From Dictyobacter arantiisoli (GTDB lineage: Bacteria > Chloroflexota > Ktedonobacteria > Ktedonobacterales > Ktedonobacteraceae), in the NCBI RefSeq assembly GCF_008326305.1, contig NZ_BIXY01000005.1, forward strand, positions 1-64,000: a stretch of 64,000 nt of DNA, read 5' to 3'. This document shows, piece after piece, positions 1 to 64,000 of the stretch. The notes beneath the pieces were generated by a model. That model was not told where the DNA came from, did no database searches, and saw only the letters and a program-made list of their open reading frames with translations. Position 1 is the stretch's first letter; every line of letters starts with the position of its first letter. The translations under genes were made by a program, and so were the position numbers.

Positions 1-162
1 CGACCTTTGCCCCACAACCTGCTCCTCGGAAGGGACGAACGGAGGGGCAAAAACGATGGGGAAGGCAAACTTTTTCGCGCCACGTTCTTCAAGAGGGCTC
101 TGCAAAAAAATGAATGGCACCCTAACAGAACTACAGGTGCATGTGAGCGGATAAAGTTGTGT

Positions 163-186
163 TATACTTTTATATCAGACGGGAGG
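163..186 (+). promoter_or_regulatory. Extended -10 promoter and RBS of the first kinase
   Basis: A TATACT box at 163-168 preceded by TG (160-161) forms an extended -10. No good -35 is visible. GGGAGG at 181-186 lies 9 bases before the ATG at 196 and is the reason for preferring that start over the upstream in-frame one. Confidence 0.4.
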
Positions 187-195
187 ATCAACGGC

Positions 196-1722
196 ATGCA
201 GCGCATCAAACGCCTATTTAGACAGCTTCAATGGAAATTGACCTTTTCGTATACGTTGATCACCATTGTTGCTATTTTATTGATTGAATTTTTGACAGTA
301 CTGGTAGTGCTCGGCTATTTTCTTTTCAACCAGGCCGAAATACAGGTTAGCAGCCTGCGTAATCAGGCAACGCAGGCACTTCCCTTCTTCGTTCACAACA
401 GTCCTGACCAGGCGACTCTCGCGCATTGGTTAGCCAGTTCGGGAAAGCTCGTGACGCCACAGTTGGATGCCCATACGCGAGGATTTCTATGCGTGCTTGA
501 TATCCATGGTCGTGTACTGGCAAGCCTGGGCGATCATCCTCCAGCAGTAGCCTCTACGCTTACGTTGCCCTCCAGGGCGGTCTCGCCCACACAGTTGCAC
601 GCACTTCTGAATGGAGAGGTTGTCGCAATCTCATTGAGTGAACCAGAACAGATGCAGTTGATCGTGGTTCCGATTCGGGATGGTCAGCAGAGGCCGGTAG
701 GCGCATTGGTCGCCCATCTTGAGCAACTCAATCTGGCAAACGTATCGACAAGCTATGGACGTTTGCTATCACTTTTCGGCGTAAACATACTCTTATTGAC
801 ATTATTGGTAGGTATTGTTGGCACATTCTTCGGCTTTTTTACGGCGCGCAGCTTTACTCGCCGTTTTACGCGTCTGACTCTGGCTGCTGATCATTGGAGC
901 AGAGGAGATTTCTCCTTGCTTGTGCGGGATGCTTCCCAGGATGAGGTCGGACAACTGGCGCGCCGCATGGATCGTATGGCAGAGCAATTGCAGCACTTGA
1001 TGCAGACCCGTCAACAACTTGCTACGGCGGAGGAACGTAACCGCCTGGCTCGCGATCTGCATGATAGTGTGAAGCAGCAAATATTTTCTGTGGCGATGCA
1101 ATTGGGATCGTTACGTGTGCTCCTCAAGCGCGATACCGATAAAGCTCTGCGCCGTCTGGACGAGATTGAGGGTGTTGTTCATCAGGCTCAACAGGAATTG
1201 ACTGCTCTAATCCGTGAACTTCGGCCCGGCACTCTGGCAGACCGTTCGCTACCGCAGGCACTGCAGGATATGGCGATGCGCTGGAATCAGCAAACGTGGA
1301 TCGCTATCCAGTTTGAGCTTGAGAATACTGTTGTGACGGAGCAGGATAGAGAGACGACGCAAAACATCTCTATCGCCTCTGAGATCGAAGATGCCTTCTT
1401 TCGGATCGCGCAGGAGGCGCTCTCTAATGTGGCTCGTCACAGCAATGCTACCAATGTCCAGCTTCAATTGCGTTATAGCGCGGAGAACATCAGCCTCACC
1501 ATCGCAGATAATGGGTGTGGTTTCTCACCTGCTCGTGTTTTAGCGCGAAGTGAACAGAAGAGGCAGGGAGGCGTTGGTCTCCATTCGATGCGTGAACGTA
1601 TACAGGAACTGGGTGGCCATATTGACATCCACAGCGCCGAAGGAAAGGGCACACGTATCACCGTTGCCTGTCCTATGCGACCAGTGGTTGCCAGGTTGCA
1701 ACCGGAATCTTCTATTCTGTAA
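196..1722 (+). CDS. NarL-type sensor histidine kinase
   Basis: Membrane sensor kinase of about 508 residues that should autophosphorylate and pass phosphate to the response regulator encoded 31 bases downstream. The sequence shows an N-terminal membrane helix, an extracytoplasmic region of roughly 130 residues, a second helix near residues 190-215 and a HAMP-like stretch. A HisKA_3 dimerisation domain follows with the phospho-acceptor His near residue 289 in ARDLHDSVKQQ. The C-terminal HATPase domain has an N-box (FFRIAQEALSNVARH) and a glycine-rich lid (GGVGLHSMRERI). The start at 196 is chosen because GGGAGG precedes it; the reading frame is open from position 7, but that extension is not kinase-like. 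The signal sensed cannot be read from the sequence. Confidence 0.9.
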   Translation: MQRIKRLFRQLQWKLTFSYTLITIVAILLIEFLTVLVVLGYFLFNQAEIQVSSLRNQATQALPFFVHNSPDQATLAHWLASSGKLVTPQLDAHTRGFLCVLDIHGRVLASLGDHPPAVASTLTLPSRAVSPTQLHALLNGEVVAISLSEPEQMQLIVVPIRDGQQRPVGALVAHLEQLNLANVSTSYGRLLSLFGVNILLLTLLVGIVGTFFGFFTARSFTRRFTRLTLAADHWSRGDFSLLVRDASQDEVGQLARRMDRMAEQLQHLMQTRQQLATAEERNRLARDLHDSVKQQIFSVAMQLGSLRVLLKRDTDKALRRLDEIEGVVHQAQQELTALIRELRPGTLADRSLPQALQDMAMRWNQQTWIAIQFELENTVVTEQDRETTQNISIASEIEDAFFRIAQEALSNVARHSNATNVQLQLRYSAENISLTIADNGCGFSPARVLARSEQKRQGGVGLHSMRERIQELGGHIDIHSAEGKGTRITVACPMRPVVARLQPESSIL

Positions 1723-1753
1723 AGAGGAATAAACAGAGGAAAGCGGGCTTGTT

Positions 1754-2416
1754 ATGGTTGAGCGGATTACATTGATGATGGTTGACGATCATCATCTGGT
1801 GCGCCAGGGAATTTTATCCCTGCTGGAAGTGCAGGATGATATTGAGGTGGTAGGAGAGGCCTCTTCAGGCGAACAGGCGCTACAAATGGTTGCAGTATTG
1901 ACCCCTGATGTTGTGTTAATGGATCTGATGTTGCCTGGTATCAGCGGTGTAGAAGCGACGCGCAAGGTCAAGCAGCTTAGCCCGCAGACGCAGATAATTG
2001 TGCTGACCTCGTACCATGACGATGAGCATATTTTTCCAGCACTGAGGGCCGGCGCGCTCTCCTATGTCCTCAAGGATGTAGGACCCGATGAACTGGTTGC
2101 TACGATTCGTAAAGCTGCACATGGTGAAGCCGTGGTGCATCCACGCGTTGCTGCCAGATTAGTGCAAGAGATCCAGGGGGTCAAGAAAGAAGCCCATTCT
2201 GTTTTAACCGATCTCAGTGAGCGTGAGCGCGAAGTATTACGCCTCATCGCCAGAGGACATAGCAATGCGGTTATTGCCGAGAAGCTGGTTATCAGCGAAA
2301 AAACTGTTAAAGGACACGTCAGCAATATTCTCAGCAAACTGCATATGCTGGATCGCACCCAGGCAGCCGCCTTTGCCTGGGAACAAGGTGTCGTACAACG
2401 TTCGAATGAGGCATAA
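1754..2416 (+). CDS. NarL/FixJ-family response regulator
   Basis: Two-domain regulator of 220 residues, the likely partner of the kinase just upstream. The receiver domain (1-120) has the acidic pair DD at 11-12, phospho-acceptor Asp57 in VVLMDLMLPG, a conserved Thr in LTSY and the Lys in YVLKD. The C-terminal LuxR-type helix-turn-helix (about 150-210) carries LSEREREVLRLIARGHSNAVIAEKL and a recognition helix in KTVKGHVSNILSKL. It should bind DNA as a dimer when phosphorylated. Possible targets include the neighbouring transport genes, which is inferred from position only. Confidence 0.92.
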   Translation: MVERITLMMVDDHHLVRQGILSLLEVQDDIEVVGEASSGEQALQMVAVLTPDVVLMDLMLPGISGVEATRKVKQLSPQTQIIVLTSYHDDEHIFPALRAGALSYVLKDVGPDELVATIRKAAHGEAVVHPRVAARLVQEIQGVKKEAHSVLTDLSEREREVLRLIARGHSNAVIAEKLVISEKTVKGHVSNILSKLHMLDRTQAAAFAWEQGVVQRSNEA

Positions 2417-2742
2417 CCTGTTTCCCCTGGTTGACAAGTAGTGCATGGCATGCTATTCTCGCTTTTTAAGCACTATTCAGATCTTCGAGACAGGAGGTGC
2501 CCCGATGGGTACCAGCATCATTATCCTCAACTAGTGCCGCTGTACTTGTTTGAGGGTGCATGTTTTTTTGTCATCGAAATACCTGCTATCCCCTTATCCG
2601 GCCTGATGATTTCGCTAGCGAAATCATGGCTGATTTTCTGGTATCCTCCTCTTGGCCAGCGACACTCCCATCATTGCTCCATTCCTTCTTTCCTGACAGT
2701 TCTTGCTTGCTATGGTTTTGTGTGTCACAGAACGGGGAAACT
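2417..2742 (+). other. Intergenic stretch with a perfect palindrome
   Basis: No convincing gene is present; the open frames across it have no family signature. It contains an exact 22-base palindrome at 2606-2627 (arms ATGATTTCGC/TAGCGAAATCAT) of operator type. The stretch ends in GGGGAAA at 2734-2740, a possible ribosome site for the broken transporter gene that follows. Confidence 0.4.
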
Positions 2743-2997
2743 ATGAAAATGACATCTGATAAGGATCAGCCTGGCGCCGTCGCTGGCAAAAAACCTCTTT
2801 TTCTCAATCGTTCCTTTGCACTGCTGTGGAGTGGGCAGACGATCTCATTGATTGGCTCACATATCAGCGCCGCGGGACTGCAAATAACGGCGGTTCTCAC
2901 AATGGCAGCATTGACGCCACTCTTTGGTCTCTGGTTCCTGTTATTACCACGACATGATTTTGTTTCTACAATTGAGCCTGCTTCATCTTCGTTGTAA
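2743..2997 (+). pseudogene. MFS transporter remnant, internally deleted
   Basis: An 84-residue frame begins MKMTSDKDQPG and continues FLNRSFALLWSGQTISLIGS, which is the typical start of a 12-helix major facilitator permease. After one transmembrane segment it jumps to ALTPLFGLWFLLLPR, which resembles the last helix of such proteins, then ends. Normal length is about 400-430 residues, so most of the gene is missing. A possible ribosome site (GGGGAAA) still precedes the ATG. The joining of N- and C-terminal parts suggests one large internal deletion. The downstream stretch to 3267 has no recognisable gene. Confidence 0.5.
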
Positions 2998-3267
2998 TAA
3001 AACGAGGTCTATTTACCTTTGCAGGAGTCAAGTGCCCACCAGCAGCGGCGTATGGTGGACACCCTTATTTGATCTGGATAGGGAGATATCCCCCACACAG
3101 GGGATGGTGAACTGCTGGTACTTTGTTATACTACTTTACACATGGTTGTGTTTGACGATCTTGATTGAACGCAATGGCCTGTTTCACTATCTGGACAGCA
3201 CAGGCTACCGACTGAGCAGTGTTTCTCGCTGCATACTCCCGCACCAGCCATAGAGAGGAAAGATATC

Positions 3268-4983
3268 GTGCAGCGTGAAAAAATGTATCGCATTCCCGTT
3301 TTTTTGTTTCTCCAGCTCCTCATCAGTTATGTGATGGTTGGCTTTGTGGTTGCCATACTGCTTTCTCGCTATGGGATAGTGCTTAGTCTGGTAATTGGAT
3401 GTGGTGTGGGTCTCTTGCTAAGCGCTAATCTTTCTCAAGGCGTGTTTGCATTGCAGGTGGTACTGGATCGATTGGCGGAGGGGCTACCGGTGGAACTGAC
3501 CGCTTTACGCCGTTATTGGCCGCTCCATACGTTATTCCAACGTATCAGCAGGCTAGAACAGCAGTACAGGTTGCGTAGTGGTCAGCAGATCCAGGTTGAG
3601 CAGCAGACAGTTGCTTATAAAGATCAGCTAATGCAACAGGTAATCAAGACAACTGCACAAGAGGAGCGGAACCGTCTGGCTCGCGATCTGCATGATTCGA
3701 TTAAGCAGCAGATCTTTAGCATTACGATGAGCGCAGCAGCAGCCAGGGCGCGTTGGGAACGCGATCAGCCGCGTGTACGTAGCATTCTGGATGATATTGA
3801 GCGTACCGCACGTGAGGCTCAGGTGGAGATGCAGGCGATGTTGCAACAATTGCGTCCACGAGCTTTAGAGAATATCGGACTGATCGAGTCGTTGCGCATG
3901 CAAAGCCAGGCCCTGGAATATCGTACCGGGGCTAACGTGGCGCTGGAAATCAGTACTCTGCCTTCTGAAGAGGATCTTCCACCGGGATCGCAAGAGGTAC
4001 TATTTCGGATTGTGCAGGAGGGCTTTGCGAATATCGCCCGCCATGCACGCGCCTCTAATGTATGGTTAAGTCTCTATCAGCAAGGACAATTTTTGTTGTT
4101 GGAAATTGGAGATGATGGGCAAGGCTTTAATATCTCTCATATGCCGAAACAGTCCAATGCTGGTGGCATGGGTATGCAGAATATCCAGGAACGTATCAAG
4201 GCATTGCATGGTACAGTTCAGATCTGGAGTGTAACTGGCACGGGAACAACGATACAGATTGCTATTCCTCTGGCGGAGCAGGCAGCGCCAGAGCGCATAC
4301 CTGAGGTGGAGGAACCCGCGCTGAGAAAGTCTATGAAGCGTGTTCAACTCATGTTAGAGGTTGGTCTACGCATGATTGATGTGGCAGCGGCCTGTGTCTT
4401 GCTCTATACACCCATAGGTCTTGCTCGCCCGCTCCTGATCCTGTGTCTGTTCGGTGCTGGTTGTGCCTGGCTCATGGCGCAAACCTCGCGTATGCAGGTC
4501 GCGTTAAGCATGGGGAGCAAGCATATTCAGCATCTATCGTTGGTGGCTCAGAGTGATCAGCTCTTGATTGGTTTCCTCATCATTGGTACATGCTATATTG
4601 GCTATTCGCAGTACTATTATTGGCTGTTTGCTGGATTGTTCTATCTGTTTGCTGCGTTCGTGCTGGTGCTGGCGGTACACTATTACGTTGTGCGCTGGCG
4701 CTATAGCCGCAAGTTGACCCGATCGGAGCGACGAAAACTTATCCGTAAGCAAGCGCGGCAGATCGGATTGGATTTGCTCGTCTGGGCCAGCGTGATTGGC
4801 TACAGCATATATCGGGGGATCATCACTCTCAATGCCAGGATTTTTACATTTGACTGGAATCATTGGGCGCAAAGTATGGCTGTGCTTTTTTGCCTCTTAT
4901 GGTTGCTTGTGATCCTGCTGAAGGGGATTGAGATGCTTTGCTGGCGCTGGTTGCCGCTAAGGCGAGAAAGGAGTGAGCGATAG
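3268..4983 (+). CDS. NarL-type histidine kinase with C-terminal membrane domain
   Basis: Kinase of 571 residues starting at GTG, with GAGAGGAA at 3253-3260 as ribosome site. Two short N-terminal membrane helices (about 10-55) lead into a HisKA_3 domain with acceptor His142 (ARDLHDSIKQQ). An HATPase domain at about 235-340 has FRIVQEGFANIARHARA and GGMGMQNIQERI. Unusually, about 200 further residues follow the ATPase domain, with several hydrophobic segments (roughly 370-400, 415-475, 500-520 and 530-555) and Arg/Lys-rich loops. Most kinases of this class end after the ATPase domain, so the tail may be a second sensor or anchor. The stop codon directly abuts the start of the next regulator gene, so the pair should be co-translated. 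Confidence 0.88.
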   Translation: MQREKMYRIPVFLFLQLLISYVMVGFVVAILLSRYGIVLSLVIGCGVGLLLSANLSQGVFALQVVLDRLAEGLPVELTALRRYWPLHTLFQRISRLEQQYRLRSGQQIQVEQQTVAYKDQLMQQVIKTTAQEERNRLARDLHDSIKQQIFSITMSAAAARARWERDQPRVRSILDDIERTAREAQVEMQAMLQQLRPRALENIGLIESLRMQSQALEYRTGANVALEISTLPSEEDLPPGSQEVLFRIVQEGFANIARHARASNVWLSLYQQGQFLLLEIGDDGQGFNISHMPKQSNAGGMGMQNIQERIKALHGTVQIWSVTGTGTTIQIAIPLAEQAAPERIPEVEEPALRKSMKRVQLMLEVGLRMIDVAAACVLLYTPIGLARPLLILCLFGAGCAWLMAQTSRMQVALSMGSKHIQHLSLVAQSDQLLIGFLIIGTCYIGYSQYYYWLFAGLFYLFAAFVLVLAVHYYVVRWRYSRKLTRSERRKLIRKQARQIGLDLLVWASVIGYSIYRGIITLNARIFTFDWNHWAQSMAVLFCLLWLLVILLKGIEMLCWRWLPLRRERSER

Positions 4984-5637
4984 ATGGAAACTATTCGCGT
5001 TGTACTGGTCGATGATCACAAGGTGGTGCGCTACGGATTGCGCACCTATCTGGAATCATTTCTGGATATGGAAATTGTGGGAGAGGCCTCCAGTGGCGAG
5101 GAGGCTTTGCGCACTATTGAGCAATGGGTTCCGGATGTAGCGGTACTGGATCTCTTGATGCCGGGTGGCATTGATGGGATCGAGACAATTCAACGCATGC
5201 GTAAGTTGACTCCACTCACACAAATTGTGGCGTTGACGAGCTATACCGATGAGGCACGGGTGGTTGCTGTATTGCGGGCCGGTGCGATTGGTTATGTGCG
5301 TAAAGATGCCGCGCCCGAGATTCTCCTGGAGGCGATTCGCAGTGCGGCCAAAGGACAATCCTTGCTTGATCCACAGATCGCTGACGCTGTGCTCATGGAG
5401 TTATCCCAGAGCACAAAGTCATCGACAGTATTATCCGAGCGCGAACAGGAAGTCTTGCACCATCTAGCTCTGGGGCGTACGAACCGTGAAATTGCTGAAC
5501 TTATGATTGTCAGTCCTGAAACAATAAAAACGCATGTTGGCAATATTCTCACCAAGCTACAGCTTGCCCATCGTACCCAGGCCGTCATTTATGCCTTGAA
5601 ACAAGGCTTTATCTCTTTAGATGATATTGAATTATAA
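4984..5637 (+). CDS. NarL/FixJ-family response regulator
   Basis: Regulator of 217 residues whose ATG starts on the base after the kinase stop codon. The receiver domain shows DD at 10-11, acceptor Asp56 in DVAVLDLLMPG and Lys in YVRKDAA. The LuxR-type helix-turn-helix (about 145-205) contains LSEREQEVLHHLALGRTNREIAELM and ETIKTHVGNILTKLQL. It resembles the regulator at 1754-2416 closely, so the two kinase-regulator pairs probably arose by duplication. It is the nearest regulator upstream of the propeller protein and ABC genes and is the better candidate for controlling them, inferred from order alone. Confidence 0.92.
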   Translation: METIRVVLVDDHKVVRYGLRTYLESFLDMEIVGEASSGEEALRTIEQWVPDVAVLDLLMPGGIDGIETIQRMRKLTPLTQIVALTSYTDEARVVAVLRAGAIGYVRKDAAPEILLEAIRSAAKGQSLLDPQIADAVLMELSQSTKSSTVLSEREQEVLHHLALGRTNREIAELMIVSPETIKTHVGNILTKLQLAHRTQAVIYALKQGFISLDDIEL

Positions 5638-5696
5638 CCAAGTACTCAGTTCTCAGTAAACCTCCCGAGAGCATCAGGAAGGAGTCCCATTCTCGT

Positions 5697-6821
5697 ATGC
5701 GCCGTTATGCTTTACGTTATCTGCCCTTACTCATCATTGGACTGCTCTTGTGGCCTTTCCCGCAAGAGATCAACCATTCGGAGACAGCAACTCCTTCTGC
5801 TAACAATGGGGATTTTCCAATCGAAGCCTCACCTTTTACCGCAGGTTCAGCTCTCTACGGATTGGCAATGCCGTCCGCTCAAGATGTCTGGGCCGTCGGA
5901 GGTGTCTTTAAGATCGTGAAAAACCAGCAGGAACATCTTCAGAAAGTTGTGCCTGCGCAGGGCCAGATTCTGCATTACCAGAATGGTAGCTGGCTGGCAA
6001 ATACGTCTTTGCAACTGCCATTACTGGCGATCTCAATGTCCTCGGTGCAGGATGGATGGGCTGCGGGCTATGGTGGTCAGCTTGCCCATTACGATGGTCA
6101 TGCCTGGCAGGCAATGAAGGCACCAACTAATGCCATTCTTTGCAGTGTTGCAATGTTATCCGCTAGAGAAGGCTGGGCGGTTGGTTTTAATGGAACGATC
6201 CTGCATTTCCACGATCAGCGTTGGGAGCTGTTCCCAACTCCGACGACGGTGGCAGTAGATCTTTTAAGTGTCAAAATGGTGTCTGCTCAGGAGGGTTGGG
6301 CTGTGGGCAGAAATGGTACGATTTTGCACTATAGTCAGCAGCGCTGGCAACTCTACCATAGTCCGACCGACCATACATTGAATGGCGTCTCATTTCTCTC
6401 TCCTGATGAAGGCTGGGCCGTGGGAAATCAAGGCGTCATCTTGCACTATCGAGATGGTGTCTGGTCAACCGTTCGATGGTTTCCGCCGGATGGAAGTACG
6501 CTCTATCCAAACTTATTAGATGTAGCAATTACCTCAGAACATACTGGATGGATCGTTGGGGTCCAGTCAATGCTGACATATGACAAAGAGGTCTGGCAAT
6601 CAATAGCAATTACTTCAGAATACACGGGATGGATTGTTAAGGATCAGTCAAGATTGACATATAACAAAGAGGTCTGGCAAGCAAAAGCATCAGGTAATGT
6701 TTCTCCAGGCATATTGTATGCAATCGTCATGAATGCCTCCAATGAAGGCTGGGCGGTTGGTGACAATAATAGTATTTATCATTATCGATCAGGTTCCTGG
6801 CAACTTACGTATGCCTATTAA
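5697..6821 (+). CDS. Exported Ycf48/BNR-like beta-propeller protein
   Basis: Protein of 374 residues with an N-terminal signal or anchor segment (RYLPLLIIGLLLWPF). The rest is made of about eight repeats of some 40 residues with the core GWAVGxxGxILHYxxxxW, as in Ycf48-like and BNR/sialidase-type propellers. No sialidase catalytic set is visible, so it is more likely a binding or scaffolding protein outside the membrane. Repeats six and seven (about 6527-6602 and 6608-6683) are nearly identical to each other and have lost part of the consensus, which points to a recent tandem duplication. AGGAAGGAG at 5676-5684 serves as ribosome site. It lies between the second kinase pair and the ABC permease, probably in one transcription unit. 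Confidence 0.75.
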   Translation: MRRYALRYLPLLIIGLLLWPFPQEINHSETATPSANNGDFPIEASPFTAGSALYGLAMPSAQDVWAVGGVFKIVKNQQEHLQKVVPAQGQILHYQNGSWLANTSLQLPLLAISMSSVQDGWAAGYGGQLAHYDGHAWQAMKAPTNAILCSVAMLSAREGWAVGFNGTILHFHDQRWELFPTPTTVAVDLLSVKMVSAQEGWAVGRNGTILHYSQQRWQLYHSPTDHTLNGVSFLSPDEGWAVGNQGVILHYRDGVWSTVRWFPPDGSTLYPNLLDVAITSEHTGWIVGVQSMLTYDKEVWQSIAITSEYTGWIVKDQSRLTYNKEVWQAKASGNVSPGILYAIVMNASNEGWAVGDNNSIYHYRSGSWQLTYAY

Positions 6822-6868
6822 TAAACTAGTTTCTTATGATAAAGGACGATAAAAAGGAGCGCTTATTC

Positions 6869-9800
6869 ATGGTAACCCATACTCAAAAGCTCAAGCGACA
6901 ACGCAGTGTCGCGCTTCTTCCCGCGATTACCTTGCTCGCTAAAAATCTCTGTAAACAGACGTGGGGCATCCTATTGATTACCTTCTGTGGCATAGTGGCC
7001 TGTGTAGGGCTGGTTTGTGCCGTTCCCCTTTTCATGCAGACTGCCATTCAGACAGGTTTGCAAGGAGTCATCCAGCAAGAGCCAGGGGGAACAGCGATTA
7101 TAAATTATGTCTCCACTGATCAGCCAACTCCTGCCTTTATTCAGAAGATCGGTGGTCGTGTCGATCAAGTTTTTCAAGCGCACCTGTCCAATTATCTGGC
7201 TGGTGGGGCTCAACTCTCGCTCAGTACTCCTAAGCTTCAAGTTCTAGATAGTCGAAGTGGTAAAGCTGTCTCTCAATTGTCTGTGAGCGTCTTTGGTTAT
7301 GACCCGGCCCCATTGGCGCAGCGCGTTACCCTGGTAAAGGGACGACTTCCCCAGGCACATACGGCGGCGAAGGCGCTAGAGGTCGCGCTTACCCAGCCTG
7401 TCGCTGATAACCTTGGCTGGCAAATAGGAAGTTGGCAGCAAGTGCGCTTTCCCGTTGCGGCTAGCTCGACCGTCTGGCGCTTGCACGTCGTGGGCATCGT
7501 AGCGCCTGGTTCCGCTACGAGCGATATCTGGCATATCTCGAATCCCTCTGGTGACAATTATGCAGGTATGAATGGAGGAACTGATAACATTCTGGCCTCA
7601 CTACCAGCTCTCTTGTCTAACTCAGCGGCGCTTCAAATTACTTCTGGTATATCTGGTATCGGATCAAACGTTGCTCCTCTCGCGCAAACAACCACAACAC
7701 CGATCACAACGCGTCCTCTCCAATATACGATCCCGCATAGCGGAGGTCCAGGTACGGATCCAAGTGCGATCTTCATGGTATATTGGAGCTATCCTATCTC
7801 ACTTTCACATATTGATGGTAATAATCTTAATACTTTTATACATCCCTATGGAACCCTGGTATCGGATTTATATGATTCTGTGCAGGATGCGCACATCATA
7901 TCTCATAACACAATATCTCCAGTAGAGACGCAGTTGGAGTCTTATCAGCATGAGATGCCTTATGAGATGGTGGCCGTGATCCTCTTGTTGGTCTCTCTAC
8001 TGGTGCTGGCATTATTCATGGTCAGTATGTTAGCCAATGTGCTGGTTGAGGGTCAACTTGCCACAATTGTCATGTTACGGAGTCGTGGGGCAACACAACG
8101 TCATATCTTTGGGGCATTCACCTTGCAGGGAATCTTGCTAAGTATCACTGCGCTCGTGTTGGGCCCTATCTGTGCGATATTCCTGGTGGGTGTGATCGGA
8201 CAACTCCTGCTACCTGCGACCGCCTCATCAACTTTTGGTGCACTGATCGGTAATTTGCCGCACACATTTGGACAGATCTGGTTTATCGCGCTCATAACGG
8301 TTGTGGTTGCCCTGTTTGTCATGATCATGGCGCTACGGCGTGCTTCTCTGATTGATATTGTCGAGCTGCGACGCAACGCATCCCGGCCCAATCGCACTCC
8401 TTTATGGAAGCGGCTCTATCTGGATTTCTTCCTGTTATTGGTGATAGTTGCTGGTATTGCCTACTATCAACTGCTTGCCAAATCGGGTATCGGTGATCCA
8501 ATTCTGCTGGCTCCGCTGGCATTTCTGGCGGCTCCCTTGACGCTGTTAGCTGTTTCGCTCTTCTTCTTGCGCATCTATCCCTTCCTGACACGGCTGGGTA
8601 CCAGATCGCTGGCGAAGAGTAAGGCTGCCCCTGGCGTGCTGGCCTTCTCGCAGATGGAACGCCAACCACATGCGACCCTCCGTATGATTCTACTGCTGGC
8701 GCTGGCGCTGGCATCCTCAACCTATCTACTATCATTCATTGCCACGCAACAGTATCGCATCGAAGAAATAGCGGATTATCAAATTGGTGCTGATTTCAGC
8801 GGGAAGCTTGCTGGTATAAATGCCCGGCAGTCCTTCAAAGATCTTCAGCATCAATATTCCTCTGTTGCTGGTGTTGCATCCGCTACACTGGGTTATCATG
8901 ACATCGCGAATTCGACGGTTACGCAGACGTATGTGCCACCAGTCGTGGTGAGTGCTATCGACGCCAGTACCTATGCTCAAACGGCTGTCTGGCAATCCTT
9001 TTATGCAAAGCAAACTTTACCATCTCTGACCAATCAATTGATTGATCACCGTGCTTCAGCCATTGCCAATGATGAGATCCCCGTGATTGCTGATACCCAG
9101 CTCTGGGATCGTCTGAATCTCTATCCTGGCATGCACTTCACGTTAACGACGGATAATGCGCAATTTCAGAATCTTCACTTTGTCGCTTTAGCTGAAGTCG
9201 ATTATCTTCCCAGGGTGCAGGATGATATGGCGGATTCTGAGGTCGCTAATATGATGATGGATTATCAGAATTACTCTGCCGTCTATGCCAAAGATCATCA
9301 TGGCGCACAGATACAGCCGAACTATCTCTGGTTGAGTACTCATGGGGATGTCCATTCAATCAGTCAGGTACGGCAGGCGTTTCCGACCTTGAAAGATCGA
9401 CGAGCCAGTATTGCTCAGGCGGAAAATGAACCATTACAGGTCGCGCTTAAAGGGATACTCATACTTGGCATCATCATCGCACTGGTGCTGGCTCTGATCG
9501 GCGTTGGGCTGGCAGCCTGGTTGAGCGTAAAACAGCGCCGTATGAGCTTCTCTATTCTGCGCGCTCTGGGTATGGCACCCGGGCAGATAGCGAAGATCTT
9601 ACTGTGGGAACAAGGCTTCACCTATCTGTTTGCGTTGCTTCTCGGATTGGGAGTCGGCTGGCTGGTCACGCTGGTAGTTGCACCGGCCTTTGGCCTGCTC
9701 GATCACATCTTACAGGTGGTTGGTATCGTCTTCAATAATACCAATTTACCGCTCCAGAAGAGCGCTCCCATTCCCACAACCTGGTTTGGTTTGATGATTG

Positions 9801-9898
9801 CCATCTTTGTGCTCATCTGTGGTATTGTGCTCCTCCTGATGTCTGGTTATGGAGCGCGACCGGCGGTAGGTCAGACATTACGCCTCAACGAAGACTAG
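6869..9898 (+). CDS. MacB/FtsX-like ABC transporter permease
   Basis: Large integral membrane protein of about 1009 residues. An N-terminal helix is followed by a long extracytoplasmic region (about 40-360), then a three-helix FtsX block (about 370-500), further helices near 525-570, a second extracytoplasmic region (about 650-840) and a final FtsX block near 860-1000. This two-block layout is typical of the permeases of lipoprotein or macrolide-type exporters. AAAAAGGAG at 6851-6859 favours the ATG at 6869 over the in-frame ATG at 6836. Two ATPase genes follow at short spacing and should energise it. The cargo cannot be told; such permeases move lipids, lipoproteins, peptides or act on cell-wall enzymes. 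Confidence 0.85.
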   Translation: MVTHTQKLKRQRSVALLPAITLLAKNLCKQTWGILLITFCGIVACVGLVCAVPLFMQTAIQTGLQGVIQQEPGGTAIINYVSTDQPTPAFIQKIGGRVDQVFQAHLSNYLAGGAQLSLSTPKLQVLDSRSGKAVSQLSVSVFGYDPAPLAQRVTLVKGRLPQAHTAAKALEVALTQPVADNLGWQIGSWQQVRFPVAASSTVWRLHVVGIVAPGSATSDIWHISNPSGDNYAGMNGGTDNILASLPALLSNSAALQITSGISGIGSNVAPLAQTTTTPITTRPLQYTIPHSGGPGTDPSAIFMVYWSYPISLSHIDGNNLNTFIHPYGTLVSDLYDSVQDAHIISHNTISPVETQLESYQHEMPYEMVAVILLLVSLLVLALFMVSMLANVLVEGQLATIVMLRSRGATQRHIFGAFTLQGILLSITALVLGPICAIFLVGVIGQLLLPATASSTFGALIGNLPHTFGQIWFIALITVVVALFVMIMALRRASLIDIVELRRNASRPNRTPLWKRLYLDFFLLLVIVAGIAYYQLLAKSGIGDPILLAPLAFLAAPLTLLAVSLFFLRIYPFLTRLGTRSLAKSKAAPGVLAFSQMERQPHATLRMILLLALALASSTYLLSFIATQQYRIEEIADYQIGADFSGKLAGINARQSFKDLQHQYSSVAGVASATLGYHDIANSTVTQTYVPPVVVSAIDASTYAQTAVWQSFYAKQTLPSLTNQLIDHRASAIANDEIPVIADTQLWDRLNLYPGMHFTLTTDNAQFQNLHFVALAEVDYLPRVQDDMADSEVANMMMDYQNYSAVYAKDHHGAQIQPNYLWLSTHGDVHSISQVRQAFPTLKDRRASIAQAENEPLQVALKGILILGIIIALVLALIGVGLAAWLSVKQRRMSFSILRALGMAPGQIAKILLWEQGFTYLFALLLGLGVGWLVTLVVAPAFGLLDHILQVVGIVFNNTNLPLQKSAPIPTTWFGLMIAIFVLICGIVLLLMSGYGARPAVGQTLRLNED

Positions 9899-9964
9899 GA
9901 CGAAACGGAACGAATAGTGACAGGGCAGGCGAGGTATGAGGTCTCGTCTGCCATGGAGGAAATG

Positions 9965-11149
9965 ATGCAAACTCAATTGGTGATCTGTGATAATCTCATC
10001 AAAATCTATAAAGCTGGTGAATTAGAGACGGTCGCGTTACAGGGTCTGGATCTGGATGTCTATCAAGGGGAGATGATTTCGATTGTAGGAGCCTCGGGCT
10101 CTGGAAAATCAACGTTGCTGAATATATTAGGGGGACTTGATGTTCCGAGTGCGGGACGCATTACGGTGGCAGGTCATGATCTGTCGCGTTTGAATGAAGA
10201 GGATCGGGCCAGCTATCGGAGACAGATCATCGGCTATGTCTGGCAGCAAAGTGGTCGCAATCTTCTGCCCGATATGACCATTGAAGAAAATTTAATCCTG
10301 CCTCAGATGCTTAATGGGATCAGCGCTGGCCGGAGTAAACGTCGGGCACACGAGTTACTAGAATTAATCGGATTAGCAACCCATGCTAGAAGGAAACCTG
10401 TCCACCTATCTGGTGGACAACAACAGCGTGTTGCCATCGCGGTAGCCCTCGCCAATCAGCCCGCGCTCTTGCTCGCTGACGAGCCGACTGGCGAATTGGA
10501 CTCAACCACCACCCAGGAGATTATCGCGTTTTTTCGCTCCATCAATCAAAAATTGGGAGTGACGATTATTATTGTCACCCACGACATCGCCGTTGCCACT
10601 CAGGTTGATCGTACAATTGCCATTCGGGATGGACGCACAAGCACAGAGACAATCCGTCGTGAGCAGCCTATCAATCAGCAGCAACCATTCATCCCTGACG
10701 CTCTCTCGGCATTTCAACCAGCACAGAGTAGCGCGGTGATTGGATTGCCAGAAGCGACTCATCAGGAAACGATTTTTATTGATCGGGTTGGTCTACTGCA
10801 ACTGCCTGCTGATGCTCTCGAACGTGTCGCTTTACGGGGACGTGCCGAGGTCCATCTTGCGCCTGACCATATTGAACTCTGGCCTGCGGGCATGGGGGAA
10901 CAAATTTATCAAGGACTCCCTGGCAACCTGGCTAATCATAGCAGTGCAGTGATTGGATTGCCTGCACATTCGCATCGTGAGACTATTATGGTTGATCGCG
11001 TTGGACGTTTACAGCTTCCACAAAACGCGCTGGAACATCTCCCATTCAGTGGCCGAGCCTTTGTACGCACGGCCCGCTCACACATTCAATTATGGCCTGT
11101 ACCTATGGCTGCGAACGATTTCTATCCAACCCCTGTTATCCAGCAATAA
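9965..11149 (+). CDS. ABC ATPase with two AbrB-like C-terminal repeats
   Basis: LolD/MacB-type ATPase. Visible motifs are Walker A GASGSGKST, signature LSGGQQQRVAIAVAL, Walker B LLLADEPTGELD and the switch His in IIIVTHD. The normal domain ends after about 235 residues, but about 150 more follow. This tail holds two copies of a roughly 50-residue unit (SSAVIGLP, then DRVGxLQLPxxALE, GRA and HIxLWP) that resemble SpoVT/AbrB swapped-hairpin folds. Such a tail could mediate dimerisation or DNA binding. The start is uncertain: GGAGG at 9956-9960 favours ATG 9965, but a GTG at 9917 and ATGs at 9953 and 9962 are in frame. Confidence 0.85.
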   Translation: MQTQLVICDNLIKIYKAGELETVALQGLDLDVYQGEMISIVGASGSGKSTLLNILGGLDVPSAGRITVAGHDLSRLNEEDRASYRRQIIGYVWQQSGRNLLPDMTIEENLILPQMLNGISAGRSKRRAHELLELIGLATHARRKPVHLSGGQQQRVAIAVALANQPALLLADEPTGELDSTTTQEIIAFFRSINQKLGVTIIIVTHDIAVATQVDRTIAIRDGRTSTETIRREQPINQQQPFIPDALSAFQPAQSSAVIGLPEATHQETIFIDRVGLLQLPADALERVALRGRAEVHLAPDHIELWPAGMGEQIYQGLPGNLANHSSAVIGLPAHSHRETIMVDRVGRLQLPQNALEHLPFSGRAFVRTARSHIQLWPVPMAANDFYPTPVIQQ

Positions 11150-11168
11150 TTGCGAGAGGAAGAGAAAG

Positions 11169-11885
11169 ATGATGCAATATCCTATCCAGGAGCAAAGCAA
11201 TACGGTTCCACAGGCGCAGGCAGTTGTCGAGGCAAGGAACGTCAGCCGTACCTTTCGGAGTGGTGACACGGTGATTCAGGTCCTGCGTGACATCAATCTC
11301 ACTATTCAGTCAGGCGAATTTGTTACCTTACAGGGACGCTCAGGCTCCGGCAAGAGTACCCTGTTCAATATCCTGGTGGGACTGGACAATCCCACTCAGG
11401 GCGAGGTTGCGATTCTGGGACAATCGTTGCAGCCTTTGAACGAAGCAAAACGAGCAACCTTGCGCCGTGAGAAAGTTGGCCTGCTCTTCCAGAATGCCCA
11501 TCTGGTCCCGGTTCTGACCGCGCGCGAAAACGTTGAAATCGCGCTCCGTATGCTGCTTGTGCCAGCCAGAGAAAGAAGCACGTTGTCCCAGGAAGTTCTC
11601 GAGCGTGTCGGACTCAAAGATAAAATGGAGCATCGCGGTATGGAACTGTCAGGCGGAGAGCAGCAGCGTGTGGCCCTGGCCCGCGCACTTGTCCATCGCC
11701 CCCGTTTCTTGATTGCCGATGAGCCGACCGGAAATCTTGATTCCATGACGGCTAGAAATATCATCCTACTACTGCGCGATATCGTCACCCAGACAGGTGT
11801 TGGCTTACTGGTCGCCACCCATGATCGCAATGTTGTCAGCGCGGCCCATCGCACCGTAAACATCCACGATGGGGCGCTGGCCTGA
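11169..11885 (+). CDS. LolD/MacB-type ABC ATPase
   Basis: ATP-binding subunit of about 238 residues with Walker A GRSGSGKST, Q-loop in LLFQNAHLVP, signature LSGGEQQRVALARAL, Walker B FLIADEPTGNLD and switch His in VATHD. It is of ordinary length, unlike the ATPase upstream. GAGAGGA at 11153-11159 precedes the ATG at 11169; a second ATG follows at once. The frame is open further upstream, but that part overlaps the previous gene and has no family likeness. With one permease and two ATPases, the complex may use an ATPase heterodimer, or one ATPase may serve a permease elsewhere. Confidence 0.9.
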   Translation: MMQYPIQEQSNTVPQAQAVVEARNVSRTFRSGDTVIQVLRDINLTIQSGEFVTLQGRSGSGKSTLFNILVGLDNPTQGEVAILGQSLQPLNEAKRATLRREKVGLLFQNAHLVPVLTARENVEIALRMLLVPARERSTLSQEVLERVGLKDKMEHRGMELSGGEQQRVALARALVHRPRFLIADEPTGNLDSMTARNIILLLRDIVTQTGVGLLVATHDRNVVSAAHRTVNIHDGALA

Positions 11886-12318
11886 ACGAGAGATTCATCA
11901 TCTATCAGGTTGCTGGTGCGTGACCAGGCTTTTGCTCTTGCTCGCACCAACAGCTTATTCCCTGATATATTCACTACAGAGCGAACTATATCCCCTGCAC
12001 AGCTTTCTTCTCTCCATTCCCGAAACCAGACAGGTCTTCGATGTGCCTCCCAAGCGACTCTGGGTGGCGATACTCCCTTCTGAATAGTTACTCTTATCGT
12101 TATGGCAGTAATCCTCCAGGATCGGATACAATGAAGTGCCATATATACTAGCCAAGGGCATAGCCATCCAAAGCTGGGACGCTATGGCTTTCTGGCCTCT
12201 GGATCATGGGGAAAGTAAGCCTATCAAATTAAAGCCAATCTTTTGGGAAAGTGAAAGGGATTCCGATTTGAAGTTGAATCTCCTTTCACTGTACGCAGGG
12301 TTCGTTGCTCAGCATCTG
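11886..12318. other. Intergenic stretch between convergent genes
   Basis: No gene is supported here. An imperfect inverted repeat near 12250-12290 (arms AGTGAAAGGGATTC and GAATCTCCTTTCACT, one bulged base) could end transcription from either side, although no clear T-run follows it. Confidence 0.4.
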
Positions 12319-13110
12319 TTACGATGTTGATTGCGTTATTTTGCTATCGATGAGCGTCGGATCCTCATTTTGTTCCTGCTTGTCTCCCCGTTTTTCAAGA
12401 TAGCGCCTGAGCAGGTTGAGGGCTGAAATTGTTGCCGCCTGCTTATTCTCTTCGCGGTCGAGCCCGGCACATTTTTCAGAGCCCATACAGCTTAATATGC
12501 CGTAAGGTCCTGCCACGGCAATATGCACTGTTCCTACTGGTTGATCTTCTTGCTTGTCAGGTCCTGCTACACCAGTGATGCCCAGACCAATTTCGATATC
12601 CAGAGCTTTCTTGACGGCTTTCGCCATCGCGATAGCCGTTTCGTTGCTGATCACCCCATAGCGCTCCATCGTCTCATGTGGTACACCCATGCGCTCTTTG
12701 AGCAACGTACTGTATGCGACAACCCCGCCGAGAAAATGGGCCGAACTTTCATGGGCATCAGTCAGTGCGCTGGCGATAAGCCCTCCTGTCAGAGATTCTA
12801 TCGTGGCGACAGTCAATTTCTGTTCATCAAGGAGCTTGCCGATAATCTGTTGTAGTGTGGTATCTCCTGTCCCAAAGATATAATCAGCCAGCCTGGCGCG
12901 TATCTTTTGTTCTACGGTATCCAGCATCTGTTTGGCTTCCCGTTTATCCTTCAACTGGCTGGTAAGATGAATATCCACTGCGTCCTGGGATGGTTGCAGG
13001 GTAATCTCTATGTCTTTCATCTCAAAGAGCGAGCCGAGTTGTTTATGGATGGTTTCAGGTTTCAATTCTGCCACACGCAATATTTGGGTATGAGTATTGC
13101 TCTCTTGCAT
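12319..13110 (-). CDS. CinA-type nicotinamide-nucleotide amidase, no MoCF domain
   Basis: Protein of about 263 residues. The C-terminal 165 residues match the CinA/PncC amidase, which converts nicotinamide mononucleotide to nicotinate mononucleotide in pyridine-nucleotide salvage; motifs include TVATIESLTGGLIASALT, GGVVAYS, GVISNETAIAMA and GLGITGVAGPD. The first 100 residues resemble the small KH-like linker of full CinA. The N-terminal MoCF/ADP-ribose pyrophosphatase domain of full-length CinA (about 170 residues) is absent. The start at 13110 is chosen because GGAGGGAAG lies just upstream; an in-frame ATG at 13170 lacks such a site. Family known, activity inferred. Confidence 0.85.
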   Translation of the reverse strand: MQESNTHTQILRVAELKPETIHKQLGSLFEMKDIEITLQPSQDAVDIHLTSQLKDKREAKQMLDTVEQKIRARLADYIFGTGDTTLQQIIGKLLDEQKLTVATIESLTGGLIASALTDAHESSAHFLGGVVAYSTLLKERMGVPHETMERYGVISNETAIAMAKAVKKALDIEIGLGITGVAGPDKQEDQPVGTVHIAVAGPYGILSCMGSEKCAGLDREENKQAATISALNLLRRYLEKRGDKQEQNEDPTLIDSKITQSTS

Positions 13111-13449
13111 TGCTTCCCTCCAACATGTTACTACAAAGTTTGTTGTAGCTGTGTTTATGCCACGTTTCATCCTCTTGAATGGTTTCTACAGAGCGTTATC
13201 CATTTTATAATAGCGCCAGAAATGCTTCAGCCGCTCGCGAGAAGCGTTTCTTTTGAGGGAAGATGACGTTGCAGGCTAAAGTCATCCAGTGGAATTTTAC
13301 TGAGGATATGGGATTGTATTGCCTGACTTTATGCACAAAAATGCATACGGCCCTGGTTGAAACACTTTGTCACATGTAGTCTTTATCTAATCCTACAGTT
13401 GTAGTTGTGCCCTTTGTACCGTTGTCCCATCCAGGTATGGTCTAAGGCG
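13111..13449. other. Intergenic stretch with a terminator-like hairpin
   Basis: No gene is recognised. An imperfect hairpin at 13218-13251 (AGAAATGCTTC with GAAGCGTTTCT) is followed by TTTTG on the plus strand and could act as a terminator, but no plus-strand gene precedes it. Confidence 0.3.
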
Positions 13450-13605
13450 TCAGCAATCTTTCTCGAAGATCTGTTCAACCAGGGCATATTTATCCTGATA
13501 ATAGCGATAGAATGCTGATCGGCTGACCATCGCGCGTTCCGCAATCTCCCCGGCGGTCAGCGCCTCAATACCGCGTTCTTCAGTCAACTCCAGCAAAGCC
13601 TCTCG
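13450..13605 (-). pseudogene. TetR-family regulator fragment (HTH only)
   Basis: Read on the minus strand, this stretch encodes about 51 residues that match the TetR N-terminal DNA-binding domain: REALLELTEERGIEALTAGE, then IAERAMVSRSAFYRYYQDKY and ALVEQIFEKDC before a stop. There is no start codon or ligand-binding domain. A normal TetR protein has about 190-220 residues. The coding match stops abruptly at about 13605, where an oppositely oriented oxidoreductase fragment begins. Confidence 0.7.
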
Positions 13606-13606
13606 T

Positions 13607-13777
13607 CAATTTGGTCCACCGGAAGTGTTACAGGTGGAAGAGGTAGAAGAGCCACAGGTCGGACCTGATCAGGTCATGATCGAGGTGTTGGCGGCAGGTG
13701 CCGCCTTTGGAAATACGGTGCTGCGTTCGGGGAAGGCTCCACTCCCCCTTCCGTTCGCGAAGTACGGCGATGTCTGA
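13607..13777 (+). pseudogene. Quinone oxidoreductase (MDR) N-terminal fragment
   Basis: The plus strand encodes FGPPEVLQVEEVEEPQVGPD followed by QVMIEVLAAGAAFGNTVLRS and a short tail ending KYGDV before a stop. This matches the first 60 or so residues of zinc-independent alcohol dehydrogenase/quinone oxidoreductase proteins (normally about 320), but the start codon, the NADPH-binding domain and the rest are missing. TetR genes often sit next to such enzymes, so both fragments could come from one lost divergent or neighbouring pair. Confidence 0.65.
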
Positions 13778-13796
13778 AATTTTTCATCAAAAAACC

Positions 13797-13827
13797 TTGA
13801 CAGAAATAAAATTTTATTTTATATAAT
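13797..13827 (+). promoter_or_regulatory. Promoter of the phosphoesterase-rpiR operon
   Basis: TTGACA at 13797-13802 and TATAAT at 13822-13827 are both perfect consensus boxes; the 19-base spacer is longer than ideal, though TATATA at 13820-13825 would give 17. Palindromic A/T sequence overlaps the spacer, which suggests repression at this site. Confidence 0.6.
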
Positions 13828-13846
13828 AGTTAAGTAATTTTATTTC
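13803..13846. promoter_or_regulatory. Palindromic operator candidate, probably for RpiR
   Basis: AAATAAAATTTTATTT at 13804-13819 is an exact palindrome lying in the promoter spacer. Its half-site recurs as an exact inverted copy downstream of the -10: GAAATAAAATT at 13803-13813 against AATTTTATTTC at 13836-13846. RpiR regulators are known to bind short A/T-rich palindromes, often at their own operons, and the operon encodes one. Binding is inferred. Confidence 0.5.
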
Positions 13847-13863
13847 TATGCAGGGAGAACCAC

Positions 13864-14664
13864 ATGGCTTTTACGTTTGTCCAAATTACTGATCATCATT
13901 TAGGCGCACGCGAAGATACATTGATGCATGGCTACAATCCAGCCCAGGCATTGCGTGCTGTTTTACGGCATATCGCTGAGCATGAGCAGTTTGATTTTTT
14001 AGTTTCAACTGGAGACCTGGTAGATCGTGCAGATTCGTATCACACATTCTGCCAGTTGTTCCAATTGCGGCCCGCCGCCGCTGCTCCTGGTCCAGCATTA
14101 GTAACCATCGAAGGACTGCGGGACTGTCCGATGTATTTCTTACCTGGTAATCACGACGACCGCGAGAACTTCTATGCCCATCTTTTTTCTAGAACTACAC
14201 CTCCAGACACGTTGATGCACGTGGCATTTCAGCACAAAGGCATCCAATTCCTCTGCCTTGACTGGGGGCCCGGAGGCGTGGCTAAGGCGCATCCTGAGAT
14301 GATCGCGTTTCTGGAAAGCTCTTTGAGTACTGGCTTGCCCTGCGTGATTTTCACCCATCATCATCTTGTCCCCACTGGCGATCCTTTCATGGATTCCTTT
14401 CTGCCCATCCCCGAGGAAGCTCAGGCGTTCTGGAAGATGGTAGAGCAGAATCAGAAACACGTCCTGGGTATTTTCAGCGGCCACGCTCATGTTACGTATG
14501 AGACAGTCGCCGCCGGGATACCGACATATGGACTGCGTTCAACCTCATATCAGTTTGCCACCCTGAAGAATGAAGTAGTTCGTCTTCTTCAGGCGCCGCA
14601 TTATCGTGTGGTGACGATAGACCAGGGAACCATCACAGCGCGGATAGTAGAGACAGAAATATAA
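13864..14664 (+). CDS. Calcineurin-like metallophosphoesterase
   Basis: Cytosolic protein of 266 residues with the metal-binding motif series of the metallophosphoesterase superfamily in order: ITDHHLG (residues 8-14), STGDLVD, LPGNHDDR, FTHHHLVP and FSGHAH. These bind two metal ions. The layout is closest to the CpdA/Icc-type cyclic-nucleotide and glycerophosphodiester phosphodiesterases, but the substrate is not decided by sequence. GGGAGA at 13853-13858 is the ribosome site. The gene is followed after 40 bases by an RpiR regulator, which usually controls sugar-phosphate or amino-sugar genes, so a phosphorylated sugar or diester substrate is plausible. Confidence 0.88.
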   Translation: MAFTFVQITDHHLGAREDTLMHGYNPAQALRAVLRHIAEHEQFDFLVSTGDLVDRADSYHTFCQLFQLRPAAAAPGPALVTIEGLRDCPMYFLPGNHDDRENFYAHLFSRTTPPDTLMHVAFQHKGIQFLCLDWGPGGVAKAHPEMIAFLESSLSTGLPCVIFTHHHLVPTGDPFMDSFLPIPEEAQAFWKMVEQNQKHVLGIFSGHAHVTYETVAAGIPTYGLRSTSYQFATLKNEVVRLLQAPHYRVVTIDQGTITARIVETEI

Positions 14665-14704
14665 TTATGCGAGTAAGAGATTTTTAGTGGGAGCAGACGG
14701 AACT

Positions 14705-15571
14705 ATGTCACAGCAACCTCCGCTGGTGCCTGAAGGTGTTCAGGCTCGCTTGCGAGCGGCTTCGTATACGCTCACTGAAACTGAACAGCGCGTGGCGCAG
14801 TTTATTGATCAGTACCCAGAAGAGACGATCCATCTCTCTGTGCAAGCGCTGGCACAGCGCATCCAGGTCAGCGAAGCGACGATTGTGCGTTGCTGTCGCA
14901 CATTGGGATATCACGGCTTGCGTGATCTCAAGCTGGCTCTGGCAGCTCAACACGCGCAGCCCTTGCAACGCATTCACGAGGACATTCTGCCTGAGGATGA
15001 GCCTGGGGTGGTAGCGCGGAAGGTGTTGCAATCTGACATCCAGGCGATTGCTGATACACTGGCAGTGCTGGATGAGCAGTTGTTCGCCCGCGCCGTGGAG
15101 ATGCTGTTGCAGGCCACGCGTATCGAGTTCTACGGAATCGGTTCGTCTCTGCCCATTGTCCTGGATGCCTACTATCGTTTTGTACGTATCGGCCTGCCTG
15201 CTACTGTGGTCACGGATTCTGCCATGCAGGCGGTTTCAGCGAGTCGTCTGCCAGCAGGTGCTGTGGCTTTTGCTATTTCGCATTCCGGCCAGACTCGCGA
15301 TACCCTGGCAGCCATGCACTGTGCTCGTCAGCAGGGGGCAACGATCATCCTGCTCAGCAGCCATTTTGGGACGCCGTTATGCGAGTTTGCTGATATCGCG
15401 CTGATTACGGCTGCTCGCGAGACGGCTTTTCGCACAGCGTCAATGACTAGCCGTATTGCTCATCTCAGCGTGATCGATGCCCTCTACGTTGCTCTCGCCC
15501 TACACAGACCAGAGGCCGCTCTCGCTGCGCTCGAACGCTCTGCGGAAGTCATGGCCGAACACTCGCTTTAA
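14705..15571 (+). CDS. RpiR-family transcriptional regulator
   Basis: Regulator of about 288 residues with an N-terminal helix-turn-helix of RpiR type (YTLTETEQRVAQFIDQYPEE and LAQRIQVSEATIVRCCRTLG) and a C-terminal SIS domain that binds phosphosugars (FYGIGSSLPIVLDAYYRF, FAISHSGQTRDTL, IILLSS). It shares a transcript with the phosphoesterase and probably represses the operon through the palindrome at 13803-13846. ATG 14705 fits the conserved N-terminus; a GTG at 14687 in the same frame is an alternative. Confidence 0.9.
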   Translation: MSQQPPLVPEGVQARLRAASYTLTETEQRVAQFIDQYPEETIHLSVQALAQRIQVSEATIVRCCRTLGYHGLRDLKLALAAQHAQPLQRIHEDILPEDEPGVVARKVLQSDIQAIADTLAVLDEQLFARAVEMLLQATRIEFYGIGSSLPIVLDAYYRFVRIGLPATVVTDSAMQAVSASRLPAGAVAFAISHSGQTRDTLAAMHCARQQGATIILLSSHFGTPLCEFADIALITAARETAFRTASMTSRIAHLSVIDALYVALALHRPEAALAALERSAEVMAEHSL

Positions 15572-15589
15572 AAATACAAAGAAATGGTA

Positions 15590-16019
15590 TTTCATCACTG
15601 GGCGAGCGCGTTGAAGAAACTCCTCCGGCTTCTGGATGTGCTGCCAACTATGGTAGCGCCAGAGGCGGATCTTCTCGGCTGCCGACGGTATTGTCGGAGA
15701 GAGCGAGAAGGGAAGGAGTGCGAGCCGCTTGGCGGGCGAGTTCGGCTCGACTCCAACGGCTGAAAGGCAGACCGTGAGAGCGCGGCAAACTGCATGCCAA
15801 CGCTGTCACTTGTGCTCGGACCTCTGGAGAAAATCGGCGTGGTGCACCGGGCCGGGGAGCATCTTTGAGGACATGAGTCTGGTTCCAGCGTCGCCGCCAT
15901 TTCCGTACCCAACTCTCATGGCGGTTCAAGATGTGGGCTAGTCTCTTGGTGCCCCAGTCGGGGTGAGTATGTGAAATCTCGATTAACTGTGCACGGCGAG
16001 CAATCGCCTGTGGAGTTCG
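15590..16019 (-). pseudogene. IS630-family transposase fragment, frameshifted
   Basis: On the minus strand the stretch from 16019 reads RTPQAIARRAQLIEISHTHP, then DWGTKRLAHILNRHESWVRK and SPEVRAQVTALACSLPRSHG, which is the helix-turn-helix region of an IS630-type transposase. Near 15660 the frame shifts and continues KIRLWRYHSWQHIQKPEEFL then QRARPV, also typical of this family. The match ends about 20 bases after the rpiR stop codon, before the DDE catalytic core. No start codon or terminal inverted repeats were found, so this is a dead 5' remnant. Confidence 0.75.
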
Positions 16020-16185
16020 GTTTTATGGCAGTGTGTACTAAGTAAATTAGAATGTTGAAAATGATCGGCTGGAAGCTACTACTGTATATATATTGCGCTG
16101 TGAATTTGAAGGTTGAAAAAATAGGGATATATGGTGTAAAATGCATTAAAAATGAATTTATAATTTTCAGAGAAAGTAGATCCGC

Positions 16186-17580
16186 ATGCGATCGATCAAA
16201 CAACCTATACCAGCCATTAGCGTTTTCTGCCTGGCTTTACTCGTGCGCGTCTTTTACAATCTCACGGTCGCGGATAGTTATACTCCTACCTTTGATGCTG
16301 GTGTATATAATATTCTGGCAAATAATCTTATACATATACATTGTTATTGTCGAGCTTTGCATCACTCAACGACGTTTCGCCCACCGCTCTGGCCATTTAT
16401 TCTTGCGACTATTTATTTCTTTGCGGGAGAGCATAATGAGTATGCTCGTTTGCTTTATTGCGTGTTGGACTCAATAACATGCGTGTTTGCCTATCTTATC
16501 GCCAGCGATCTTTTTGGCAAACGGATTGCTCTAATTACTGGCATCATCGCCGCCACATACGTTGGTCTCTTTGTCTGGACTGGATGGCTCTACACAGAAA
16601 CCTTGTATACCTTTTGTCTGACTGCGCTCATCTTTTCGCTTCATCGCTTACAGCAGCACATGCTAGCGGAGAATCCTGGGACCGGCAAAACATTTTTGAC
16701 TGTCGCGCGAACTGAGTGGAGATGGATCATCGTGGGTGGAATTTTTCTCGGATTGACCCTTCTGACACGTCCAACGGGTTCTATTCTGATTGGTCTCCTC
16801 TGTATATGGGCTGTTTTCCTGATAACACACAAAGTATTGCTCTGGCGGGTAGCTGTCAAGAACGTTTTTATCTTGCTCAGCGTTGCTTTGCTGCTGAACG
16901 TTCCCTGGTTCTATCGCAACTATCTGGTGACACATACATTTTTCCCTGTCTCAGCCATTGGCACGACCCTGGTTGGAAATTATGATGATAATGTTTTACT
17001 GGGCCATAATGTTATTCGTGGAATGTGGGCGCCACCAGAAAAAACTATCAATCCAGACTTTCATGATTACACTCTGGCTGACGAGCAGAGTGATACTGCA
17101 AAAGCCTTCATCTGGATGCGCACCCATCTAAGCGAGGTCCCTATTTTGCTTGGACTGCATGTACTCAACATGTGGACCCCCTATCTCTATGCCCATGGTC
17201 TCCCTTTTGAACAAATTCAAAATCGCCCCTCTTCACAGATTATGTTTTACCTCATACCAATTGCCTCGATTCCTGTCTTCCTGCTGGCGGCAGTGGGACT
17301 TGTGGTCACCTGGAAGCGCAAGAAACATTTATTGGTGATCGTGTATCTTGTAATTGTCCTGACCATCTTGCAAAATATCGCCTTTTATGGTAGCCCACGC
17401 TATCGTGCCCCCATCGAGCCGCTTTTGGTAGTGCTTGTTGGAGGTGCGCTCTGGTGGTGGATGGGAAATGAGGATGAAGTGGGAGCGTGGAGGCATTTCA
17501 GATCTAGCAAAGCGAATGCGCAAGAAGTCACCGAGGGTATACAATCCGCTCAGGAGGTGGAGATTGTAAGCGGTAAATAG
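16186..17580 (+). CDS. GT39-like membrane glycosyltransferase
   Basis: Polytopic membrane protein of 464 residues with about ten hydrophobic segments. An acidic residue in the first outer loop (TPTFDAGVYNILANNL) and the motif FRPPLWPFILA fit the PMT/ArnT-like fold (GT39/GT83), in which an Asp near the N-terminus takes part in transfer from a polyprenyl-phosphate sugar. A second conserved region is TGWLYTETLYTF. The C-terminal 40 residues are cytoplasmic and charged. No strong ribosome site precedes the ATG. It is isolated from the other glycan genes by the exporter on the opposite strand. Acceptor unknown. Confidence 0.75.
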   Translation: MRSIKQPIPAISVFCLALLVRVFYNLTVADSYTPTFDAGVYNILANNLIHIHCYCRALHHSTTFRPPLWPFILATIYFFAGEHNEYARLLYCVLDSITCVFAYLIASDLFGKRIALITGIIAATYVGLFVWTGWLYTETLYTFCLTALIFSLHRLQQHMLAENPGTGKTFLTVARTEWRWIIVGGIFLGLTLLTRPTGSILIGLLCIWAVFLITHKVLLWRVAVKNVFILLSVALLLNVPWFYRNYLVTHTFFPVSAIGTTLVGNYDDNVLLGHNVIRGMWAPPEKTINPDFHDYTLADEQSDTAKAFIWMRTHLSEVPILLGLHVLNMWTPYLYAHGLPFEQIQNRPSSQIMFYLIPIASIPVFLLAAVGLVVTWKRKKHLLVIVYLVIVLTILQNIAFYGSPRYRAPIEPLLVVLVGGALWWWMGNEDEVGAWRHFRSSKANAQEVTEGIQSAQEVEIVSGK

Positions 17581-17691
17581 TAGGCAGAAGCGAGTAGTTA
17601 TTGTGCTACCATTCTGCCTGGTGTTTTGCAAAACATATCTTGTGCGACTCAACTTTTCAAGCCGAAAGATAGTTTTACACTTTTGTCATTT

Positions 17692-18324
17692 TCAATGACC
17701 TGTTCCAACCCGGATAAGTGAAGCTGCAATGATCCACATGATACATCCAATCATGCCATCAAGTACTTTCCAGGCCAGGGGATGACGAAATAAGGGTGCC
17801 AGCCATCTGGCTCCATAGGCCAGGCTGAAAAACCAGATGAGTGAGGCAAGCATTGCTCCAATAGCGAAGAAAAGACGATCTAGCGAGTGATAATGTGTTC
17901 CAACACTCCCGATCAACACAACCGTATCGAGATAGACATGGGGATTGAGCAGGCTGAATGCAAGGACTGTCAGCACCGTGTCACGTAAACGAACTGGCTG
18001 GGCAGATGTCGCGTTACCCTCAAGTGTTTCAGGAGCTAATGCTGCCCTGAATGCCCGAAATCCATAGACGAGCAGAAATAAGGCCCCACTCCAGGTAGCA
18101 ATGATGGTCAGAGGAGGGAAGGCGGAAATGATGACTCCCAATCCTCCGATACCAAGCGAGATGAGAACAGCGTCGCATAAAGTACATAAGCTTGCAACCA
18201 CAAAGACATGGTGTTTCTTAATTCCCTGACGCAATACAAAAGAGTTCTGCGCACCAATAGCCACAATAAGACTCGCACCCAGCCCAAGTCCCTGAAATAG
18301 TGCCAGCACAAGTGCCTGGATCAT
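17692..18324 (-). CDS. LysE/ArgO-family amino-acid exporter
   Basis: Inner-membrane exporter of 210 residues with six predicted helices. The N-terminal motif GLGLGASLIVAIGAQNSFVL and the following GIKKHHVFVVASLCTLCDA are those of LysE/ArgO proteins, which expel basic amino acids such as arginine and lysine. The central HVYLDTVVLIGSVG is also family-typical. AAAGGG about 11 bases upstream of the ATG can serve as ribosome site. It converges with the glycosyltransferase to its left. No LysG/ArgP regulator is adjacent. Confidence 0.87.
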   Translation of the reverse strand: MIQALVLALFQGLGLGASLIVAIGAQNSFVLRQGIKKHHVFVVASLCTLCDAVLISLGIGGLGVIISAFPPLTIIATWSGALFLLVYGFRAFRAALAPETLEGNATSAQPVRLRDTVLTVLAFSLLNPHVYLDTVVLIGSVGTHYHSLDRLFFAIGAMLASLIWFFSLAYGARWLAPLFRHPLAWKVLDGMIGCIMWIIAASLIRVGTGH

Positions 18325-18889
18325 GTTTTTTCAATCCCTTTACATTCAATGAAAGCAGTAATATATAGAAAAAAGACAATATAATTCAGTTTATCACAAC
18401 ACAGAAAGTGGTAGAGATAGGTAAATCTGGCGTATAAGCAGTAGTGATTTTCGGGCTGACCTATACGAGATACAGCCCGAAATGCAGTCAGGGCATATTT
18501 AGCAGCATGGATTAATCGGTTAGCTATACTTGATGGAACACAACGATTGAAAATTGAAGGGCTGGTTAAGAAGTCATATTATGGTAGCATGGAGTTAAGA
18601 ATGAGCTATCTATACGTTATGTATAAAGGGTATTTATAATGCAAGCCGTAGTTGCAAATTCTTTAAATTGAATCGCGCAATTGTTGTATTATAACTGTGA
18701 CAGTTTTCTCTTATTGGCAAATTTTTATTTTATTCGATAGATCCTGCTCTTATTTTTATAAGAAACCCTCTGCTTCAGACCTATCCGGTTCCATAGGTGA
18801 TGAGGATGAATGCATATTATCATTGCTAGATGGGATAGTTATACGTTGCTAGAGACAATGCAGACAAATGGATTGGATTGTAAATAACT
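18325..18889. other. Intergenic stretch with one exact inverted repeat
   Basis: No gene is supported. An exact 10-base inverted repeat, TTTCGGGCTG at 18449-18458 and CAGCCCGAAA at 18473-18482, lies about 125 bases upstream of the exporter start and is an operator or leader-hairpin candidate. The rest is A/T-rich, with a weak promoter-like TTGAAT/TATAAC pair near 18670-18695. Confidence 0.35.
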
Positions 18890-19933
18890 ATGGATGAAAG
18901 AAAAAAATCGCCGTCGATTTTCCTTTCTATTGCTAAGGTTGCTATCGTCGTATATGTTTTATTTACGGGTTATAGTTCGTCCGTGTCTCGCATCGTTCCT
19001 GCCAGACTAACCCCTCCAGTGGTAAAGGTGACTCCTTCACCAATACCATCGCTGCATGTGCCTTATGTTCCTCGTCCTCTTCCTGGTCAACAAAAGTGGT
19101 CTGGTACTTCTTCTCTATTGTTTGGTGCTAATGATGCGTCCTGGGATTGGTCCAGTCAGAATATGGGGAATAATCCTGCTGTGCGTGCAACAGTAAAATC
19201 AGCCGGTGTTACTGTGATTCGGACTCCTCTGACCAGTAAGGATGCCTTACAGCGAGTGGCTGTGATAGAAGAGATCGGGGCTCGCTGTTTGGGCATTCTT
19301 CGTCCGCAAGATGCTTTACAGGTCGTACAAATGCTTGGACAACGTTGCAATCTTTACGAATGGGAGAATGAGCCAGATAATGGTGGCCCAAATGTAACTG
19401 CATATTCCCATACCTGGAATCAGCATATTCCTCAATTGCGTGCTATTAATTCCCATGCGGCTTTTATTGGTCCGGTGGTTGCCTATGGCGATATTTCTTA
19501 TATTCAACGTTTTTTGCAGTTGGTGAAAGCAGCTGGTAATCTACCAGATGCGGTAAGTTATCATCTTTACCCCTGTACTGATCAGTCTATTGAAACCTGT
19601 CCCCAACATTTTGAGGATTATACGCAGGTGGCGCAACAAGTGAAAAAGGCGGTTACGCAAACTGTGGGCTATAGCCTTCCCCTGGCGGTTACTGAATGGA
19701 ATTATAGTTGGAAGCCTGGCCAGACACCACATAATGATGCTTTTATGCAGAATTTTACAACCTCTTCTCTTCAAGCATTGGCAAAGGCAGGGATTGCTCT
19801 GGCTAATCAATTTGATCTTGCCAGTAATGCAGGTTATGGTTCACTCGATATGATCAATCCTTTAACGGGCATGCCATATCCTCAACTCGTTGCTTTTCAG
19901 GCAATGATTGAAGAATATAAGCCACATACTTAA
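18890..19933 (+). CDS. Secreted clan GH-A glycoside hydrolase, family unassigned
   Basis: Protein of 347 residues with an N-terminal membrane or signal segment (SIAKVAIVVYVLFTGY), a short Pro-rich linker and a TIM-barrel domain. The motif YEWENEPDN near residue 160 fits the Asn-Glu acid/base of clan GH-A, and AVTEWNYSW near 265 fits the nucleophile Glu at the end of strand seven. It resembles GH39/GH5-like proteins, but I cannot fix the family or substrate. It precedes the large glycosyltransferase fusion and may trim or process its product. The ribosome site is weak. Confidence 0.7.
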   Translation: MDERKKSPSIFLSIAKVAIVVYVLFTGYSSSVSRIVPARLTPPVVKVTPSPIPSLHVPYVPRPLPGQQKWSGTSSLLFGANDASWDWSSQNMGNNPAVRATVKSAGVTVIRTPLTSKDALQRVAVIEEIGARCLGILRPQDALQVVQMLGQRCNLYEWENEPDNGGPNVTAYSHTWNQHIPQLRAINSHAAFIGPVVAYGDISYIQRFLQLVKAAGNLPDAVSYHLYPCTDQSIETCPQHFEDYTQVAQQVKKAVTQTVGYSLPLAVTEWNYSWKPGQTPHNDAFMQNFTTSSLQALAKAGIALANQFDLASNAGYGSLDMINPLTGMPYPQLVAFQAMIEEYKPHT

Positions 19934-20633
19934 GCTATGGATACGTGCTTTCCAGTAATTTAATCGAACAACAAAATGGAAAGAAGCATTACCTATACAA
20001 AAATGAATGCAAATTTAAATCAACGCTGTAGCTTATTGCAATAAATGTAATTGGTGTTTTGTATGGCATGTTTTTGAAGAATGGGAAAGTAACCTATTCT
20101 TGCTGATTTTTTTACATAAATCCTAGAGTATTGACAACTGTGGATATTCATGGTAAATATAAACATAAGGTTACTAGTAAATATGAATAAAACGGGATTG
20201 ATTAATGGGGAGGCTTCTTTGGGTGTGCTAATGTATTCTTTTATATCTATGTTATTTTTTAGTCACTTTGTGGATGGGTAAAAAATCTTAAAATACGCTT
20301 ACTGATGAATAATTATTGGCTTGTCTATTCCTGGATGTGTTATCCTCAGGCATAGCCGCCTCCCGAACCGCGTTGTCTCGCGTTTCGCTTCCTACACTCT
20401 TCCGGCATTGCAGCCACCCCTGTCACAACGACGTTTTTGTACAGGGCTGGAGGTTTCCTGGTCCTTATAATGTGTCATGCAGCGTCAAACGCCATGCACT
20501 CAATTTTCGTTTTCATTTTTTACTCTAGCACTGTGTGTTTTTTTATAATGTGTCTTGTGGGTAGATGTATAGTGAACTGGATGCACTCTTATAGTGCACT
20601 AAACTTTAATTTTTAATGTATGAGGGATAATAG
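19934..20633. other. Long intergenic stretch with a GC-rich island
   Basis: Most of this 700-base stretch is A/T-rich and shows no gene. A block at about 20330-20505 is clearly richer in G+C. Its minus-strand sequence resembles, by eye, the 3' ends of IS200/IS605-type elements, but no intact open frame is present. Just before the next gene, TGCACT at 20582-20587 and AGTGCA at 20593-20598 form an inverted repeat that could be an operator. Confidence 0.35.
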
Positions 20634-23600
20634 ATGATCAAGAAGCCTTTTTCATCTCCTGTAAACCACGCAGATGAAGGCCAAAGTTCCAAAAATTCTC
20701 ATTTGCTTAAACTCAAAACTGCTATTTCGGCTGACCGCATATCAGGTCATACTGCTCATCCAGTTATTCCTGAAGACGATCCTGCTGAACTGGCTACCCT
20801 GACAGGGATAGCAGCTGCGCCGGATTTTGCAGAGGCTGCGACCCTTTCTTTAGATACCGTCAATACGATGCTTCCTACGCAAAAGATAGCAGCTGCGCCG
20901 GATTTTGCGGAGGTTGCGACCCTTTCTTTAGATACCGTCAATACGATGCTTCCTACGCAAAAGACAAAGGTGGTGCGGCGTAAGTCACATGCAGCCTTTG
21001 CGGAGACTGAACAGAAGAACGACTTATACGATTTGACTGTAGTAACTCCGACCAGAAATGAGCGTGATAATGTCAGACCTCTCTTGCAAATTTTGAAAGA
21101 TGCTCTGGCTGGCGTGCGGGTTGAAGTTATTTTTGTTGATGATAGTGATGATGATACCCCGGCTGTTATTCAAAATATTACCCAGATTCTGGGTACACCC
21201 ACCTTCCATATTCGCGTTGAGCATCGTGCAAAAGGACCGGCCCGGGCAGGTGGTTTAGCGACTGCGGTTGATCTTGGACTTAGAAGTGCGCGTGCGCGCT
21301 ATGTGGCGGTGATTGACGCTGACCTGCAACATCCTCCAGCTCAATTGCGCATCTTTTATGATGAGGCAGTCAAACAAGATGTGGACCTGATACTTGCAAG
21401 TCGCTATATCAAAGGCGGCAGTACTGGTGGCCTGGATGGCGTGAGTCGTCTGCTCTTCTCGATTGGGCTGAAAACTACTGCTAAGATTTTATTTCCGGAC
21501 CATTTAGCCGGAGTTTCTGACCCATTGGGCGGTTTTTTTCTACTCAGACGCTCATTACTCAATGACGTAGTTCTACGGCCTATTGGCTATAAAATTCTGT
21601 TAGAGATTCTGGTCCGCTGTCAGTGGAATAGCCTGGTTGAGGTTCCCTATCACTTTCAGCAGCGTGAACATGGACAAAGTAAGGCCGATTTTAAACAGGG
21701 AATTACCGCCTTACAACACATGTGGCGGCTCTTTAAAGAGGTTCCATCCGCTGGACGTGTCTGGAAGTGTGCAGGTCTGGTCATCACAAATGTCCTCTTG
21801 ATGGGACTACTCGTTCTGCTGGCTAATGCGTTGCCAGCGATCTGGCAACCGATCAGCGTACTGACTTTTGCCTTGCTGGCTTTACTCAATTTCACCTGTA
21901 TTAATCGCTTCATTTTCCCCGCGACCCCTGTGAAGGATGCGCCGCTTCCTGACTCCCTTTCTCTATTGATGGAACCTCCTATTCCTCATCCAGTGAAAGA
22001 TACGTCCCTGCGTGGGCGAGCAGTCACGACGCTTTCACTGGTCGCAGTGGTTATCGCGATTGGTTGGATTAGTCTCACTCTGCCAGGTGCCTGGGTTGTT
22101 ATTGGTGCATTGTTTGTGGGCTTTAGTGTCCTCAATCATAAACATGTGACTGTTTCGAAATTAATGCCAATGTTGCTTGGTATGCTGGTAGGTATCGCTA
22201 GCATCGATTATCTGAGCTGGCGCTTTGCTGTGACAAACTGGAGTGGTTGGTGGATTGCTATTCCATTGTTGGCTGCTGAGACCATGGGAGCCATTCATAC
22301 CCTGGGTTTTCAATATACGCTGTGGCCGTGGCCCCATCCACGCTTACGCTTGACTGAAGATCCCACACGCTTCCCTGTCTATATCTTCATTCCCACGGTC
22401 AATGAAGGTGCCTCCATTCTTGAGCCAACAATTAAAGGAGCTCTGGCGGCTCGGGCGCGTTATCTTGCACAATATCCACATGGTCAGGTTACGATTGTCA
22501 TTTGTAATGATGGCTACGTCGCGAAGAATCCAAATTGGGAAGAGATGGAGCATCTGGCACGGCGTATAGGTGTTGTCTGTGTGACGCGAACGGTGGGTGG
22601 TGGTGCGAAAGCTGGAAATATTGAGCATGCGCGCCAGTTCCTCAAGGCGACAGATAATGCGTTATTAGTTATCTTCGATGCTGATCAGATTGCCAGGCCC
22701 GAGTTCTTACTGAAGACGGTCCCCGCCTTTGGTGATCCCAGTATTGGATGGGTCCAGACCGGACAATATTATAGCAATCTTGAGAATCCGGTGGCGCGCT
22801 GGGCTGATGACCAACAATCGATGTTTTATAATCTTCTCTGTCCTGGGAAGGCATCGCTCAATTCTGCGTTTATCTGTGGAACCAATGTGGTACTGCGTGC
22901 GCGTGCATTAGATCAGATTGGTGGTCTGCCACAGGATTCAGTGACAGAGGATTTTTCAGCCTCGATTGCACTACATCCTACCTGGAGAAGCGTGTTCCTG
23001 ACAGATGTCCTTGCAACTGGCATGGGTCCTCTGGATCTTCCTTCTTATCTCAAGCAGCAGCGCCGCTGGGCGATTGGTACTCTTGGTGTGTTGCGTACGA
23101 ACTGGCGCGACATCTTTCTGCCTAGAAAAAATGGTTTGAGTCTCGCGCAGCGTATTCAGTACCTTCTGGCTTGCACCCACTACTTATGTGGAGTACGCGA
23201 TCTTATCTACCTGATTTGTCCAATGCTCTTCGTCTTAACCGCTGTTCCGGCTGTGCGAGGTTCAACTCTGTTCGCTTTCGCCTGGCACTTTCTGCCCTAT
23301 TGGATCGTCAGTCTGGTCTCACTCTGGTATGCGGGACGAGGAATTACAGGTTTACGCGGTATTGTGATTGGCTTCGGCAGTTTTCCGGTACTCCTCGAAA
23401 GCTTGCTCTCAGTTATCTTACAGCGTAAAGTCGGTTTCTCAGTGACCTCTAAGAGCCGCACCAACAAACGCTCATACAATCATCTCCTGATCTATGTCGT
23501 GTTCTTGCTGGCAGGTCTCTTCTGTATTGGCTTGACCGTAGTCTCTAAGAGCCGTCAACAGGCTTCGATGTTGATCAGTGAAATGTGGATTGTCTATTCG

Positions 23601-24710
23601 ATGTGTATGTTGATCAGTTTTCTCTGGTTGGGTATCCGCGATTTGCGTTTCCAGAAACGGGCCGGCCAGGAAATGGAATTGGCTCATCTGAAAGATTATC
23701 CCTCTCGTTTGCATGGTAGGGAAAGTGGCCTGCGCCCGCTGGGAAATGTACTGGCAGCCCTGGCTCTAGCCTGTCTGGTCTTTGGAAGTGGTATTATTCA
23801 TCCTGATGTGTCGCAGGCAACTCCATTTACGATTGCTTCGGTTTCGACGACCACTCCATTGACAGGTGTTTCGTTGCCAGTGCAATTGTTGCAACAGCGC
23901 CCGGCAGTATTAGAACAGACTTTAAATACACACTTTTCGATTGTTGGCCGTACCCAGGATGTACATGATCTGTTTAATCGGGATTGGGCCAATACTCTAG
24001 TGGCGCACAATGAACGCCCCTGGATTACATTAGAATTTGGAACTTTTGGGGCGAATGGCAAACCTCCTGCTGATGCCAGTTTGTCAGCAATTGCCAATGG
24101 ATTACATGATAGTGATTTGCAACGCTGGGCTCAGAGTATTCGCGATTATGGAAAGCCGGTTTACCTGACTGCTCTGCTCCATGTGGATCGTAACTGGGCG
24201 CTTTCCTCTGCGGTAGCTAATGGTGGTATTCCACAGGATGCACCGCGAGCCTGGAATCACATTCAATCCATCTTCCATACTATGCAGGCCAATAATGTGG
24301 CCTGGATCTGGGCGCCTGCTGATCCCGCTCATGATACCGTCTATGCTCCACCAGTGTCTTCAATCAATGCTGTACTGCTCAGTATGATCAGCTATCCCAA
24401 AACTAAATGGGTTGATCCTGCTAAAACTTTACAAGCAGTGACTGCCCATTATAAGCATACACCGATTATTGTTGAGGTCAGCGCGGCTGGCGATGCAGCC
24501 CAAAAAGCTAGTTGGTTAACTAAAGTTGGTAATGCAGTCGACGCGGAACCGAATGTCTATGCTCTGATTTATCACGAAGGATCACCAGCCATCAATCCAA
24601 CAGCGGCGCAAAATAAGCAATGGTCAATCTTGTCAGATCCTTCATCTGAGCAAGCCTGGCAGCATATTGTTTCAAGCCTGCAGATCGCAAAAACTACCGC
24701 TCATCGGTAA
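20634..24710 (+). CDS. GT2-GT2-glycosidase fusion protein
   Basis: Giant membrane protein of 1358 residues. Residues 59-84 and 85-110 are a 26-residue tandem repeat. A DPM1-like GT2 domain spans about 133-370 (VVTPTRNERDN, VDDSDDD, DAD at 228-230), followed by helices at 378-425. After more helices (465-560) comes a cellulose-synthase-like GT2 domain at 580-830 with DAD (682-684), TED (771-773) and QQRRW (808-812), the catalytic set of processive synthases. Helices at 845-1050 lead to an exported C-terminal domain (about 1098-1358) resembling GH26 (PVYLTALLHVD; NVAWIWAPADP; PIIVEVSAAG). Asp1185 stands where the acid/base Glu is expected and Glu1281 fits the nucleophile, so activity is uncertain. 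GAGGG at 20622-20626 is the ribosome site. Confidence 0.85.
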   Translation: MIKKPFSSPVNHADEGQSSKNSHLLKLKTAISADRISGHTAHPVIPEDDPAELATLTGIAAAPDFAEAATLSLDTVNTMLPTQKIAAAPDFAEVATLSLDTVNTMLPTQKTKVVRRKSHAAFAETEQKNDLYDLTVVTPTRNERDNVRPLLQILKDALAGVRVEVIFVDDSDDDTPAVIQNITQILGTPTFHIRVEHRAKGPARAGGLATAVDLGLRSARARYVAVIDADLQHPPAQLRIFYDEAVKQDVDLILASRYIKGGSTGGLDGVSRLLFSIGLKTTAKILFPDHLAGVSDPLGGFFLLRRSLLNDVVLRPIGYKILLEILVRCQWNSLVEVPYHFQQREHGQSKADFKQGITALQHMWRLFKEVPSAGRVWKCAGLVITNVLLMGLLVLLANALPAIWQPISVLTFALLALLNFTCINRFIFPATPVKDAPLPDSLSLLMEPPIPHPVKDTSLRGRAVTTLSLVAVVIAIGWISLTLPGAWVVIGALFVGFSVLNHKHVTVSKLMPMLLGMLVGIASIDYLSWRFAVTNWSGWWIAIPLLAAETMGAIHTLGFQYTLWPWPHPRLRLTEDPTRFPVYIFIPTVNEGASILEPTIKGALAARARYLAQYPHGQVTIVICNDGYVAKNPNWEEMEHLARRIGVVCVTRTVGGGAKAGNIEHARQFLKATDNALLVIFDADQIARPEFLLKTVPAFGDPSIGWVQTGQYYSNLENPVARWADDQQSMFYNLLCPGKASLNSAFICGTNVVLRARALDQIGGLPQDSVTEDFSASIALHPTWRSVFLTDVLATGMGPLDLPSYLKQQRRWAIGTLGVLRTNWRDIFLPRKNGLSLAQRIQYLLACTHYLCGVRDLIYLICPMLFVLTAVPAVRGSTLFAFAWHFLPYWIVSLVSLWYAGRGITGLRGIVIGFGSFPVLLESLLSVILQRKVGFSVTSKSRTNKRSYNHLLIYVVFLLAGLFCIGLTVVSKSRQQASMLISEMWIVYSMCMLISFLWLGIRDLRFQKRAGQEMELAHLKDYPSRLHGRESGLRPLGNVLAALALACLVFGSGIIHPDVSQATPFTIASVSTTTPLTGVSLPVQLLQQRPAVLEQTLNTHFSIVGRTQDVHDLFNRDWANTLVAHNERPWITLEFGTFGANGKPPADASLSAIANGLHDSDLQRWAQSIRDYGKPVYLTALLHVDRNWALSSAVANGGIPQDAPRAWNHIQSIFHTMQANNVAWIWAPADPAHDTVYAPPVSSINAVLLSMISYPKTKWVDPAKTLQAVTAHYKHTPIIVEVSAAGDAAQKASWLTKVGNAVDAEPNVYALIYHEGSPAINPTAAQNKQWSILSDPSSEQAWQHIVSSLQIAKTTAHR
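20808..20963 (+). repeat. 78-base tandem duplication inside the fusion gene
   Basis: Two 78-base units, 20808-20885 and 20886-20963, are almost identical and encode two copies of IAAAPDFAEAATLSLDTVNT plus MLPTQK (Ala to Val in the second). The length keeps the frame. It sits in the cytoplasmic tail before the first glycosyltransferase domain. Confidence 0.9.
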
Positions 24711-24749
24711 CCCATTAAGTCGCAATAGAACAATAAAGGATAAGTCACT

Positions 24750-26306
24750 GTGTTAGAAACGCTTTCAAAGACATCTACAGGTGTATTGCAAACAAAAAAG
24801 GTTACCCGGCAACAACTTTTCTCAAAAGTTGTTGCCTCGCGCTGGTCGTTACCTGCCATCCTTTGTTTGCAGGCACTGATCTCACTTATTACACTGCATA
24901 ATACCGCATTCCAGGACGAGGCCCTCTATCTGTTTGCGGGCAAGCAGATTGTGCATAGCTGGATGACGGGAACAAAAGTCATTGATCCCTATGCGCAATA
25001 CTTCTCTGGCTTTCCCTATTTCTATCCTGTAATTGGTGGAGTGCTGGATCATTTCGGTGGCGTTGAAGCGGCGCGGGCCTTTAGCTTGTTTTGCATGCTG
25101 ATAGTAACCTTCTGTGCGTATCAGGTGGCCCAGAGGCTGTTTAATCGCAACTGTGCTCTCTGGGCTGCTATCCTGTTCGCTTTTCAAGCACCAGTCTTGT
25201 TTATGGGGCGTCTGGCGACCTATGATGCCTTATGTCTGTGTTGTCTGGCAATAGCGGCAGCTCTCAGTATGCACGTCGCTCGTGCGCGTACCCCCTGGGG
25301 AGCTTTGCTGATTGGACCCCTTTTATTCCTGGCAATTGTCGCTAAATACGCTGGTATGTTGTTTGTTCCCTCGGTACTCGGATTACTCTTGTTTTACTCC
25401 CTGATCAGTCAGGGGATGCGGGCCATGCTGCTACGCGTGATCCTGGCATTATTGTCTTTTGCGCTGGTTGCTGCTGTAGGATTACTCTCTTTGAGTAAAG
25501 ATGTCCTGACTGGCATTAGCGCGACAACGACGAATCGTGTCGCCACCATTTATAATTCTCCGAGTATCCTGCTCACGCATATTGTTGAGTTGAGCGGGAT
25601 TGCGCTGGTGGTGGGATTCCTGGGCTTGTTACTCATCGGGCGCAAGCGCCTCTGGCTGGGACTGCTTCTGTTCGCATCGGCTCTCTTAGCACCGGCATAT
25701 CACCTTTATAAGGGAGAACTGATATCGCTGGATAAGCACCTTGCCTTTGGTATGTTCTTTCTGGCGCCCCTGATGGGATACGCCGTAGCTTCACTGGCGA
25801 AATACCAGCGCCGTTTCTTCTCCAATTATCACTGGCTGGTTGGCCTGGCAGTGTTTCTGGTCATCTTTTCTCTGGGCTTGCAGCAGGCTGAGTATATGTA
25901 CAATGAATGGATTACCAGTACCAGTATGACTTATACGATGGAGACGCAGACACGCCCCGGAAGCGGCCATTATCTGTCAGAGGATTATGATGTTTCTCGT
26001 TACTACTTGCAGCATGTAAGTGCTCCCTGGCAATGGAATAGTCTCGATTTCTTCCAATATACCGATCGAACGCATCAGCTATTGACCGGTCGACCTGCAT
26101 ATCAAGCAGCCTTACAAGATGGCTATTTTGATGCGGTTGAATTGAGTTTTGGATATAACGTCTCGTTGGCACAGTATATCAGTGGCGAAATTGCGAAAGA
26201 CCATAACTATGATTTAGTCTCGAAACTTCCTTACCATGACGCGTATGGAAATGGCACCATCTGGATCTGGCGGAAACATACCCCCTCACCTCCTGTTTCT
26301 CACTAG
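24750..26306 (+). CDS. GT39-like membrane glycosyltransferase
   Basis: Polytopic membrane protein of 518 residues starting at GTG, with AAAGGA at 24735-24740 as ribosome site. The first outer loop has FQDEALYLFAGKQIV, matching the acidic motif of PMT/ArnT-type transferases (Asp-Glu pair), and FPYFYPVIGGVL follows. About eleven hydrophobic helices are seen, then a C-terminal soluble part of about 120 residues. It starts 39 bases after the fusion gene and is probably co-transcribed, so it may add sugars from polyprenyl-phosphate donors to the same glycan or to exported proteins. Substrate inferred only from family. Confidence 0.78.
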   Translation: MLETLSKTSTGVLQTKKVTRQQLFSKVVASRWSLPAILCLQALISLITLHNTAFQDEALYLFAGKQIVHSWMTGTKVIDPYAQYFSGFPYFYPVIGGVLDHFGGVEAARAFSLFCMLIVTFCAYQVAQRLFNRNCALWAAILFAFQAPVLFMGRLATYDALCLCCLAIAAALSMHVARARTPWGALLIGPLLFLAIVAKYAGMLFVPSVLGLLLFYSLISQGMRAMLLRVILALLSFALVAAVGLLSLSKDVLTGISATTTNRVATIYNSPSILLTHIVELSGIALVVGFLGLLLIGRKRLWLGLLLFASALLAPAYHLYKGELISLDKHLAFGMFFLAPLMGYAVASLAKYQRRFFSNYHWLVGLAVFLVIFSLGLQQAEYMYNEWITSTSMTYTMETQTRPGSGHYLSEDYDVSRYYLQHVSAPWQWNSLDFFQYTDRTHQLLTGRPAYQAALQDGYFDAVELSFGYNVSLAQYISGEIAKDHNYDLVSKLPYHDAYGNGTIWIWRKHTPSPPVSH

Positions 26307-26410
26307 AAAAGGAATAGCTTGGGTCCATCCTGTAAGGGACTTTCTGGCAAGTTCGAGTTGGATGGTGGCATCCAGAGTTGCACGCATCTCTCCAGTGGTG
26401 TTTGCTATGA

Positions 26411-26875
26411 TTATCTATAGATAGCAGTATATACTCCCAGCAATATGCGCCCTACGCCAATAACGATCGCAAGGAGTTGGAAGCCAAAGAGGAGAGAGAT
26501 ATAAATGCTTGCGGCAATATTTTTAAATTGGCTGTGTGTTCCATTCATCCAGGTTAAAATGAGACCTATGAATAAAGAGAACAGGAACCAGAGCACTGCC
26601 CGAAAGGTATGATCCAGTACATCATGGCGTACATTGTTTTTTAACTTCAATTCTAGCTGGATAAAGACAAGGGAGGCGGAAATCAGGACACTCACCGCAC
26701 TGACTGCAGCACTGTTAGCACTGGCAAGGATTGATGCTCCAGATTGTTTTTGTGGTAAGTCTTGTAAAGAAGGGATTGATTTTCTGGCTCGCCAGAGTGG
26801 GATATTAATGAAGGTAAGGATGCTTGAGAAGAGAATGAAGAGAAGTATATCCCACCACTGCTCAAAGAAATTCAT
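26411..26875 (-). CDS. Four-helix membrane protein of unknown function
   Basis: I do not recognise this family. The 154-residue product has four hydrophobic segments (about 9-28, 52-75, 90-112 and 122-150) and short polar loops. ATG 26875 is preferred to the upstream ATG at 26938 because TTGGAGT lies just before it and the first helix then starts near the N-terminus. It converges with the glycosyltransferase to its left and shares no visible operon. Confidence 0.6.
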   Translation of the reverse strand: MNFFEQWWDILLFILFSSILTFINIPLWRARKSIPSLQDLPQKQSGASILASANSAAVSAVSVLISASLVFIQLELKLKNNVRHDVLDHTFRAVLWFLFSLFIGLILTWMNGTHSQFKNIAASIYISLLFGFQLLAIVIGVGRILLGVYTAIYR

Positions 26876-26995
26876 GGTGAACTCCAATAATGATTTAAAC
26901 GCTGCCCCTCTCATTATTGTACAGCGAAGATAAAACACTCTTTATCTTTTTGTTCAAGCTTCCAGAAGTGTCTTTGAAGTATGTTATCTGATCCA

Positions 26996-27047
26996 TCGAG
27001 TGGACAGGTACTTTACGCACCTGCCCACTCGATTATTTATTTTTTTG
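26996..27047 (+). terminator. Terminator-like hairpin
   Basis: Arms TCGAGTGGACAGGT (26996-27009) and ACCTGCCCACTCGA (27019-27032) pair with one mismatch around a nine-base loop and are followed by a T-rich run to 27047. The T-run lies on the plus strand although both flanking genes are on the minus strand, so its partner gene is unclear. Confidence 0.55.
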
Positions 27048-27251
27048 GACAATTCGGAGCCACGTTTCAGCGTGCCCCCATTGGAGCGGAAAATACCTCT
27101 ATAACACACTAGATCAAATCTGCAGAAGAAGGAAGCTGGTTCTGGAACGCTATAATGATTACCAACGCTTGTAGTTTATAGCCTCTTGCAACTCAGCTTG
27201 CGGTGCAAACATGCGTGAGTGTATGTAGCACCGCGAGCAGGCAAATCTTAT

Positions 27252-28127
27252 TTAATCCATGCGATGGGAGGAGGTGGCCGTCCATTCTTCCGGTTCTCCT
27301 GGCTCATTTTCGAGTTCCGGTACAGGCAATTCCATTGTTACCATTGCATCTTTTTTCGTGATGGCGAGGTAGGTAACGGTGATTAAGATGGTAAGCAGGA
27401 AGAGCGCGCTTGTCATAACTGTCCCAAGTCCCAGACCTCCATCGTCGTGGGATTGGGATAGATAATCACCCAGTGAGGCACCGAGGGGACGCGTCAAAAT
27501 GTAGGCGATCCAGAAGGCCAGGACTGCATTTAATTTGAAGCGCAGGTGAGCGACGGCGACGACAGCGATTACTGAACCGAATATGATTGCTGATATTATA
27601 TAGCCCAGATTCAAGCTTTCTGCTACGAGGTCTCCCGCTGCAGTCCCTAAAGCGAAGGTGAATAGGATGGCGAGCCAGTAGAAGATTTCTCGACGTAAGG
27701 TATAAATGGTATGCACGGATAGTGTTTTCTCACTTGCATACCAGGACACAAAGGTTGTTATCAGTGCGGCACTGAAGACGATAGTGGTCGTTTCCAGTGA
27801 TATTCCAAAGTTGTCGGTCAGATTATCTGTGATCAGTGTACCAACGACGCTTATTAAGACGACTGCGAGCCAGTAAATGCCCGGTACATATCTTCTTGTC
27901 GCGAATTGAAAGAAGAGCGCGATGATCAACAGGCCACCCATAACGAAGGATGTATTGGTCAGGCCCAGGTGCAAATTTGTATTCAGGAGATCTGCGGCTG
28001 TCTCTCCTACGGTCGTGCATAAGATTTTAATGATCCAGAAGTAGATAGTAACTTCAGGAACTTTATTCAACAGCTGACGGCCTATGACAGTGGCATCGTT
28101 TTGACGCCAATGCTTCGATGTCTTCAT
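27252..28127 (-). CDS. COG4705-type multi-helix membrane protein
   Basis: Protein of about 291 residues with roughly nine hydrophobic helices. The N-terminal motif NKVPEVTIYFWIIKILCTTV followed by GETAADLL is that of uncharacterised COG4705 membrane proteins; internal echoes (TDNLTDNFG, GTAAGDLVAE, LGASLGDYL) suggest an ancient repeated unit of Gly-x-x-x-Gly/Ala-Asp helices. The C-terminus is soluble and acidic. Function is not established for the family. ATG 28127 was chosen because the conserved part begins right after it; AGGAG lies about 12 bases upstream, and an in-frame ATG at 28178 is the alternative. Confidence 0.75.
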   Translation of the reverse strand: MKTSKHWRQNDATVIGRQLLNKVPEVTIYFWIIKILCTTVGETAADLLNTNLHLGLTNTSFVMGGLLIIALFFQFATRRYVPGIYWLAVVLISVVGTLITDNLTDNFGISLETTTIVFSAALITTFVSWYASEKTLSVHTIYTLRREIFYWLAILFTFALGTAAGDLVAESLNLGYIISAIIFGSVIAVVAVAHLRFKLNAVLAFWIAYILTRPLGASLGDYLSQSHDDGGLGLGTVMTSALFLLTILITVTYLAITKKDAMVTMELPVPELENEPGEPEEWTATSSHRMD

Positions 28128-28689
28128 GAAGTGGGTAGTCTCCTTGTTAGAGATTGCTAGCAAGAGGGACAAGCACAACAGTCAAATTTGCTTGATAATC
28201 TGTTATGGTTGATGAGGCCAGCCGTAAGCGCTGGGATGAGCCATTGCAAAGTGCCTGTCCTGTATATTTGTGTGTTCCAGGTAGCAGAAATCGCCCCCCT
28301 CCCATTTGTTCATCCTCTCAAAGTATACTTGTGGTTCCAAGTTAATGCTTCATTGCTAGCAATGACTACACGACGTATCAAGATAGGTTCAATTGATGAC
28401 AACTCCTATTTTCTTCCCGTTTGCCATCCTCCATCTGATCAGGAATAGTGCGTTAGAATCTTTTTGTGTGGACAATCTCAATTGTCTGCACAAGAATTTT
28501 AAATCCCATCTGTATTTTTGACGTAAACATAGGCATCTCAATGGCTCATCAATAGACAATTGTGGGCCATTTTTTGTTCTGTACAGACATGCGTTGGCAA
28601 GCCTCTCGGCAAGAAAGAAAGGGTGAACCAGAAATCCCGCACAAGTAGCTCACTGAGCCTATCAATCCAAGAAAATATCTTATAGCCAT

Positions 28690-28738
28690 GACTCTTGAGA
28701 CTGGTGGAATGCCAGTTCTCAAGAGTCTTTACTTTTTG
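28690..28738 (+). terminator. Strong terminator with no upstream gene
   Basis: GACTCTTGAGACTGG at 28690-28704 pairs with CCAGTTCTCAAGAGTC at 28712-28727 (one bulge) and is followed by TTTACTTTTTG. It is a good factor-independent terminator on the plus strand, yet the nearest plus-strand gene upstream ends at 26306. A short untranslated transcript may end here. Confidence 0.65.
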
Positions 28739-28757
28739 TTCAGCGGGACAGGTTGCC

Positions 28758-28787
28758 TTGTCAATCTTGTCTGGGGGTAGGTATACT
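28758..28787 (+). promoter_or_regulatory. Promoter of the GH5 cellulase gene
   Basis: TTGTCA at 28758-28763 and TATACT at 28782-28787 are separated by 18 bases and lie about 60 bases upstream of the start codon, after the terminator at 28690-28738. Confidence 0.55.
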
Positions 28788-28845
28788 CGAAAAGGAGTAG
28801 GTTCAATTTGAGTGTCAACGTTCATCCAGGGAAGGAGAACGCGTA

Positions 28846-30327
28846 ATGCGCTGGAAGTATAAAACACTGATAGCACCGTTGCTTATTGTGCTACTCGTCT
28901 CTGCATTGACTGGTTTTGTCGCGAGTATTCCAAAAGAGGCTCAGGCAGCAAGTTCAATTGCTGGTTTACACGTTGTTGGAAATACAATTGAGAATGCAAG
29001 TGGACAGGTCTTTCGTCCTCTAGGTGTCGATCGTGGTGGAACCGAGTATGAGTGTGATGCCGCTACTACAACAGCGGTTTTCGACGGTCCGAGCGATCTG
29101 GCTTCGGTACAGGCTCTTCAGAGTTGGGATATCAATACCGTGCGACTCCCTCTCAATGAGGATTGCTGGCTTGGTATCAATGGTTTTCCCGCGGGTTCGT
29201 ATAACGCCGCACAGTATCAGCAGGCGATTGTTTCCTATGTGAACCTGCTCAATGCTAATAATATCGCGGTGATTCTGGACCTCCATTGGGCGGCCCCCGG
29301 TACACAGAAGGCAACCGCGCAAACGCCTATGCCTGATCTTGATCACACCAGTACATTCTGGACCTCGGTCGCAAATACGTTCAAGAATAATTCATCGGTG
29401 CTCTTTGACCTATTCAACGAGCCCTATATGCAAAGCTGGAGTTGTTGGCTCAATGGCAGTACGGCTGCGAATCAGGCACCTTGTGGCGATGTCAGCTTCG
29501 CCGTTGCGGGGATGCAAACAATGGTCAATGCTGTACGTGCAACAGGTGCGACGAATGTCCTGATGGCGGGCGGCCTCGCTTATTCTAATGATCTTTCACA
29601 ATGGCTTCAAAACGAGCCGAACGACCCGTTACATAATCTTGCTGCCTCGTTCCATCTCTACAATTTTAATGCCTGCGCTAACGCGAGCTGCTGGAACTCA
29701 ACCATTGCTCCGGTAGCTACCAAAGTGCCTGTCATTACTGGTGAGATGGGAGAGAATGATTGTAGTAGTAGTTTCATCAATACGGCAATGGCCTGGCTTG
29801 ATCAGCACGGTATTGGATATCTTGGTTGGGGCTGGGATACCTATGATTGCGGAAGTTATCCTTCACTGATCTCTAATTATAACGGGACACCTACTGCATT
29901 CGGTGCGGGACTCAAGGCTCATCTGATTGCTCTGGCAGGAAGTGGTCCTTCTCCAACGCCGACGCCAACCCCAATTAATCCAACGCCAACGCCAACATCA
30001 ACCCCACCTGCTTCTGGAGACGTCCATGTCGGGTATCAGGTAAATCAGTGGCAAGGAGGATTCTCAGCGAGTATCTCAATTACGAACAATGGTACTTCAA
30101 CCATCCATGGATGGACCTTGCAATTTACCTTTCCTGGTGATCAAAAGATCACTCAATTGTGGAGTGGAAGCTATACTCAGACTGGTAAGCAAGTTTCGAT
30201 CACGAATGTGAGTTACAATGGAACCATTGTACCCGGGCAAACCGTGACCCTTGGTTTTAATGGCACCTGGACGAGCAATGATACCAGTCCTACCTCGTTT
30301 ACACTGAATGGAGCACCAACCAGTTAA
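28846..30327 (+). CDS. Secreted GH5 cellulase with CBM2
   Basis: Exported enzyme of 493 residues that should cut beta-1,4-glucan (endoglucanase-type). A signal peptide ends near EAQAAS (residue 36). The GH5 catalytic domain (about 38-365) has the acid/base Glu192 in LFDLFNEPY and the nucleophile Glu300 in VITGEMGEND; ILDLHWAAP and WGWDTYDCG are further family landmarks. A linker rich in Pro-Thr (about 372-392) leads to a CBM2-type cellulose-binding domain (about 393-493) with conserved Trp residues (NQWQGGF, HGWTLQF, QLWSG). GAAGGAGA upstream is a good ribosome site. It stands alone with its own promoter. The specific polymer could also be another beta-glucan. Confidence 0.9.
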   Translation: MRWKYKTLIAPLLIVLLVSALTGFVASIPKEAQAASSIAGLHVVGNTIENASGQVFRPLGVDRGGTEYECDAATTTAVFDGPSDLASVQALQSWDINTVRLPLNEDCWLGINGFPAGSYNAAQYQQAIVSYVNLLNANNIAVILDLHWAAPGTQKATAQTPMPDLDHTSTFWTSVANTFKNNSSVLFDLFNEPYMQSWSCWLNGSTAANQAPCGDVSFAVAGMQTMVNAVRATGATNVLMAGGLAYSNDLSQWLQNEPNDPLHNLAASFHLYNFNACANASCWNSTIAPVATKVPVITGEMGENDCSSSFINTAMAWLDQHGIGYLGWGWDTYDCGSYPSLISNYNGTPTAFGAGLKAHLIALAGSGPSPTPTPTPINPTPTPTSTPPASGDVHVGYQVNQWQGGFSASISITNNGTSTIHGWTLQFTFPGDQKITQLWSGSYTQTGKQVSITNVSYNGTIVPGQTVTLGFNGTWTSNDTSPTSFTLNGAPTS

Positions 30328-30338
30328 GTAGAGCTTAC

Positions 30339-30389
30339 ATAGAAGAGGGTAGGGCATGACATGAACACTATGCCTTGTCCTCTTCTATT
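30339..30389 (+). terminator. Hairpin after the cellulase gene
   Basis: An imperfect inverted repeat (ATAGAAGAGGGTAGGGCAT against ATGCCTTGTCCTCTTCTAT) follows the cellulase stop. No T-run follows, so it may stabilise the message end rather than terminate. Confidence 0.45.
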
Positions 30390-30444
30390 GATTGCTGAGA
30401 AGTTGAATTTTTGAAAAACTCGCGATACATCATAAAAGGATGAA

Positions 30445-30849
30445 TTAGTGTCTTGTGATGGCGATTAATGGAATCTGGCGTGTTGTTTTGGCTTGATGAT
30501 CGGCAAGAATCGGGAATTCTTCTGTTGTGCGTGCCCAGAGTTGTGTGCGCTGTTCTCCCTCAATAACTGTCGCAGTCGCCGGGAAGGTTTCGGAACCAAG
30601 TTCGATGGTAACTTCTGGATGAGCCACGATGTTATGGTACCAGGCAGGATTCTTCGGTGCGCCCAGCATAGAAGCGACAATAATCAGACGATCACCATCC
30701 TTCATAAATGCAAGAGGGGTCGTGTGCTGTTGTTTGCTTTTCGCGCCCGTTGTGGTAAGGAGGAGGAGCGGCCGGTTCTCATAGGTGCCCCCAACTTTTC
30801 CTCCATTTGCACGAAACTCTTCGATGATTTTGGTATTCCAATCACTCAT
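30445..30849 (-). CDS. F420-dependent nitroreductase-like (DDN family) protein
   Basis: Small protein of 134 residues that matches the deazaflavin-dependent nitroreductase (DDN/Rv3547-like) split-barrel family throughout. Landmarks are EFRANGGKVGG near the start, LLLLTTTGAKSKQQHTTPL, DRLIIVASMLGAPKNPAWYH and NIVAHPEVTIELG. These proteins bind coenzyme F420 and reduce nitro compounds, quinones or unsaturated ketones. Two LLM-type oxidoreductases nearby (32856 and 37479) are likewise potential F420 users. It stands alone before the transporter on the same strand. Substrate unknown. Confidence 0.88.
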   Translation of the reverse strand: MSDWNTKIIEEFRANGGKVGGTYENRPLLLLTTTGAKSKQQHTTPLAFMKDGDRLIIVASMLGAPKNPAWYHNIVAHPEVTIELGSETFPATATVIEGEQRTQLWARTTEEFPILADHQAKTTRQIPLIAITRH

Positions 30850-30920
30850 AATTATTTGGTAATTATCCTTTCTTTTGTAGAACAGGTATGACTTCCAATA
30901 AGTAATTAAGTACAGTTATA

Positions 30921-32258
30921 TCATACAATATTTTGCATCTTTTCAGCCATAGGCACATTTTGGGGATTCTTTAAGGCCATGATGGCAAAAAGAGTGATCA
31001 AGAGTGATACCCCTGTCGCGATAGTAAAGGTGATGGGTGGTGTAATCAACGGACTAATTGCGGCCTGTGCCAGCGGACCAATAAGGAGGGCCAGCGAGAT
31101 AGCCGTACTGCGTATTCCCATGACTTGTGAACGATTCTGATCGTTTGTCTCGCTCAAGTAGAGCGTCCCGAGCGCTGGCATTAATAGAGCACTTCCGATA
31201 CCTGTGATGGCAGAAGCTGCCAGTAAAAGCGGATAGGAATGCAGGAAGAGCATGCCCAGGTTGAGACCACCTCCAAACAGACAGCCAAGAACGACGAGCC
31301 ATTTTTTCGGCAGAGCATCGCTGAGACGCCCCAGGACCAACGGGAAGATTGCCACTGTCAAGCCGTAAGCACTAATAATCAGACCATATTGCGCCGCCCC
31401 ATAATGCAGGGTGTGCTGAAAAAAGAAAGGATACTGGGGCAACGAAAATGGAAAGACAAACAGCGATCCGAAATCGATGAGAAGGAGTGCTGCAAACAGC
31501 CAGGCCAGATGGAACAGACCAGGTGTATTTGCGGCGCGCCGCGTTTCTCCACGTTGTTTTTCGGCCTTGCGCTCAAGAGCCTGCGCCCGTACCTGTTCCG
31601 GCAAGGTTTCGGGGAGCAGCATGAGCGCCAGCAGCGAAGCAATGAGCGCAATGCCAGCGGAGAGCAAAAAAGGACTGCGAAAGCCCCAGGATTGATAGAG
31701 GATGCCGCCGATGGCCGGTCCCAGCGCAATACCGCCGGATTGCGCACTCGTCATCACACCAATCCAGCGTCCCTGTTTCGAGAGCGGAACCGCATCGCCA
31801 ATCATAGCCATTGAGGCTGGCATAAAGCCTGCGACCAGCGTCCCTTCCAGGAAACGGACGAGAATGAATAATACGGGAGTGTTGACAAATGCGAGCAGTA
31901 GATTTGTCACAATAAAACCAGAGAGCGCCAGTAATACCAGCGGTTTCCGGCCAATGCGGTTTGCCATTATTCCCATTGGTGTACTGAAAAGGAATGTACC
32001 CAGTCCAAAGGCTCCCTCCATCAAAGCTAGCGTCTCTGAACCTAGTCCCAGCGACTCCAGGCGTTGTGGAAAGACAGGAATAATGATGCCAAAGCCCGTC
32101 ATAATCAGAGCCAGACAGGCGGGCAGGATATAGAGTGCTTTGCTGATCTGCTTCTCCGGTGTGACAGGTGGACTAGTTGTGATGGCACCTGCCGATATTT
32201 CTATTTCCATTTCAGGGGTGATTGCATCTTCTGATGGCATTGTATGTATAAATTCCAT
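30921..32258 (-). CDS. MFS efflux transporter
   Basis: Major facilitator of about 445 residues with twelve predicted helices in two halves. Landmarks are the first helix TGFGIIIPVFPQRLESLG, the loop 2-3 motif GIMANRIGRKPLVLLALSG and motif C-like GGIALGPAIGGIL of drug:H+ antiporters. A charged loop of about 35 residues (EQVRAQALERKAEKQRG) divides the halves. It belongs with TetA/Bmr-like multidrug exporters; the drug is not predictable. The N-terminus before the first helix is long (about 45 residues). ATG 32258 has a modest ribosome site (GAAAGA); in-frame ATGs at 32297 and 32240 are alternatives. Confidence 0.85.
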   Translation of the reverse strand: MEFIHTMPSEDAITPEMEIEISAGAITTSPPVTPEKQISKALYILPACLALIMTGFGIIIPVFPQRLESLGLGSETLALMEGAFGLGTFLFSTPMGIMANRIGRKPLVLLALSGFIVTNLLLAFVNTPVLFILVRFLEGTLVAGFMPASMAMIGDAVPLSKQGRWIGVMTSAQSGGIALGPAIGGILYQSWGFRSPFLLSAGIALIASLLALMLLPETLPEQVRAQALERKAEKQRGETRRAANTPGLFHLAWLFAALLLIDFGSLFVFPFSLPQYPFFFQHTLHYGAAQYGLIISAYGLTVAIFPLVLGRLSDALPKKWLVVLGCLFGGGLNLGMLFLHSYPLLLAASAITGIGSALLMPALGTLYLSETNDQNRSQVMGIRSTAISLALLIGPLAQAAISPLITPPITFTIATGVSLLITLFAIMALKNPQNVPMAEKMQNIV

Positions 32259-32624
32259 TCTTTCTACGCTTTCTGTAGAAATAAAGCGACACGCCATCGT
32301 GGGAAAAAGACATCACTCGTCTTTTCGTGTTCTCGTATTCTTTTCTTCCGACTCCATGACAGATAGTCGAAATGTTTGTTGGTACGCGCACAACAGATAA
32401 GCATTTTACCACTCTTCATTCTATCTTTTCAAGCATGAATACTATGTTGCCAGCACGAACCTTTCAAATACACAATTTTTGTGAGCCTCGAAACGTACGC
32501 TTCTATTCATTAGATTCAAAAGTATAAAGCACTGGTTCTCCTTTTTCTTCTCCTAGCTTGCTCCTTTAGCAAATGCATTCGATCTGGTCACTGTCTTGAT
32601 TGTATAGTTCTTATGGAGTGTGCA
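32259..32624. other. Intergenic stretch, no feature seen
   Basis: Upstream region of the minus-strand transporter and the plus-strand small frame. I see no gene, RNA or clear promoter in it beyond ordinary A/T-rich sequence. Confidence 0.35.
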
Positions 32625-32780
32625 ATGGGCCAGGATAACGGGTGGGTACTGGATAACAGGTGGGTGCTGGATAGATCAGAAGCAAGGCTGGATGCACATC
32701 AGGGATCAGGAAAGGACATCTCTTTTTGCATAGAGTGTGGTGTGGCTTTTGAGAGCGAGATACCATTTGGAGGTTCTTGA
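32625..32780 (+). CDS. Possible 51-residue small protein with CxxC
   Basis: A short frame starts at ATG 32625, five to six bases after GGAG, and ends at TGA 32778-32780. The product begins MGQDNGWVLDNRWVLDRSEA, in which NGWVLD/NRWVLD is a tandem hexapeptide, and ends with FCIECGVAFESEIPFGGS. The single CxxC knuckle is like half of a zinc ribbon. It is upstream of the luciferase-like gene on the same strand. No family is recognised, and it may be a decayed piece of a larger protein. Confidence 0.3.
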   Translation: MGQDNGWVLDNRWVLDRSEARLDAHQGSGKDISFCIECGVAFESEIPFGGS

Positions 32781-32855
32781 AAATATGCTAGAGGATGTCA
32801 TGAAAGTTCAGTAAAATGAGGAAGAAAAATAAAGAGGAACAAGGAGAATTTAGCT

Positions 32856-33701
32856 ATGCGTTATGGATTTATTCTGCCCGGTGGCGATGTTCAGACAATA
32901 CCTGAAATGGCTGGCGAGGCGGAAGCAGCTGGATGGGATGGCGTCTTTATTGCTGATTGCATCTCAATTGACACTTCAGATAATCCTCCTGGTCCCTGGT
33001 ATGATCCCTGGATTTTGCTGGCTCTTATGGCTACGCGCACCAGCCGCATCACACTTGGTCCGATGGTAGCTGCGATCTCGCGTCGACGACCCTGGAAACT
33101 GGCTCGTGAAACCATGACCCTCGATCATCTCTCACAAGGTAGAATCGTGCTGCCCGTCGGGCTGGGGGCAGCCAGGGATGATGCTGGTTTCTACAAAGTT
33201 GGCGAGGAAATGAGCCTCAGGGGACGGGCTTCTATTATGGATGAGTGCCTGGATATTTTAAATGCTGCGTGGAGTGGAGAGCCATTTTCCTATGAGGGTA
33301 ATCATTATCATGTGCAGCGTATGCAGCTCTTGCCGCCTTCGTTCCAGCAGCCTCGTATTCCCGTCTGGCCGATTGGAGTCTGGCCGCATGAAAAATCGAT
33401 GCAACGCGTTCTGCGTTGGGACGGCATTGTACCGCAAAAAAAGGATGGGAGCGATACACCGCTGACTCCCGATGATATCCGTGCCATCAAAGTCTATGTT
33501 GAGACCAATCGCAAGCTCACCACGCCGTTTGATATTATCTGGGAAGGTGAGACGCCTGCGAACGATCCCGAGCAAGCGGCAACTCTTGTCCGTCCCTGGA
33601 TCGAGGCTGGCATCACCTGGTGGATGGAGTCGCGTTGGAACAATGCAACCCCTCAGGAGATACGTGAACGCATCCGCCAGGGACCACCACGCATCATATA
33701 A
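32856..33701 (+). CDS. Luciferase-like (LLM) F420/FMN oxidoreductase
   Basis: TIM-barrel oxidoreductase of 281 residues. The N-terminus MRYGFILPGGDVQTIPEMAG and the motifs EAAGWDGVFIADC, RITLGPMVAAISRRRPWKLA and LSQGRIVLPVGLGAA fit the bacterial luciferase-like superfamily. It is shorter than the F420-dependent reductases (about 300-340). Family members use F420H2 or FMNH2 to reduce or oxygenate small molecules. AAGGAG precedes the ATG. A very strong terminator at 33738-33791 follows, so it is probably transcribed alone or with the small frame upstream. Substrate not predictable. Confidence 0.82.
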   Translation: MRYGFILPGGDVQTIPEMAGEAEAAGWDGVFIADCISIDTSDNPPGPWYDPWILLALMATRTSRITLGPMVAAISRRRPWKLARETMTLDHLSQGRIVLPVGLGAARDDAGFYKVGEEMSLRGRASIMDECLDILNAAWSGEPFSYEGNHYHVQRMQLLPPSFQQPRIPVWPIGVWPHEKSMQRVLRWDGIVPQKKDGSDTPLTPDDIRAIKVYVETNRKLTTPFDIIWEGETPANDPEQAATLVRPWIEAGITWWMESRWNNATPQEIRERIRQGPPRII

Positions 33702-33737
33702 TCCTGTAGCTAGAGGTGTGACCTGAAACAGATACCT

Positions 33738-33791
33738 ACAGACAGAAAGACCCGCTCTTTATCGAACAAAGGGGCGGGCCTTTCTGTCTGT
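33738..33791 (+). terminator. Long hairpin terminator of the LLM gene
   Basis: ACAGACAGAAAG at 33738-33749 pairs with CTTTCTGTCTGT at 33780-33791, extended inward by CCCGC/GCGGG pairing and CTTT/AAAG around the loop. It is the obvious end signal for the gene ending at 33701. Confidence 0.7.
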
Positions 33792-33812
33792 AAATGAGCC
33801 TGGCATGCGCAC

Positions 33813-33844
33813 TGTGGCATCCCTGTTTTGGCCGGGATGCCACA
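33813..33844 (-). terminator. Stem-loop after the minus-strand protease gene
   Basis: TGTGGCATCCC at 33813-33823 and GGGATGCCACA at 33834-33844 form an exact 11-base stem with a ten-base loop, 25 bases beyond the protease stop. There is no T-run on the minus strand, so it may act as a message-end stabiliser. Confidence 0.5.
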
Positions 33845-33868
33845 GCTGCCAATATCTATTGGTCAGGT

Positions 33869-34840
33869 TTACCAGATCAGAGCTCCGTTGCCATTGTCGT
33901 TTTCAATGCCATTCAGCAGTTGTTGTTGCGAAATGGTATAGTGGCCCGCTCCCAGGGTTCCGCATACACCTGAGGTACAGGTTTCTGCGTAGGTAAAGGT
34001 ACCAGCTGTGTTGTTATAACCAATCACAGCTATATCATGGCTCCCGCCGCGATAGGAGCTATTATTCCAATCAGGTAAGTAGGCATCATTCACCGAGACA
34101 ACCGGAGGAACATTGTAGTTAGCGATGTCGGACGCAACGTCATTCTGCAGAGTTGTCAGGGTTAATCCACCTGGATTCACCAGGAGATAGAAGTAGGTGA
34201 ACCAACTTGAGCTATTATGATTGGATGCTTCCCAGTTCAAGGCGTCGTCGACGTCCTGATTGGCTGTGTCTGCGTTCGCATAGGCACCATAGGACATCTC
34301 ACCAGCCGAGGTATAGTAGGGTGGATAGACCTGAGTTGCGATATACATCATGTACGCGCGCTCATGGGTATCATTCCAGTAGGTAGTGACGTGGGGATCA
34401 CTGTAGTTATGGCCTCCAACTGCACGGGTATTGACGTTGTTCCAGTAGTCCAGAGCGACTGTTGTTGCACCGGGACCACACATATTACCCATGTAATAGT
34501 CGGTATAAGCGTGTCCTGCAGCATCTGTTCCAACTGTTGGTGGTTCCCAGATTTGATCGGAATAGGATGTACTGAGTGTTTTGGATGCTGGCACCGCATT
34601 GGCGATGACATTGTAACCAGGCCGGGCGATCTGATAGGATGTTTTCCGCTTGACCCAGGCTGCGTTCTGTACATGATGCGACTTGCCAGCTGTATTTAAT
34701 TGACCAGACGCTAGATTTTGTCCTGGTCCATATGCCGGGGTGCTCGCCGCAAAGGTAGCAGGCGTGCCCATTGCCATCAGGATAACCAGCGTGAATAACA
34801 AAGATAACCAGGGATGGAGCTGTGTACGTCTTGCTTTCAT
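33869..34840 (-). CDS. Secreted C39-like cysteine protease
   Basis: Exported protein of 323 residues with a signal peptide (LSLLFTLVILMAMGTPATFA) cut near residue 31. The mature part carries a papain-like fold of the peptidase C39-like type: the nucleophile Cys is in YYMGNMCGPGATTVALDYW (about residue 121) and the His in YRGGSHDIAVIGYNN (about 270), with a likely Asn/Asp later in the fold. The middle is rich in Tyr, Asn and Asp, as is common in secreted proteins. Unlike true C39 domains it is not joined to an ABC transporter. A target substrate cannot be read. An inverted repeat at 34894-34927 lies upstream. Confidence 0.75.
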   Translation of the reverse strand: MKARRTQLHPWLSLLFTLVILMAMGTPATFAASTPAYGPGQNLASGQLNTAGKSHHVQNAAWVKRKTSYQIARPGYNVIANAVPASKTLSTSYSDQIWEPPTVGTDAAGHAYTDYYMGNMCGPGATTVALDYWNNVNTRAVGGHNYSDPHVTTYWNDTHERAYMMYIATQVYPPYYTSAGEMSYGAYANADTANQDVDDALNWEASNHNSSSWFTYFYLLVNPGGLTLTTLQNDVASDIANYNVPPVVSVNDAYLPDWNNSSYRGGSHDIAVIGYNNTAGTFTYAETCTSGVCGTLGAGHYTISQQQLLNGIENDNGNGALIW

Positions 34841-35146
34841 CGGTTCCTTCCTTGTATACGTGTGACAAACAAACAGTAAAGAGATGTAGATGCCTGGAGT
34901 GAATGGTATTGCATTGTGTCACTCCAGCAGCCGCTCACCAGCGGTTCCTGTATCGACTATAGCTGCTCACGCCGGTAGAAGCTATGCCTTTTTCCTACCT
35001 TTTCTCTATCTTTATGCTACCTTTTTGCAGTGGACAACATAAAAATATCCCTTTGCCAGATTTTGCTTCAAGATGAAGGCTCAATCCTGTATAATATCTT
35101 CATAGATACTACTTTTGGCAGCCAGAGATTTTATAAAGAGGTGTTC
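34841..35146. promoter_or_regulatory. Divergent intergenic region with hairpin and promoter
   Basis: It separates the protease (minus) from the XRE-WD40 gene (plus). An exact inverted repeat CTGGAGTGA (34894-34902) and TCACTCCAG (34919-34927) lies 54 bases upstream of the protease start. For the plus-strand gene, TTCAAG at 35067-35072 and a perfect TATAAT at 35090-35095 are 17 bases apart. Confidence 0.5.
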
Positions 35147-36568
35147 ATGGATGAAGTCCGTAAGACACGAAGTCAACCAGCCTCAAAAAAGAAAATCCAA
35201 TATGAACCAAATCTGAAACTGAGGCGCGAGCGAGAGCTGAAGGGCTGGTCTCAAACGGTGGTGGCCGAAAAGATTGGGGCGCAACCGAATTTGCTGACGC
35301 GCTGGGAGACTGGTTCAGCCTTTCCCTGTCCCTTTTATCGTCAGAAACTGTGCACGCTCTTTGAGAAAGATGCGGAAAGCCTTGGATTGATAAAGAATGA
35401 GCAAACTGATGCAGCACAAGATACCGTCTCGCCCCGTGATCCGCTGCAACATGAGACGCTGGACCACGCTGAAGTTGTTCATGGGGATACACCCGGACGA
35501 AAGATAGATTGGCAGCATGGTCTCTCGCGACGAACCATCTTAGGGATATTGGGGGCGGGTGGGATAGTATTGGCTGGCGCACTGGCAGAAAGTTTTTGGT
35601 GGCATAAAGATAGCGCGCAGCCGCCCCCGCATGCTAGTTTTCCTGCTCACGTATTGATGAATACTGTGCTCTACACCTATAAAACACAGCCGTTGGAGTA
35701 TATCAATGATGTGGCCTGGTCTCCGCATGGGGGATATATTGTGTGCGCGGTCGGCGATAGCACGGCCAAAGTGCTTGATGAGCGAGCGGGAACCGTTGTT
35801 CGCGTTTATCGTGGGCATAAGAGCTATATTAATTGCGCGCAATGGGCATCTGATGGGCTACGCATTGCTACCGGGAGTGCGGACAAAACAGTCCATATTT
35901 GGAATGCAATGACAGGAAGCCTCCAGATGAAGTACATGGGCCATAAGCAGTCTGTGCTCTATCTGGCGTGGTCCCATGATGGAACGATGATCGCTTCTGG
36001 TAGTAGAGATGGCACAGTTCAGGTATGGGATGCCTTCACCGGTCAGCGTATCAGTACCTATACAAGACATAAGGGCAGCGTCTGGAGCCTCCGCTGGTCG
36101 CCCGATAATGGTAGTATTGTTTCCGGTGGCGATGATGGCATCGTCCACGTCTGGAGCGCAAACAGCGCCAAACCGAGCGTGACCTTTCGTTATACCGGAC
36201 CGGCATCTGGTGGCATCAACGAGGTTGATTGGTCTCCGGATGGGAAGTGGATACTCTCCGCCCATGCGAATAGCAATGTCTATCTGTGGGATGCCCTGAC
36301 TGGCAGCCATGATTTCACCTATCAGGGTCATACGGCTGCCGTGAGGACGGCCAGATGGTCCCCAACTGGCAAAATCATCGCCTCGGGCGGTGTGGATGAT
36401 ACAGTTCAGATCTGGGATGCCCTGACCGGCAAGCGCCTGCTCGAATATCTGAAGCAGACCAACGATATCCTGGAAGTTTCCTGGTCGCCGGATGCAACAC
36501 GCCTTGTATCTGCCAGTAAAGATTATTCCATGATTGTTTATGCTGTATCTATCACGAAAATGGGATAA
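35147..36568 (+). CDS. XRE-type HTH protein with WD40 propeller
   Basis: Protein of about 473 residues. The N-terminal Cro/C1-type helix-turn-helix (about 22-80) reads LKLRRERELKGWSQTVVAEK then IGAQPNLLTRWETG. A membrane segment follows at about 138-158 (TILGILGAGGIVLAGALAES). The C-terminal 300 residues form about seven WD40 repeats (for example TGSADKTVHIWNAMTG, ASGSRDGTVQVWDAFTG). So a cytoplasmic DNA-binding-like domain is tied to a propeller that is probably outside the membrane. AAAGAGGTG precedes ATG 35147; the frame is open from 35030, but the extra part is not conserved-looking and overlaps the promoter. Confidence 0.82.
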   Translation: MDEVRKTRSQPASKKKIQYEPNLKLRRERELKGWSQTVVAEKIGAQPNLLTRWETGSAFPCPFYRQKLCTLFEKDAESLGLIKNEQTDAAQDTVSPRDPLQHETLDHAEVVHGDTPGRKIDWQHGLSRRTILGILGAGGIVLAGALAESFWWHKDSAQPPPHASFPAHVLMNTVLYTYKTQPLEYINDVAWSPHGGYIVCAVGDSTAKVLDERAGTVVRVYRGHKSYINCAQWASDGLRIATGSADKTVHIWNAMTGSLQMKYMGHKQSVLYLAWSHDGTMIASGSRDGTVQVWDAFTGQRISTYTRHKGSVWSLRWSPDNGSIVSGGDDGIVHVWSANSAKPSVTFRYTGPASGGINEVDWSPDGKWILSAHANSNVYLWDALTGSHDFTYQGHTAAVRTARWSPTGKIIASGGVDDTVQIWDALTGKRLLEYLKQTNDILEVSWSPDATRLVSASKDYSMIVYAVSITKMG

Positions 36569-36726
36569 TTTTTATTGTAAAAGTGAAATAGATATCTTCG
36601 TGAAGGGAGAGCAAAAAACATAAAATTCTAAAGAGAACATATTTCCATTAATGCTTCTCGTTTACTAAGAACAAAGGAAGATTTCATGGGATATGTTTAT
36701 AGAGAGGTGAAGAGAAACTTTTCTAA

Positions 36727-37281
36727 TTGCGTGAAACCATTCGGCTTGCCGAGCAATGGGATATTCCCAACATCATCGTCTTCAGTGGAAATCGGCAAGG
36801 GCTGGAGGATCGTCAGGGCGCAGAAATCGCCGCGGAAGGACTGGCGCGCCTGACCAGAACTGCCGAGGATGCAGGCGTCACGCTGATTATGGAGTTGCTC
36901 AATAGCAAGATTGATCACAAGGATTATCAATGTGATCGAACCGCCTGGGGCATAGAGGTTTGCAAGATGGTCAATTCTCCACGTGTCAGGCTGCTGTACG
37001 ATATTTATCATATGCAAATCATGGAAGGGGATATTATCCGTACCATCAATGAGAATCATCACTATTTCGCACATTATCATACGGCGGGTAATCCCGGGCG
37101 TCACGAGCTCGATGAAAATCAGGAAATTCAGTATCCAGCGATCATGCGTGCTCTATTACATACCGGCTACCAGGGCTTTGTGGGTCAGGAGTTTATCCCC
37201 CTGGGTGATCCTGTGGCGGGTTTAAAGCAGGCTTTTGATCTCTGTAATGTCAGCCTGGAGCCGGAGCTAGAGAACGTTTAG
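36727..37281 (+). pseudogene. Sugar isomerase/hydroxypyruvate isomerase, N-terminally truncated
   Basis: About 184 residues match the C-terminal two-thirds of the xylose isomerase-like TIM barrel (hydroxypyruvate isomerase, Hyi-like). Motifs include [41 protein letters not shown] and [19 protein letters not shown], with the metal-binding Glu, Asp and His residues present. Family members have about 260 residues, so roughly 80 N-terminal residues including the first barrel strands are missing. The only start is a TTG with no convincing ribosome site. Upstream bases do not encode the missing part in any frame. Confidence 0.7.
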
Positions 37282-37478
37282 CCCATAGAAACCTTCAGAG
37301 GACGCAGAACGCTTGCCTTGAAGGGCATTGTGATGATGGGCTATAATCAAGACATGCAGTCATAAGGATGTGAAAGGCAATGAAATACGTTGCAGTATTC
37401 CGGGTGGGAGTGAGTTGACTGAATTTGTTTTATCGCTTTATTGGCACAGATAAATTGTCATTGTGAAAGAGGGTATGT

Positions 37479-38411
37479 ATGAAGTTTGGAGTTGCGCTTC
37501 CTAATGGTTGGAAGATGAGTCTGGTAGATATCAAAGATCCTGTTGATGCCTATGAGACGATGACCAATGTGGCAAAAGCTGCTGATGAGACAGGGTATGA
37601 GGCCGTCTGGATAGTCGATCACTTTCATACCGTTCCCCTACCAACCCAGGAAGTGACCTTTGAGTCGATGATGTCATTGGCGGCCATCGCACGTGATACT
37701 AAACGTATCCGTATTGGTCAGATCGTGACCTGTAACAGCTATCGCAATCCCGCTCTGCTGGCGAAGATGGCTAGCACTCTGGATGTGCTCAGCCATGGCC
37801 GCCTGAACTTTGGTATTGGCGCTGGCTGGTATGAGCATGAATATCGCGCCTATGGCTATCCTTTCCCTGATGCACCAGAGCGCCTGCGTATGCTACGTGA
37901 AGCCCTCCAGGTGATCCATGCCATGTGGGAACAGGAAGAGGCCACCTTTGAAGGAAAGTATTATCAGATCAAGGGCGCGATCAATCAGCCAAAGGGAGTA
38001 CAGAAGCCCCATATCCCAATCCTGATTGGTGGTGGCGGCGAGAAGGTGACCTTGAAACTGGTGGCGCAATATGGTGATGCCTGTAATGTCGGTGGAGACC
38101 TGAAGACATTGCAGCACAAGCTCGATGTTCTCAAGCAGCATTGTGAGAACGTAGGACGTGATTACGCGAGTATTTACCGCACCACCGGCGCCTTCTGCTC
38201 TATCGCTGATAGCGATGAAGAGGCCCTCGCCCTGGTCCCAGAGGCTTTCCGGCAGGGGCTCACTGATACCTCTCTGGTTGGAAGTCCTGAGACGATTCGC
38301 CAGCGTATTGCCACCTTTGAATCCCTGGGTATCAATGAAATCATCATGGATTTCCCCAGCGCGACCGATCTCACCGTACTCCACCGCTTCGCCAAAGAAT
38401 TCATCGCCTGA
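37479..38411 (+). CDS. LLM-class F420-dependent oxidoreductase
   Basis: TIM-barrel enzyme of 310 residues, starting MKFGVALPNGWKM. Family motifs are ETGYEAVWIVDHFHTVP, RIRIGQIVTCNSYRNPALLA, LDVLSHGRLNFGIGAGWYEH and HIPILIGGGGEKVTLKLVAQ, closest to the F420-dependent TIGR03560-like group. It should transfer hydride between F420 and a small organic substrate that is not predictable. GAGGG at 37467-37471 serves as ribosome site. A clean terminator follows at 38422-38453, and the gene seems to be transcribed by itself. Confidence 0.88.
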   Translation: MKFGVALPNGWKMSLVDIKDPVDAYETMTNVAKAADETGYEAVWIVDHFHTVPLPTQEVTFESMMSLAAIARDTKRIRIGQIVTCNSYRNPALLAKMASTLDVLSHGRLNFGIGAGWYEHEYRAYGYPFPDAPERLRMLREALQVIHAMWEQEEATFEGKYYQIKGAINQPKGVQKPHIPILIGGGGEKVTLKLVAQYGDACNVGGDLKTLQHKLDVLKQHCENVGRDYASIYRTTGAFCSIADSDEEALALVPEAFRQGLTDTSLVGSPETIRQRIATFESLGINEIIMDFPSATDLTVLHRFAKEFIA

Positions 38412-38421
38412 GCTCGTAGAG

Positions 38422-38453
38422 AAAAGGATGAGAAGACCGCTTCTCATCCTTTT
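38422..38453 (+). terminator. Terminator between convergent genes
   Basis: AAAAGGATGAGAAG at 38422-38435 and CTTCTCATCCTTTT at 38440-38453 form an exact 14-base stem with the tetraloop ACCG. Ending in TTTT one way and AAAA the other, it can serve both the LLM gene and the VOC gene. Confidence 0.75.
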
Positions 38454-38462
38454 CATCTCTGC

Positions 38463-38882
38463 TTATGCCTGTTGATTTTTATCGAAGTTAAATAACCATT
38501 TGACGCCAAATCTGTCGGTCACTTCACCATATATTGCGCCCCAAAATTCCTCTTTTAACGGATGCTCAATTTCTCCTCCAGCGGAAAGATTTGCGAAGTA
38601 GGTATTAATTTCTTTTTCACTTCCACAATCAAGGCAGAGGGAAATGGTATTACCTTTGATCGGTCTCACCTCTCCCATCAGGTCAGAGGCCAGCAGCGAA
38701 AAACCCTCTTTTACCAGGCTGGAATGAAGGATATTATCGCGCATTTCTGAAGGCATCTGGTCAGCCATTGGGGTTTCGCCGATGACTTGTAGCTGGAGTT
38801 CACCACCCAGGCACTCTTTATAGAAGATCATTGCTTCACGGCAGTTACCATTGAAATGTAAGTAAGCACTCAGTTGTGTCAT
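38463..38882 (-). CDS. VOC-family (PhnB-like) protein
   Basis: Small protein of 139 residues of the glyoxalase/vicinal oxygen chelate fold, PhnB-like (3-demethylubiquinone methyltransferase-type) branch: SAYLHFNGNCREAMIFYKEC at the start, DNILHSSLVKEGFSLLASD in the middle and FWGAIYGEVTDRFGVKWLF at the end. Proteins of this branch are often of unknown function. ATG 38882 is chosen because AAAGGAAG precedes it; an in-frame ATG at 38918 is less likely. Confidence 0.87.
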   Translation of the reverse strand: MTQLSAYLHFNGNCREAMIFYKECLGGELQLQVIGETPMADQMPSEMRDNILHSSLVKEGFSLLASDLMGEVRPIKGNTISLCLDCGSEKEINTYFANLSAGGEIEHPLKEEFWGAIYGEVTDRFGVKWLFNFDKNQQA

Positions 38883-39091
38883 ATGGATCTTCCTTTCTCT
38901 GTTGTATGCCTTTTTCAACGTGTCATTGATATATTGGTGTATTGAGTCTTGCCGTATCTAGTGTCATGTGACGCTGCTCTTGCATAATTGAATGAGCAGT
39001 TCCAGTGTTCATCACATAAACATTATAGATGAGAAAGAAGCGAAAAACTTCTTCAATCTCCTCTTTTTCGAACATGCGTTCATTCTCGGGT

Positions 39092-39895
39092 TTACAGCAA
39101 GGGCAATCCCATCACGAGTGGTGGATCGGTCAGGCGAGGTGGATGCAGAATGAGATCTGGATCGCCAGCAATCTGTCCCTGGTGCAGGATCAGTGGACTC
39201 GTGTTGCTGCCAACCAACAATTGTGTGCCGGGTAGCAGGGAGGAATGGAGATCGTTTGCCACAGGAAAGGCGGCGCTTCGCAGATAGTATATGCCATCAG
39301 GAATGCTATGAAATAGATACGACCCTGGCGCGTGGAGCCTGGTACAACATACTGGTGTTCCCTGTGGAATGGGACCGGGGAAGAGGGCGATATAGATTGT
39401 GCCCTGAAAGGTTGCGGGTGCCGTGATCCGACCTCGCAGCATGTTGTTCTTGAGTGGAGTGAAAGTGGATACCGTGGGATGGTGTTTGCTTCTCTTTATT
39501 GAAGGCGGCTCGAATGCATGGGCTCGCTGACGCAAGAGGCGAGGTGATAGACCAACCAGATTGGTGAAACGTGTCGTAAAGGAGCCGAGACTGGTATAGC
39601 CAACCTCAAAGCAAATATCTGTTATGCTCAGGGATGTCGTTATCAGCAAACGTCGCGCCTCCTGAAAGCGTAACGCGGAGAGAAATTCACCCGGGGGAAT
39701 GCCAATCATGCGACAAAAGATACGGTGGAAATGGGAGGGACTCAGGCAGGCCGCCGAGGCCAGATCTTCGAGAGTGAGCATTTCATGCAGATGGGTATGC
39801 ATAGTCTGGATTGCGCTTTCCACAACCTGCGTATGTATCGCCTGGGTTATGGGATGTGTTTCGTCCTCACAGAAAATGGGCGTTGCTGTTCGCAT
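39092..39895 (-). CDS. AraC-family regulator, N-terminal HTH
   Basis: Regulator of 267 residues in which the AraC double helix-turn-helix lies at the N-terminus (about 22-125): LTLEDLASAACLSPSHFHRI and the second motif LSITDICFEVGYTSLGSFTT. The C-terminal 130 residues hold a beta-rich domain of unknown ligand (FQGTIYIALFPGPIPQGTP). HTH-first AraC proteins often sense drugs or small molecules. AAGGAAGG precedes the ATG. It is not clearly tied to either neighbour; a variable-hairpin repeat lies upstream. Confidence 0.85.
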   Translation of the reverse strand: MRTATPIFCEDETHPITQAIHTQVVESAIQTMHTHLHEMLTLEDLASAACLSPSHFHRIFCRMIGIPPGEFLSALRFQEARRLLITTSLSITDICFEVGYTSLGSFTTRFTNLVGLSPRLLRQRAHAFEPPSIKRSKHHPTVSTFTPLKNNMLRGRITAPATFQGTIYIALFPGPIPQGTPVCCTRLHAPGSYLFHSIPDGIYYLRSAAFPVANDLHSSLLPGTQLLVGSNTSPLILHQGQIAGDPDLILHPPRLTDPPLVMGLPLL

Positions 39896-40030
39896 AGTAT
39901 CCTTCCTTCTGCCACAGAGCTTTTTCAGTAAGGCATTCTTTTTGTTCTGCTTAGAAGCGGAAGGTCAATGCAAGCCACCCTTGCAGCTCAAAGAGCGCTG
40001 AGAGCCCATAGTATTGCTCTCTTTACTCAT

Positions 40031-40143
40031 GATTTTTCGCACCCGAGGTGTTCAACAAATTTTCATTACATAGTGGAGAAAAGGTGCACTGCACCCTTTT
40101 CTCCACTATGTAATGAAAAAAGCACAGGCGCGTGAGCGCCTGC
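40031..40143. repeat. Intergenic element with long hairpin, copy 1
   Basis: TTTTTCGCACCCGAGGTG (a small GCACC/GGTG stem) at about 40033-40050 is followed by a near-perfect 29-base inverted repeat (40060-40088 with 40090-40119, one extra C), then AAAAAA and the exact stem CAGGCGC-GTGA-GCGCCTG at 40125-40142. The second copy at 56924-57107 has the same order of parts but a different long-hairpin sequence. The surrounding 39896-40197 contains no gene. Confidence 0.65.
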
Positions 40144-40197
40144 TTGTGAGCGAGCAATGAATCTCCATGGGAGAGGCATTAAATATTTTGTTAGAGC

Positions 40198-41565
40198 TTA
40201 AGCGGTCACTGTGACGGAGGACTGCGCCGGGATGTTGTATTGGTTGGCTGGACGCGTCAGGCCCAGATTTTCTCGGAGCGTGCGCCCCTCATATTCGGTT
40301 CGGAATAAGCCACGTCGCTGGAGTATCGGGACCACCAACTCCACAAATTCATCCAGGCCAGCAGGCAAATAGGGAGGCATGATGTTAAAGCCATCGGCGG
40401 CATCTTGTACAAACCACTCTTCGAGTTGATCAGCAATTTGTTCTGGTGTTCCCCAGATCGTGCGATGACCGCGTGCTCCCGCGATAGCTTGATACAGTTG
40501 ACGGATCGTCAGATTGTCCCTTCTGGCAAGATCGGTGACCAGTTGCAAGCGACTCTTTTGGAGATTCGTTTCAGGGATATCAGGCAAGGGACCATCCAGG
40601 GGATAGGAGGAAAGATCAAACCCACCCACCAGACCTGAGAGGAGTGTCAATCCTACTGTTGGATGGATTAGTTCCTGTAATTGATCGTATTTCTCTTTAG
40701 CCTCGGTTTCACTGCGTCCAATGACTGGAAATACCCCCGGCATAATCTTGACCTGTTCAGGGGTCCGTCCATATTTTGCCAGATGGCCCTTGATATCCGC
40801 ATAAAACGCCTGCGCCTCCACCAGTGTCTGCTGGGCCGTAAAGATCACCTCAGCCGTTGAGGCGGCGAAGTCACGGCCATCCTCGGATGCTCCGGCCTGT
40901 ACGATGACTGGATAGCCCTGTATCGGACGTGCCACATTGAGTGGTCCACGCACTCCGAAGTGCTTTCCTTGATGATTCAGGACATGTATTTTGTCAGGAT
41001 CAACATAGACACCCGATTCTTTATCGCGTATGAAGGCATCATCATCCCAGCTATCCCACAGTCCCGTTACCACCTTTAAAAATTCTCGCGCACGTTCGTA
41101 GCGCAAGGCATGTTCCATATGGTGTTCGCGATTAAAATTATGCGCTTCCGCTTCACTTGCGGAGGTAACTACATTCCAACCGGCCCGACCACCGCTGAGA
41201 TAATCTAATGAGGCGAACTTGCGCGCAATATGATAGGGTTCATTATAGGTCGTCGAGGCCGTTGCAACCAGACCAATATGCTCTGTGACCGTGGACAAAG
41301 CTGAGAGCAAGGTGAGCGGTTCAAAATGCACAATCTGGCCCGAACGACTCAACGCATCCAGACTTTGATCCCGACGTACCGCAACCCCATCGGCCAGGAA
41401 GACCATATCAAACCTGGCTCGTTCAGCCGTCTGTGCCAGTTGACGGTAGTGCGCAAACTCCAAACCACTCTCTGCCCAGGCATCGGGATGTCTCCATGCT
41501 GCGACATGGTGACCAGTATTCATTAAGAATGCCCCTAGTTTTAGTTGACCTTTGTGTGAACTCAT
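40198..41565 (-). CDS. NtaA/SnaA/DszA-type FMN-dependent monooxygenase
   Basis: Flavin monooxygenase of 455 residues, the usual length for the two-component nitrilotriacetate/dibenzothiophene-sulfone monooxygenase family. Motifs: LGAFLMNTGHHVAAWRHPDA at the start, FDMVFLADGVAVR, STTYNEPYHIARKFASLDYL, SGGRAGWNVVTSAS and YPVIVQAGASEDGRDFAA. It uses reduced FMN made by a separate reductase, here encoded at the start of the same operon, to break C-S or C-N bonds in organic sulfur or nitrogen sources. Last gene of the operon; AGGAGA precedes its ATG. Exact substrate unknown. Confidence 0.88.
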   Translation of the reverse strand: MSSHKGQLKLGAFLMNTGHHVAAWRHPDAWAESGLEFAHYRQLAQTAERARFDMVFLADGVAVRRDQSLDALSRSGQIVHFEPLTLLSALSTVTEHIGLVATASTTYNEPYHIARKFASLDYLSGGRAGWNVVTSASEAEAHNFNREHHMEHALRYERAREFLKVVTGLWDSWDDDAFIRDKESGVYVDPDKIHVLNHQGKHFGVRGPLNVARPIQGYPVIVQAGASEDGRDFAASTAEVIFTAQQTLVEAQAFYADIKGHLAKYGRTPEQVKIMPGVFPVIGRSETEAKEKYDQLQELIHPTVGLTLLSGLVGGFDLSSYPLDGPLPDIPETNLQKSRLQLVTDLARRDNLTIRQLYQAIAGARGHRTIWGTPEQIADQLEEWFVQDAADGFNIMPPYLPAGLDEFVELVVPILQRRGLFRTEYEGRTLRENLGLTRPANQYNIPAQSSVTVTA

Positions 41566-41653
41566 ATATTCTCCTTTAGTCAGGTGATCAAGCAGATCAC
41601 CATCAACGCATCAGCAATATAAACAGGATGCGGTTATTATTAATGAGCAACTA

Positions 41654-42646
41654 CTAGTTTCCCGTGCCGCTTACCGTGGGCAATTCCAAATCATTGGCGG
41701 AGCCAGGCACTTTGGAGATCAAGCCAATTGATTTCATAAAGGTGGCATAGGCAACCAGGCCAGAGGGTGTCTTCTCAAAGACCAGGCTCGTATCATCGAG
41801 TAAGCTTTTAAACTGCGCGACCGAGCCACCGCCGCCGCTGGCTTTATCTGCTGCCAGCGCCTGTGCCGCTTCAGTATGATGGTTTGCGACATACGTTGAC
41901 TCATTCACTAAATCCTGATAGACAGTTTTACTGAACGAGGGATACTGGTTATAGAAACTTTGTGACAAGACTGTCAAACCAGCCCCAACCGGACCAAAGA
42001 CATCTTTTGTATGCAGCACCACATGTCCGCCTGCGGCAATTTCCCGTTGCTGGAAAGGTGAACCTGACAATTGTGCCGCGATCTGCCCACTCAGCAGGGC
42101 TTGCTCACCATCAGCTGAGCCAATCGCCACCAGATTACGATCCAGGGCATGCGCATTTCCCAGTTGCTGTTGAGCTGCTTTACGCAGGACAATTGCTTGC
42201 TGCGCATCAGGGGCCACGACGCCGATCTTATCGTTTGGGCCAAAATCCTTCAATGTTTTAAACCTGGGATTTATTGCTATCAGCCAGCTATCTGATCTGC
42301 TGGTCGCCAGCAATACCCTCCAATCCATCCCTCTATCCCACCCCACCAGAAATGGAGGAACACCCAGGGTACCCAGTTGTCCTTGATTAGAGATCACTGC
42401 CTCGCGTACTGCGGAACCACTATTCACAATATCCCACTGGATTTTCGTGTCAGGGAATTGTTTTTCCAACGTCTTCTGGTTTTTTAAAATAATGAATGTC
42501 GCGGCCCCCAATCCTGGTTGATAGACAATGGTAAAGGAGGTGGGCGCGTTAGATGACGAACCGGCGTTTGCGTTATTGCCACAGGCGCTCAGGAAGAGAA
42601 CCAGGATAATCAGAGAAATGGCTAGAGGCCATTGTCGTTTGCTCAC
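41654..42646 (-). CDS. SsuA-like ABC substrate-binding lipoprotein
   Basis: Periplasmic-type binding protein of about 330 residues, anchored as a lipoprotein through Cys in LFLSACGNN. The body matches the NMT1/SsuA/TauA family (FTIVYQPGLGAATFIILKNQ; WDIVNSGSAVREAVISNQGQ). It should capture sulfonates or related sulfur compounds for the permease encoded upstream. GTG 42646 is chosen: it places the signal peptide at the N-terminus, AAAGGAGAAAG lies upstream, and it leaves 59 bases to the permease stop, whereas the ATG at 42730 would overlap that gene and add 28 unlikely residues. Confidence 0.88.
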   Translation of the reverse strand: MSKRQWPLAISLIILVLFLSACGNNANAGSSSNAPTSFTIVYQPGLGAATFIILKNQKTLEKQFPDTKIQWDIVNSGSAVREAVISNQGQLGTLGVPPFLVGWDRGMDWRVLLATSRSDSWLIAINPRFKTLKDFGPNDKIGVVAPDAQQAIVLRKAAQQQLGNAHALDRNLVAIGSADGEQALLSGQIAAQLSGSPFQQREIAAGGHVVLHTKDVFGPVGAGLTVLSQSFYNQYPSFSKTVYQDLVNESTYVANHHTEAAQALAADKASGGGGSVAQFKSLLDDTSLVFEKTPSGLVAYATFMKSIGLISKVPGSANDLELPTVSGTGN

Positions 42647-42705
42647 GATACTACTTTCTCCTTTGGCTGAAAATGAGGAAGGTGAGAGTGAGAATGGGGC
42701 ATCTG

Positions 42706-43521
42706 TTATTGGGCTTGTTTCATGCCCCATTTCACAATGGTTTGTTGTTCTATGAATTGGAAAAGGGTATCCAGGAGTACGCCTAACAGCGAGATGACGA
42801 CCAGACCAGCGAAGATCGCAGGAGGATTGAGGAAATAGCGTGCGTTATTGATATACCAGCCAAGTCCGCCATTGGAGCCCGCCACACCGAATACTATTTC
42901 GGCCCCCACAACGGTACGCCAGCCAAAGGCCCAGGCCAGCCGGAGGCCAGAGAGGATATGGGGCAGCGCCGCTGGCAAGAAGATATCTCGCACCGTTTGT
43001 AGACGGGTCAGGCCCAGATTGAGTGCTACCATCCGTGTGGTTGTGCCAATCGTGCGGAAACCGGTATCGGTATTGGCTGAGATCGGCCAGACCGAACCGA
43101 AGACCACAACAAAGATGATCGCGGATGAGCTCAGACCGAACCAGAGCATCGTCAGCGGAAGAATTGCGATACCTGGCAGCGGGCTGAATACAGCAGTCAG
43201 TACCGTCAATAGATCCCGACCAAAGCGTGAAAATGTGGATAATGAGGCCAATATGAGGCCAGTGACAATTCCAATGCCCATCCCAATCGCCAGGTTTTGC
43301 AGTGAGACCAGTATTGCGCTGGGAAGCTGACCATTGGCAAAATCAGCAATCAGAGCCTGTAGCGTTGCGAGTGGCGAAGCGATCAAAAGCTGGCTGACAC
43401 CACTCAATGAGACATAGAGCTGCCAGGCAATCAGAAAAATTGCGCCAATCAAAATGTAACGGAGCCAGCCAGGGAATGTAAACGTTCTCTTCTCAGCAGT
43501 TCGAAACAGGGGTACACTCAT
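42706..43521 (-). CDS. SsuC-like ABC permease
   Basis: Membrane subunit of 271 residues with six helices and the permease signature EAA-like loop (RTIGTTTRMVALNLGLTRLQ, then VFLPAALPHILSGLRLAWAF as the coupling helix). It matches SsuC/TauC/NrtB-type permeases for sulfonates, taurine or nitrate. GGAAGG lies upstream of the ATG. It is flanked by the matching ATPase and binding-protein genes at short spacing. Confidence 0.9.
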   Translation of the reverse strand: MSVPLFRTAEKRTFTFPGWLRYILIGAIFLIAWQLYVSLSGVSQLLIASPLATLQALIADFANGQLPSAILVSLQNLAIGMGIGIVTGLILASLSTFSRFGRDLLTVLTAVFSPLPGIAILPLTMLWFGLSSSAIIFVVVFGSVWPISANTDTGFRTIGTTTRMVALNLGLTRLQTVRDIFLPAALPHILSGLRLAWAFGWRTVVGAEIVFGVAGSNGGLGWYINNARYFLNPPAIFAGLVVISLLGVLLDTLFQFIEQQTIVKWGMKQAQ

Positions 43522-43542
43522 GCTTACCTTCCTTTTTACTCT

Positions 43543-44358
43543 TTACTGAACGATACTTAACGGTACAACCTGTTCTCTAATCAAGTCCTTGTCCTGACGA
43601 ACCAGCAAGGATTGTAGATGGAGCGAGTGGGCGGTGAATGCGGGGCTATCCAGATCCTCAGCCTGACTGGTATCGACGATCTCAAGCACGCGAGCAGGAG
43701 AAGATGAGAGCACCAGGACGTGATGGCCCAGGAAAACCGCCTCTTGAATAGAATGCGTTACAAGGACAATGGTGACACCTGTGCGCCTCCAGATGGTGTT
43801 GAGCTCTAGTTGTAACTGGTTGCGCGTGATGGCGTCCAGAGCGCCAAAGGGTTCATCCATCAACAGGATATCGGGTTCCAGTGCCAATGCACGAGCCAGC
43901 GCGGCGCGTTGCTTCATCCCACCAGAAAGCATATGGGGATATTTATCTGCCGCCGCCGCGACATCAACCAGTTCCAGATAAAAGGACGCTTTGTCGATTG
44001 CCTGACGTCGGGGTAGATGTTTGGTCACCTGCAAGGCGTAGACAATATTATCGAGCACGGTACGCCAGGCAAACAACTGCTCAAAATCCTGGAAGACGAA
44101 GGCACGATCCGGACCTGGTTTCTTCACGGGCACACCATTCACTGTTACCTCTCCCTGACGCGCTTTCAAAAATCCACCGATAGCTTTGATCAGCGTCGTT
44201 TTTCCGCATCCAGAAGGTCCGATGATCATAAACTTCTCGCCACGCTGGATGGAGAGCGTCACATCTTCAAGTATCGTTGCGCTTTGAGCATGTCCATGCT
44301 GATAAGCCAGACTGACATGCGAAAGTTGAACTATTGGTTCCTTATCCGGTTGTCCCAT
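43543..44358 (-). CDS. SsuB-like ABC ATPase
   Basis: Nucleotide-binding subunit of about 271 residues: Walker A GPSGCGKTT, Q-loop FVFQDFEQLFAW, signature LSGGMKQRAALARAL, Walker B ILLMDEPFGALD and switch His in VLVTHS. The whole length matches SsuB/TauB/NrtD ATPases. GAGGAGAAG precedes two possible ATGs (44364 and 44358); the second has the better spacing. It should energise the permease encoded 21 bases downstream. Confidence 0.92.
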   Translation of the reverse strand: MGQPDKEPIVQLSHVSLAYQHGHAQSATILEDVTLSIQRGEKFMIIGPSGCGKTTLIKAIGGFLKARQGEVTVNGVPVKKPGPDRAFVFQDFEQLFAWRTVLDNIVYALQVTKHLPRRQAIDKASFYLELVDVAAAADKYPHMLSGGMKQRAALARALALEPDILLMDEPFGALDAITRNQLQLELNTIWRRTGVTIVLVTHSIQEAVFLGHHVLVLSSSPARVLEIVDTSQAEDLDSPAFTAHSLHLQSLLVRQDKDLIREQVVPLSIVQ

Positions 44359-44448
44359 ACACATCTTCTCCTCTCAAGAAGTTCTGTGCCAGATACATAT
44401 CTGTAACAGGGTTAATTAAAAGGAAGCAGTCTTTTACTATTTCCAATG

Positions 44449-44982
44449 TCAAGAATTCGCGTTTGCGGTGCTGACCGTAACTGCATTGGCAACCAGATTG
44501 GCTACATTGCTGTGAAAGCGGCCATAGGTACTGCGGAAGTAGACAAGTGGCTGGCTCTGCGCTTGCGTGCTGGTTGCCACAACCTCTCCCACGAAAATTG
44601 AATGATCGCCACCGGGATAGCGGGCAACCAGCCTGCACTCTAATCTAGACACTGCATCATCGAGCAATGGAGCACCCAGTGAACCCAGTCGATAAGAGAC
44701 ATTGGAGAACTTGTCGGGGAGACGGCGCGCGAAATGCCCGGATAGAGCCTCAGCGTGCTCCGCCAGAATATTGACCGCAAATATCTCACTTTCAAGAATC
44801 AGATCATGGATCGTGGCCTGGAGATCGATCCCGATCAGGATTAAAGGAGGTTGCAAGGAGAGCGAACAAAAGGAACTTACCGTCGTACCATGCAATTGTC
44901 CTTGATGTTGAGTCGTGACCACAGTTACTCCTGATGCCAGACTCCCCAGAGCTTGACGAAATTCAATTGGCTCTATACTCAC
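44449..44982 (-). CDS. Flavin reductase, partner of the monooxygenase
   Basis: NAD(P)H-dependent FMN reductase-like protein of about 177 residues of the split-barrel FMN_red/HpaC family: FRQALGSLASGVTVVTTQHQ, GTTVSSFCSLSLQPPLILIG, FAVNILAEHAEALSGHFA and HSIFVGEVVA. It should supply FMNH2 to the monooxygenase encoded at the end of the operon. GTG 44982 is preferred because AAAGGGAG lies at the right distance; an ATG at 45009 is in frame. A possible promoter (TTGACA at 45073-45078 and TATAAT at 45046-45051 on the minus strand) has an overlong 21-base spacer. Confidence 0.87.
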   Translation of the reverse strand: MSIEPIEFRQALGSLASGVTVVTTQHQGQLHGTTVSSFCSLSLQPPLILIGIDLQATIHDLILESEIFAVNILAEHAEALSGHFARRLPDKFSNVSYRLGSLGAPLLDDAVSRLECRLVARYPGGDHSIFVGEVVATSTQAQSQPLVYFRSTYGRFHSNVANLVANAVTVSTANANS

Positions 44983-45257
44983 GGAAATACTCCCTTTCTC
45001 AACTCGCATAGTGATTATTGACTTAATTGATCAACTTTATTAATAATTATAGTAACTGATAAGATTATTGTTTGTCAATGGTATTTGGCACCATTATAAT
45101 AAATGCGAATGACTTCCATGAATCTGAAGAATGGATTGTGAAGGATGTCATGACCTCGTATCCGGCGTCTTCCAGTATAATTTGCATCGCAAATGACGAT
45201 ATAATATAAGGCATCTGCGATGATAACTTTATTCTTTCTGATTAAAAATCACTAAAA

Positions 45258-45311
45258 ACAACGTGATCTTATAAATGTCACAGCTTTGCGACATTTATAA
45301 GATCACGTTGT
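45258..45311. repeat. Perfect 22-base inverted repeat
   Basis: ACAACGTGATCTTATAAATG at the start of the left arm (45258-45279) is matched exactly by the right arm at 45290-45311 around a ten-base loop. It lies in the 398-base gap between the divergent flavin reductase and a small plus-strand gene, and is followed by CATATTTTTCTT, so it could be a plus-strand terminator with no gene behind it. The rest of the gap shows nothing certain. Confidence 0.7.
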
Positions 45312-45380
45312 CATATTTTTCTTCTACACTGGTCACATGTTCATGTTTTCACTATCACTCTGAACTGGAGAAGGTGCTGT

Positions 45381-45590
45381 ATGTTCGTTGATCGCTTGCG
45401 TTATGAGCTGCGAATTCTAGGTGGTTGGATCTTTGCTGTTCCATTAGCTATTATGCTGGCTGTGACGGTGCTGGCTCTCTTACTATCACACGCACAGATT
45501 ATGCCCATCCGTATTGCGCAGGTTCTCACTGGCAGTATTGAAATGATTCTTCCTCCTCAATACATCTATGAATGCAAGACCTTTCTATAA
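45381..45590 (+). pseudogene. Small membrane protein, probably truncated
   Basis: A 69-residue frame with GGAGAAGG eight bases upstream of its ATG encodes MFVDRLRYELRILGGWIFAV followed by a second half of one to two membrane helices (PLAIMLAVTVLALLLSHA and a further hydrophobic stretch). It ends ILPPQYIYECKTFL, out of style with the rest, and overlaps the 3' end of the lacI-type gene by six bases. It resembles the beginning of a larger multi-helix protein that lost its remainder. Function unknown. Confidence 0.45.
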
Positions 45591-46592
45591 CGAACCATTG
45601 CGCGGTCGGGCACAGGAATTTCTAATTACCAGTGAGGTTGAGAGTTCGATATGGTTTGAGTCGAGCGGCTGTCCATTGATGAGGTTGAGCAACATATGAG
45701 TTGCCATTTTTCCCATCTCCATCAATGGTTGTCGAATGGTAGTCAGGGGCGGTGCCATCTGAGCAGTGTACATGACATCATCAAAGCCGATTACACTGAT
45801 GCCATCGGGTATGCTGATATTGCGCTGGTAGAGGGCCTGATAGACACCTGTTGCCTGGGCATCATTGCCAGTGAAGATGGCAGTTGGCGGATCTGACAGG
45901 TCAAGTAAGGAGTGTGTCTGCTGAATGCCATCTCCTAATAGATAATTTCCTTCACAGATCAGGGCAGGATCTACAGGGATACCCGCTCGCTCATGTGCCT
46001 CGCGATAGGCGGCCAGACGGGCGCGGGATGTCATGAGATGAAGTGGACCTGTGATGATGCCAATGCGCCGATGCCCTAATGAAATCAAATATTCGGTCGC
46101 TGTATAGCCTCCTAACCAGATGGTTGATCCTATCGTGGGGAAGGCTGTGGTTGGTTCATTGCGATCCCCGATCGCGACAAAGGGAATATGTTGCGCCAGC
46201 AAGGCATCGGTAATCCCGACCTGCTCATAAGGGAGGAGCAGGAGGACGCCATCCGTTGATTGATCAAGCAGGCGACGTAGCCATAAACGCTCGGTTGATT
46301 CATCTTCATTGGTTGCGAAGACCACCAGACGATGCCCACTCTGCTTCAGGGCATCCTGAATACCGTGCATAATACCAACATCATAGCCGCCTTCTAAGCG
46401 CATCAGAACCAGATCAATGAGTCCGCTTTGTCCTTTGCGGAGATGGCGCGCGGCATGATTTTGCACATAGTCATAGCGCTCAACGACCTTTTGGATACGC
46501 TCACGTGTCTGGTTCCCCACTCCTGGCATATTATTGAGCACTTTGGAAACAGTTGTTATTGAAACGCCGGTTTCCTGAGCAATTTGCGCCAT
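45585..46592 (-). CDS. LacI-family sugar repressor
   Basis: Repressor of at least 335 residues: helix-turn-helix at the N-terminus (MAQIAQETGVSITTVSKVLN) with hinge, then the sugar-binding periplasmic-binding-protein-like domain (GYDVGIMHGIQDALKQSGHR; PTAIFTGNDAQATGVYQALY; ISVIGFDDVMYTAQMAPPLT). It is divergent from the sugar operon and probably controls it and itself via sites at 46645, 46881 and 46961. ATG 46592 has no ribosome site; a CTG at 46622, seven bases after GAGGAAGG, is in frame and would add LELKQSKRLT, giving the usual LacI N-terminus, so a non-standard start is possible. Confidence 0.9.
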   Translation of the reverse strand: MAQIAQETGVSITTVSKVLNNMPGVGNQTRERIQKVVERYDYVQNHAARHLRKGQSGLIDLVLMRLEGGYDVGIMHGIQDALKQSGHRLVVFATNEDESTERLWLRRLLDQSTDGVLLLLPYEQVGITDALLAQHIPFVAIGDRNEPTTAFPTIGSTIWLGGYTATEYLISLGHRRIGIITGPLHLMTSRARLAAYREAHERAGIPVDPALICEGNYLLGDGIQQTHSLLDLSDPPTAIFTGNDAQATGVYQALYQRNISIPDGISVIGFDDVMYTAQMAPPLTTIRQPLMEMGKMATHMLLNLINGQPLDSNHIELSTSLVIRNSCARPRNGSL

Positions 46593-46644
46593 CGTTAAAC
46601 GTTTGGATTGTTTCAGTTCCAGCGTCGTACCTTCCTCTTCACTT

Positions 46645-46661
46645 TAGGTAAACGATAACTC
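46645..46661. promoter_or_regulatory. LacI-type operator candidate 1 (autoregulation)
   Basis: TAGGTAAACGATAACTC lies 23 bases upstream of the possible CTG start of the repressor. It shares TAAACGnTAAC with the site at 46881. A partial reversed copy (CGTTTATCG) follows at 46671-46679. Confidence 0.55.
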
Positions 46662-46837
46662 TTCTTGTTGCGTTTATCGTATCATGTTTTTCTCTGCATT
46701 GTCAACCGCTGAAGGAAAACAGACTTATCATGCGCCTCAACTGTCGGAAATGAAATAACGATACCTTAGCATTTTTCCACGCCAAAAAAATATTCGATTC
46801 TGGGAAATGGCACTTTTTGCCTTATTCACGCTATCTA

Positions 46838-46866
46838 TTGACATTCACACTTTTCTATGTTACCTT
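46838..46866 (+). promoter_or_regulatory. Promoter of the alpha-glucan operon
   Basis: TTGACA at 46838-46843 and TACCTT at 46861-46866 are 17 bases apart. The operator candidate at 46881 lies just past the expected transcription start, a position suited to repression. The resulting leader before the binding-protein gene would be about 450 bases long and contains no gene. Confidence 0.45.
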
Positions 46867-46880
46867 TTCTTACAGACAGT

Positions 46881-46897
46881 AGGTTAAACGTTAACCT
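46881..46897. promoter_or_regulatory. LacI-type operator candidate 2
   Basis: AGGTTAAACGTTAACCT is a quasi-palindrome around a central CG, the usual form of LacI-family sites. It sits 15 bases downstream of the -10 box. Confidence 0.65.
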
Positions 46898-46960
46898 AAA
46901 TCTATCTCTTAATTGCAGTAGGGCAAGGGAGAAACATTGTGGTTCCTTGTTCCGGTAAAC

Positions 46961-46977
46961 AGGTTTAACGTTATCCT
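46961..46977. promoter_or_regulatory. LacI-type operator candidate 3
   Basis: AGGTTTAACGTTATCCT matches the site at 46881 at 14 of 17 positions and starts exactly 80 bases after it, which would allow repressor looping between the two. Confidence 0.65.
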
Positions 46978-47330
46978 ATCAAATTGTACATTTGTGGCGT
47001 TTGGCTATTTCGTCATTGTACGACGAAATTATCTCTCTGGAGGTCGATAAGCTATGGTGCTGTCTCCATCATTTAGATACTCACGCTTTTCTAACCACAT
47101 CCCGCTCTCCGGCACGGTCCTTATTTGTGCACAGCCCCATTTGCTGCTGGCACGCAAGTGACGCGATCTTCCTGATTATCCAGCTTGTTTTTATGTTGTA
47201 TAAACCAGCGTAGAGACAACGGGACTGCTCTCCCTTTGTTCGTTGTTTTTGTTATGTTGTGGCATACACACGCTGACATGCCAACAACATGATGTTATGA
47301 CCTCATGCAGTTTTATAAGGAGACTTTATC

Positions 47331-48716
47331 ATGGATAGCACATTTCGCAAGGCACCATTTCTCGACCGTCGCGACTTTTTGCGTTACTCGGCCACCCTGG
47401 GTGCCGGTTTGATGAGCCTGGAGGCTCTGGCTGCCTGTGGCTCTACCGCTCCTGCGGCCACCACCGCCTCGGGAGGAACAGCGTCGATAAACTCGTTACC
47501 ACCGACCAATGAGCCAGACGCCGTCAAAGAATTCAATGCCACCATCCAGGCCTTCCAGAAAGCGTATCCAGGCGAAAAGATCATCGCGAAGAATGATCCC
47601 TATGATCCAACCACCTATTTTGCGAAACTGGCAGCGGGACAGGTTGAGGACGCTACAGAGAGCTACTTTACTGAACCCCCACTGATGATCCAGAAGCACG
47701 CGGCAGCTGATATTACCAGTCTGGCCAAAGGATGGAAGTATTTTGCCAGCTACGATCCAAGCATCCAATCCATTATTACCGATCCAGCCACCGGCAAGAT
47801 TTATGGAATCCCTGCAGATGGCTATGCTTTGACACTCTGGTACAATCGAAAGATGTTCTCGGCTGCTGGCCTGGATCCAGATAAGCCCCCCACCACCTGG
47901 GATCAGTTCCGCGCCTATGCTAAAGAATTGAAGACTGCGACCGTGGCGGGTTATGCTGAGACCAGCGCGCAAAATCAGGGAGGCTGGCATTTTACTAACT
48001 GGATGTATACGGCCGGCGGCGATATGCAATCCGCCGATGGAAAGAAAGCTCTCTTCAATAGCGCTCAGGGCACCAGTGTCCTCCAGTTGCTGCATGATAT
48101 GCGTTTCACAGATCAGTCAATGACCAAACAACAACTGTATACCCAGACCGATCTGTTGCAGTTATTGGCGACCAACAAGGTTGCGATGGTCGTGATGGCA
48201 CCCGATGAGATGACCAGTTTCAAATTTCAATACCAGGCAAATCTGGATAACTACGGTATTGGACCCATGCCTCAGAATGGCGGCAACGCCTCTCTCACCG
48301 GTGGTAACGTCTTTGTCTTCAATCCTAAATCAGCGCAAAATGTCCTGAAGACGGCGGTCGATTTTGTGCTCTATTCTAAATTTGATCTGGGAGCATTGGA
48401 AAACCAGTATAAAAATGCTAACTCCAATGGCCGCCTGGTTGGATTACCCATCAATGTCATTTTTGTTGGTGAATTCCGTCAGAAACTCAACGACCTTGCC
48501 AATAAGTATAAAAACGTCCCGGTGCAGAACTATCAACCCTTTGCTTCGTCCACTTTAAAGCTCCGCGCCGAGCCGCGTAACCAGACCCAAAAGATGTACG
48601 CTCAGCTTGACTCGGTTATGCAAGCAGTCTTAACGAATGCGAATGCCAATCCTCAGTCGTTATTGGATCAGGCAGCCCAGCAGTTCCAGCAAGTTCTTGA
48701 TCAGTCAGGTTCCTAG
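47331..48716 (+). CDS. Sugar ABC transporter substrate-binding lipoprotein (Tat type)
   Basis: Extracellular family 1 binding protein of 461 residues. The N-terminus has a twin-arginine motif (DRRDFLRYS) followed by a lipobox (ALAACGS, Cys at about residue 36), so it is probably exported folded and then lipid-anchored. The mature part has the usual features of oligosaccharide-binding proteins (WTGG-type replaced by TNEPDAVKEFNATIQAFQKA; GKIYGIPADGYALTLWYNRK; PPTTWDQFRAYAKELK). It should bind gluco-oligosaccharides released by the GH87-like enzyme. The stop codon is two bases before a multi-hairpin element. Confidence 0.9.
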   Translation: MDSTFRKAPFLDRRDFLRYSATLGAGLMSLEALAACGSTAPAATTASGGTASINSLPPTNEPDAVKEFNATIQAFQKAYPGEKIIAKNDPYDPTTYFAKLAAGQVEDATESYFTEPPLMIQKHAAADITSLAKGWKYFASYDPSIQSIITDPATGKIYGIPADGYALTLWYNRKMFSAAGLDPDKPPTTWDQFRAYAKELKTATVAGYAETSAQNQGGWHFTNWMYTAGGDMQSADGKKALFNSAQGTSVLQLLHDMRFTDQSMTKQQLYTQTDLLQLLATNKVAMVVMAPDEMTSFKFQYQANLDNYGIGPMPQNGGNASLTGGNVFVFNPKSAQNVLKTAVDFVLYSKFDLGALENQYKNANSNGRLVGLPINVIFVGEFRQKLNDLANKYKNVPVQNYQPFASSTLKLRAEPRNQTQKMYAQLDSVMQAVLTNANANPQSLLDQAAQQFQQVLDQSGS

Positions 48717-48718
48717 TA

Positions 48719-48851
48719 CTGCGTTACCCTTCATTTGAAAAGCGGGGATGCAAGGGGCCGCAAGCCCCTTGACTGGGGTCTGGGACTGTGCCCCAGTCTC
48801 TCTCCCATTCCCGCCGCCGCAGGCGGCACTCCTTCAAATGAAGCGTAACAG
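48719..48851. mobile_element. MITE-like element with three hairpins
   Basis: Imperfect terminal inverted repeats (48719-48739, ending CCTTCATTTGAA; 48833-48851, starting TTCAAATGAAG) enclose about 90 bases with three exact stems: CAAGGGGC/GCCCCTTG at 48751-48771, ACTGGGG/CCCCAGT at 48772-48797 and GCCGCC/GGCGGC at 48813-48827. It encodes nothing and lies within an operon, right after the binding-protein stop. The structure is typical of small non-autonomous elements. Confidence 0.65.
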
Positions 48852-48881
48852 ACCATTGGTAATAGAGAAAAGGAGCTATGT

Positions 48882-49877
48882 ATGGAACTGCATTCGCATG
48901 CATCGGTATCTGTGCCTGCGCAAGATGCACCCCCTTTGTCACAAGAAGGGAAGGAGAAGAGCACGTTGCAGAGGAAAAACTCTCGGTCGCGTCTGCAAAA
49001 TATAATGCGCGCTATCCGTCGCAGTTGGGCGGGATATCTCTTTTTACTCCCGGCCCTCGCTACGTTTCTCATCTTTGTCTGGTATCCTATTGTGCTGGGT
49101 TTCGTGATGAGTTTTCAGAATGTTGATATGATTAATCCGCCTGCCTGGGTTGGCTGGTTAAACTATCAACGTGTCCTCTCTGATCCACTCTTCGTGATTG
49201 CCTGGCGGAATACCTTTGAATTTACTATTTATGCCTTGATTTTTGGCTATATTATTCCAGTGATCCTGGCCTTGTTGATTAATGAAATGCGGCATGCCAA
49301 AAGCTTCTTTCGTCTCGCTTTCTATTTACCAGTCATGTTACCGCCTATTGTTACTGTTTTTCTCTGGCGCTGGATCTACAATCCTGATGCGGGCTTACTA
49401 AATTCATTGTTAGCCTTGCTTCATTTGCCTGCGGGTCTCTGGTTAGAGAATGCCAGCACCTCCTTGCCATCCCTGGTGGTGGTGGCCACGTGGAGCGCGG
49501 CTGGTTCTACCATCCTGATCTATCTTGCGGCCTTGCAGGGAGTATCTGCCACGCTGTATGAAGCAGCAGAGATTGATGGTTCGAATCTCTGGCAGCGTCT
49601 CTGGAATATTACGCTCCCGGCTATTCGCCCGGTGATGTTGCTGATGCTAATTCTGCAAGTGATCAGTACTATGCAAGTGTTTGTGGAGCCATTTACTATC
49701 ACTAGCGGTGGACCTCAAAACTCGACGATGACGATCCTGTTATTGATTTATAACTATGCCTTCCAGCAAGGTGAGTTTGGACGTGCCAGTGCCTCCGGCG
49801 CCATTCTCTTTCTTGTTCTTGCTGTGTTCTCACTGATCTATATGCGTATAACACGGAACTTCATGCAAGGAGATTAA
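48882..49877 (+). CDS. Sugar ABC permease, MalF type
   Basis: Membrane subunit of 331 residues. A charged cytoplasmic N-terminus of about 45 residues precedes six helices (the first is LFLLPALATFLIFVWYPIVL). The permease loop EAAEIDGSNLWQRLWNITLP is the ATPase-contact motif of carbohydrate permeases. AAAAGGAG at 48868-48875 precedes the ATG. It pairs with the MalG-type permease six bases downstream. No ATPase gene is in the locus, so it probably uses a shared MsmK/MalK-like ATPase encoded elsewhere. Confidence 0.92.
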   Translation: MELHSHASVSVPAQDAPPLSQEGKEKSTLQRKNSRSRLQNIMRAIRRSWAGYLFLLPALATFLIFVWYPIVLGFVMSFQNVDMINPPAWVGWLNYQRVLSDPLFVIAWRNTFEFTIYALIFGYIIPVILALLINEMRHAKSFFRLAFYLPVMLPPIVTVFLWRWIYNPDAGLLNSLLALLHLPAGLWLENASTSLPSLVVVATWSAAGSTILIYLAALQGVSATLYEAAEIDGSNLWQRLWNITLPAIRPVMLLMLILQVISTMQVFVEPFTITSGGPQNSTMTILLLIYNYAFQQGEFGRASASGAILFLVLAVFSLIYMRITRNFMQGD

Positions 49878-49883
49878 ATAAAG

Positions 49884-50858
49884 ATGAGTCTATTTGTAAA
49901 GGACACGCAGGAGCCAACAGTGCGGTCACGCTCGCTAAGACACAACCTTTTCCGTCGTATGCAGGATAATACGGATGCCAGTGAGCGCACGCTTATTTCA
50001 CCCCTGACGCTCCAACGTCCTGTGAGTCGTACTTTGTACTGGCTGGTGTTTATTCTGCTCGCCTTATTTACCGTGGTATCTCTGGGACCAGTTTATTGGA
50101 TGTTCAGCGGCGGCTTGAAGACCAGCAGCGAGATTTTTCAGACTCCTCCTACATTCTGGCCTGTGCATGCGCAATGGAGTAATTATGTCCAGGCCTGGCA
50201 GGTCATGGGTTTACTGCTCTATTTTACCAATACCTTACTGCTGGCCCTGGGCGCGGTAATATTACAGATTCTGGTCTCGGCTACGGCTGCCTATGCGCTT
50301 TCCAAATTGCAACCGGCCGGGAAAGATGTGATTCAGTTCTGTTTCTTTTGTACCTTGATGGTGCCGCCGGTGGCCTATCTGGTGCCACAATTTGTAAATA
50401 TCAGCAATCTTCCTTTTATCAATGTCTCACTGGTCAATTCCTGGAGTGGTGTTCTGCTGCCTGAAGCTGCCAATGCTTTTAACATCCTGATCCTCAAAAG
50501 CTTTTTTGATGGTATCCCTGCCGAACTGTCTGAAGCGGCGCGTTTAGATGGTGCGAATTCCTGGCAATTATTTCTGCGTATTATCATCCCGCTTTCTCGT
50601 CCTGCCCTGGCTGTGGTGACGATCTTCACGGTCGTGGCGACCTGGAAAGATTTCCTCTGGCCTTTATTGGTTCTGTCGGATAGTAATGTCCAGTCCTTGA
50701 TGGTGGCGCTGTATCACGAATCGCAACCCAATGCGGGTCTGCCTTTCAATTATTTTATCGCTGGACTGGTCATGGCCAGCGTGCCACCGATCCTGTTGTT
50801 CTTGCTGTTCCAACGTCAAATTATTCGCGGTATTAATTTGACCGGGCTTAAAGGATAG
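49884..50858 (+). CDS. Sugar ABC permease, MalG type
   Basis: Membrane subunit of 324 residues with six helices. A family MalG signature near the end reads SEAARLDGANSWQLFLRIII followed by PLSRPALAVVTIF. The cytoplasmic N-terminus is unusually long (about 50 residues). AAGGAG lies ahead of the ATG within the end of the MalF-type gene. Together the two permeases form the sugar channel for the binding protein at 47331. Confidence 0.92.
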   Translation: MSLFVKDTQEPTVRSRSLRHNLFRRMQDNTDASERTLISPLTLQRPVSRTLYWLVFILLALFTVVSLGPVYWMFSGGLKTSSEIFQTPPTFWPVHAQWSNYVQAWQVMGLLLYFTNTLLLALGAVILQILVSATAAYALSKLQPAGKDVIQFCFFCTLMVPPVAYLVPQFVNISNLPFINVSLVNSWSGVLLPEAANAFNILILKSFFDGIPAELSEAARLDGANSWQLFLRIIIPLSRPALAVVTIFTVVATWKDFLWPLLVLSDSNVQSLMVALYHESQPNAGLPFNYFIAGLVMASVPPILLFLLFQRQIIRGINLTGLKG

Positions 50859-51189
50859 CTCTGTGGATGATGTTTTCTGCTTCTCCTTGCCTCACGGCCC
50901 TGATGCTGTCTGCAGGGCCAGGAGGCGAGGAAACCTGGTTCGTGGTCCTCCCTGCTAAGGTGGAGGTTTTGTACATCCTGGCAGGATCGCTGTTGATGCT
51001 GTCATGATACGTAGAAGAACCACAGCAGTGCAAGATGCATTGCATGAGATACCGACATACCGTTCACCTGATGAGTCAACCAGATGATATGGTAGAAGTT
51101 GGTCAATTTTTACAAAGTAGTATATTCTCCTCCCATTTGACAGGCTGCCACTAGGGTGTGGATAAGAAGCCTGGAAAGGAAGTTGCACG
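50859..51189. other. Intergenic stretch before the GH87-like gene
   Basis: No gene is recognised. TTGACA at 51137-51142 is a possible -35 box, with only a weak -10 (GGATAA or GATAAG) about 17-18 bases on. No site like the LacI operators was found here. Confidence 0.35.
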
Positions 51190-54114
51190 ATGCACAATCC
51201 AAAGAGCAACGGGAAAAATAAAGCTCTGGGAGCATTTATTGCCTTTATCTTATTACTAAGTACAGCTGGAGTGGTTCTTACTTTTCCGCGAAGCGCGAGC
51301 GCTTCACGTTTGCCAAACGCAGCCAGCGCCACGACAGGTGGTAGTGGCGCCACGCTTCCCTATACCGAATTGGAAGCTCATAGCGCCAGCACCAACGGCA
51401 CCATCACTGGTCCTGATTATCAATTAGGGGATTTAGCCTCGGATGCCGTAGATCGTACGATTGTCCAGTTGACCTCGGGGAAATACGTTCAGTTTACCCT
51501 TCCTCAGGCCGCTAACTCGATCAATCTGCGCTATAGCATTCCCGACTCTGCCAGCGGTGGTGGTATCAATGCCTCACTTAGTGTCTATATCAATGGAGTG
51601 AAGCAGCCAAACGACCTACAGCTCACTTCGAAATATAGCTGGCTGTATGGCACGCCACAATTTTCGGATTGTAATAGCAATGGTTGGTCAGATACTCCTG
51701 GCGGCGTTGCTCATCATCAATTTGATGAAGTACATACTCTGTTACCACAGATGGCTGCCGGTACCACAGTAAAACTGCAAGTTGATTCTGAGAATACTGC
51801 TTCATGGTATGCCATTGATGTCGCTGATTTCCAGCAAGTGGCGGCAGCAATAGCCAGGCCAACCGGCGATATCTCAGTTACTGACGCGCCGTATAACGCT
51901 GATCCGACCGGTGCGGTGGATTCCACGACGGCCATCCAGAACGCCGTCAATGCTGGTGCATCCCAGGGTAAGGGTGTCTATATTCCACAAGGCAATTATC
52001 TGGTCACCAGCCACATTCTTGTCGACAATGTCACTCTAACGGGTGCTGGTCCATGGTATTCGGTCCTCGGTGGCGCTCCCTCGAGTAGCACTGGCACCGG
52101 TGTGGGCGTCTATGGAAAAGATACCTATGATGGGCCTGCTAGTGCCAATGTCAATCTGTCGAACTTTGCTGTTGAGGGCCAGATCAAAAACCGCATAGAC
52201 TGTATTCAGGACAACGGTATCGGCGGTTCACTGAACAATTCGACCATCTCTAATGTTTGGATTGAGCATACCAAGGTTGGTATGTGGTTTGATGGTCCAT
52301 TCAGTGGTCTGACCGTCACCGGCAGCCGTATTGATAGCACGACGGCTGATGGTATCAATTTCCATCGTGGTATCAGCAACTCGACCGTCTCACAGAGCAT
52401 CATTCGTGGCACTGGTGACGATGGTCTGGCGATGTGGTCTGATCTCGGTGGTGCGTCAACCGGTGACACGAGCGATACTTTCGACCATAATACTGTACAG
52501 TCGGCGTACTTAGCTAACGGTATCGCCATTTATGGTGGTGCTAGCAACAGTGCCACGAACAATATTGTCTCTGGCTCACAGTATCGCGGCGGCGGTATCA
52601 TGTTGGATTATGAAAACTTTGGCAATCCAACTGCGCCTTTTAGTGGTACTACAACGGTCTCGAACAACACTATCCAACTGGTAGCTGGTTGGGGAGATCA
52701 GGGTATCCAACAATTTGGTGCTCTCATGTTCTGGGCTGATACTGGCTCTATCAATGCGCCTTTCACAGTCTCAGGGGATGAGATCGATAACAGCTACTTT
52801 GCTGCGATTTCGTTTGATGGTGGCAATCCCATGAGTACCATCGCCTTTAGCAACGTCAACATCAATGGTGCTGAGTTTGCTTTTTCGAATAAGGTGAATA
52901 CTATAACTGGATCAGCGACCAATGTAACGGCCAGCAACTTGAGTGTGGGTAGCCTGGAGAGTTGTGAAGGCTCACAATCCTGGCAGATAACGCTGGGTTC
53001 AGGTAACACTGGTTGGAGCCCTGCGACACAGACCTGTGGCTTCCCGACCGGTACACCAACACCAGCGCCAACACCTCCTCCTGGATCAACCCCGACACCA
53101 ACGCCACCAACGCCCACGCCAACCCCGGCCCCAACCCCGACGCCTGCGCCAGGTGGGACATTAGTGAGCGCGATCAATGCTGGTGGCGCATCCTCGGGTA
53201 GTTATGTTGCTGATACCTACTATAATCAGGGCAACCAGTTTTCGGATGCTTCTACCTCGATTGATACCAGTGGGGTCGGGAGCCCTGCTCCACAATCCGT
53301 CTGGCAGACCTGTCGTTGGAACAGCGCGTTTACCTACACGATCCCTGGCCTGACGGCTGGAAAATCCTATTCCGTCCGGTTAGACTGGGCCGAATTGAGC
53401 TTCCAGGCTGCGGGACAACGCAAGTTTAACGTCGCCATCAATGGCAGTCAGGTTTTGAGTAGCTTTGATGTCTATGCGACTGCAGGCTACAAAAAGGCCG
53501 TGGCTAAAACTTTCACTACCACTGCCAATGGAAGCGGACAGATCGTGATCGCTTTCAGCCAGGGCGGTGCAGATAATCCTTTCATCAATGGCATCGAAGT
53601 CTGGGATCCTGCTGGCGGCCCGGTAACCACGCCGACCCCAACACCCACGCCGACTCCTAAGACATTGGTCACAGCCATCAACGCTGGCGGTGGTGCAAAT
53701 GGAAGCTTCGTTGCCGATACTGACTACAATCAGGGCAATCAGTTTTCGGATACCTCTACCTCCATCGATACCAGTGGCGTAACCAATCCCGCCCCGCAGG
53801 GGGTCTGGCAGACCTGTCGTTGGAATAGTTCGTTTACCTATACTATTCCAGGCTTAACCGCCGGGAAATCCTACACGGTACAGCTTGACTGGGCCGAGTT
53901 GACCTTCCAGGCTGTGGGACAGCGCAAGTTTAACGTCGCCATCAATGGTAGCTCGGTTTTGAGTAGTTTTGATGTCTACGCGACCGTAGGCTACAAAAAA
54001 GCCCTGACGAAACAGTTCACTGCCACTGCGAATAGCAGCGGTCAGATTGTAATCGCGTTTACCCAGGGTGGAGCGGACAATCCGTTTATCAACGGTATTG
54101 AAATCTACTCCTAG
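51190..54114 (+). CDS. Secreted GH87-like alpha-1,3-glucanase with two malectin domains
   Basis: Exported protein of 974 residues. A signal segment (AFIAFILLLSTAGVV) precedes a CBM35-like sandwich (about 55-225) and a right-handed beta-helix (about 230-610) like mycodextranase/alpha-1,3-glucanase. Asp387 (TADGINFHRG), Asp410 and Asp411 (GTGDDGLAMWS) are spaced like the three catalytic aspartates of GH87. A Pro-Thr linker (53050-53157) leads to a malectin/CBM57-type domain (53158-53616), a second linker and a second, very similar malectin domain (53666-54114). It should cut alpha-1,3-glucan outside the cell, giving sugars for the ABC importer upstream. The pectate-lyase-like fold leaves some doubt about exact specificity. 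Confidence 0.75.
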   Translation: MHNPKSNGKNKALGAFIAFILLLSTAGVVLTFPRSASASRLPNAASATTGGSGATLPYTELEAHSASTNGTITGPDYQLGDLASDAVDRTIVQLTSGKYVQFTLPQAANSINLRYSIPDSASGGGINASLSVYINGVKQPNDLQLTSKYSWLYGTPQFSDCNSNGWSDTPGGVAHHQFDEVHTLLPQMAAGTTVKLQVDSENTASWYAIDVADFQQVAAAIARPTGDISVTDAPYNADPTGAVDSTTAIQNAVNAGASQGKGVYIPQGNYLVTSHILVDNVTLTGAGPWYSVLGGAPSSSTGTGVGVYGKDTYDGPASANVNLSNFAVEGQIKNRIDCIQDNGIGGSLNNSTISNVWIEHTKVGMWFDGPFSGLTVTGSRIDSTTADGINFHRGISNSTVSQSIIRGTGDDGLAMWSDLGGASTGDTSDTFDHNTVQSAYLANGIAIYGGASNSATNNIVSGSQYRGGGIMLDYENFGNPTAPFSGTTTVSNNTIQLVAGWGDQGIQQFGALMFWADTGSINAPFTVSGDEIDNSYFAAISFDGGNPMSTIAFSNVNINGAEFAFSNKVNTITGSATNVTASNLSVGSLESCEGSQSWQITLGSGNTGWSPATQTCGFPTGTPTPAPTPPPGSTPTPTPPTPTPTPAPTPTPAPGGTLVSAINAGGASSGSYVADTYYNQGNQFSDASTSIDTSGVGSPAPQSVWQTCRWNSAFTYTIPGLTAGKSYSVRLDWAELSFQAAGQRKFNVAINGSQVLSSFDVYATAGYKKAVAKTFTTTANGSGQIVIAFSQGGADNPFINGIEVWDPAGGPVTTPTPTPTPTPKTLVTAINAGGGANGSFVADTDYNQGNQFSDTSTSIDTSGVTNPAPQGVWQTCRWNSSFTYTIPGLTAGKSYTVQLDWAELTFQAVGQRKFNVAINGSSVLSSFDVYATVGYKKALTKQFTATANSSGQIVIAFTQGGADNPFINGIEIYS

Positions 54115-54134
54115 TAGAGCCATCTAGCGATCTG

Positions 54135-54249
54135 GATGTACGAAGGCGGGGAGGGCCTGCGCGAACTCGTAAAGGTTCTTCATCGGCTTCGTACATCGCT
54201 TTTGTATAGTAAAAGTACTGAAAAAAGTTCATTTTCTGTCTGTACAGAC
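54135..54249. promoter_or_regulatory. Hairpin and palindrome upstream of the GH31 gene
   Basis: GATGTACGAAG (54135-54145) and CTTCGTACATC (54187-54197) are an exact inverted repeat enclosing a 41-base loop after the GH87-like gene. GTCTGTACAGAC at 54238-54249 is an exact palindrome 103 bases before the GH31 start; its core 11 bases also occur upstream of the cellulase gene at 28578-28588. Confidence 0.45.
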
Positions 54250-54351
54250 CGATAATTTCTGGCGACGAAGAGGAACAGAGCGCTGGATGGCTACTCATGA
54301 ATAATGTACAGGCACGATAGAGAGACATTTAGTGGAAAGAGAAATGTATTT

Positions 54352-56823
54352 ATGGATATAACACTGCCCACAGATGTAAATAATCAGGTTGTTCCAACTG
54401 GTTATAACGCGCTTGGCAAGGCCAGGATTATCACATGCGAACGTGGCAAGGTCCGTCTGGCTACTGATGCGGAGAACGTTGAAGTCACTGCCCTGGCTCC
54501 TGATCTCTTTCGGGTTGCTTTATTCGCGCATGGACGCGCTATTACGTATGATTCTGAGGCGGTGCTGGCTCGCGAATGGGATGGAGAAGCTGCTCGTATT
54601 TCTGGAACGGAAGAGGATGGTGTTGTCTCTCTCTCGACCTCTTTCGCGACCGCGCACATCTCACTTAATCCGCTTCGGATTGGCTTTTCGGATGTGAGTG
54701 GGCGCACCTTTGCCGTCGATGATCCTGACCTGGGTATGGGCTGGCTTAAGGGTAACGAACAGGCTGCTTTAATCGATATCCCCAATCCATTGGGGACGCT
54801 CGGTACGCCGTTGCGTGTCTATAAACAGCACGCGGCTGATGAGCATTATTTTGGCTGTGGAGAACGGACAGCGGGATTAGATAAGACAGGCTCTCATCAG
54901 ATATTCTGGAATGTTGATCCTCCTCGTGGGCATACGGCGCTTCAGAATAATCTCTATGTTTCCATTCCCTTTACACTGGTCGTGGGTGGCGGAAAAGCCT
55001 GGGGGTTCTTTTTGGATAGCCCAGCGTTTTCCGAGTTCGATCTGGCGGATGAAGATGCTTGCCGATCATGGTTTGGCACTGCCAGTGGCGACCTCGTTTA
55101 TTATCTCTTCTGTGGTCCCACACCGCGTGACGTACTGGCGCGCTATACAGAATTAACCGGCTATACGCCTCTTCCTCCACTGTGGTCGCTCGGCAATGGT
55201 CAGAGCCGTTTTGGATATGAGACGGCAGATGAGGTGCTACGCATTGCCCGGAGTTTTCGTGAGCATGACATTCCCTGTGATACCCTCTATCTTGATATTG
55301 ATTATATGGATGGTTATCGGGATTTTACCTGGGATCGCTCACGTTTTCCTGATCCAGAAGGAATGCTGGTGGAACTACGCGCACTGGGCTTTCATACTGT
55401 AGGTATTATCGACGCTGGCGTAAAGGTTGATGAGAACTATTGGCTCTACCGGGAAGGCCGGGATCGTGATCTGTATTGTAAGACGACCGAGGGAAGTGAT
55501 TATCAGAATGCCGTCTGGCCTGGCCTCTGTGTCTTTCCCGACTTTATGAATGCTGAGACACGTTCCTGGTGGGGGGGACAGCATCAGACACTGTTGGATA
55601 CAGGTATTGCAGGCATCTGGTGCGATATGAATGAGCCTGCTCTGTTCATTCCCTTGAATTCGACCATGCCTCCAGGTGTGATTCACGCGGTAAACGGCAA
55701 GGTCAAGTATCATCTACAAGTACACAATGCCTATGGTTCTCTGATGTCTCAGGCGACGCGTGAAGGTCTGTTGCGCCTGCGTCCTGAGCAGCGGCCCTTT
55801 GTTATCTCCCGTTCTGGTTATGCGGGCATTCAGCGCCATGCCTTATTGTGGACCGGCGACAACTCTTCGACCTGGGAGCATCTGGCGATGAGCATCGCGC
55901 AGCTTCAGAATCTTGGTTTATCGGGAGTTGGCTGGGCTGGTGTTGATATCGGTGGCTTTTATGGCGATACGAATGGGGAATTATTGACGCGTTGGATCGA
56001 ATGGGGTATCTTCCAGCCTTTTTGCCGCAACCATGCTGAAAAGCTCACGCGCCATCAGGAACCATGGGTCTTCGGAGAACCCTATACCTCTCTTTGTCGC
56101 ACTATGCTCAAGTTCCGCCAGCAACTCATCCCTTATTTATATACCCTCTTCGAGCAATGTCATCGCACCGGAGCGCCTTTGTTGCGCCCCCTCTTCTGGT
56201 CACATCCTGAAGATAGTAGCGCCTATACAGTGGATGATGAAGTTTTATGCGGTGATGTTCTATTGATTGCGCCGATTACGAAGCCTGGGATTGAGTATCG
56301 CTATGTCTATCTTCCCGCTGGCACCTGGTTCCACTTTTGGAGCGGGGAACGGCTGGAGGGTCCAGCTCATATTCTGGCCCACGCCCCCCTGGGACAGCCC
56401 GCCCTCTACATCCAGGCCAATGTCGCCCTGCCTCTGGGATCACCAATGAGCTATGTGGGAGCCGAGAAGACAGACTTCCTGACGCTGCTCTTGTATCCCG
56501 CCCAGGGAAGCGCTATATCATATCTCTATGAGGATGCCGGCGATGGGTATGAGCAGATTCAGGGAGTCTATGCGCGGCGTACGATTATTTGTGAAGTCGT
56601 CGAGCCAACCACTATCCGTGTCACGCTCGGCGTCCGTGAGGGGACATTTACTCCAGAGCGCAAATATCTACGACTCGAGTTGCGTGAACTGCTCACCGTG
56701 CCTGCATCTGTTATGTTGGGAGAGAAACAGCTTGCCTGGCAGTATTACCCAGAACTGAGGAGCATCGTGATCGAAGTGGATGAAGGGTCAGAGGAACAAG
56801 TAATACAGCTTGCTTTCCATTAA
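54352..56823 (+). CDS. GH31 alpha-glucosidase
   Basis: Cytoplasmic enzyme of about 823 residues without a signal peptide. The GH31 nucleophile is Asp425 in IWCDMNEPALF, and the acid/base is Asp503 in LLWTGDNSSTWEH; the RSGYAG motif lies between them. An N-terminal galactose-mutarotase-like domain and C-terminal beta domains frame the barrel. It should release glucose from the non-reducing ends of imported oligosaccharides; nigero-oligosaccharides from alpha-1,3-glucan are the likely supply given the GH87-like neighbour. ATG 54352 has GGAAAGAG ten bases upstream; an in-frame ATG at 54304 has none. Confidence 0.92.
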   Translation: MDITLPTDVNNQVVPTGYNALGKARIITCERGKVRLATDAENVEVTALAPDLFRVALFAHGRAITYDSEAVLAREWDGEAARISGTEEDGVVSLSTSFATAHISLNPLRIGFSDVSGRTFAVDDPDLGMGWLKGNEQAALIDIPNPLGTLGTPLRVYKQHAADEHYFGCGERTAGLDKTGSHQIFWNVDPPRGHTALQNNLYVSIPFTLVVGGGKAWGFFLDSPAFSEFDLADEDACRSWFGTASGDLVYYLFCGPTPRDVLARYTELTGYTPLPPLWSLGNGQSRFGYETADEVLRIARSFREHDIPCDTLYLDIDYMDGYRDFTWDRSRFPDPEGMLVELRALGFHTVGIIDAGVKVDENYWLYREGRDRDLYCKTTEGSDYQNAVWPGLCVFPDFMNAETRSWWGGQHQTLLDTGIAGIWCDMNEPALFIPLNSTMPPGVIHAVNGKVKYHLQVHNAYGSLMSQATREGLLRLRPEQRPFVISRSGYAGIQRHALLWTGDNSSTWEHLAMSIAQLQNLGLSGVGWAGVDIGGFYGDTNGELLTRWIEWGIFQPFCRNHAEKLTRHQEPWVFGEPYTSLCRTMLKFRQQLIPYLYTLFEQCHRTGAPLLRPLFWSHPEDSSAYTVDDEVLCGDVLLIAPITKPGIEYRYVYLPAGTWFHFWSGERLEGPAHILAHAPLGQPALYIQANVALPLGSPMSYVGAEKTDFLTLLLYPAQGSAISYLYEDAGDGYEQIQGVYARRTIICEVVEPTTIRVTLGVREGTFTPERKYLRLELRELLTVPASVMLGEKQLAWQYYPELRSIVIEVDEGSEEQVIQLAFH

Positions 56824-56827
56824 AGCG

Positions 56828-56861
56828 AGCTCTTATCCATCAGTAGTGATGGATAAGAGCT
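56828..56861 (+). terminator. Hairpin after the GH31 gene
   Basis: AGCTCTTATCCATCA at 56828-56842 and TGATGGATAAGAGCT at 56847-56861 form an exact 15-base stem with a four-base loop, five bases after the stop. No T-run follows. Confidence 0.55.
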
Positions 56862-56923
56862 GCATATTGGGAGAATGCAAGTATGTGTTTGATTCCCATG
56901 CTCTCCACGATCTCTGTGCATGA

Positions 56924-57107
56924 GTTTTCGCACCTGCGGTGCTCAAACTTCTTTTTAGTGTGTGGTGTCGGAAAAGTTCTTCGAACTTTTCCGACACCAC
57001 ACACTAAAAAAGGCGCAGGCGCGCATGCGCCTGCCAGCAGGTCAAACAGTAAGATCCCGATGGTACTGGGAGTCCGACACATTCTGAGCACCGCAGGCGC
57101 AAAAAAA
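56924..57107. repeat. Intergenic element with long hairpin, copy 2
   Basis: GTTTTCGCACCTGCGGTGCT begins the left end and is repeated, inverted and with two mismatches, at the right end (57086-57107), giving terminal inverted repeats. Inside are an exact 28-base inverted repeat (56952-56979 and 56983-57010, loop TTC), AAAAA, and the exact stem GCAGGCGC-GCAT-GCGCCTGC at 57015-57034. Parts occur in the same order as in the copy at 40031-40143. No coding capacity. Confidence 0.7.
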
Positions 57108-57159
57108 TTATACGTAAAGATCACAGAAGATCTGAAAGGCCCCATCTTTATTAAGATAA

Positions 57160-57624
57160 TCACACTTGAGTAGAATTGATGGGCTGAATGTCAAATTGCA
57201 GGTCGGCGGTAGGTCGCACACGATAAAGTTCATCAAACCCTTCCTTATATAGAGGTGCGGTGAGACGCTTGAGAGTGGCAAAGATGCCAATGCGAGGAAC
57301 ATGCGCTTTGCCAGTACGCTGATCATTCCAATCCAGGCTGCGCTGTACCTGCGTTTCAAACAGATAGCCGATGACACGAGCCCCATATTGATGTCCCAGA
57401 GCAATTAAAGGAGCACGATCTTCAGGCGTGGGATTGGTATTGTCGATGACAACAGAATGTCCAGCCTGGAGGGCTTCTTCGAGCAGTTGCAGTTGCCTCT
57501 GGGCTGGTTTTTTGTTGTTACGCAAAAGATCCTTGCTGATATAAGCATGGGTTGCGGCGAAACTGGTGCGATATAAGGTACTCTTGCCTGATGCTTGCAG
57601 GCCAATAAAAATAAGCAAATCCAT
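57160..57624 (-). CDS. Small P-loop kinase (AAA_33/PNK-like)
   Basis: Protein of 154 residues starting MDLLIFIGLQASGKSTLYRT, with a Walker A P-loop GLQASGKST at 8-16. The later motif SVVIDNTNPTPEDRAPLI, with Asp-Asn-Thr-Asn, is typical of the kinase domain of T4 polynucleotide kinase and related AAA_33 proteins, and RSLDWNDQRTGKAHVPR supplies the lid arginines. It may phosphorylate the 5'-OH of nucleic acids or a small molecule. It has no partner gene nearby. Confidence 0.82.
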   Translation of the reverse strand: MDLLIFIGLQASGKSTLYRTSFAATHAYISKDLLRNNKKPAQRQLQLLEEALQAGHSVVIDNTNPTPEDRAPLIALGHQYGARVIGYLFETQVQRSLDWNDQRTGKAHVPRIGIFATLKRLTAPLYKEGFDELYRVRPTADLQFDIQPINSTQV

Positions 57625-57665
57625 ACTATCTATAGTACCTTAGTATGCATGAAATGGATAGCAGA

Positions 57666-57844
57666 TCAGGCTTGCTCATTTAATAGAGCACGGGCAATCA
57701 CCAGACGCTGAATCTGATTGGTGCCTTCATAGATCTGGGTGATCTTGGCGTCATGCATCATCCTCTCCGCTGGAAATTCCTTCATATCTCACGGATAGCA
57801 TCAATCAATGCTTGTTCGTCCTCTACGAGTTTAGATGCTGGCGC
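57666..57844 (-). pseudogene. Acyl-CoA dehydrogenase remnant, internally deleted
   Basis: Minus-strand bases 57785-57666 encode [20 protein letters not shown] followed by [19 protein letters not shown] and a stop, which is the highly conserved C-terminal region of acyl-CoA dehydrogenases. Just upstream, 57844-57785 encode [16 protein letters not shown], which resembles the first helix of the same family. The some 330 residues between are missing and the two pieces are in different frames. This is a deletion remnant. Confidence 0.65.
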
Positions 57845-58001
57845 GTAAAGCTATCCCATCAGGGATAGGCAGGCAGGCATGGAATATATCACAGCCGAGT
57901 GTTGTTATTACCCTTAGATTATTCAAACATGCCTTGATACAAAAAAAGAAGATCACGTCAAATTCTGCATAGCCCTATAGACCACAGCAGCTTAAATCTC
58001 A

Positions 58002-58030
58002 TTTACATACCGCAAGTTCCGTGATATAAT
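58002..58030 (+). promoter_or_regulatory. nusA: Distal promoter of nusA
   Basis: TTTACA at 58002-58007 and a perfect TATAAT at 58025-58030 are 17 bases apart, 133 bases before the nusA start. Confidence 0.6.
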
Positions 58031-58056
58031 ACCTATAGAATAGAGTAAACATGGAA

Positions 58057-58083
58057 AGAAAAGTGGGCATCCCCCACTTTTCT
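58057..58083 (+). promoter_or_regulatory. Leader hairpin upstream of nusA
   Basis: AGAAAAGTGGG (58057-58067) and CCCACTTTTCT (58073-58083) form an exact 11-base stem with a five-base loop in the leader from the distal promoter. TTTTTT follows only 14 bases later, so it is more likely a regulatory or protein-binding hairpin than a simple terminator. Confidence 0.5.
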
Positions 58084-58104
58084 GTCTGCCAGAGACTTTT
58101 TTCT

Positions 58105-58133
58105 TTGCACACGAAAAAATGATGTAGTATATT
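58105..58133 (+). promoter_or_regulatory. nusA: Proximal promoter of nusA
   Basis: TTGCAC at 58105-58110 and TATATT at 58128-58133 are 17 bases apart, downstream of the hairpin, giving a short leader of about 25 bases. Confidence 0.5.
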
Positions 58134-58162
58134 ACTGGGCGCCAGCGGGAGGAGCATGGCAT

Positions 58163-59413
58163 ATGAGGAGCGAATTTCAAGCGGCTATCGCACAATTAAT
58201 TGCCGAGAAGGGACTACCCCGCGAAGTGGTAATGGAAACTGTAGCCACCGCCCTACTAGCGGCTTACCGTAAGAGCTTCGGCGGCGGAGAAAATGTCCGC
58301 ATTGAGGTTGATAAAAACGGAGAAGTCCATGTATGGGCAGCTAAAAGAGTGGTAGCCCAGGTAAGAGATCTAAACGAAGAGGTTTCTCTGGCAGAGGCGC
58401 AACGTCTCATTCCCAACGCGGCCCTCGGACAATTTATCGACGTTGATTCGTCGTTCATCTTCACGCGCATTCCAGCACAAACCGCGAAACAGGTTATTCT
58501 GCAACGTATTCGCGAAGCTGAGCATGAACATCTCTATGATCAAATCAAGAACTGGGTGGGCGAGATTCGCCTGGGAACCCTGACACGGAAAGATCCTGTA
58601 CGTGGTTGGCTCCTGGATTTTGATCTCGATCAGGTAGATAATGTTGAAGGCATGATGGCTCCCGGTGAAGAGGTTCCGACAGAACCGAATCGTGTTCATC
58701 AGCGTTTACGTGTCTATGTGTACGATGTTCGTCGTGTGCAGGGGCGTATGCTACAAATTCTCGTCTCACGCACTCACCGCGATCTGGTACGTCGCTTGTT
58801 CGAGTCAGAAGTCCCAGAAATCTACGAAGGAACAGTTGAGATTAAAGGGATTGCACGCGAGCCAGGCAGCCGCTCAAAAGTAGCGGTGGTAGCTCGCCAG
58901 GAGGGACTTGATCCGATTGGTTCCTGCGTCGGTGTCCGTGGTGCGCGTATCAGTAACATTGTACGCGAGCTGAATGATGAGAAAATCGATATTATTCTGT
59001 GGAGTCCCGATGCCGCAACCTTTGTGGGCAATGCCTTAAGCCCGGTCAAGCCATTGAAGGTTGAGTTGCGTGAATCAGATCATACAGCTATCGTGACCGT
59101 TCTGGAACGTCAATTATCACTTGCCATTGGTAAAGATGGACAAAATGCTCGCCTGGCCGCAAAACTGACTGGCTGGCGTGTTGATGTCATAAAGCCAGGC
59201 GAGGGTGAGGTTTTCGAGGAACGCGTGGAAGAGGCTGCGGAACATTCACATACCGCGCATCATCCACGGCGCGAGCGGCCCGAACGTACGCAGGGATCAG
59301 GTCGACACGACCGCGAGAACGGTTCACGTCGCAATGATCGCCGAGAACGTGGCGGCAGTGGAAGCGGTGGCAACCGGCATAGTAATTCGACCTATGAGTA
59401 CGATAGAGAATAA
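58163..59413 (+). CDS. nusA: Transcription factor NusA
   Basis: NusA, 416 residues, which binds RNA polymerase and modulates pausing, termination and antitermination. Order of parts: NusA N-terminal domain (1-125), S1 domain (about 135-200, with GTLTRKDPVRGWLLDFDLDQ), KH1 (about 225-285, DPIGSCVGVRGARISNIVRE) and KH2 (about 295-345, LAIGKDGQNARLAAKLTGW). The C-terminal 60 residues are rich in Arg, His and Gly, instead of the acidic repeats of E. coli NusA. GGGAGGAG at 58147-58154 precedes the ATG. RimP, which usually lies upstream, is not encoded there. Confidence 0.97.
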   Translation: MRSEFQAAIAQLIAEKGLPREVVMETVATALLAAYRKSFGGGENVRIEVDKNGEVHVWAAKRVVAQVRDLNEEVSLAEAQRLIPNAALGQFIDVDSSFIFTRIPAQTAKQVILQRIREAEHEHLYDQIKNWVGEIRLGTLTRKDPVRGWLLDFDLDQVDNVEGMMAPGEEVPTEPNRVHQRLRVYVYDVRRVQGRMLQILVSRTHRDLVRRLFESEVPEIYEGTVEIKGIAREPGSRSKVAVVARQEGLDPIGSCVGVRGARISNIVRELNDEKIDIILWSPDAATFVGNALSPVKPLKVELRESDHTAIVTVLERQLSLAIGKDGQNARLAAKLTGWRVDVIKPGEGEVFEERVEEAAEHSHTAHHPRRERPERTQGSGRHDRENGSRRNDRRERGGSGSGGNRHSNSTYEYDRE

Positions 59414-59425
59414 GGAAGGGAGCGC

Positions 59426-59800
59426 ATGATGAAGACAGCGAACAAACAACCACAAAAACAAAAACATCTTCCATTGCGCACCTGTATTGCCTGCCGCGAA
59501 AATAAACCGAAACGCGAATTGCTACGCATCGTCCGTACGCCCGATGGGCATGTATTAATCGATGCTACTGGCAAAAAGTCCGGTCGGGGAGCCTATCTTT
59601 GCGCCAGGCTCTCCTGCTGGCAAAAAGCGTTGAAAGAACATCGCATTGAACAGGTCTTCGAAACGGTCATCTCAGATGAGGATCGTCAGGGTCTCGATGA
59701 CTATGTCGCAACCTTGCCCACCGATGATCCTGGACTACCGGCAAGCAAGCCCGCAAAAGCAAAAAAAGGCCGCCCAAAGGCGGCCGATGCAACATCATAA
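59426..59800 (+). CDS. ylxR: YlxR/RnpM (DUF448) protein
   Basis: RNA-binding protein of 124 residues in the usual place after nusA; YlxR (RnpM) modulates RNase P in Bacillus. The core is PLRTCIACRENKPKRELLRI with CxxC, then DATGKKSGRGAYLCARLSCW. The C-terminus is extended and Lys/Ala-rich. AGGGAG precedes tandem ATGs (59426 and 59429). Bases 59767-59784 at its 3' end form an exact 7-base stem (GGCCGCC/GGCGGCC) within the coding sequence. The L7Ae-like ylxQ gene that commonly follows is absent. Confidence 0.92.
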   Translation: MMKTANKQPQKQKHLPLRTCIACRENKPKRELLRIVRTPDGHVLIDATGKKSGRGAYLCARLSCWQKALKEHRIEQVFETVISDEDRQGLDDYVATLPTDDPGLPASKPAKAKKGRPKAADATS

Positions 59801-60239
59801 AACTGCGAAAATGATGCTCAAACTCATCTTTTAAGTGAGCGATGTGATATTGCAAGGATCTATTCAGTACGTTATACTGAGACCGTATGTATATTGTCCC
59901 TATCCTCACTGTGGGGATAGAGTTTTTCAATACTGGCATCTGATCTCCGGGTTGGATGAGGATTGAACAATGTTTCGTTTTTTCTCTACTCTTGATAGAG
60001 ACACAGCCCCTCGTAGTTTGGGCAGCATAGAGCGAATGTTTGCGGAGCGATTTACTATGATTAGATAAACCGCCTCTACGCCGGTGGGCGCAGACTTATA
60101 TTCGCCTGGCATGCACTAACGAGGATCTGTCCCCCTGTTTCCATACGCTGGATCGGGCGGCAGACCTTTTTTATGGCTGTGAAGAGAGATTCCGCCGCCA
60201 CTTTTTGGCGCACCATCTGATAAGAAGGGAGTCTTCTTC
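59801..60239 (+). promoter_or_regulatory. Long leader region of infB
   Basis: No gene is supported. TTGCAA at 59850-59855 and TATACT at 59873-59878 (17-base spacer) make a good promoter. Transcription from it meets the terminator-like hairpin at 59900-59927 at once, then about 310 bases of leader with several short GC stems. AGAAGGGAG at 60224-60232 is the ribosome site of infB. Confidence 0.6.
59900..59927 (+). terminator. Attenuator-like hairpin upstream of infB
   Basis: CTATCCTCAC (59900-59909) pairs with GTGGGGATAG (59911-59920), about nine pairs with one wobble, and is followed by AGTTTTTC. It lies some 15-20 bases after the expected start from the promoter at 59850-59878, and so would cut the leader short unless read through. 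It could also end read-through from ylxR. Confidence 0.55.
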
Positions 60240-63053
60240 ATGAGAGATATATCAGAACTTCCAGAGGGGACCGAGCAGGCTCAGGCAAAACCAGCCAGCC
60301 CACGTACAACAACATCAGCCCCTCGGCCAAAACCAGAAAACCAGACAGCAAACAGCCAAGCAGCAAACAGCCAGGAACAGGAAACCAGGCCCGCGCCTCG
60401 GCGTCGTCCAACACCACCTAGCGATGGTGGTGCTAACGCAACAAATGCAGTCAAGCAAGATGGCTCAGAACAAGGAACCGCACCACGCACTCCTGAACAG
60501 CCGCAACATCCTGCAACCAATCGCGCCAACAACAATGATCGTGGACCACAAGATGGTTCTCCACGACCCGGTGGCTATAACCGCAGCAACGACGGACCTA
60601 GCGGTCCACGCCCATACAACAATGGCCCTCGTCCTGCCGGTGGTGGCTATCAGGGTCAACGTCCCGCCGGTGGCGGCTATCAAGGTGGACAGGGTGGCCC
60701 TCGTCCCGCTGGTGGTGGCTACAACAATGGTCCTCGTCCTGGCGGCTATCAAGGCGGACAGGGTGGCCCTCGTCCCGCTGGTGGTGGCTATCAGGGTGGA
60801 CAGGGTGGCCCTCGTCCCGCTGGTGGTGGCTACCAGGGTGGACAGGGTGGCCCTCGTCCTGCCGGTGGTGGCTATCAAGGTGGACAGGGTGGCCCTCGTC
60901 CCGCTGGTGGTGGCTATCAAGGTGGACAGGGTGGCCCTCGTCCTCCTTATCGGGGCAATCCCAGTGGACCTCGTCCCGTCGCATCCAATGCTCCCGCAAT
61001 CGCGCCACGACCTTTCCCAGAGCGGGATCGTAGCCATGATCGCGATAAAGAGCATACCCGTACCTATGATCGTGACTCACGCCCACAAACCGGCGGCCCT
61101 TCACGACCAGGGACCGCGAACCGTGGTGGTCCTTCTGGTGGCGGCTATCAAGGACAGGGCAATCGCCGTCCCGGTGGTACAGCGGGTGCCAGTGGACGTC
61201 CTGGCGGTCGTCCAGGTGGTCGTTCCGCCCCACGTTCACAGGAACGCCGTACAGCTCCAGTGAAAGAAAAGCCAACCGGGCCAATTTCTCTGCCACCTCA
61301 GATCGTGGTCAAGGACCTGGCAGATATGCTGAGCGTCTCCCCGATTGAGGTCATTAGAGATCTGATCAATAAGCATGCGATCTTCGCGAGTATCAATCAG
61401 GTTGTCGATTATGACAAAGCCTCGTTGGTAGCCCAGGATCTCGGCTTTGAGCCCAGCCCGCTCGCGACGACCGACAGCCCGGCTGTCCGAGGCGAGAAGG
61501 TACTATCCGCCAACGAAGCGATGATGGCGACCCATAACGAAGAGAATATGGTCACCATTCCTCCTGTTGTCACTATCATGGGTCACGTTGACCATGGTAA
61601 AACCTCCTTGCTGGACACCATTCGTAAAACAAAGGTGGCCGCAGGTGAAGCCGGTGGTATCACACAGCACATCGGTGCCTATCAGGTTGAAGTCAACAAC
61701 AAAAAGATTACCTTCCTGGATACTCCTGGTCACGAAGCCTTCACGGCCATGCGTGCTCGCGGTGCTCAGGTAACGCATATCGCCATTATCGTGGTTGCGG
61801 CCGATGACGGCGTGATGCCTCAGACGCGTGAAGCTATCGACCATGCACGGGCGGCGAAAGTGCCGATAATCATTGCCCTGAACAAAATCGATAAGGCCAA
61901 CGCCAATCCTGATCATGTGAAGCAGCAATTGACCGAACTCGGTATCGTGATCGAAGAGTACGGCGGCGATACTGTCTGTGTGCCGATCTCAGCCCGCAGA
62001 GGCGAAGGTATCGACGAACTGCTTGATTATATCCTGCTGGTCGCCGAGGTACAGGATATCAAAGCGAATCCTGATCGTCTGGCAACCGGTGTTATCATCG
62101 AGGCCAAGTTGGAGAAAAATAGTGGCGCGACCGCGACTGTTCTGGTTCAACAAGGTACCTTGCAGATGGGCGACAATATCGTTGTGGGAGCCATTTCTGG
62201 TAAAGTACGTGCCATGTTCAATGATCGTGGCAAACGCATCCAGAAGGCCACACCAAGCACACCAGTCAGTATCCTGGGCTTACCAGAGGTACCAAATGCC
62301 GGTGATCGCCTGGTCGTAACTGAGGATGAGCGCACAGCGAAACAGTTGGCTGAAACCGAGGACATGAAACGGAAGGACGAGGCCATGCCACTGGGTCAGG
62401 TCACGTTGGATACCCTCTACATGCAAATGCAGAAGGGGACCGTCAAAGAACTGAACGTGGTAATCAAGAGCGATGTGCAGGGTTCACTGGAAGCTATTAA
62501 AGGCTCCTTGTCGAAACTGGGTGAGGACAATCTGAAAGTGCGTCTGATTCATGAAGGTATCGGCCAGATCAGTGAAACCGATGTCTATCTCGCATCCGCC
62601 TCGAAAGCAATTATTATCGGCTTTAACGTCAAAGCTGATGTGACTGCTGCTCGTGAAGCGATGCGCGAAGGCGTCGATATCCGCTATTACACAGTCATCT
62701 ACAAGTTGATTGAGGATATTCAGGCCGCTCTGGTCGGTATGTTGGAACCAACCTATCGCGAAGTTATCAATGGACACGCCGAGATTATTCAGACCTTTAA
62801 GGCTGGTAAAACGGTAATTGCCGGTTGCCGCATCACGGATGGCAAGATCACCCGTGGTTCAGAGATCCGTCTCACGCGTAACGACGAGAAGGTCTTTGAG
62901 GGCAAAGTCGCATCGCTGCGCCGTGGTAAAGATGATGTCCGTGAGGTCCTGACGGGATATGAGTGTGGTATTCTCCTCGAAGACTATAACGCATACGAAG
63001 TTGGTGACATTATTGAGGCATTCGCGCAAGAACGCGTCGTAACACGATCATAA
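60240..63053 (+). CDS. infB: Translation initiation factor IF-2
   Basis: IF-2, 937 residues, the GTPase that brings initiator tRNA to the ribosome. The first 350 residues are disordered and made largely of Gly, Arg, Pro and Gln. They include about six copies of a 14-residue unit [14 protein letters not shown] (60650-60945). The IF2_N domain follows ([19 protein letters not shown]), then the G domain with GHVDHGKT (from residue 448), DTPGHEAF and NKID, and domains II-IV. This core is complete. The low-complexity tail differs from the helical N-domain of enteric IF-2 and might bind RNA. Confidence 0.97.
60650..60945 (+). repeat. 42-base coding repeats in infB
   Basis: About six tandem units with the core GGTGGACAGGGTGGCCCTCG encode the 14-residue repeat. 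Third-base differences (Ala GCC/GCT, Tyr TAT/TAC, Gln CAA/CAG) among copies suggest expansion followed by drift while the protein sequence is kept. Confidence 0.85.
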
Positions 63054-63131
63054 TATGCACTGTAGCCTGTGGTCATCCAGCTTTAAAGAGCATGGATGAC
63101 CGCCCTGGCACAGCATAGGGAGAAAAAGAGC

Positions 63132-63515
63132 ATGCCAAATGCCCATCGTCAAGAAAAATTAGGCGAATTGATGGCCTCTGATTTGAGCGAGTTGATTCGT
63201 ACACGGGTGAAAGATCCACGCGTTGGCTTCGCGAGTATTACACGCGTCGAAGTGAGTGGCGATCTGCGGCACGCAAAGGTCTTTGTCAGTGTCATGGGCA
63301 CGCCCGAAGAGCAGGCTGAGACGATGCAGGGATTGAAAAATGCCCGCGGCTTCTTACGCCATGAACTCGCAACCCGCCTGACGCTGCGTTATATGCCGGA
63401 AATCGGCTTCAAACTGGATAATTCGATTGAAGAAGGCGCACGCATTCTCAATTTGATTAATCAAGTTGCTGAGGAAGATCGCGAGAAGCAACAGTTGAGC
63501 AATCCAGAGGCTTAA
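63132..63515 (+). CDS. rbfA: Ribosome-binding factor A
   Basis: RbfA, 127 residues, needed for 30S maturation. Family motifs are RQEKLGELMASDLSELIRTR, VKDPRVGFASITRVEVSGDL and AKVFVSVMG, and the KH-fold end LTLRYMPEIGFKLDNSIEEG. GGGAG and a nearby AAGAG lie ahead of ATG 63132, which starts a normal RbfA; an upstream in-frame ATG at 63096 would add 12 residues. It lies 78 bases after infB in the usual order. Confidence 0.95.
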   Translation: MPNAHRQEKLGELMASDLSELIRTRVKDPRVGFASITRVEVSGDLRHAKVFVSVMGTPEEQAETMQGLKNARGFLRHELATRLTLRYMPEIGFKLDNSIEEGARILNLINQVAEEDREKQQLSNPEA

Positions 63516-63551
63516 GAAAAATCCAGAGAAACTCCAGACAAAAGAGGTTGA

Positions 63552-64000
63552 ATGAACGAATCCGCCTGTCCAGATACGATACAAACATCGATCCATACAG
63601 CATTAGCAAACCAGTTAAATCCAACACAAGTACAACAAGCCCTGGCCCTGATCGAGGGCGCACAGCGTATCGCACTGCTCGCGCACCAAAATCCCGATGG
63701 GGATTGCCTTGGAGCGGCTCTGGGCTTCGCTGAAATCCTGCGTCAGATTGGCAAAACCTGCGTACCGGCCTGCACCGATCCTGCACCCAGATCCTTTACA
63801 TTTCTACCAGGCGTGGAAACACTCCAAACCACTCTGGGCGATGAGCAGTTTGATCTGGTAATTGCGCTGGATGCCGGTGAGTTAAGCCGCTATGGCGCGC
63901 TCTATACACAGCATCAGGCGTTCCTCGATCAGGCCACCATTCTCAATATCGATCATCATGTCAGTAGTACAGGCTGCGGTCAGGTAAATATTATTGAACC
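63552..64000 (+). CDS. DHH-family phosphoesterase (NrnA-like), incomplete
   Basis: The gene starts at ATG 63552 after AAAGAGG (63541-63547) and is still open at the window end, giving 149 residues. The DHH motifs of NrnA-type oligoribonucleases/bifunctional pAp phosphatases are in order: IALLAHQNPDGDCLGAALG (Asp-Gly-Asp), FDLVIALDAGELSRYG and LNIDHHVSS. The normal length is about 310-340 residues, so roughly half lies outside. It usually follows rbfA in this order. NrnA degrades very short RNAs (2-5 nt); the activity is inferred by family. Confidence 0.9.
   Translation, partial: MNESACPDTIQTSIHTALANQLNPTQVQQALALIEGAQRIALLAHQNPDGDCLGAALGFAEILRQIGKTCVPACTDPAPRSFTFLPGVETLQTTLGDEQFDLVIALDAGELSRYGALYTQHQAFLDQATILNIDHHVSSTGCGQVNIIE

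Follow-up and report, generated by a model that had tools for sequence, protein, structure and literature searches.

A Conserved Fusion of Two Glycosyltransferases and a Divergent GH26-Fold Domain in Dictyobacter arantiisoli

Introduction

The closest described architecture to the protein studied here is that of the BcsA-like GT2-GH17 Orphan/NdvB proteins of pseudomonads, for which synthesis and cyclisation of beta-1,3-glucan have been proposed (PMC10237404). Multi-component transmembrane glycosylation systems consist of a GT-A enzyme, a GtrA flippase and a GT-C enzyme, and one GT-C of these systems bears a polysaccharide-binding domain (PMC8035078, PMC11127046). Catalysis in GH26 enzymes relies on a Glu/Glu pair, and their subsite -1 contains Arg, His and Phe (PMC6556568).

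Outer-face domains of processive synthases help determine the fate of the extruded glycan. We analyzed a stretch of 64,000 nucleotides from Dictyobacter arantiisoli (contig NZ_BIXY01000005.1, positions 1 to 64,000; hereafter the window), in which one reading frame joins a DPM1-like GT2 domain, a processive GT2 synthase and a glycosidase-fold domain. This composition, proposed in the initial annotation, was matched by Pfam, PDB and fold searches.

Results and Discussion

The Three-Part Frame Recurs in Independent Assemblies

20634..24710, + strand: three-part fusion protein of 1358 amino acids (single ATG-started ORF; Pfam and PDB searches)

The frame is intact, as had been claimed, and is present in one copy only in the D. 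arantiisoli genome. A survey of 47 genomes of the class found five more (G024, G027, G033, G034 and G036) in which the three parts share a single frame, 1380-1552 codons long from stop to stop. The carriers include Tengunoibacter, an isolate record, and some are genomes with few contigs. In G030 both pieces were seen, on two contig ends. Since independent assemblies show the identical three-part layout, the frame is genuine and does not result from misassembly. It is thus highly improbable that the frame arose by misassembly, or that neighboring genes fused by chance and have no joint function: six genomes share the frame, and nothing was found in favor of such an origin beyond the loosely related functions of the other genes in the window.

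The synthase also occurs without the DPM domain, in G018, in G152 from another part of the phylum, and in L038, a metagenome-assembled genome labelled Acidimicrobiia. Synthase and C-terminal domain share one frame in G018 and L038, and in G152 they lie on two contigs (L050 and L053). The domain combination is therefore real and conserved, and is apparently an undescribed variant of the synthase-plus-glycosidase-fold kind. A search of open-licence papers yielded neither a dead GH26 version combined with a DPM1-like domain nor a pairing of DPM with cellulose synthase in Chloroflexi. For fusions of GH26 with glycosyltransferases, the search gave only two papers, both on plant cell walls.

TQ repeats in the linkers were considered as a family trait and rejected. 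They were significant only in L037 (9 versus 0.5 expected) and in the D. arantiisoli protein, where the significance arises via a tandem duplication; other relatives have no clear excess. Scans for promoters and terminators around the fusion gene gave no more sites than shuffled sequences.

A BcsA-Like Processive Synthase With an Additional Membrane Helix

22020..22310, + strand: BcsA-like transmembrane helices 1-4, residues 463-559 (hydropathy; BcsA match 460-1015)
22377..23123, + strand: processive GT2 core (Pfam; motifs; TIGR03030 match)
23199..23624, + strand: BcsA-like transmembrane helices 5-8 and interface helix, residues 910-928 (hydropathy, motifs)
23436-23453, + strand: putative gating-loop motif FxVTxK, residues 935-940 (motif reading)
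23742..23798, + strand: extra transmembrane helix, residues 1037-1055, predicted to carry the C-terminal domain outside (hydropathy)

The central part of the protein matched BcsA over residues 460-1015 in a PDB sequence search (1.2e-38), and Pfam placed Glyco_tranf_2_3 at 582-814 and Cellulose_synt at 768-954. All core motifs are kept: D626 of CND, DxD at 682-684, TED at 771-773 and QxxRW at 808-812. Together with FxVTxK, which by comparison with BcsA we take to be the gating-loop motif, and the BcsA-like membrane layout, these identify a processive GT2. CND, DADQ, TED, QxxRW and FxVTxK are present in every relative covering the sites. The NCBIfam model TIGR03030 (CelA) matched with an E-value of 7.8e-68 at 229 bits, which does not reach its cut-off of 699; the match stops at position 559 of 714, short of the C-terminal PilZ region, and no PilZ domain was among the Pfam matches of the fusion protein. 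Judged from its sequence, the synthase cannot be said to make cellulose.

Compared with the BcsA layout, hydropathy indicated a pair of helices following the DPM domain; the GT core is flanked by four predicted helices on each side, with residues 1037-1055 as a ninth. The loop at 998-1036 is positively charged. The claimed extracytoplasmic position of the C-terminal domain is supported, as a prediction, by topology homology with BcsA, hydropathy and positive-inside loops. It assumes that residues 910-928 form interface helix 3, again by reference to BcsA; were this segment a true transmembrane helix, the domain would lie inside. An AlphaFold model of residues 461-1358 had a pLDDT of 53.8, too poor to place the C-terminal domain at the channel exit.

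The DPM1-Like Domain

21036..21566, + strand: DPM1-like GT2 domain, residues 135-311 (Pfam Glycos_transf_2 2.4e-33; PfDPMS 2.5e-38)
21315-21323, + strand: DxD, residues 228-230 (motif reading)
21768..21887, + strand: two-helix membrane hairpin after the DPM domain (hydropathy; PfDPMS alignment to residue 419)

The N-terminal part is a GT-A domain with a DxD motif and PfDPMS-like sequence, the match to PfDPMS in the PDB sequence search spanning residues 134-419 (2.5e-38). Its motifs, such as DADLQHPP, are intact in the D. arantiisoli protein. The hairpin takes the position of a DPMS/GtrA-type membrane segment, where a stand-alone relative (L115) has the Pfam domain GtrA_DPMS_TM. PfDPMS has four membrane helices. 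By homology, the DPM1-like part probably charges a lipid with a sugar, and it is plausible that it works in the pathway of the synthase.

Members with and without the DPM domain alternate on the tree of C-terminal domains, which indicates repeated loss or gain of the DPM domain. In Tengunoibacter the DxD is lost and reads DGE. With this change, and with the domain missing in G018, G152 and L038, the DPM part is dispensable.

The C-Terminal Domain Is a Divergent GH26 Relative

23850..24707, + strand: GH26-fold pseudo-glycosidase domain, residues 1073-1358 (profile, AlphaFold, Foldseek, hhalign)

The C-terminal 286 residues matched the GH26 lichenase CtLic26A with phmmer (1.7e-4). A profile built from five family members found CtLic26A at 5.5e-10 and matched only chains containing CtLic26A. 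The AlphaFold model of the domain is an eight-stranded barrel (pLDDT 82.7). Its best seven Foldseek matches are CtLic26A chains (top match 1.6e-16, TM 0.75); the seventh comes from the transporter entry 6zpl, whose chain C is identified as the lichenase by the sequence table. Alignment to GH26 with hhalign gave a probability of 99.9 over 273 columns. Structure prediction and fold search thus bear out the proposed GH26 fold and establish a GH26-related (beta/alpha)8 barrel. A GH17 domain with active glucanosyltransferase, as in the Orphan/NdvB proteins, is not what the protein carries: profile search and Foldseek matched GH26 instead of GH17. No Pfam family, GH26 included, was called on the domain, and PF02156 (GH26) gave no match at E<=10 in six family members. 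The domain is therefore a divergent relative of GH26.

The Catalytic Pair Is Broken and the Substrate Face Is Conserved

24180..24182, + strand: His1183, replacing the GH26 acid/base Glu (profile, bridging sequences, hhalign)
24186-24188, + strand: invariant Asp1185, two residues past His1183 (alignment)
24474..24476, + strand: Glu1281 at the nucleophile position (alignment)

In GH26 enzymes the acid/base Glu is located where strand 4 ends, most often within an HE motif, and the nucleophile Glu where strand 7 ends. In the model of the C-terminal domain, strand 4 ends at His1183 and strand 7 passes through Glu1281. In the profile alignment the CtLic26A segment R-P-L-H-E(109)-A-N-G-D-W aligned to T-A-L-L-H(1183)-V-D-R-N-W, and this register was confirmed by bridging GH26 sequences from Chloroflexota and Actinobacteriota, and by hhalign. 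The subsite -1 Arg, the His before the acid/base residue, the acid/base Glu itself and the residue after Trp are all replaced relative to CtLic26A; the Trp is kept. The initial annotation had put an Asp in the acid/base position, but this reading was off by two residues: Asp1185 aligns with the Asn of HEMN. Among nine distinct family domains the acid/base position holds His in seven, Gln in two (L042 and L053) and Glu in none. Of the related Chloroflexota and Actinobacteriota GH26 domains inspected, all 44 that cover the site keep the Glu; two of them (L072 and L080) were read by eye since the profile shifts them.

The nucleophile Glu that had been claimed is present in D. arantiisoli as Glu1281 but is not universal in the family: seven of the nine members have Glu, and L037 and L042, from related lineages, have Lys. 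Loss of the acid/base residue led us to reject canonical GH26 activity as the leading view, and the suggestion that the domain would cut glycans as a canonical retaining glycosidase is not supported. The alternative suggestion, a binding domain or a modified enzyme, is strengthened by a catalytic pair broken throughout the clade and a conserved cleft face. In a comparison of nine sequences, with loops defined on the AlphaFold model, invariant residues made up 32/110 positions (29%) on the substrate face versus 4/40 (10%) on the other side of the barrel (Fisher p=0.017). The family forms a single clade (100/100 support), and the stem leading to it is long, at 2.29 changes per column. A long stem combined with a conserved face fits a function that changed but was maintained, and the conserved face argues for retained ligand binding. 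The simplest role suggested by these alignments would be to bind or guide the emerging chain, with a rebuilt enzyme as alternative.

In this alternative, the barrel would still be an enzyme, either with a rebuilt site where Glu1281 is the nucleophile and works together with His1183/Asp1185, or acting as a transglycosylase. The fusion would then make, cut and rejoin its glycan in the manner of the GT2-GH17 cyclic-glucan synthases. The prevalence of Glu1281, the invariance of Asp1185, Asn1187 and Trp1188, and the conserved cleft face agree with it, and a precedent exists in BcsA-like synthases whose outer GH17 domain is proposed to be active (PMC10237404). A separate GT2-GH26 fusion in f55, another Chloroflexota family, also speaks for it, since both catalytic Glu are kept there. 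Against this stand the three replacements of acid/base Glu, preceding His and subsite -1 Arg, and the retention of the rest of the domain in L037 and L042 with Lys at the nucleophile position. We regard a rebuilt enzyme as rather unlikely. Its boldest form is likewise unlikely: the GH26 scaffold would have given rise to a new kind of enzyme, with a site of His/Asp plus Glu, within a one-piece machine that polymerises, exports and remodels an unknown Ktedonobacteria polysaccharide decorated from a lipid-linked sugar. With the GT2-GH26 fusion in f55 and a PMT_2-GH26 fusion in G126, the joining of GH26 to membrane glycosyltransferases is recurrent.

A GT-C Gene Accompanies the Synthase

24750..26306, + strand: GT-C (PMT_2/GT39-like) partner gene with NTAFQDE motif (Pfam; conserved neighbor)
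18890..19933, + strand: GH5/GH39-like (clan GH-A) protein upstream (Pfam)

The GT-C gene begins 39 nt downstream of the fusion frame. In all relatives with a continuing contig a GT-C gene lies directly downstream, with a gap of 12-92 nt where measured, and NTAFQDE is kept in every GT-C sequence covering it. The D. arantiisoli genome has only 18 PMT_2 matches in 7.2 Mb; a search for PDB relatives of the GT-C gene returned none. Of the neighbors that had been expected to complete a pathway, the GT39-like gene is indeed conserved next door, but relatives of the GH-A protein were found in two loci only, L040 (63% identical) and L043 (32%). The cluster contains no flippase, and two GtrA genes lie elsewhere in the genome. 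Other genes of the window have functions only loosely related.

GT-A and GT-C parts are thus encoded together in the window; three relatives are without the GT-A part. GT39/PMT_2 enzymes commonly glycosylate proteins. Hence the DPM part and the GT-C gene might serve protein or lipid O-glycosylation and merely be co-expressed with an unrelated capsule synthase, which would also accord with some relatives dispensing with the DPM part. The GT-C gene, however, adjoins the synthase even in loci that lack the DPM part (L038, L043 and L053), which identifies the synthase, and not the DPM part, as its partner. We consider such a separate O-glycosylation route unlikely.

Two clusters of G002 (L116 and L117) contain, as separate adjacent genes, a processive-type GT2, identified in L117 solely by a weak BLAST match, a PMT_2 gene, a two-domain GH5 and a DPM relative with 52-54% identity. 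Distant Ktedonobacteria thus carry a similar kit unfused, with GH5, another member of clan GH-A, replacing GH26. This unfused kit favors a common pathway over chance.

Proposed Mechanism and Significance

We lean, with modest confidence, toward a polysaccharide synthase with a pseudo-glycosidase outer domain that grips the chain, combined with decoration from a lipid-linked sugar via the GT-C enzyme. The BcsA-like part would polymerise sugar units taken from a cytoplasmic nucleotide donor, and would also form the channel through which the chain is extruded. Held on the outer face by one extra helix, the GH26-fold domain would grip or guide the emerging chain in its former substrate cleft without cutting. 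The lipid-linked sugar would feed the neighboring GT-C enzyme, leading to chain decoration; for the DPM/GT-C pair, multi-component glycosylation systems may serve as a model. The analyses establish the frame, the domain anatomy, the motifs, the fold, the loss of the acid/base residue and the conserved neighbor; the sugar identities, the polymer, the binding role, the decoration step and a flippase we infer. The retention of Glu1281 in most members counts against this proposal, since a pure binding domain would not need it, as do the patchy occurrence of the DPM part and the lack of a flippase gene in the cluster.

The fusion physically couples the supply of a lipid-linked sugar to a polymer synthase, and hints at an unstudied route for making and decorating surface polysaccharide. 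Extracytoplasmic decoration of a cellulose-like polymer would become directly testable in cultured Ktedonobacteria, e.g., Tengunoibacter. Furthermore, the clade of dead glycosidases and the apparently living GT2-GH26 fusions elsewhere offer a natural comparison of holding versus cutting.

Comparison With Known Systems

Like the Orphan/NdvB proteins (PMC10237404), the D. arantiisoli protein combines in one polypeptide a BcsA-like processive GT2 and a TIM-barrel glycosidase-fold domain predicted to be extracytoplasmic. In Orphan/NdvB the GH17 domain comes first and is proposed to be active, whereas here the barrel is C-terminal, with a GH26 fold and a broken catalytic site, and the DPM1-like domain makes a third part. 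With BcsA/CelA (TIGR03030) it shares TM1-4, the GT2 core, TM5-8 and the motifs D, DxD, TED, QxxRW and FxVTxK; it differs in the replacement of the PilZ region by a transmembrane helix and the GH26-fold domain, and in its score of 229 bits versus 699. The barrel resembles the CtLic26A lichenase in fold (TM 0.75) and in profile similarity along its length, but the Arg-x-x-His-Glu motif is replaced, the acid/base position holds His or Gln, and there is no Pfam GH26 match.

As in polyprenyl-phosphate mannose synthases of the PfDPMS/DPM1-like type, a GT-A domain with a DAD motif is followed by membrane helices, here two instead of four, and then by a second synthase. The coupling of a part resembling polyprenyl-phosphate-sugar synthases to a neighboring GT-C recalls the multi-component glycosylation systems, but in D. 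arantiisoli the GT-A is fused to a polymer synthase and the flippase is absent from the cluster.

Variation in the fusion and its neighborhood

The N-terminal region of the three-part fusion carries a 78-bp tandem duplication (window 20807-20962), the copies of which are 97% identical and encode a 26-residue unit that occurs twice in the protein; this region is probably disordered. In the Tengunoibacter tsumagoiensis fusion (L037:6734-11389), the DxD of the DPM domain is lost and reads DGE, further motif residues are also lost, and an expanded linker, in which TQ-containing motifs recur, leads on to the synthase.

The GT-C gene behind the fusion appears to be split over two overlapping frames (L040:11542-13079) in the same-genus genome G024, which suggests a frameshift or sequencing error. 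The GT-C neighbor is likewise present with a close relative (55%) in a MAG labeled Acidimicrobiia (L038), which points to horizontal transfer or else to a contig that was binned wrongly. Another gene with a GH domain lies a few genes downstream of the fusion:

window 28846-30327, same strand as the fusion (+): GH5 domain with CBM2

Other arrangements of the domains

Unfused clusters were found in a related Ktedonobacteria family, each with processive-type GT2, PMT_2, DPM-like and double-GH5 genes:

L116:1513-7824
L117:4924-11000

The separate DPM relative in genome G018 sits within a 764-aa frame (L045:7284-9575), which has a weak PIG-U match behind the GT2 domain and may be a fusion of GT2 with GT-C.

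GH26 domains are also fused to other glycosyltransferases:

L087:3458-5992: PMT_2 (GT-C) protein with fused GH26 domain, 845-aa frame
L083:2571-5321 and L084:7158-9917: processive GT2-GH26 fusions, two frames of 917-920 aa

The genome with the PMT_2 fusion encodes several further large proteins with GH26. Both residues of the catalytic Glu pair are apparently intact in the two GT2-GH26 fusions, which are adjoined by a stand-alone GH26 gene in divergent or convergent orientation. Hosted by another Chloroflexota family, these GT2-GH26 fusions are independent of the Dictyobacter fusion.
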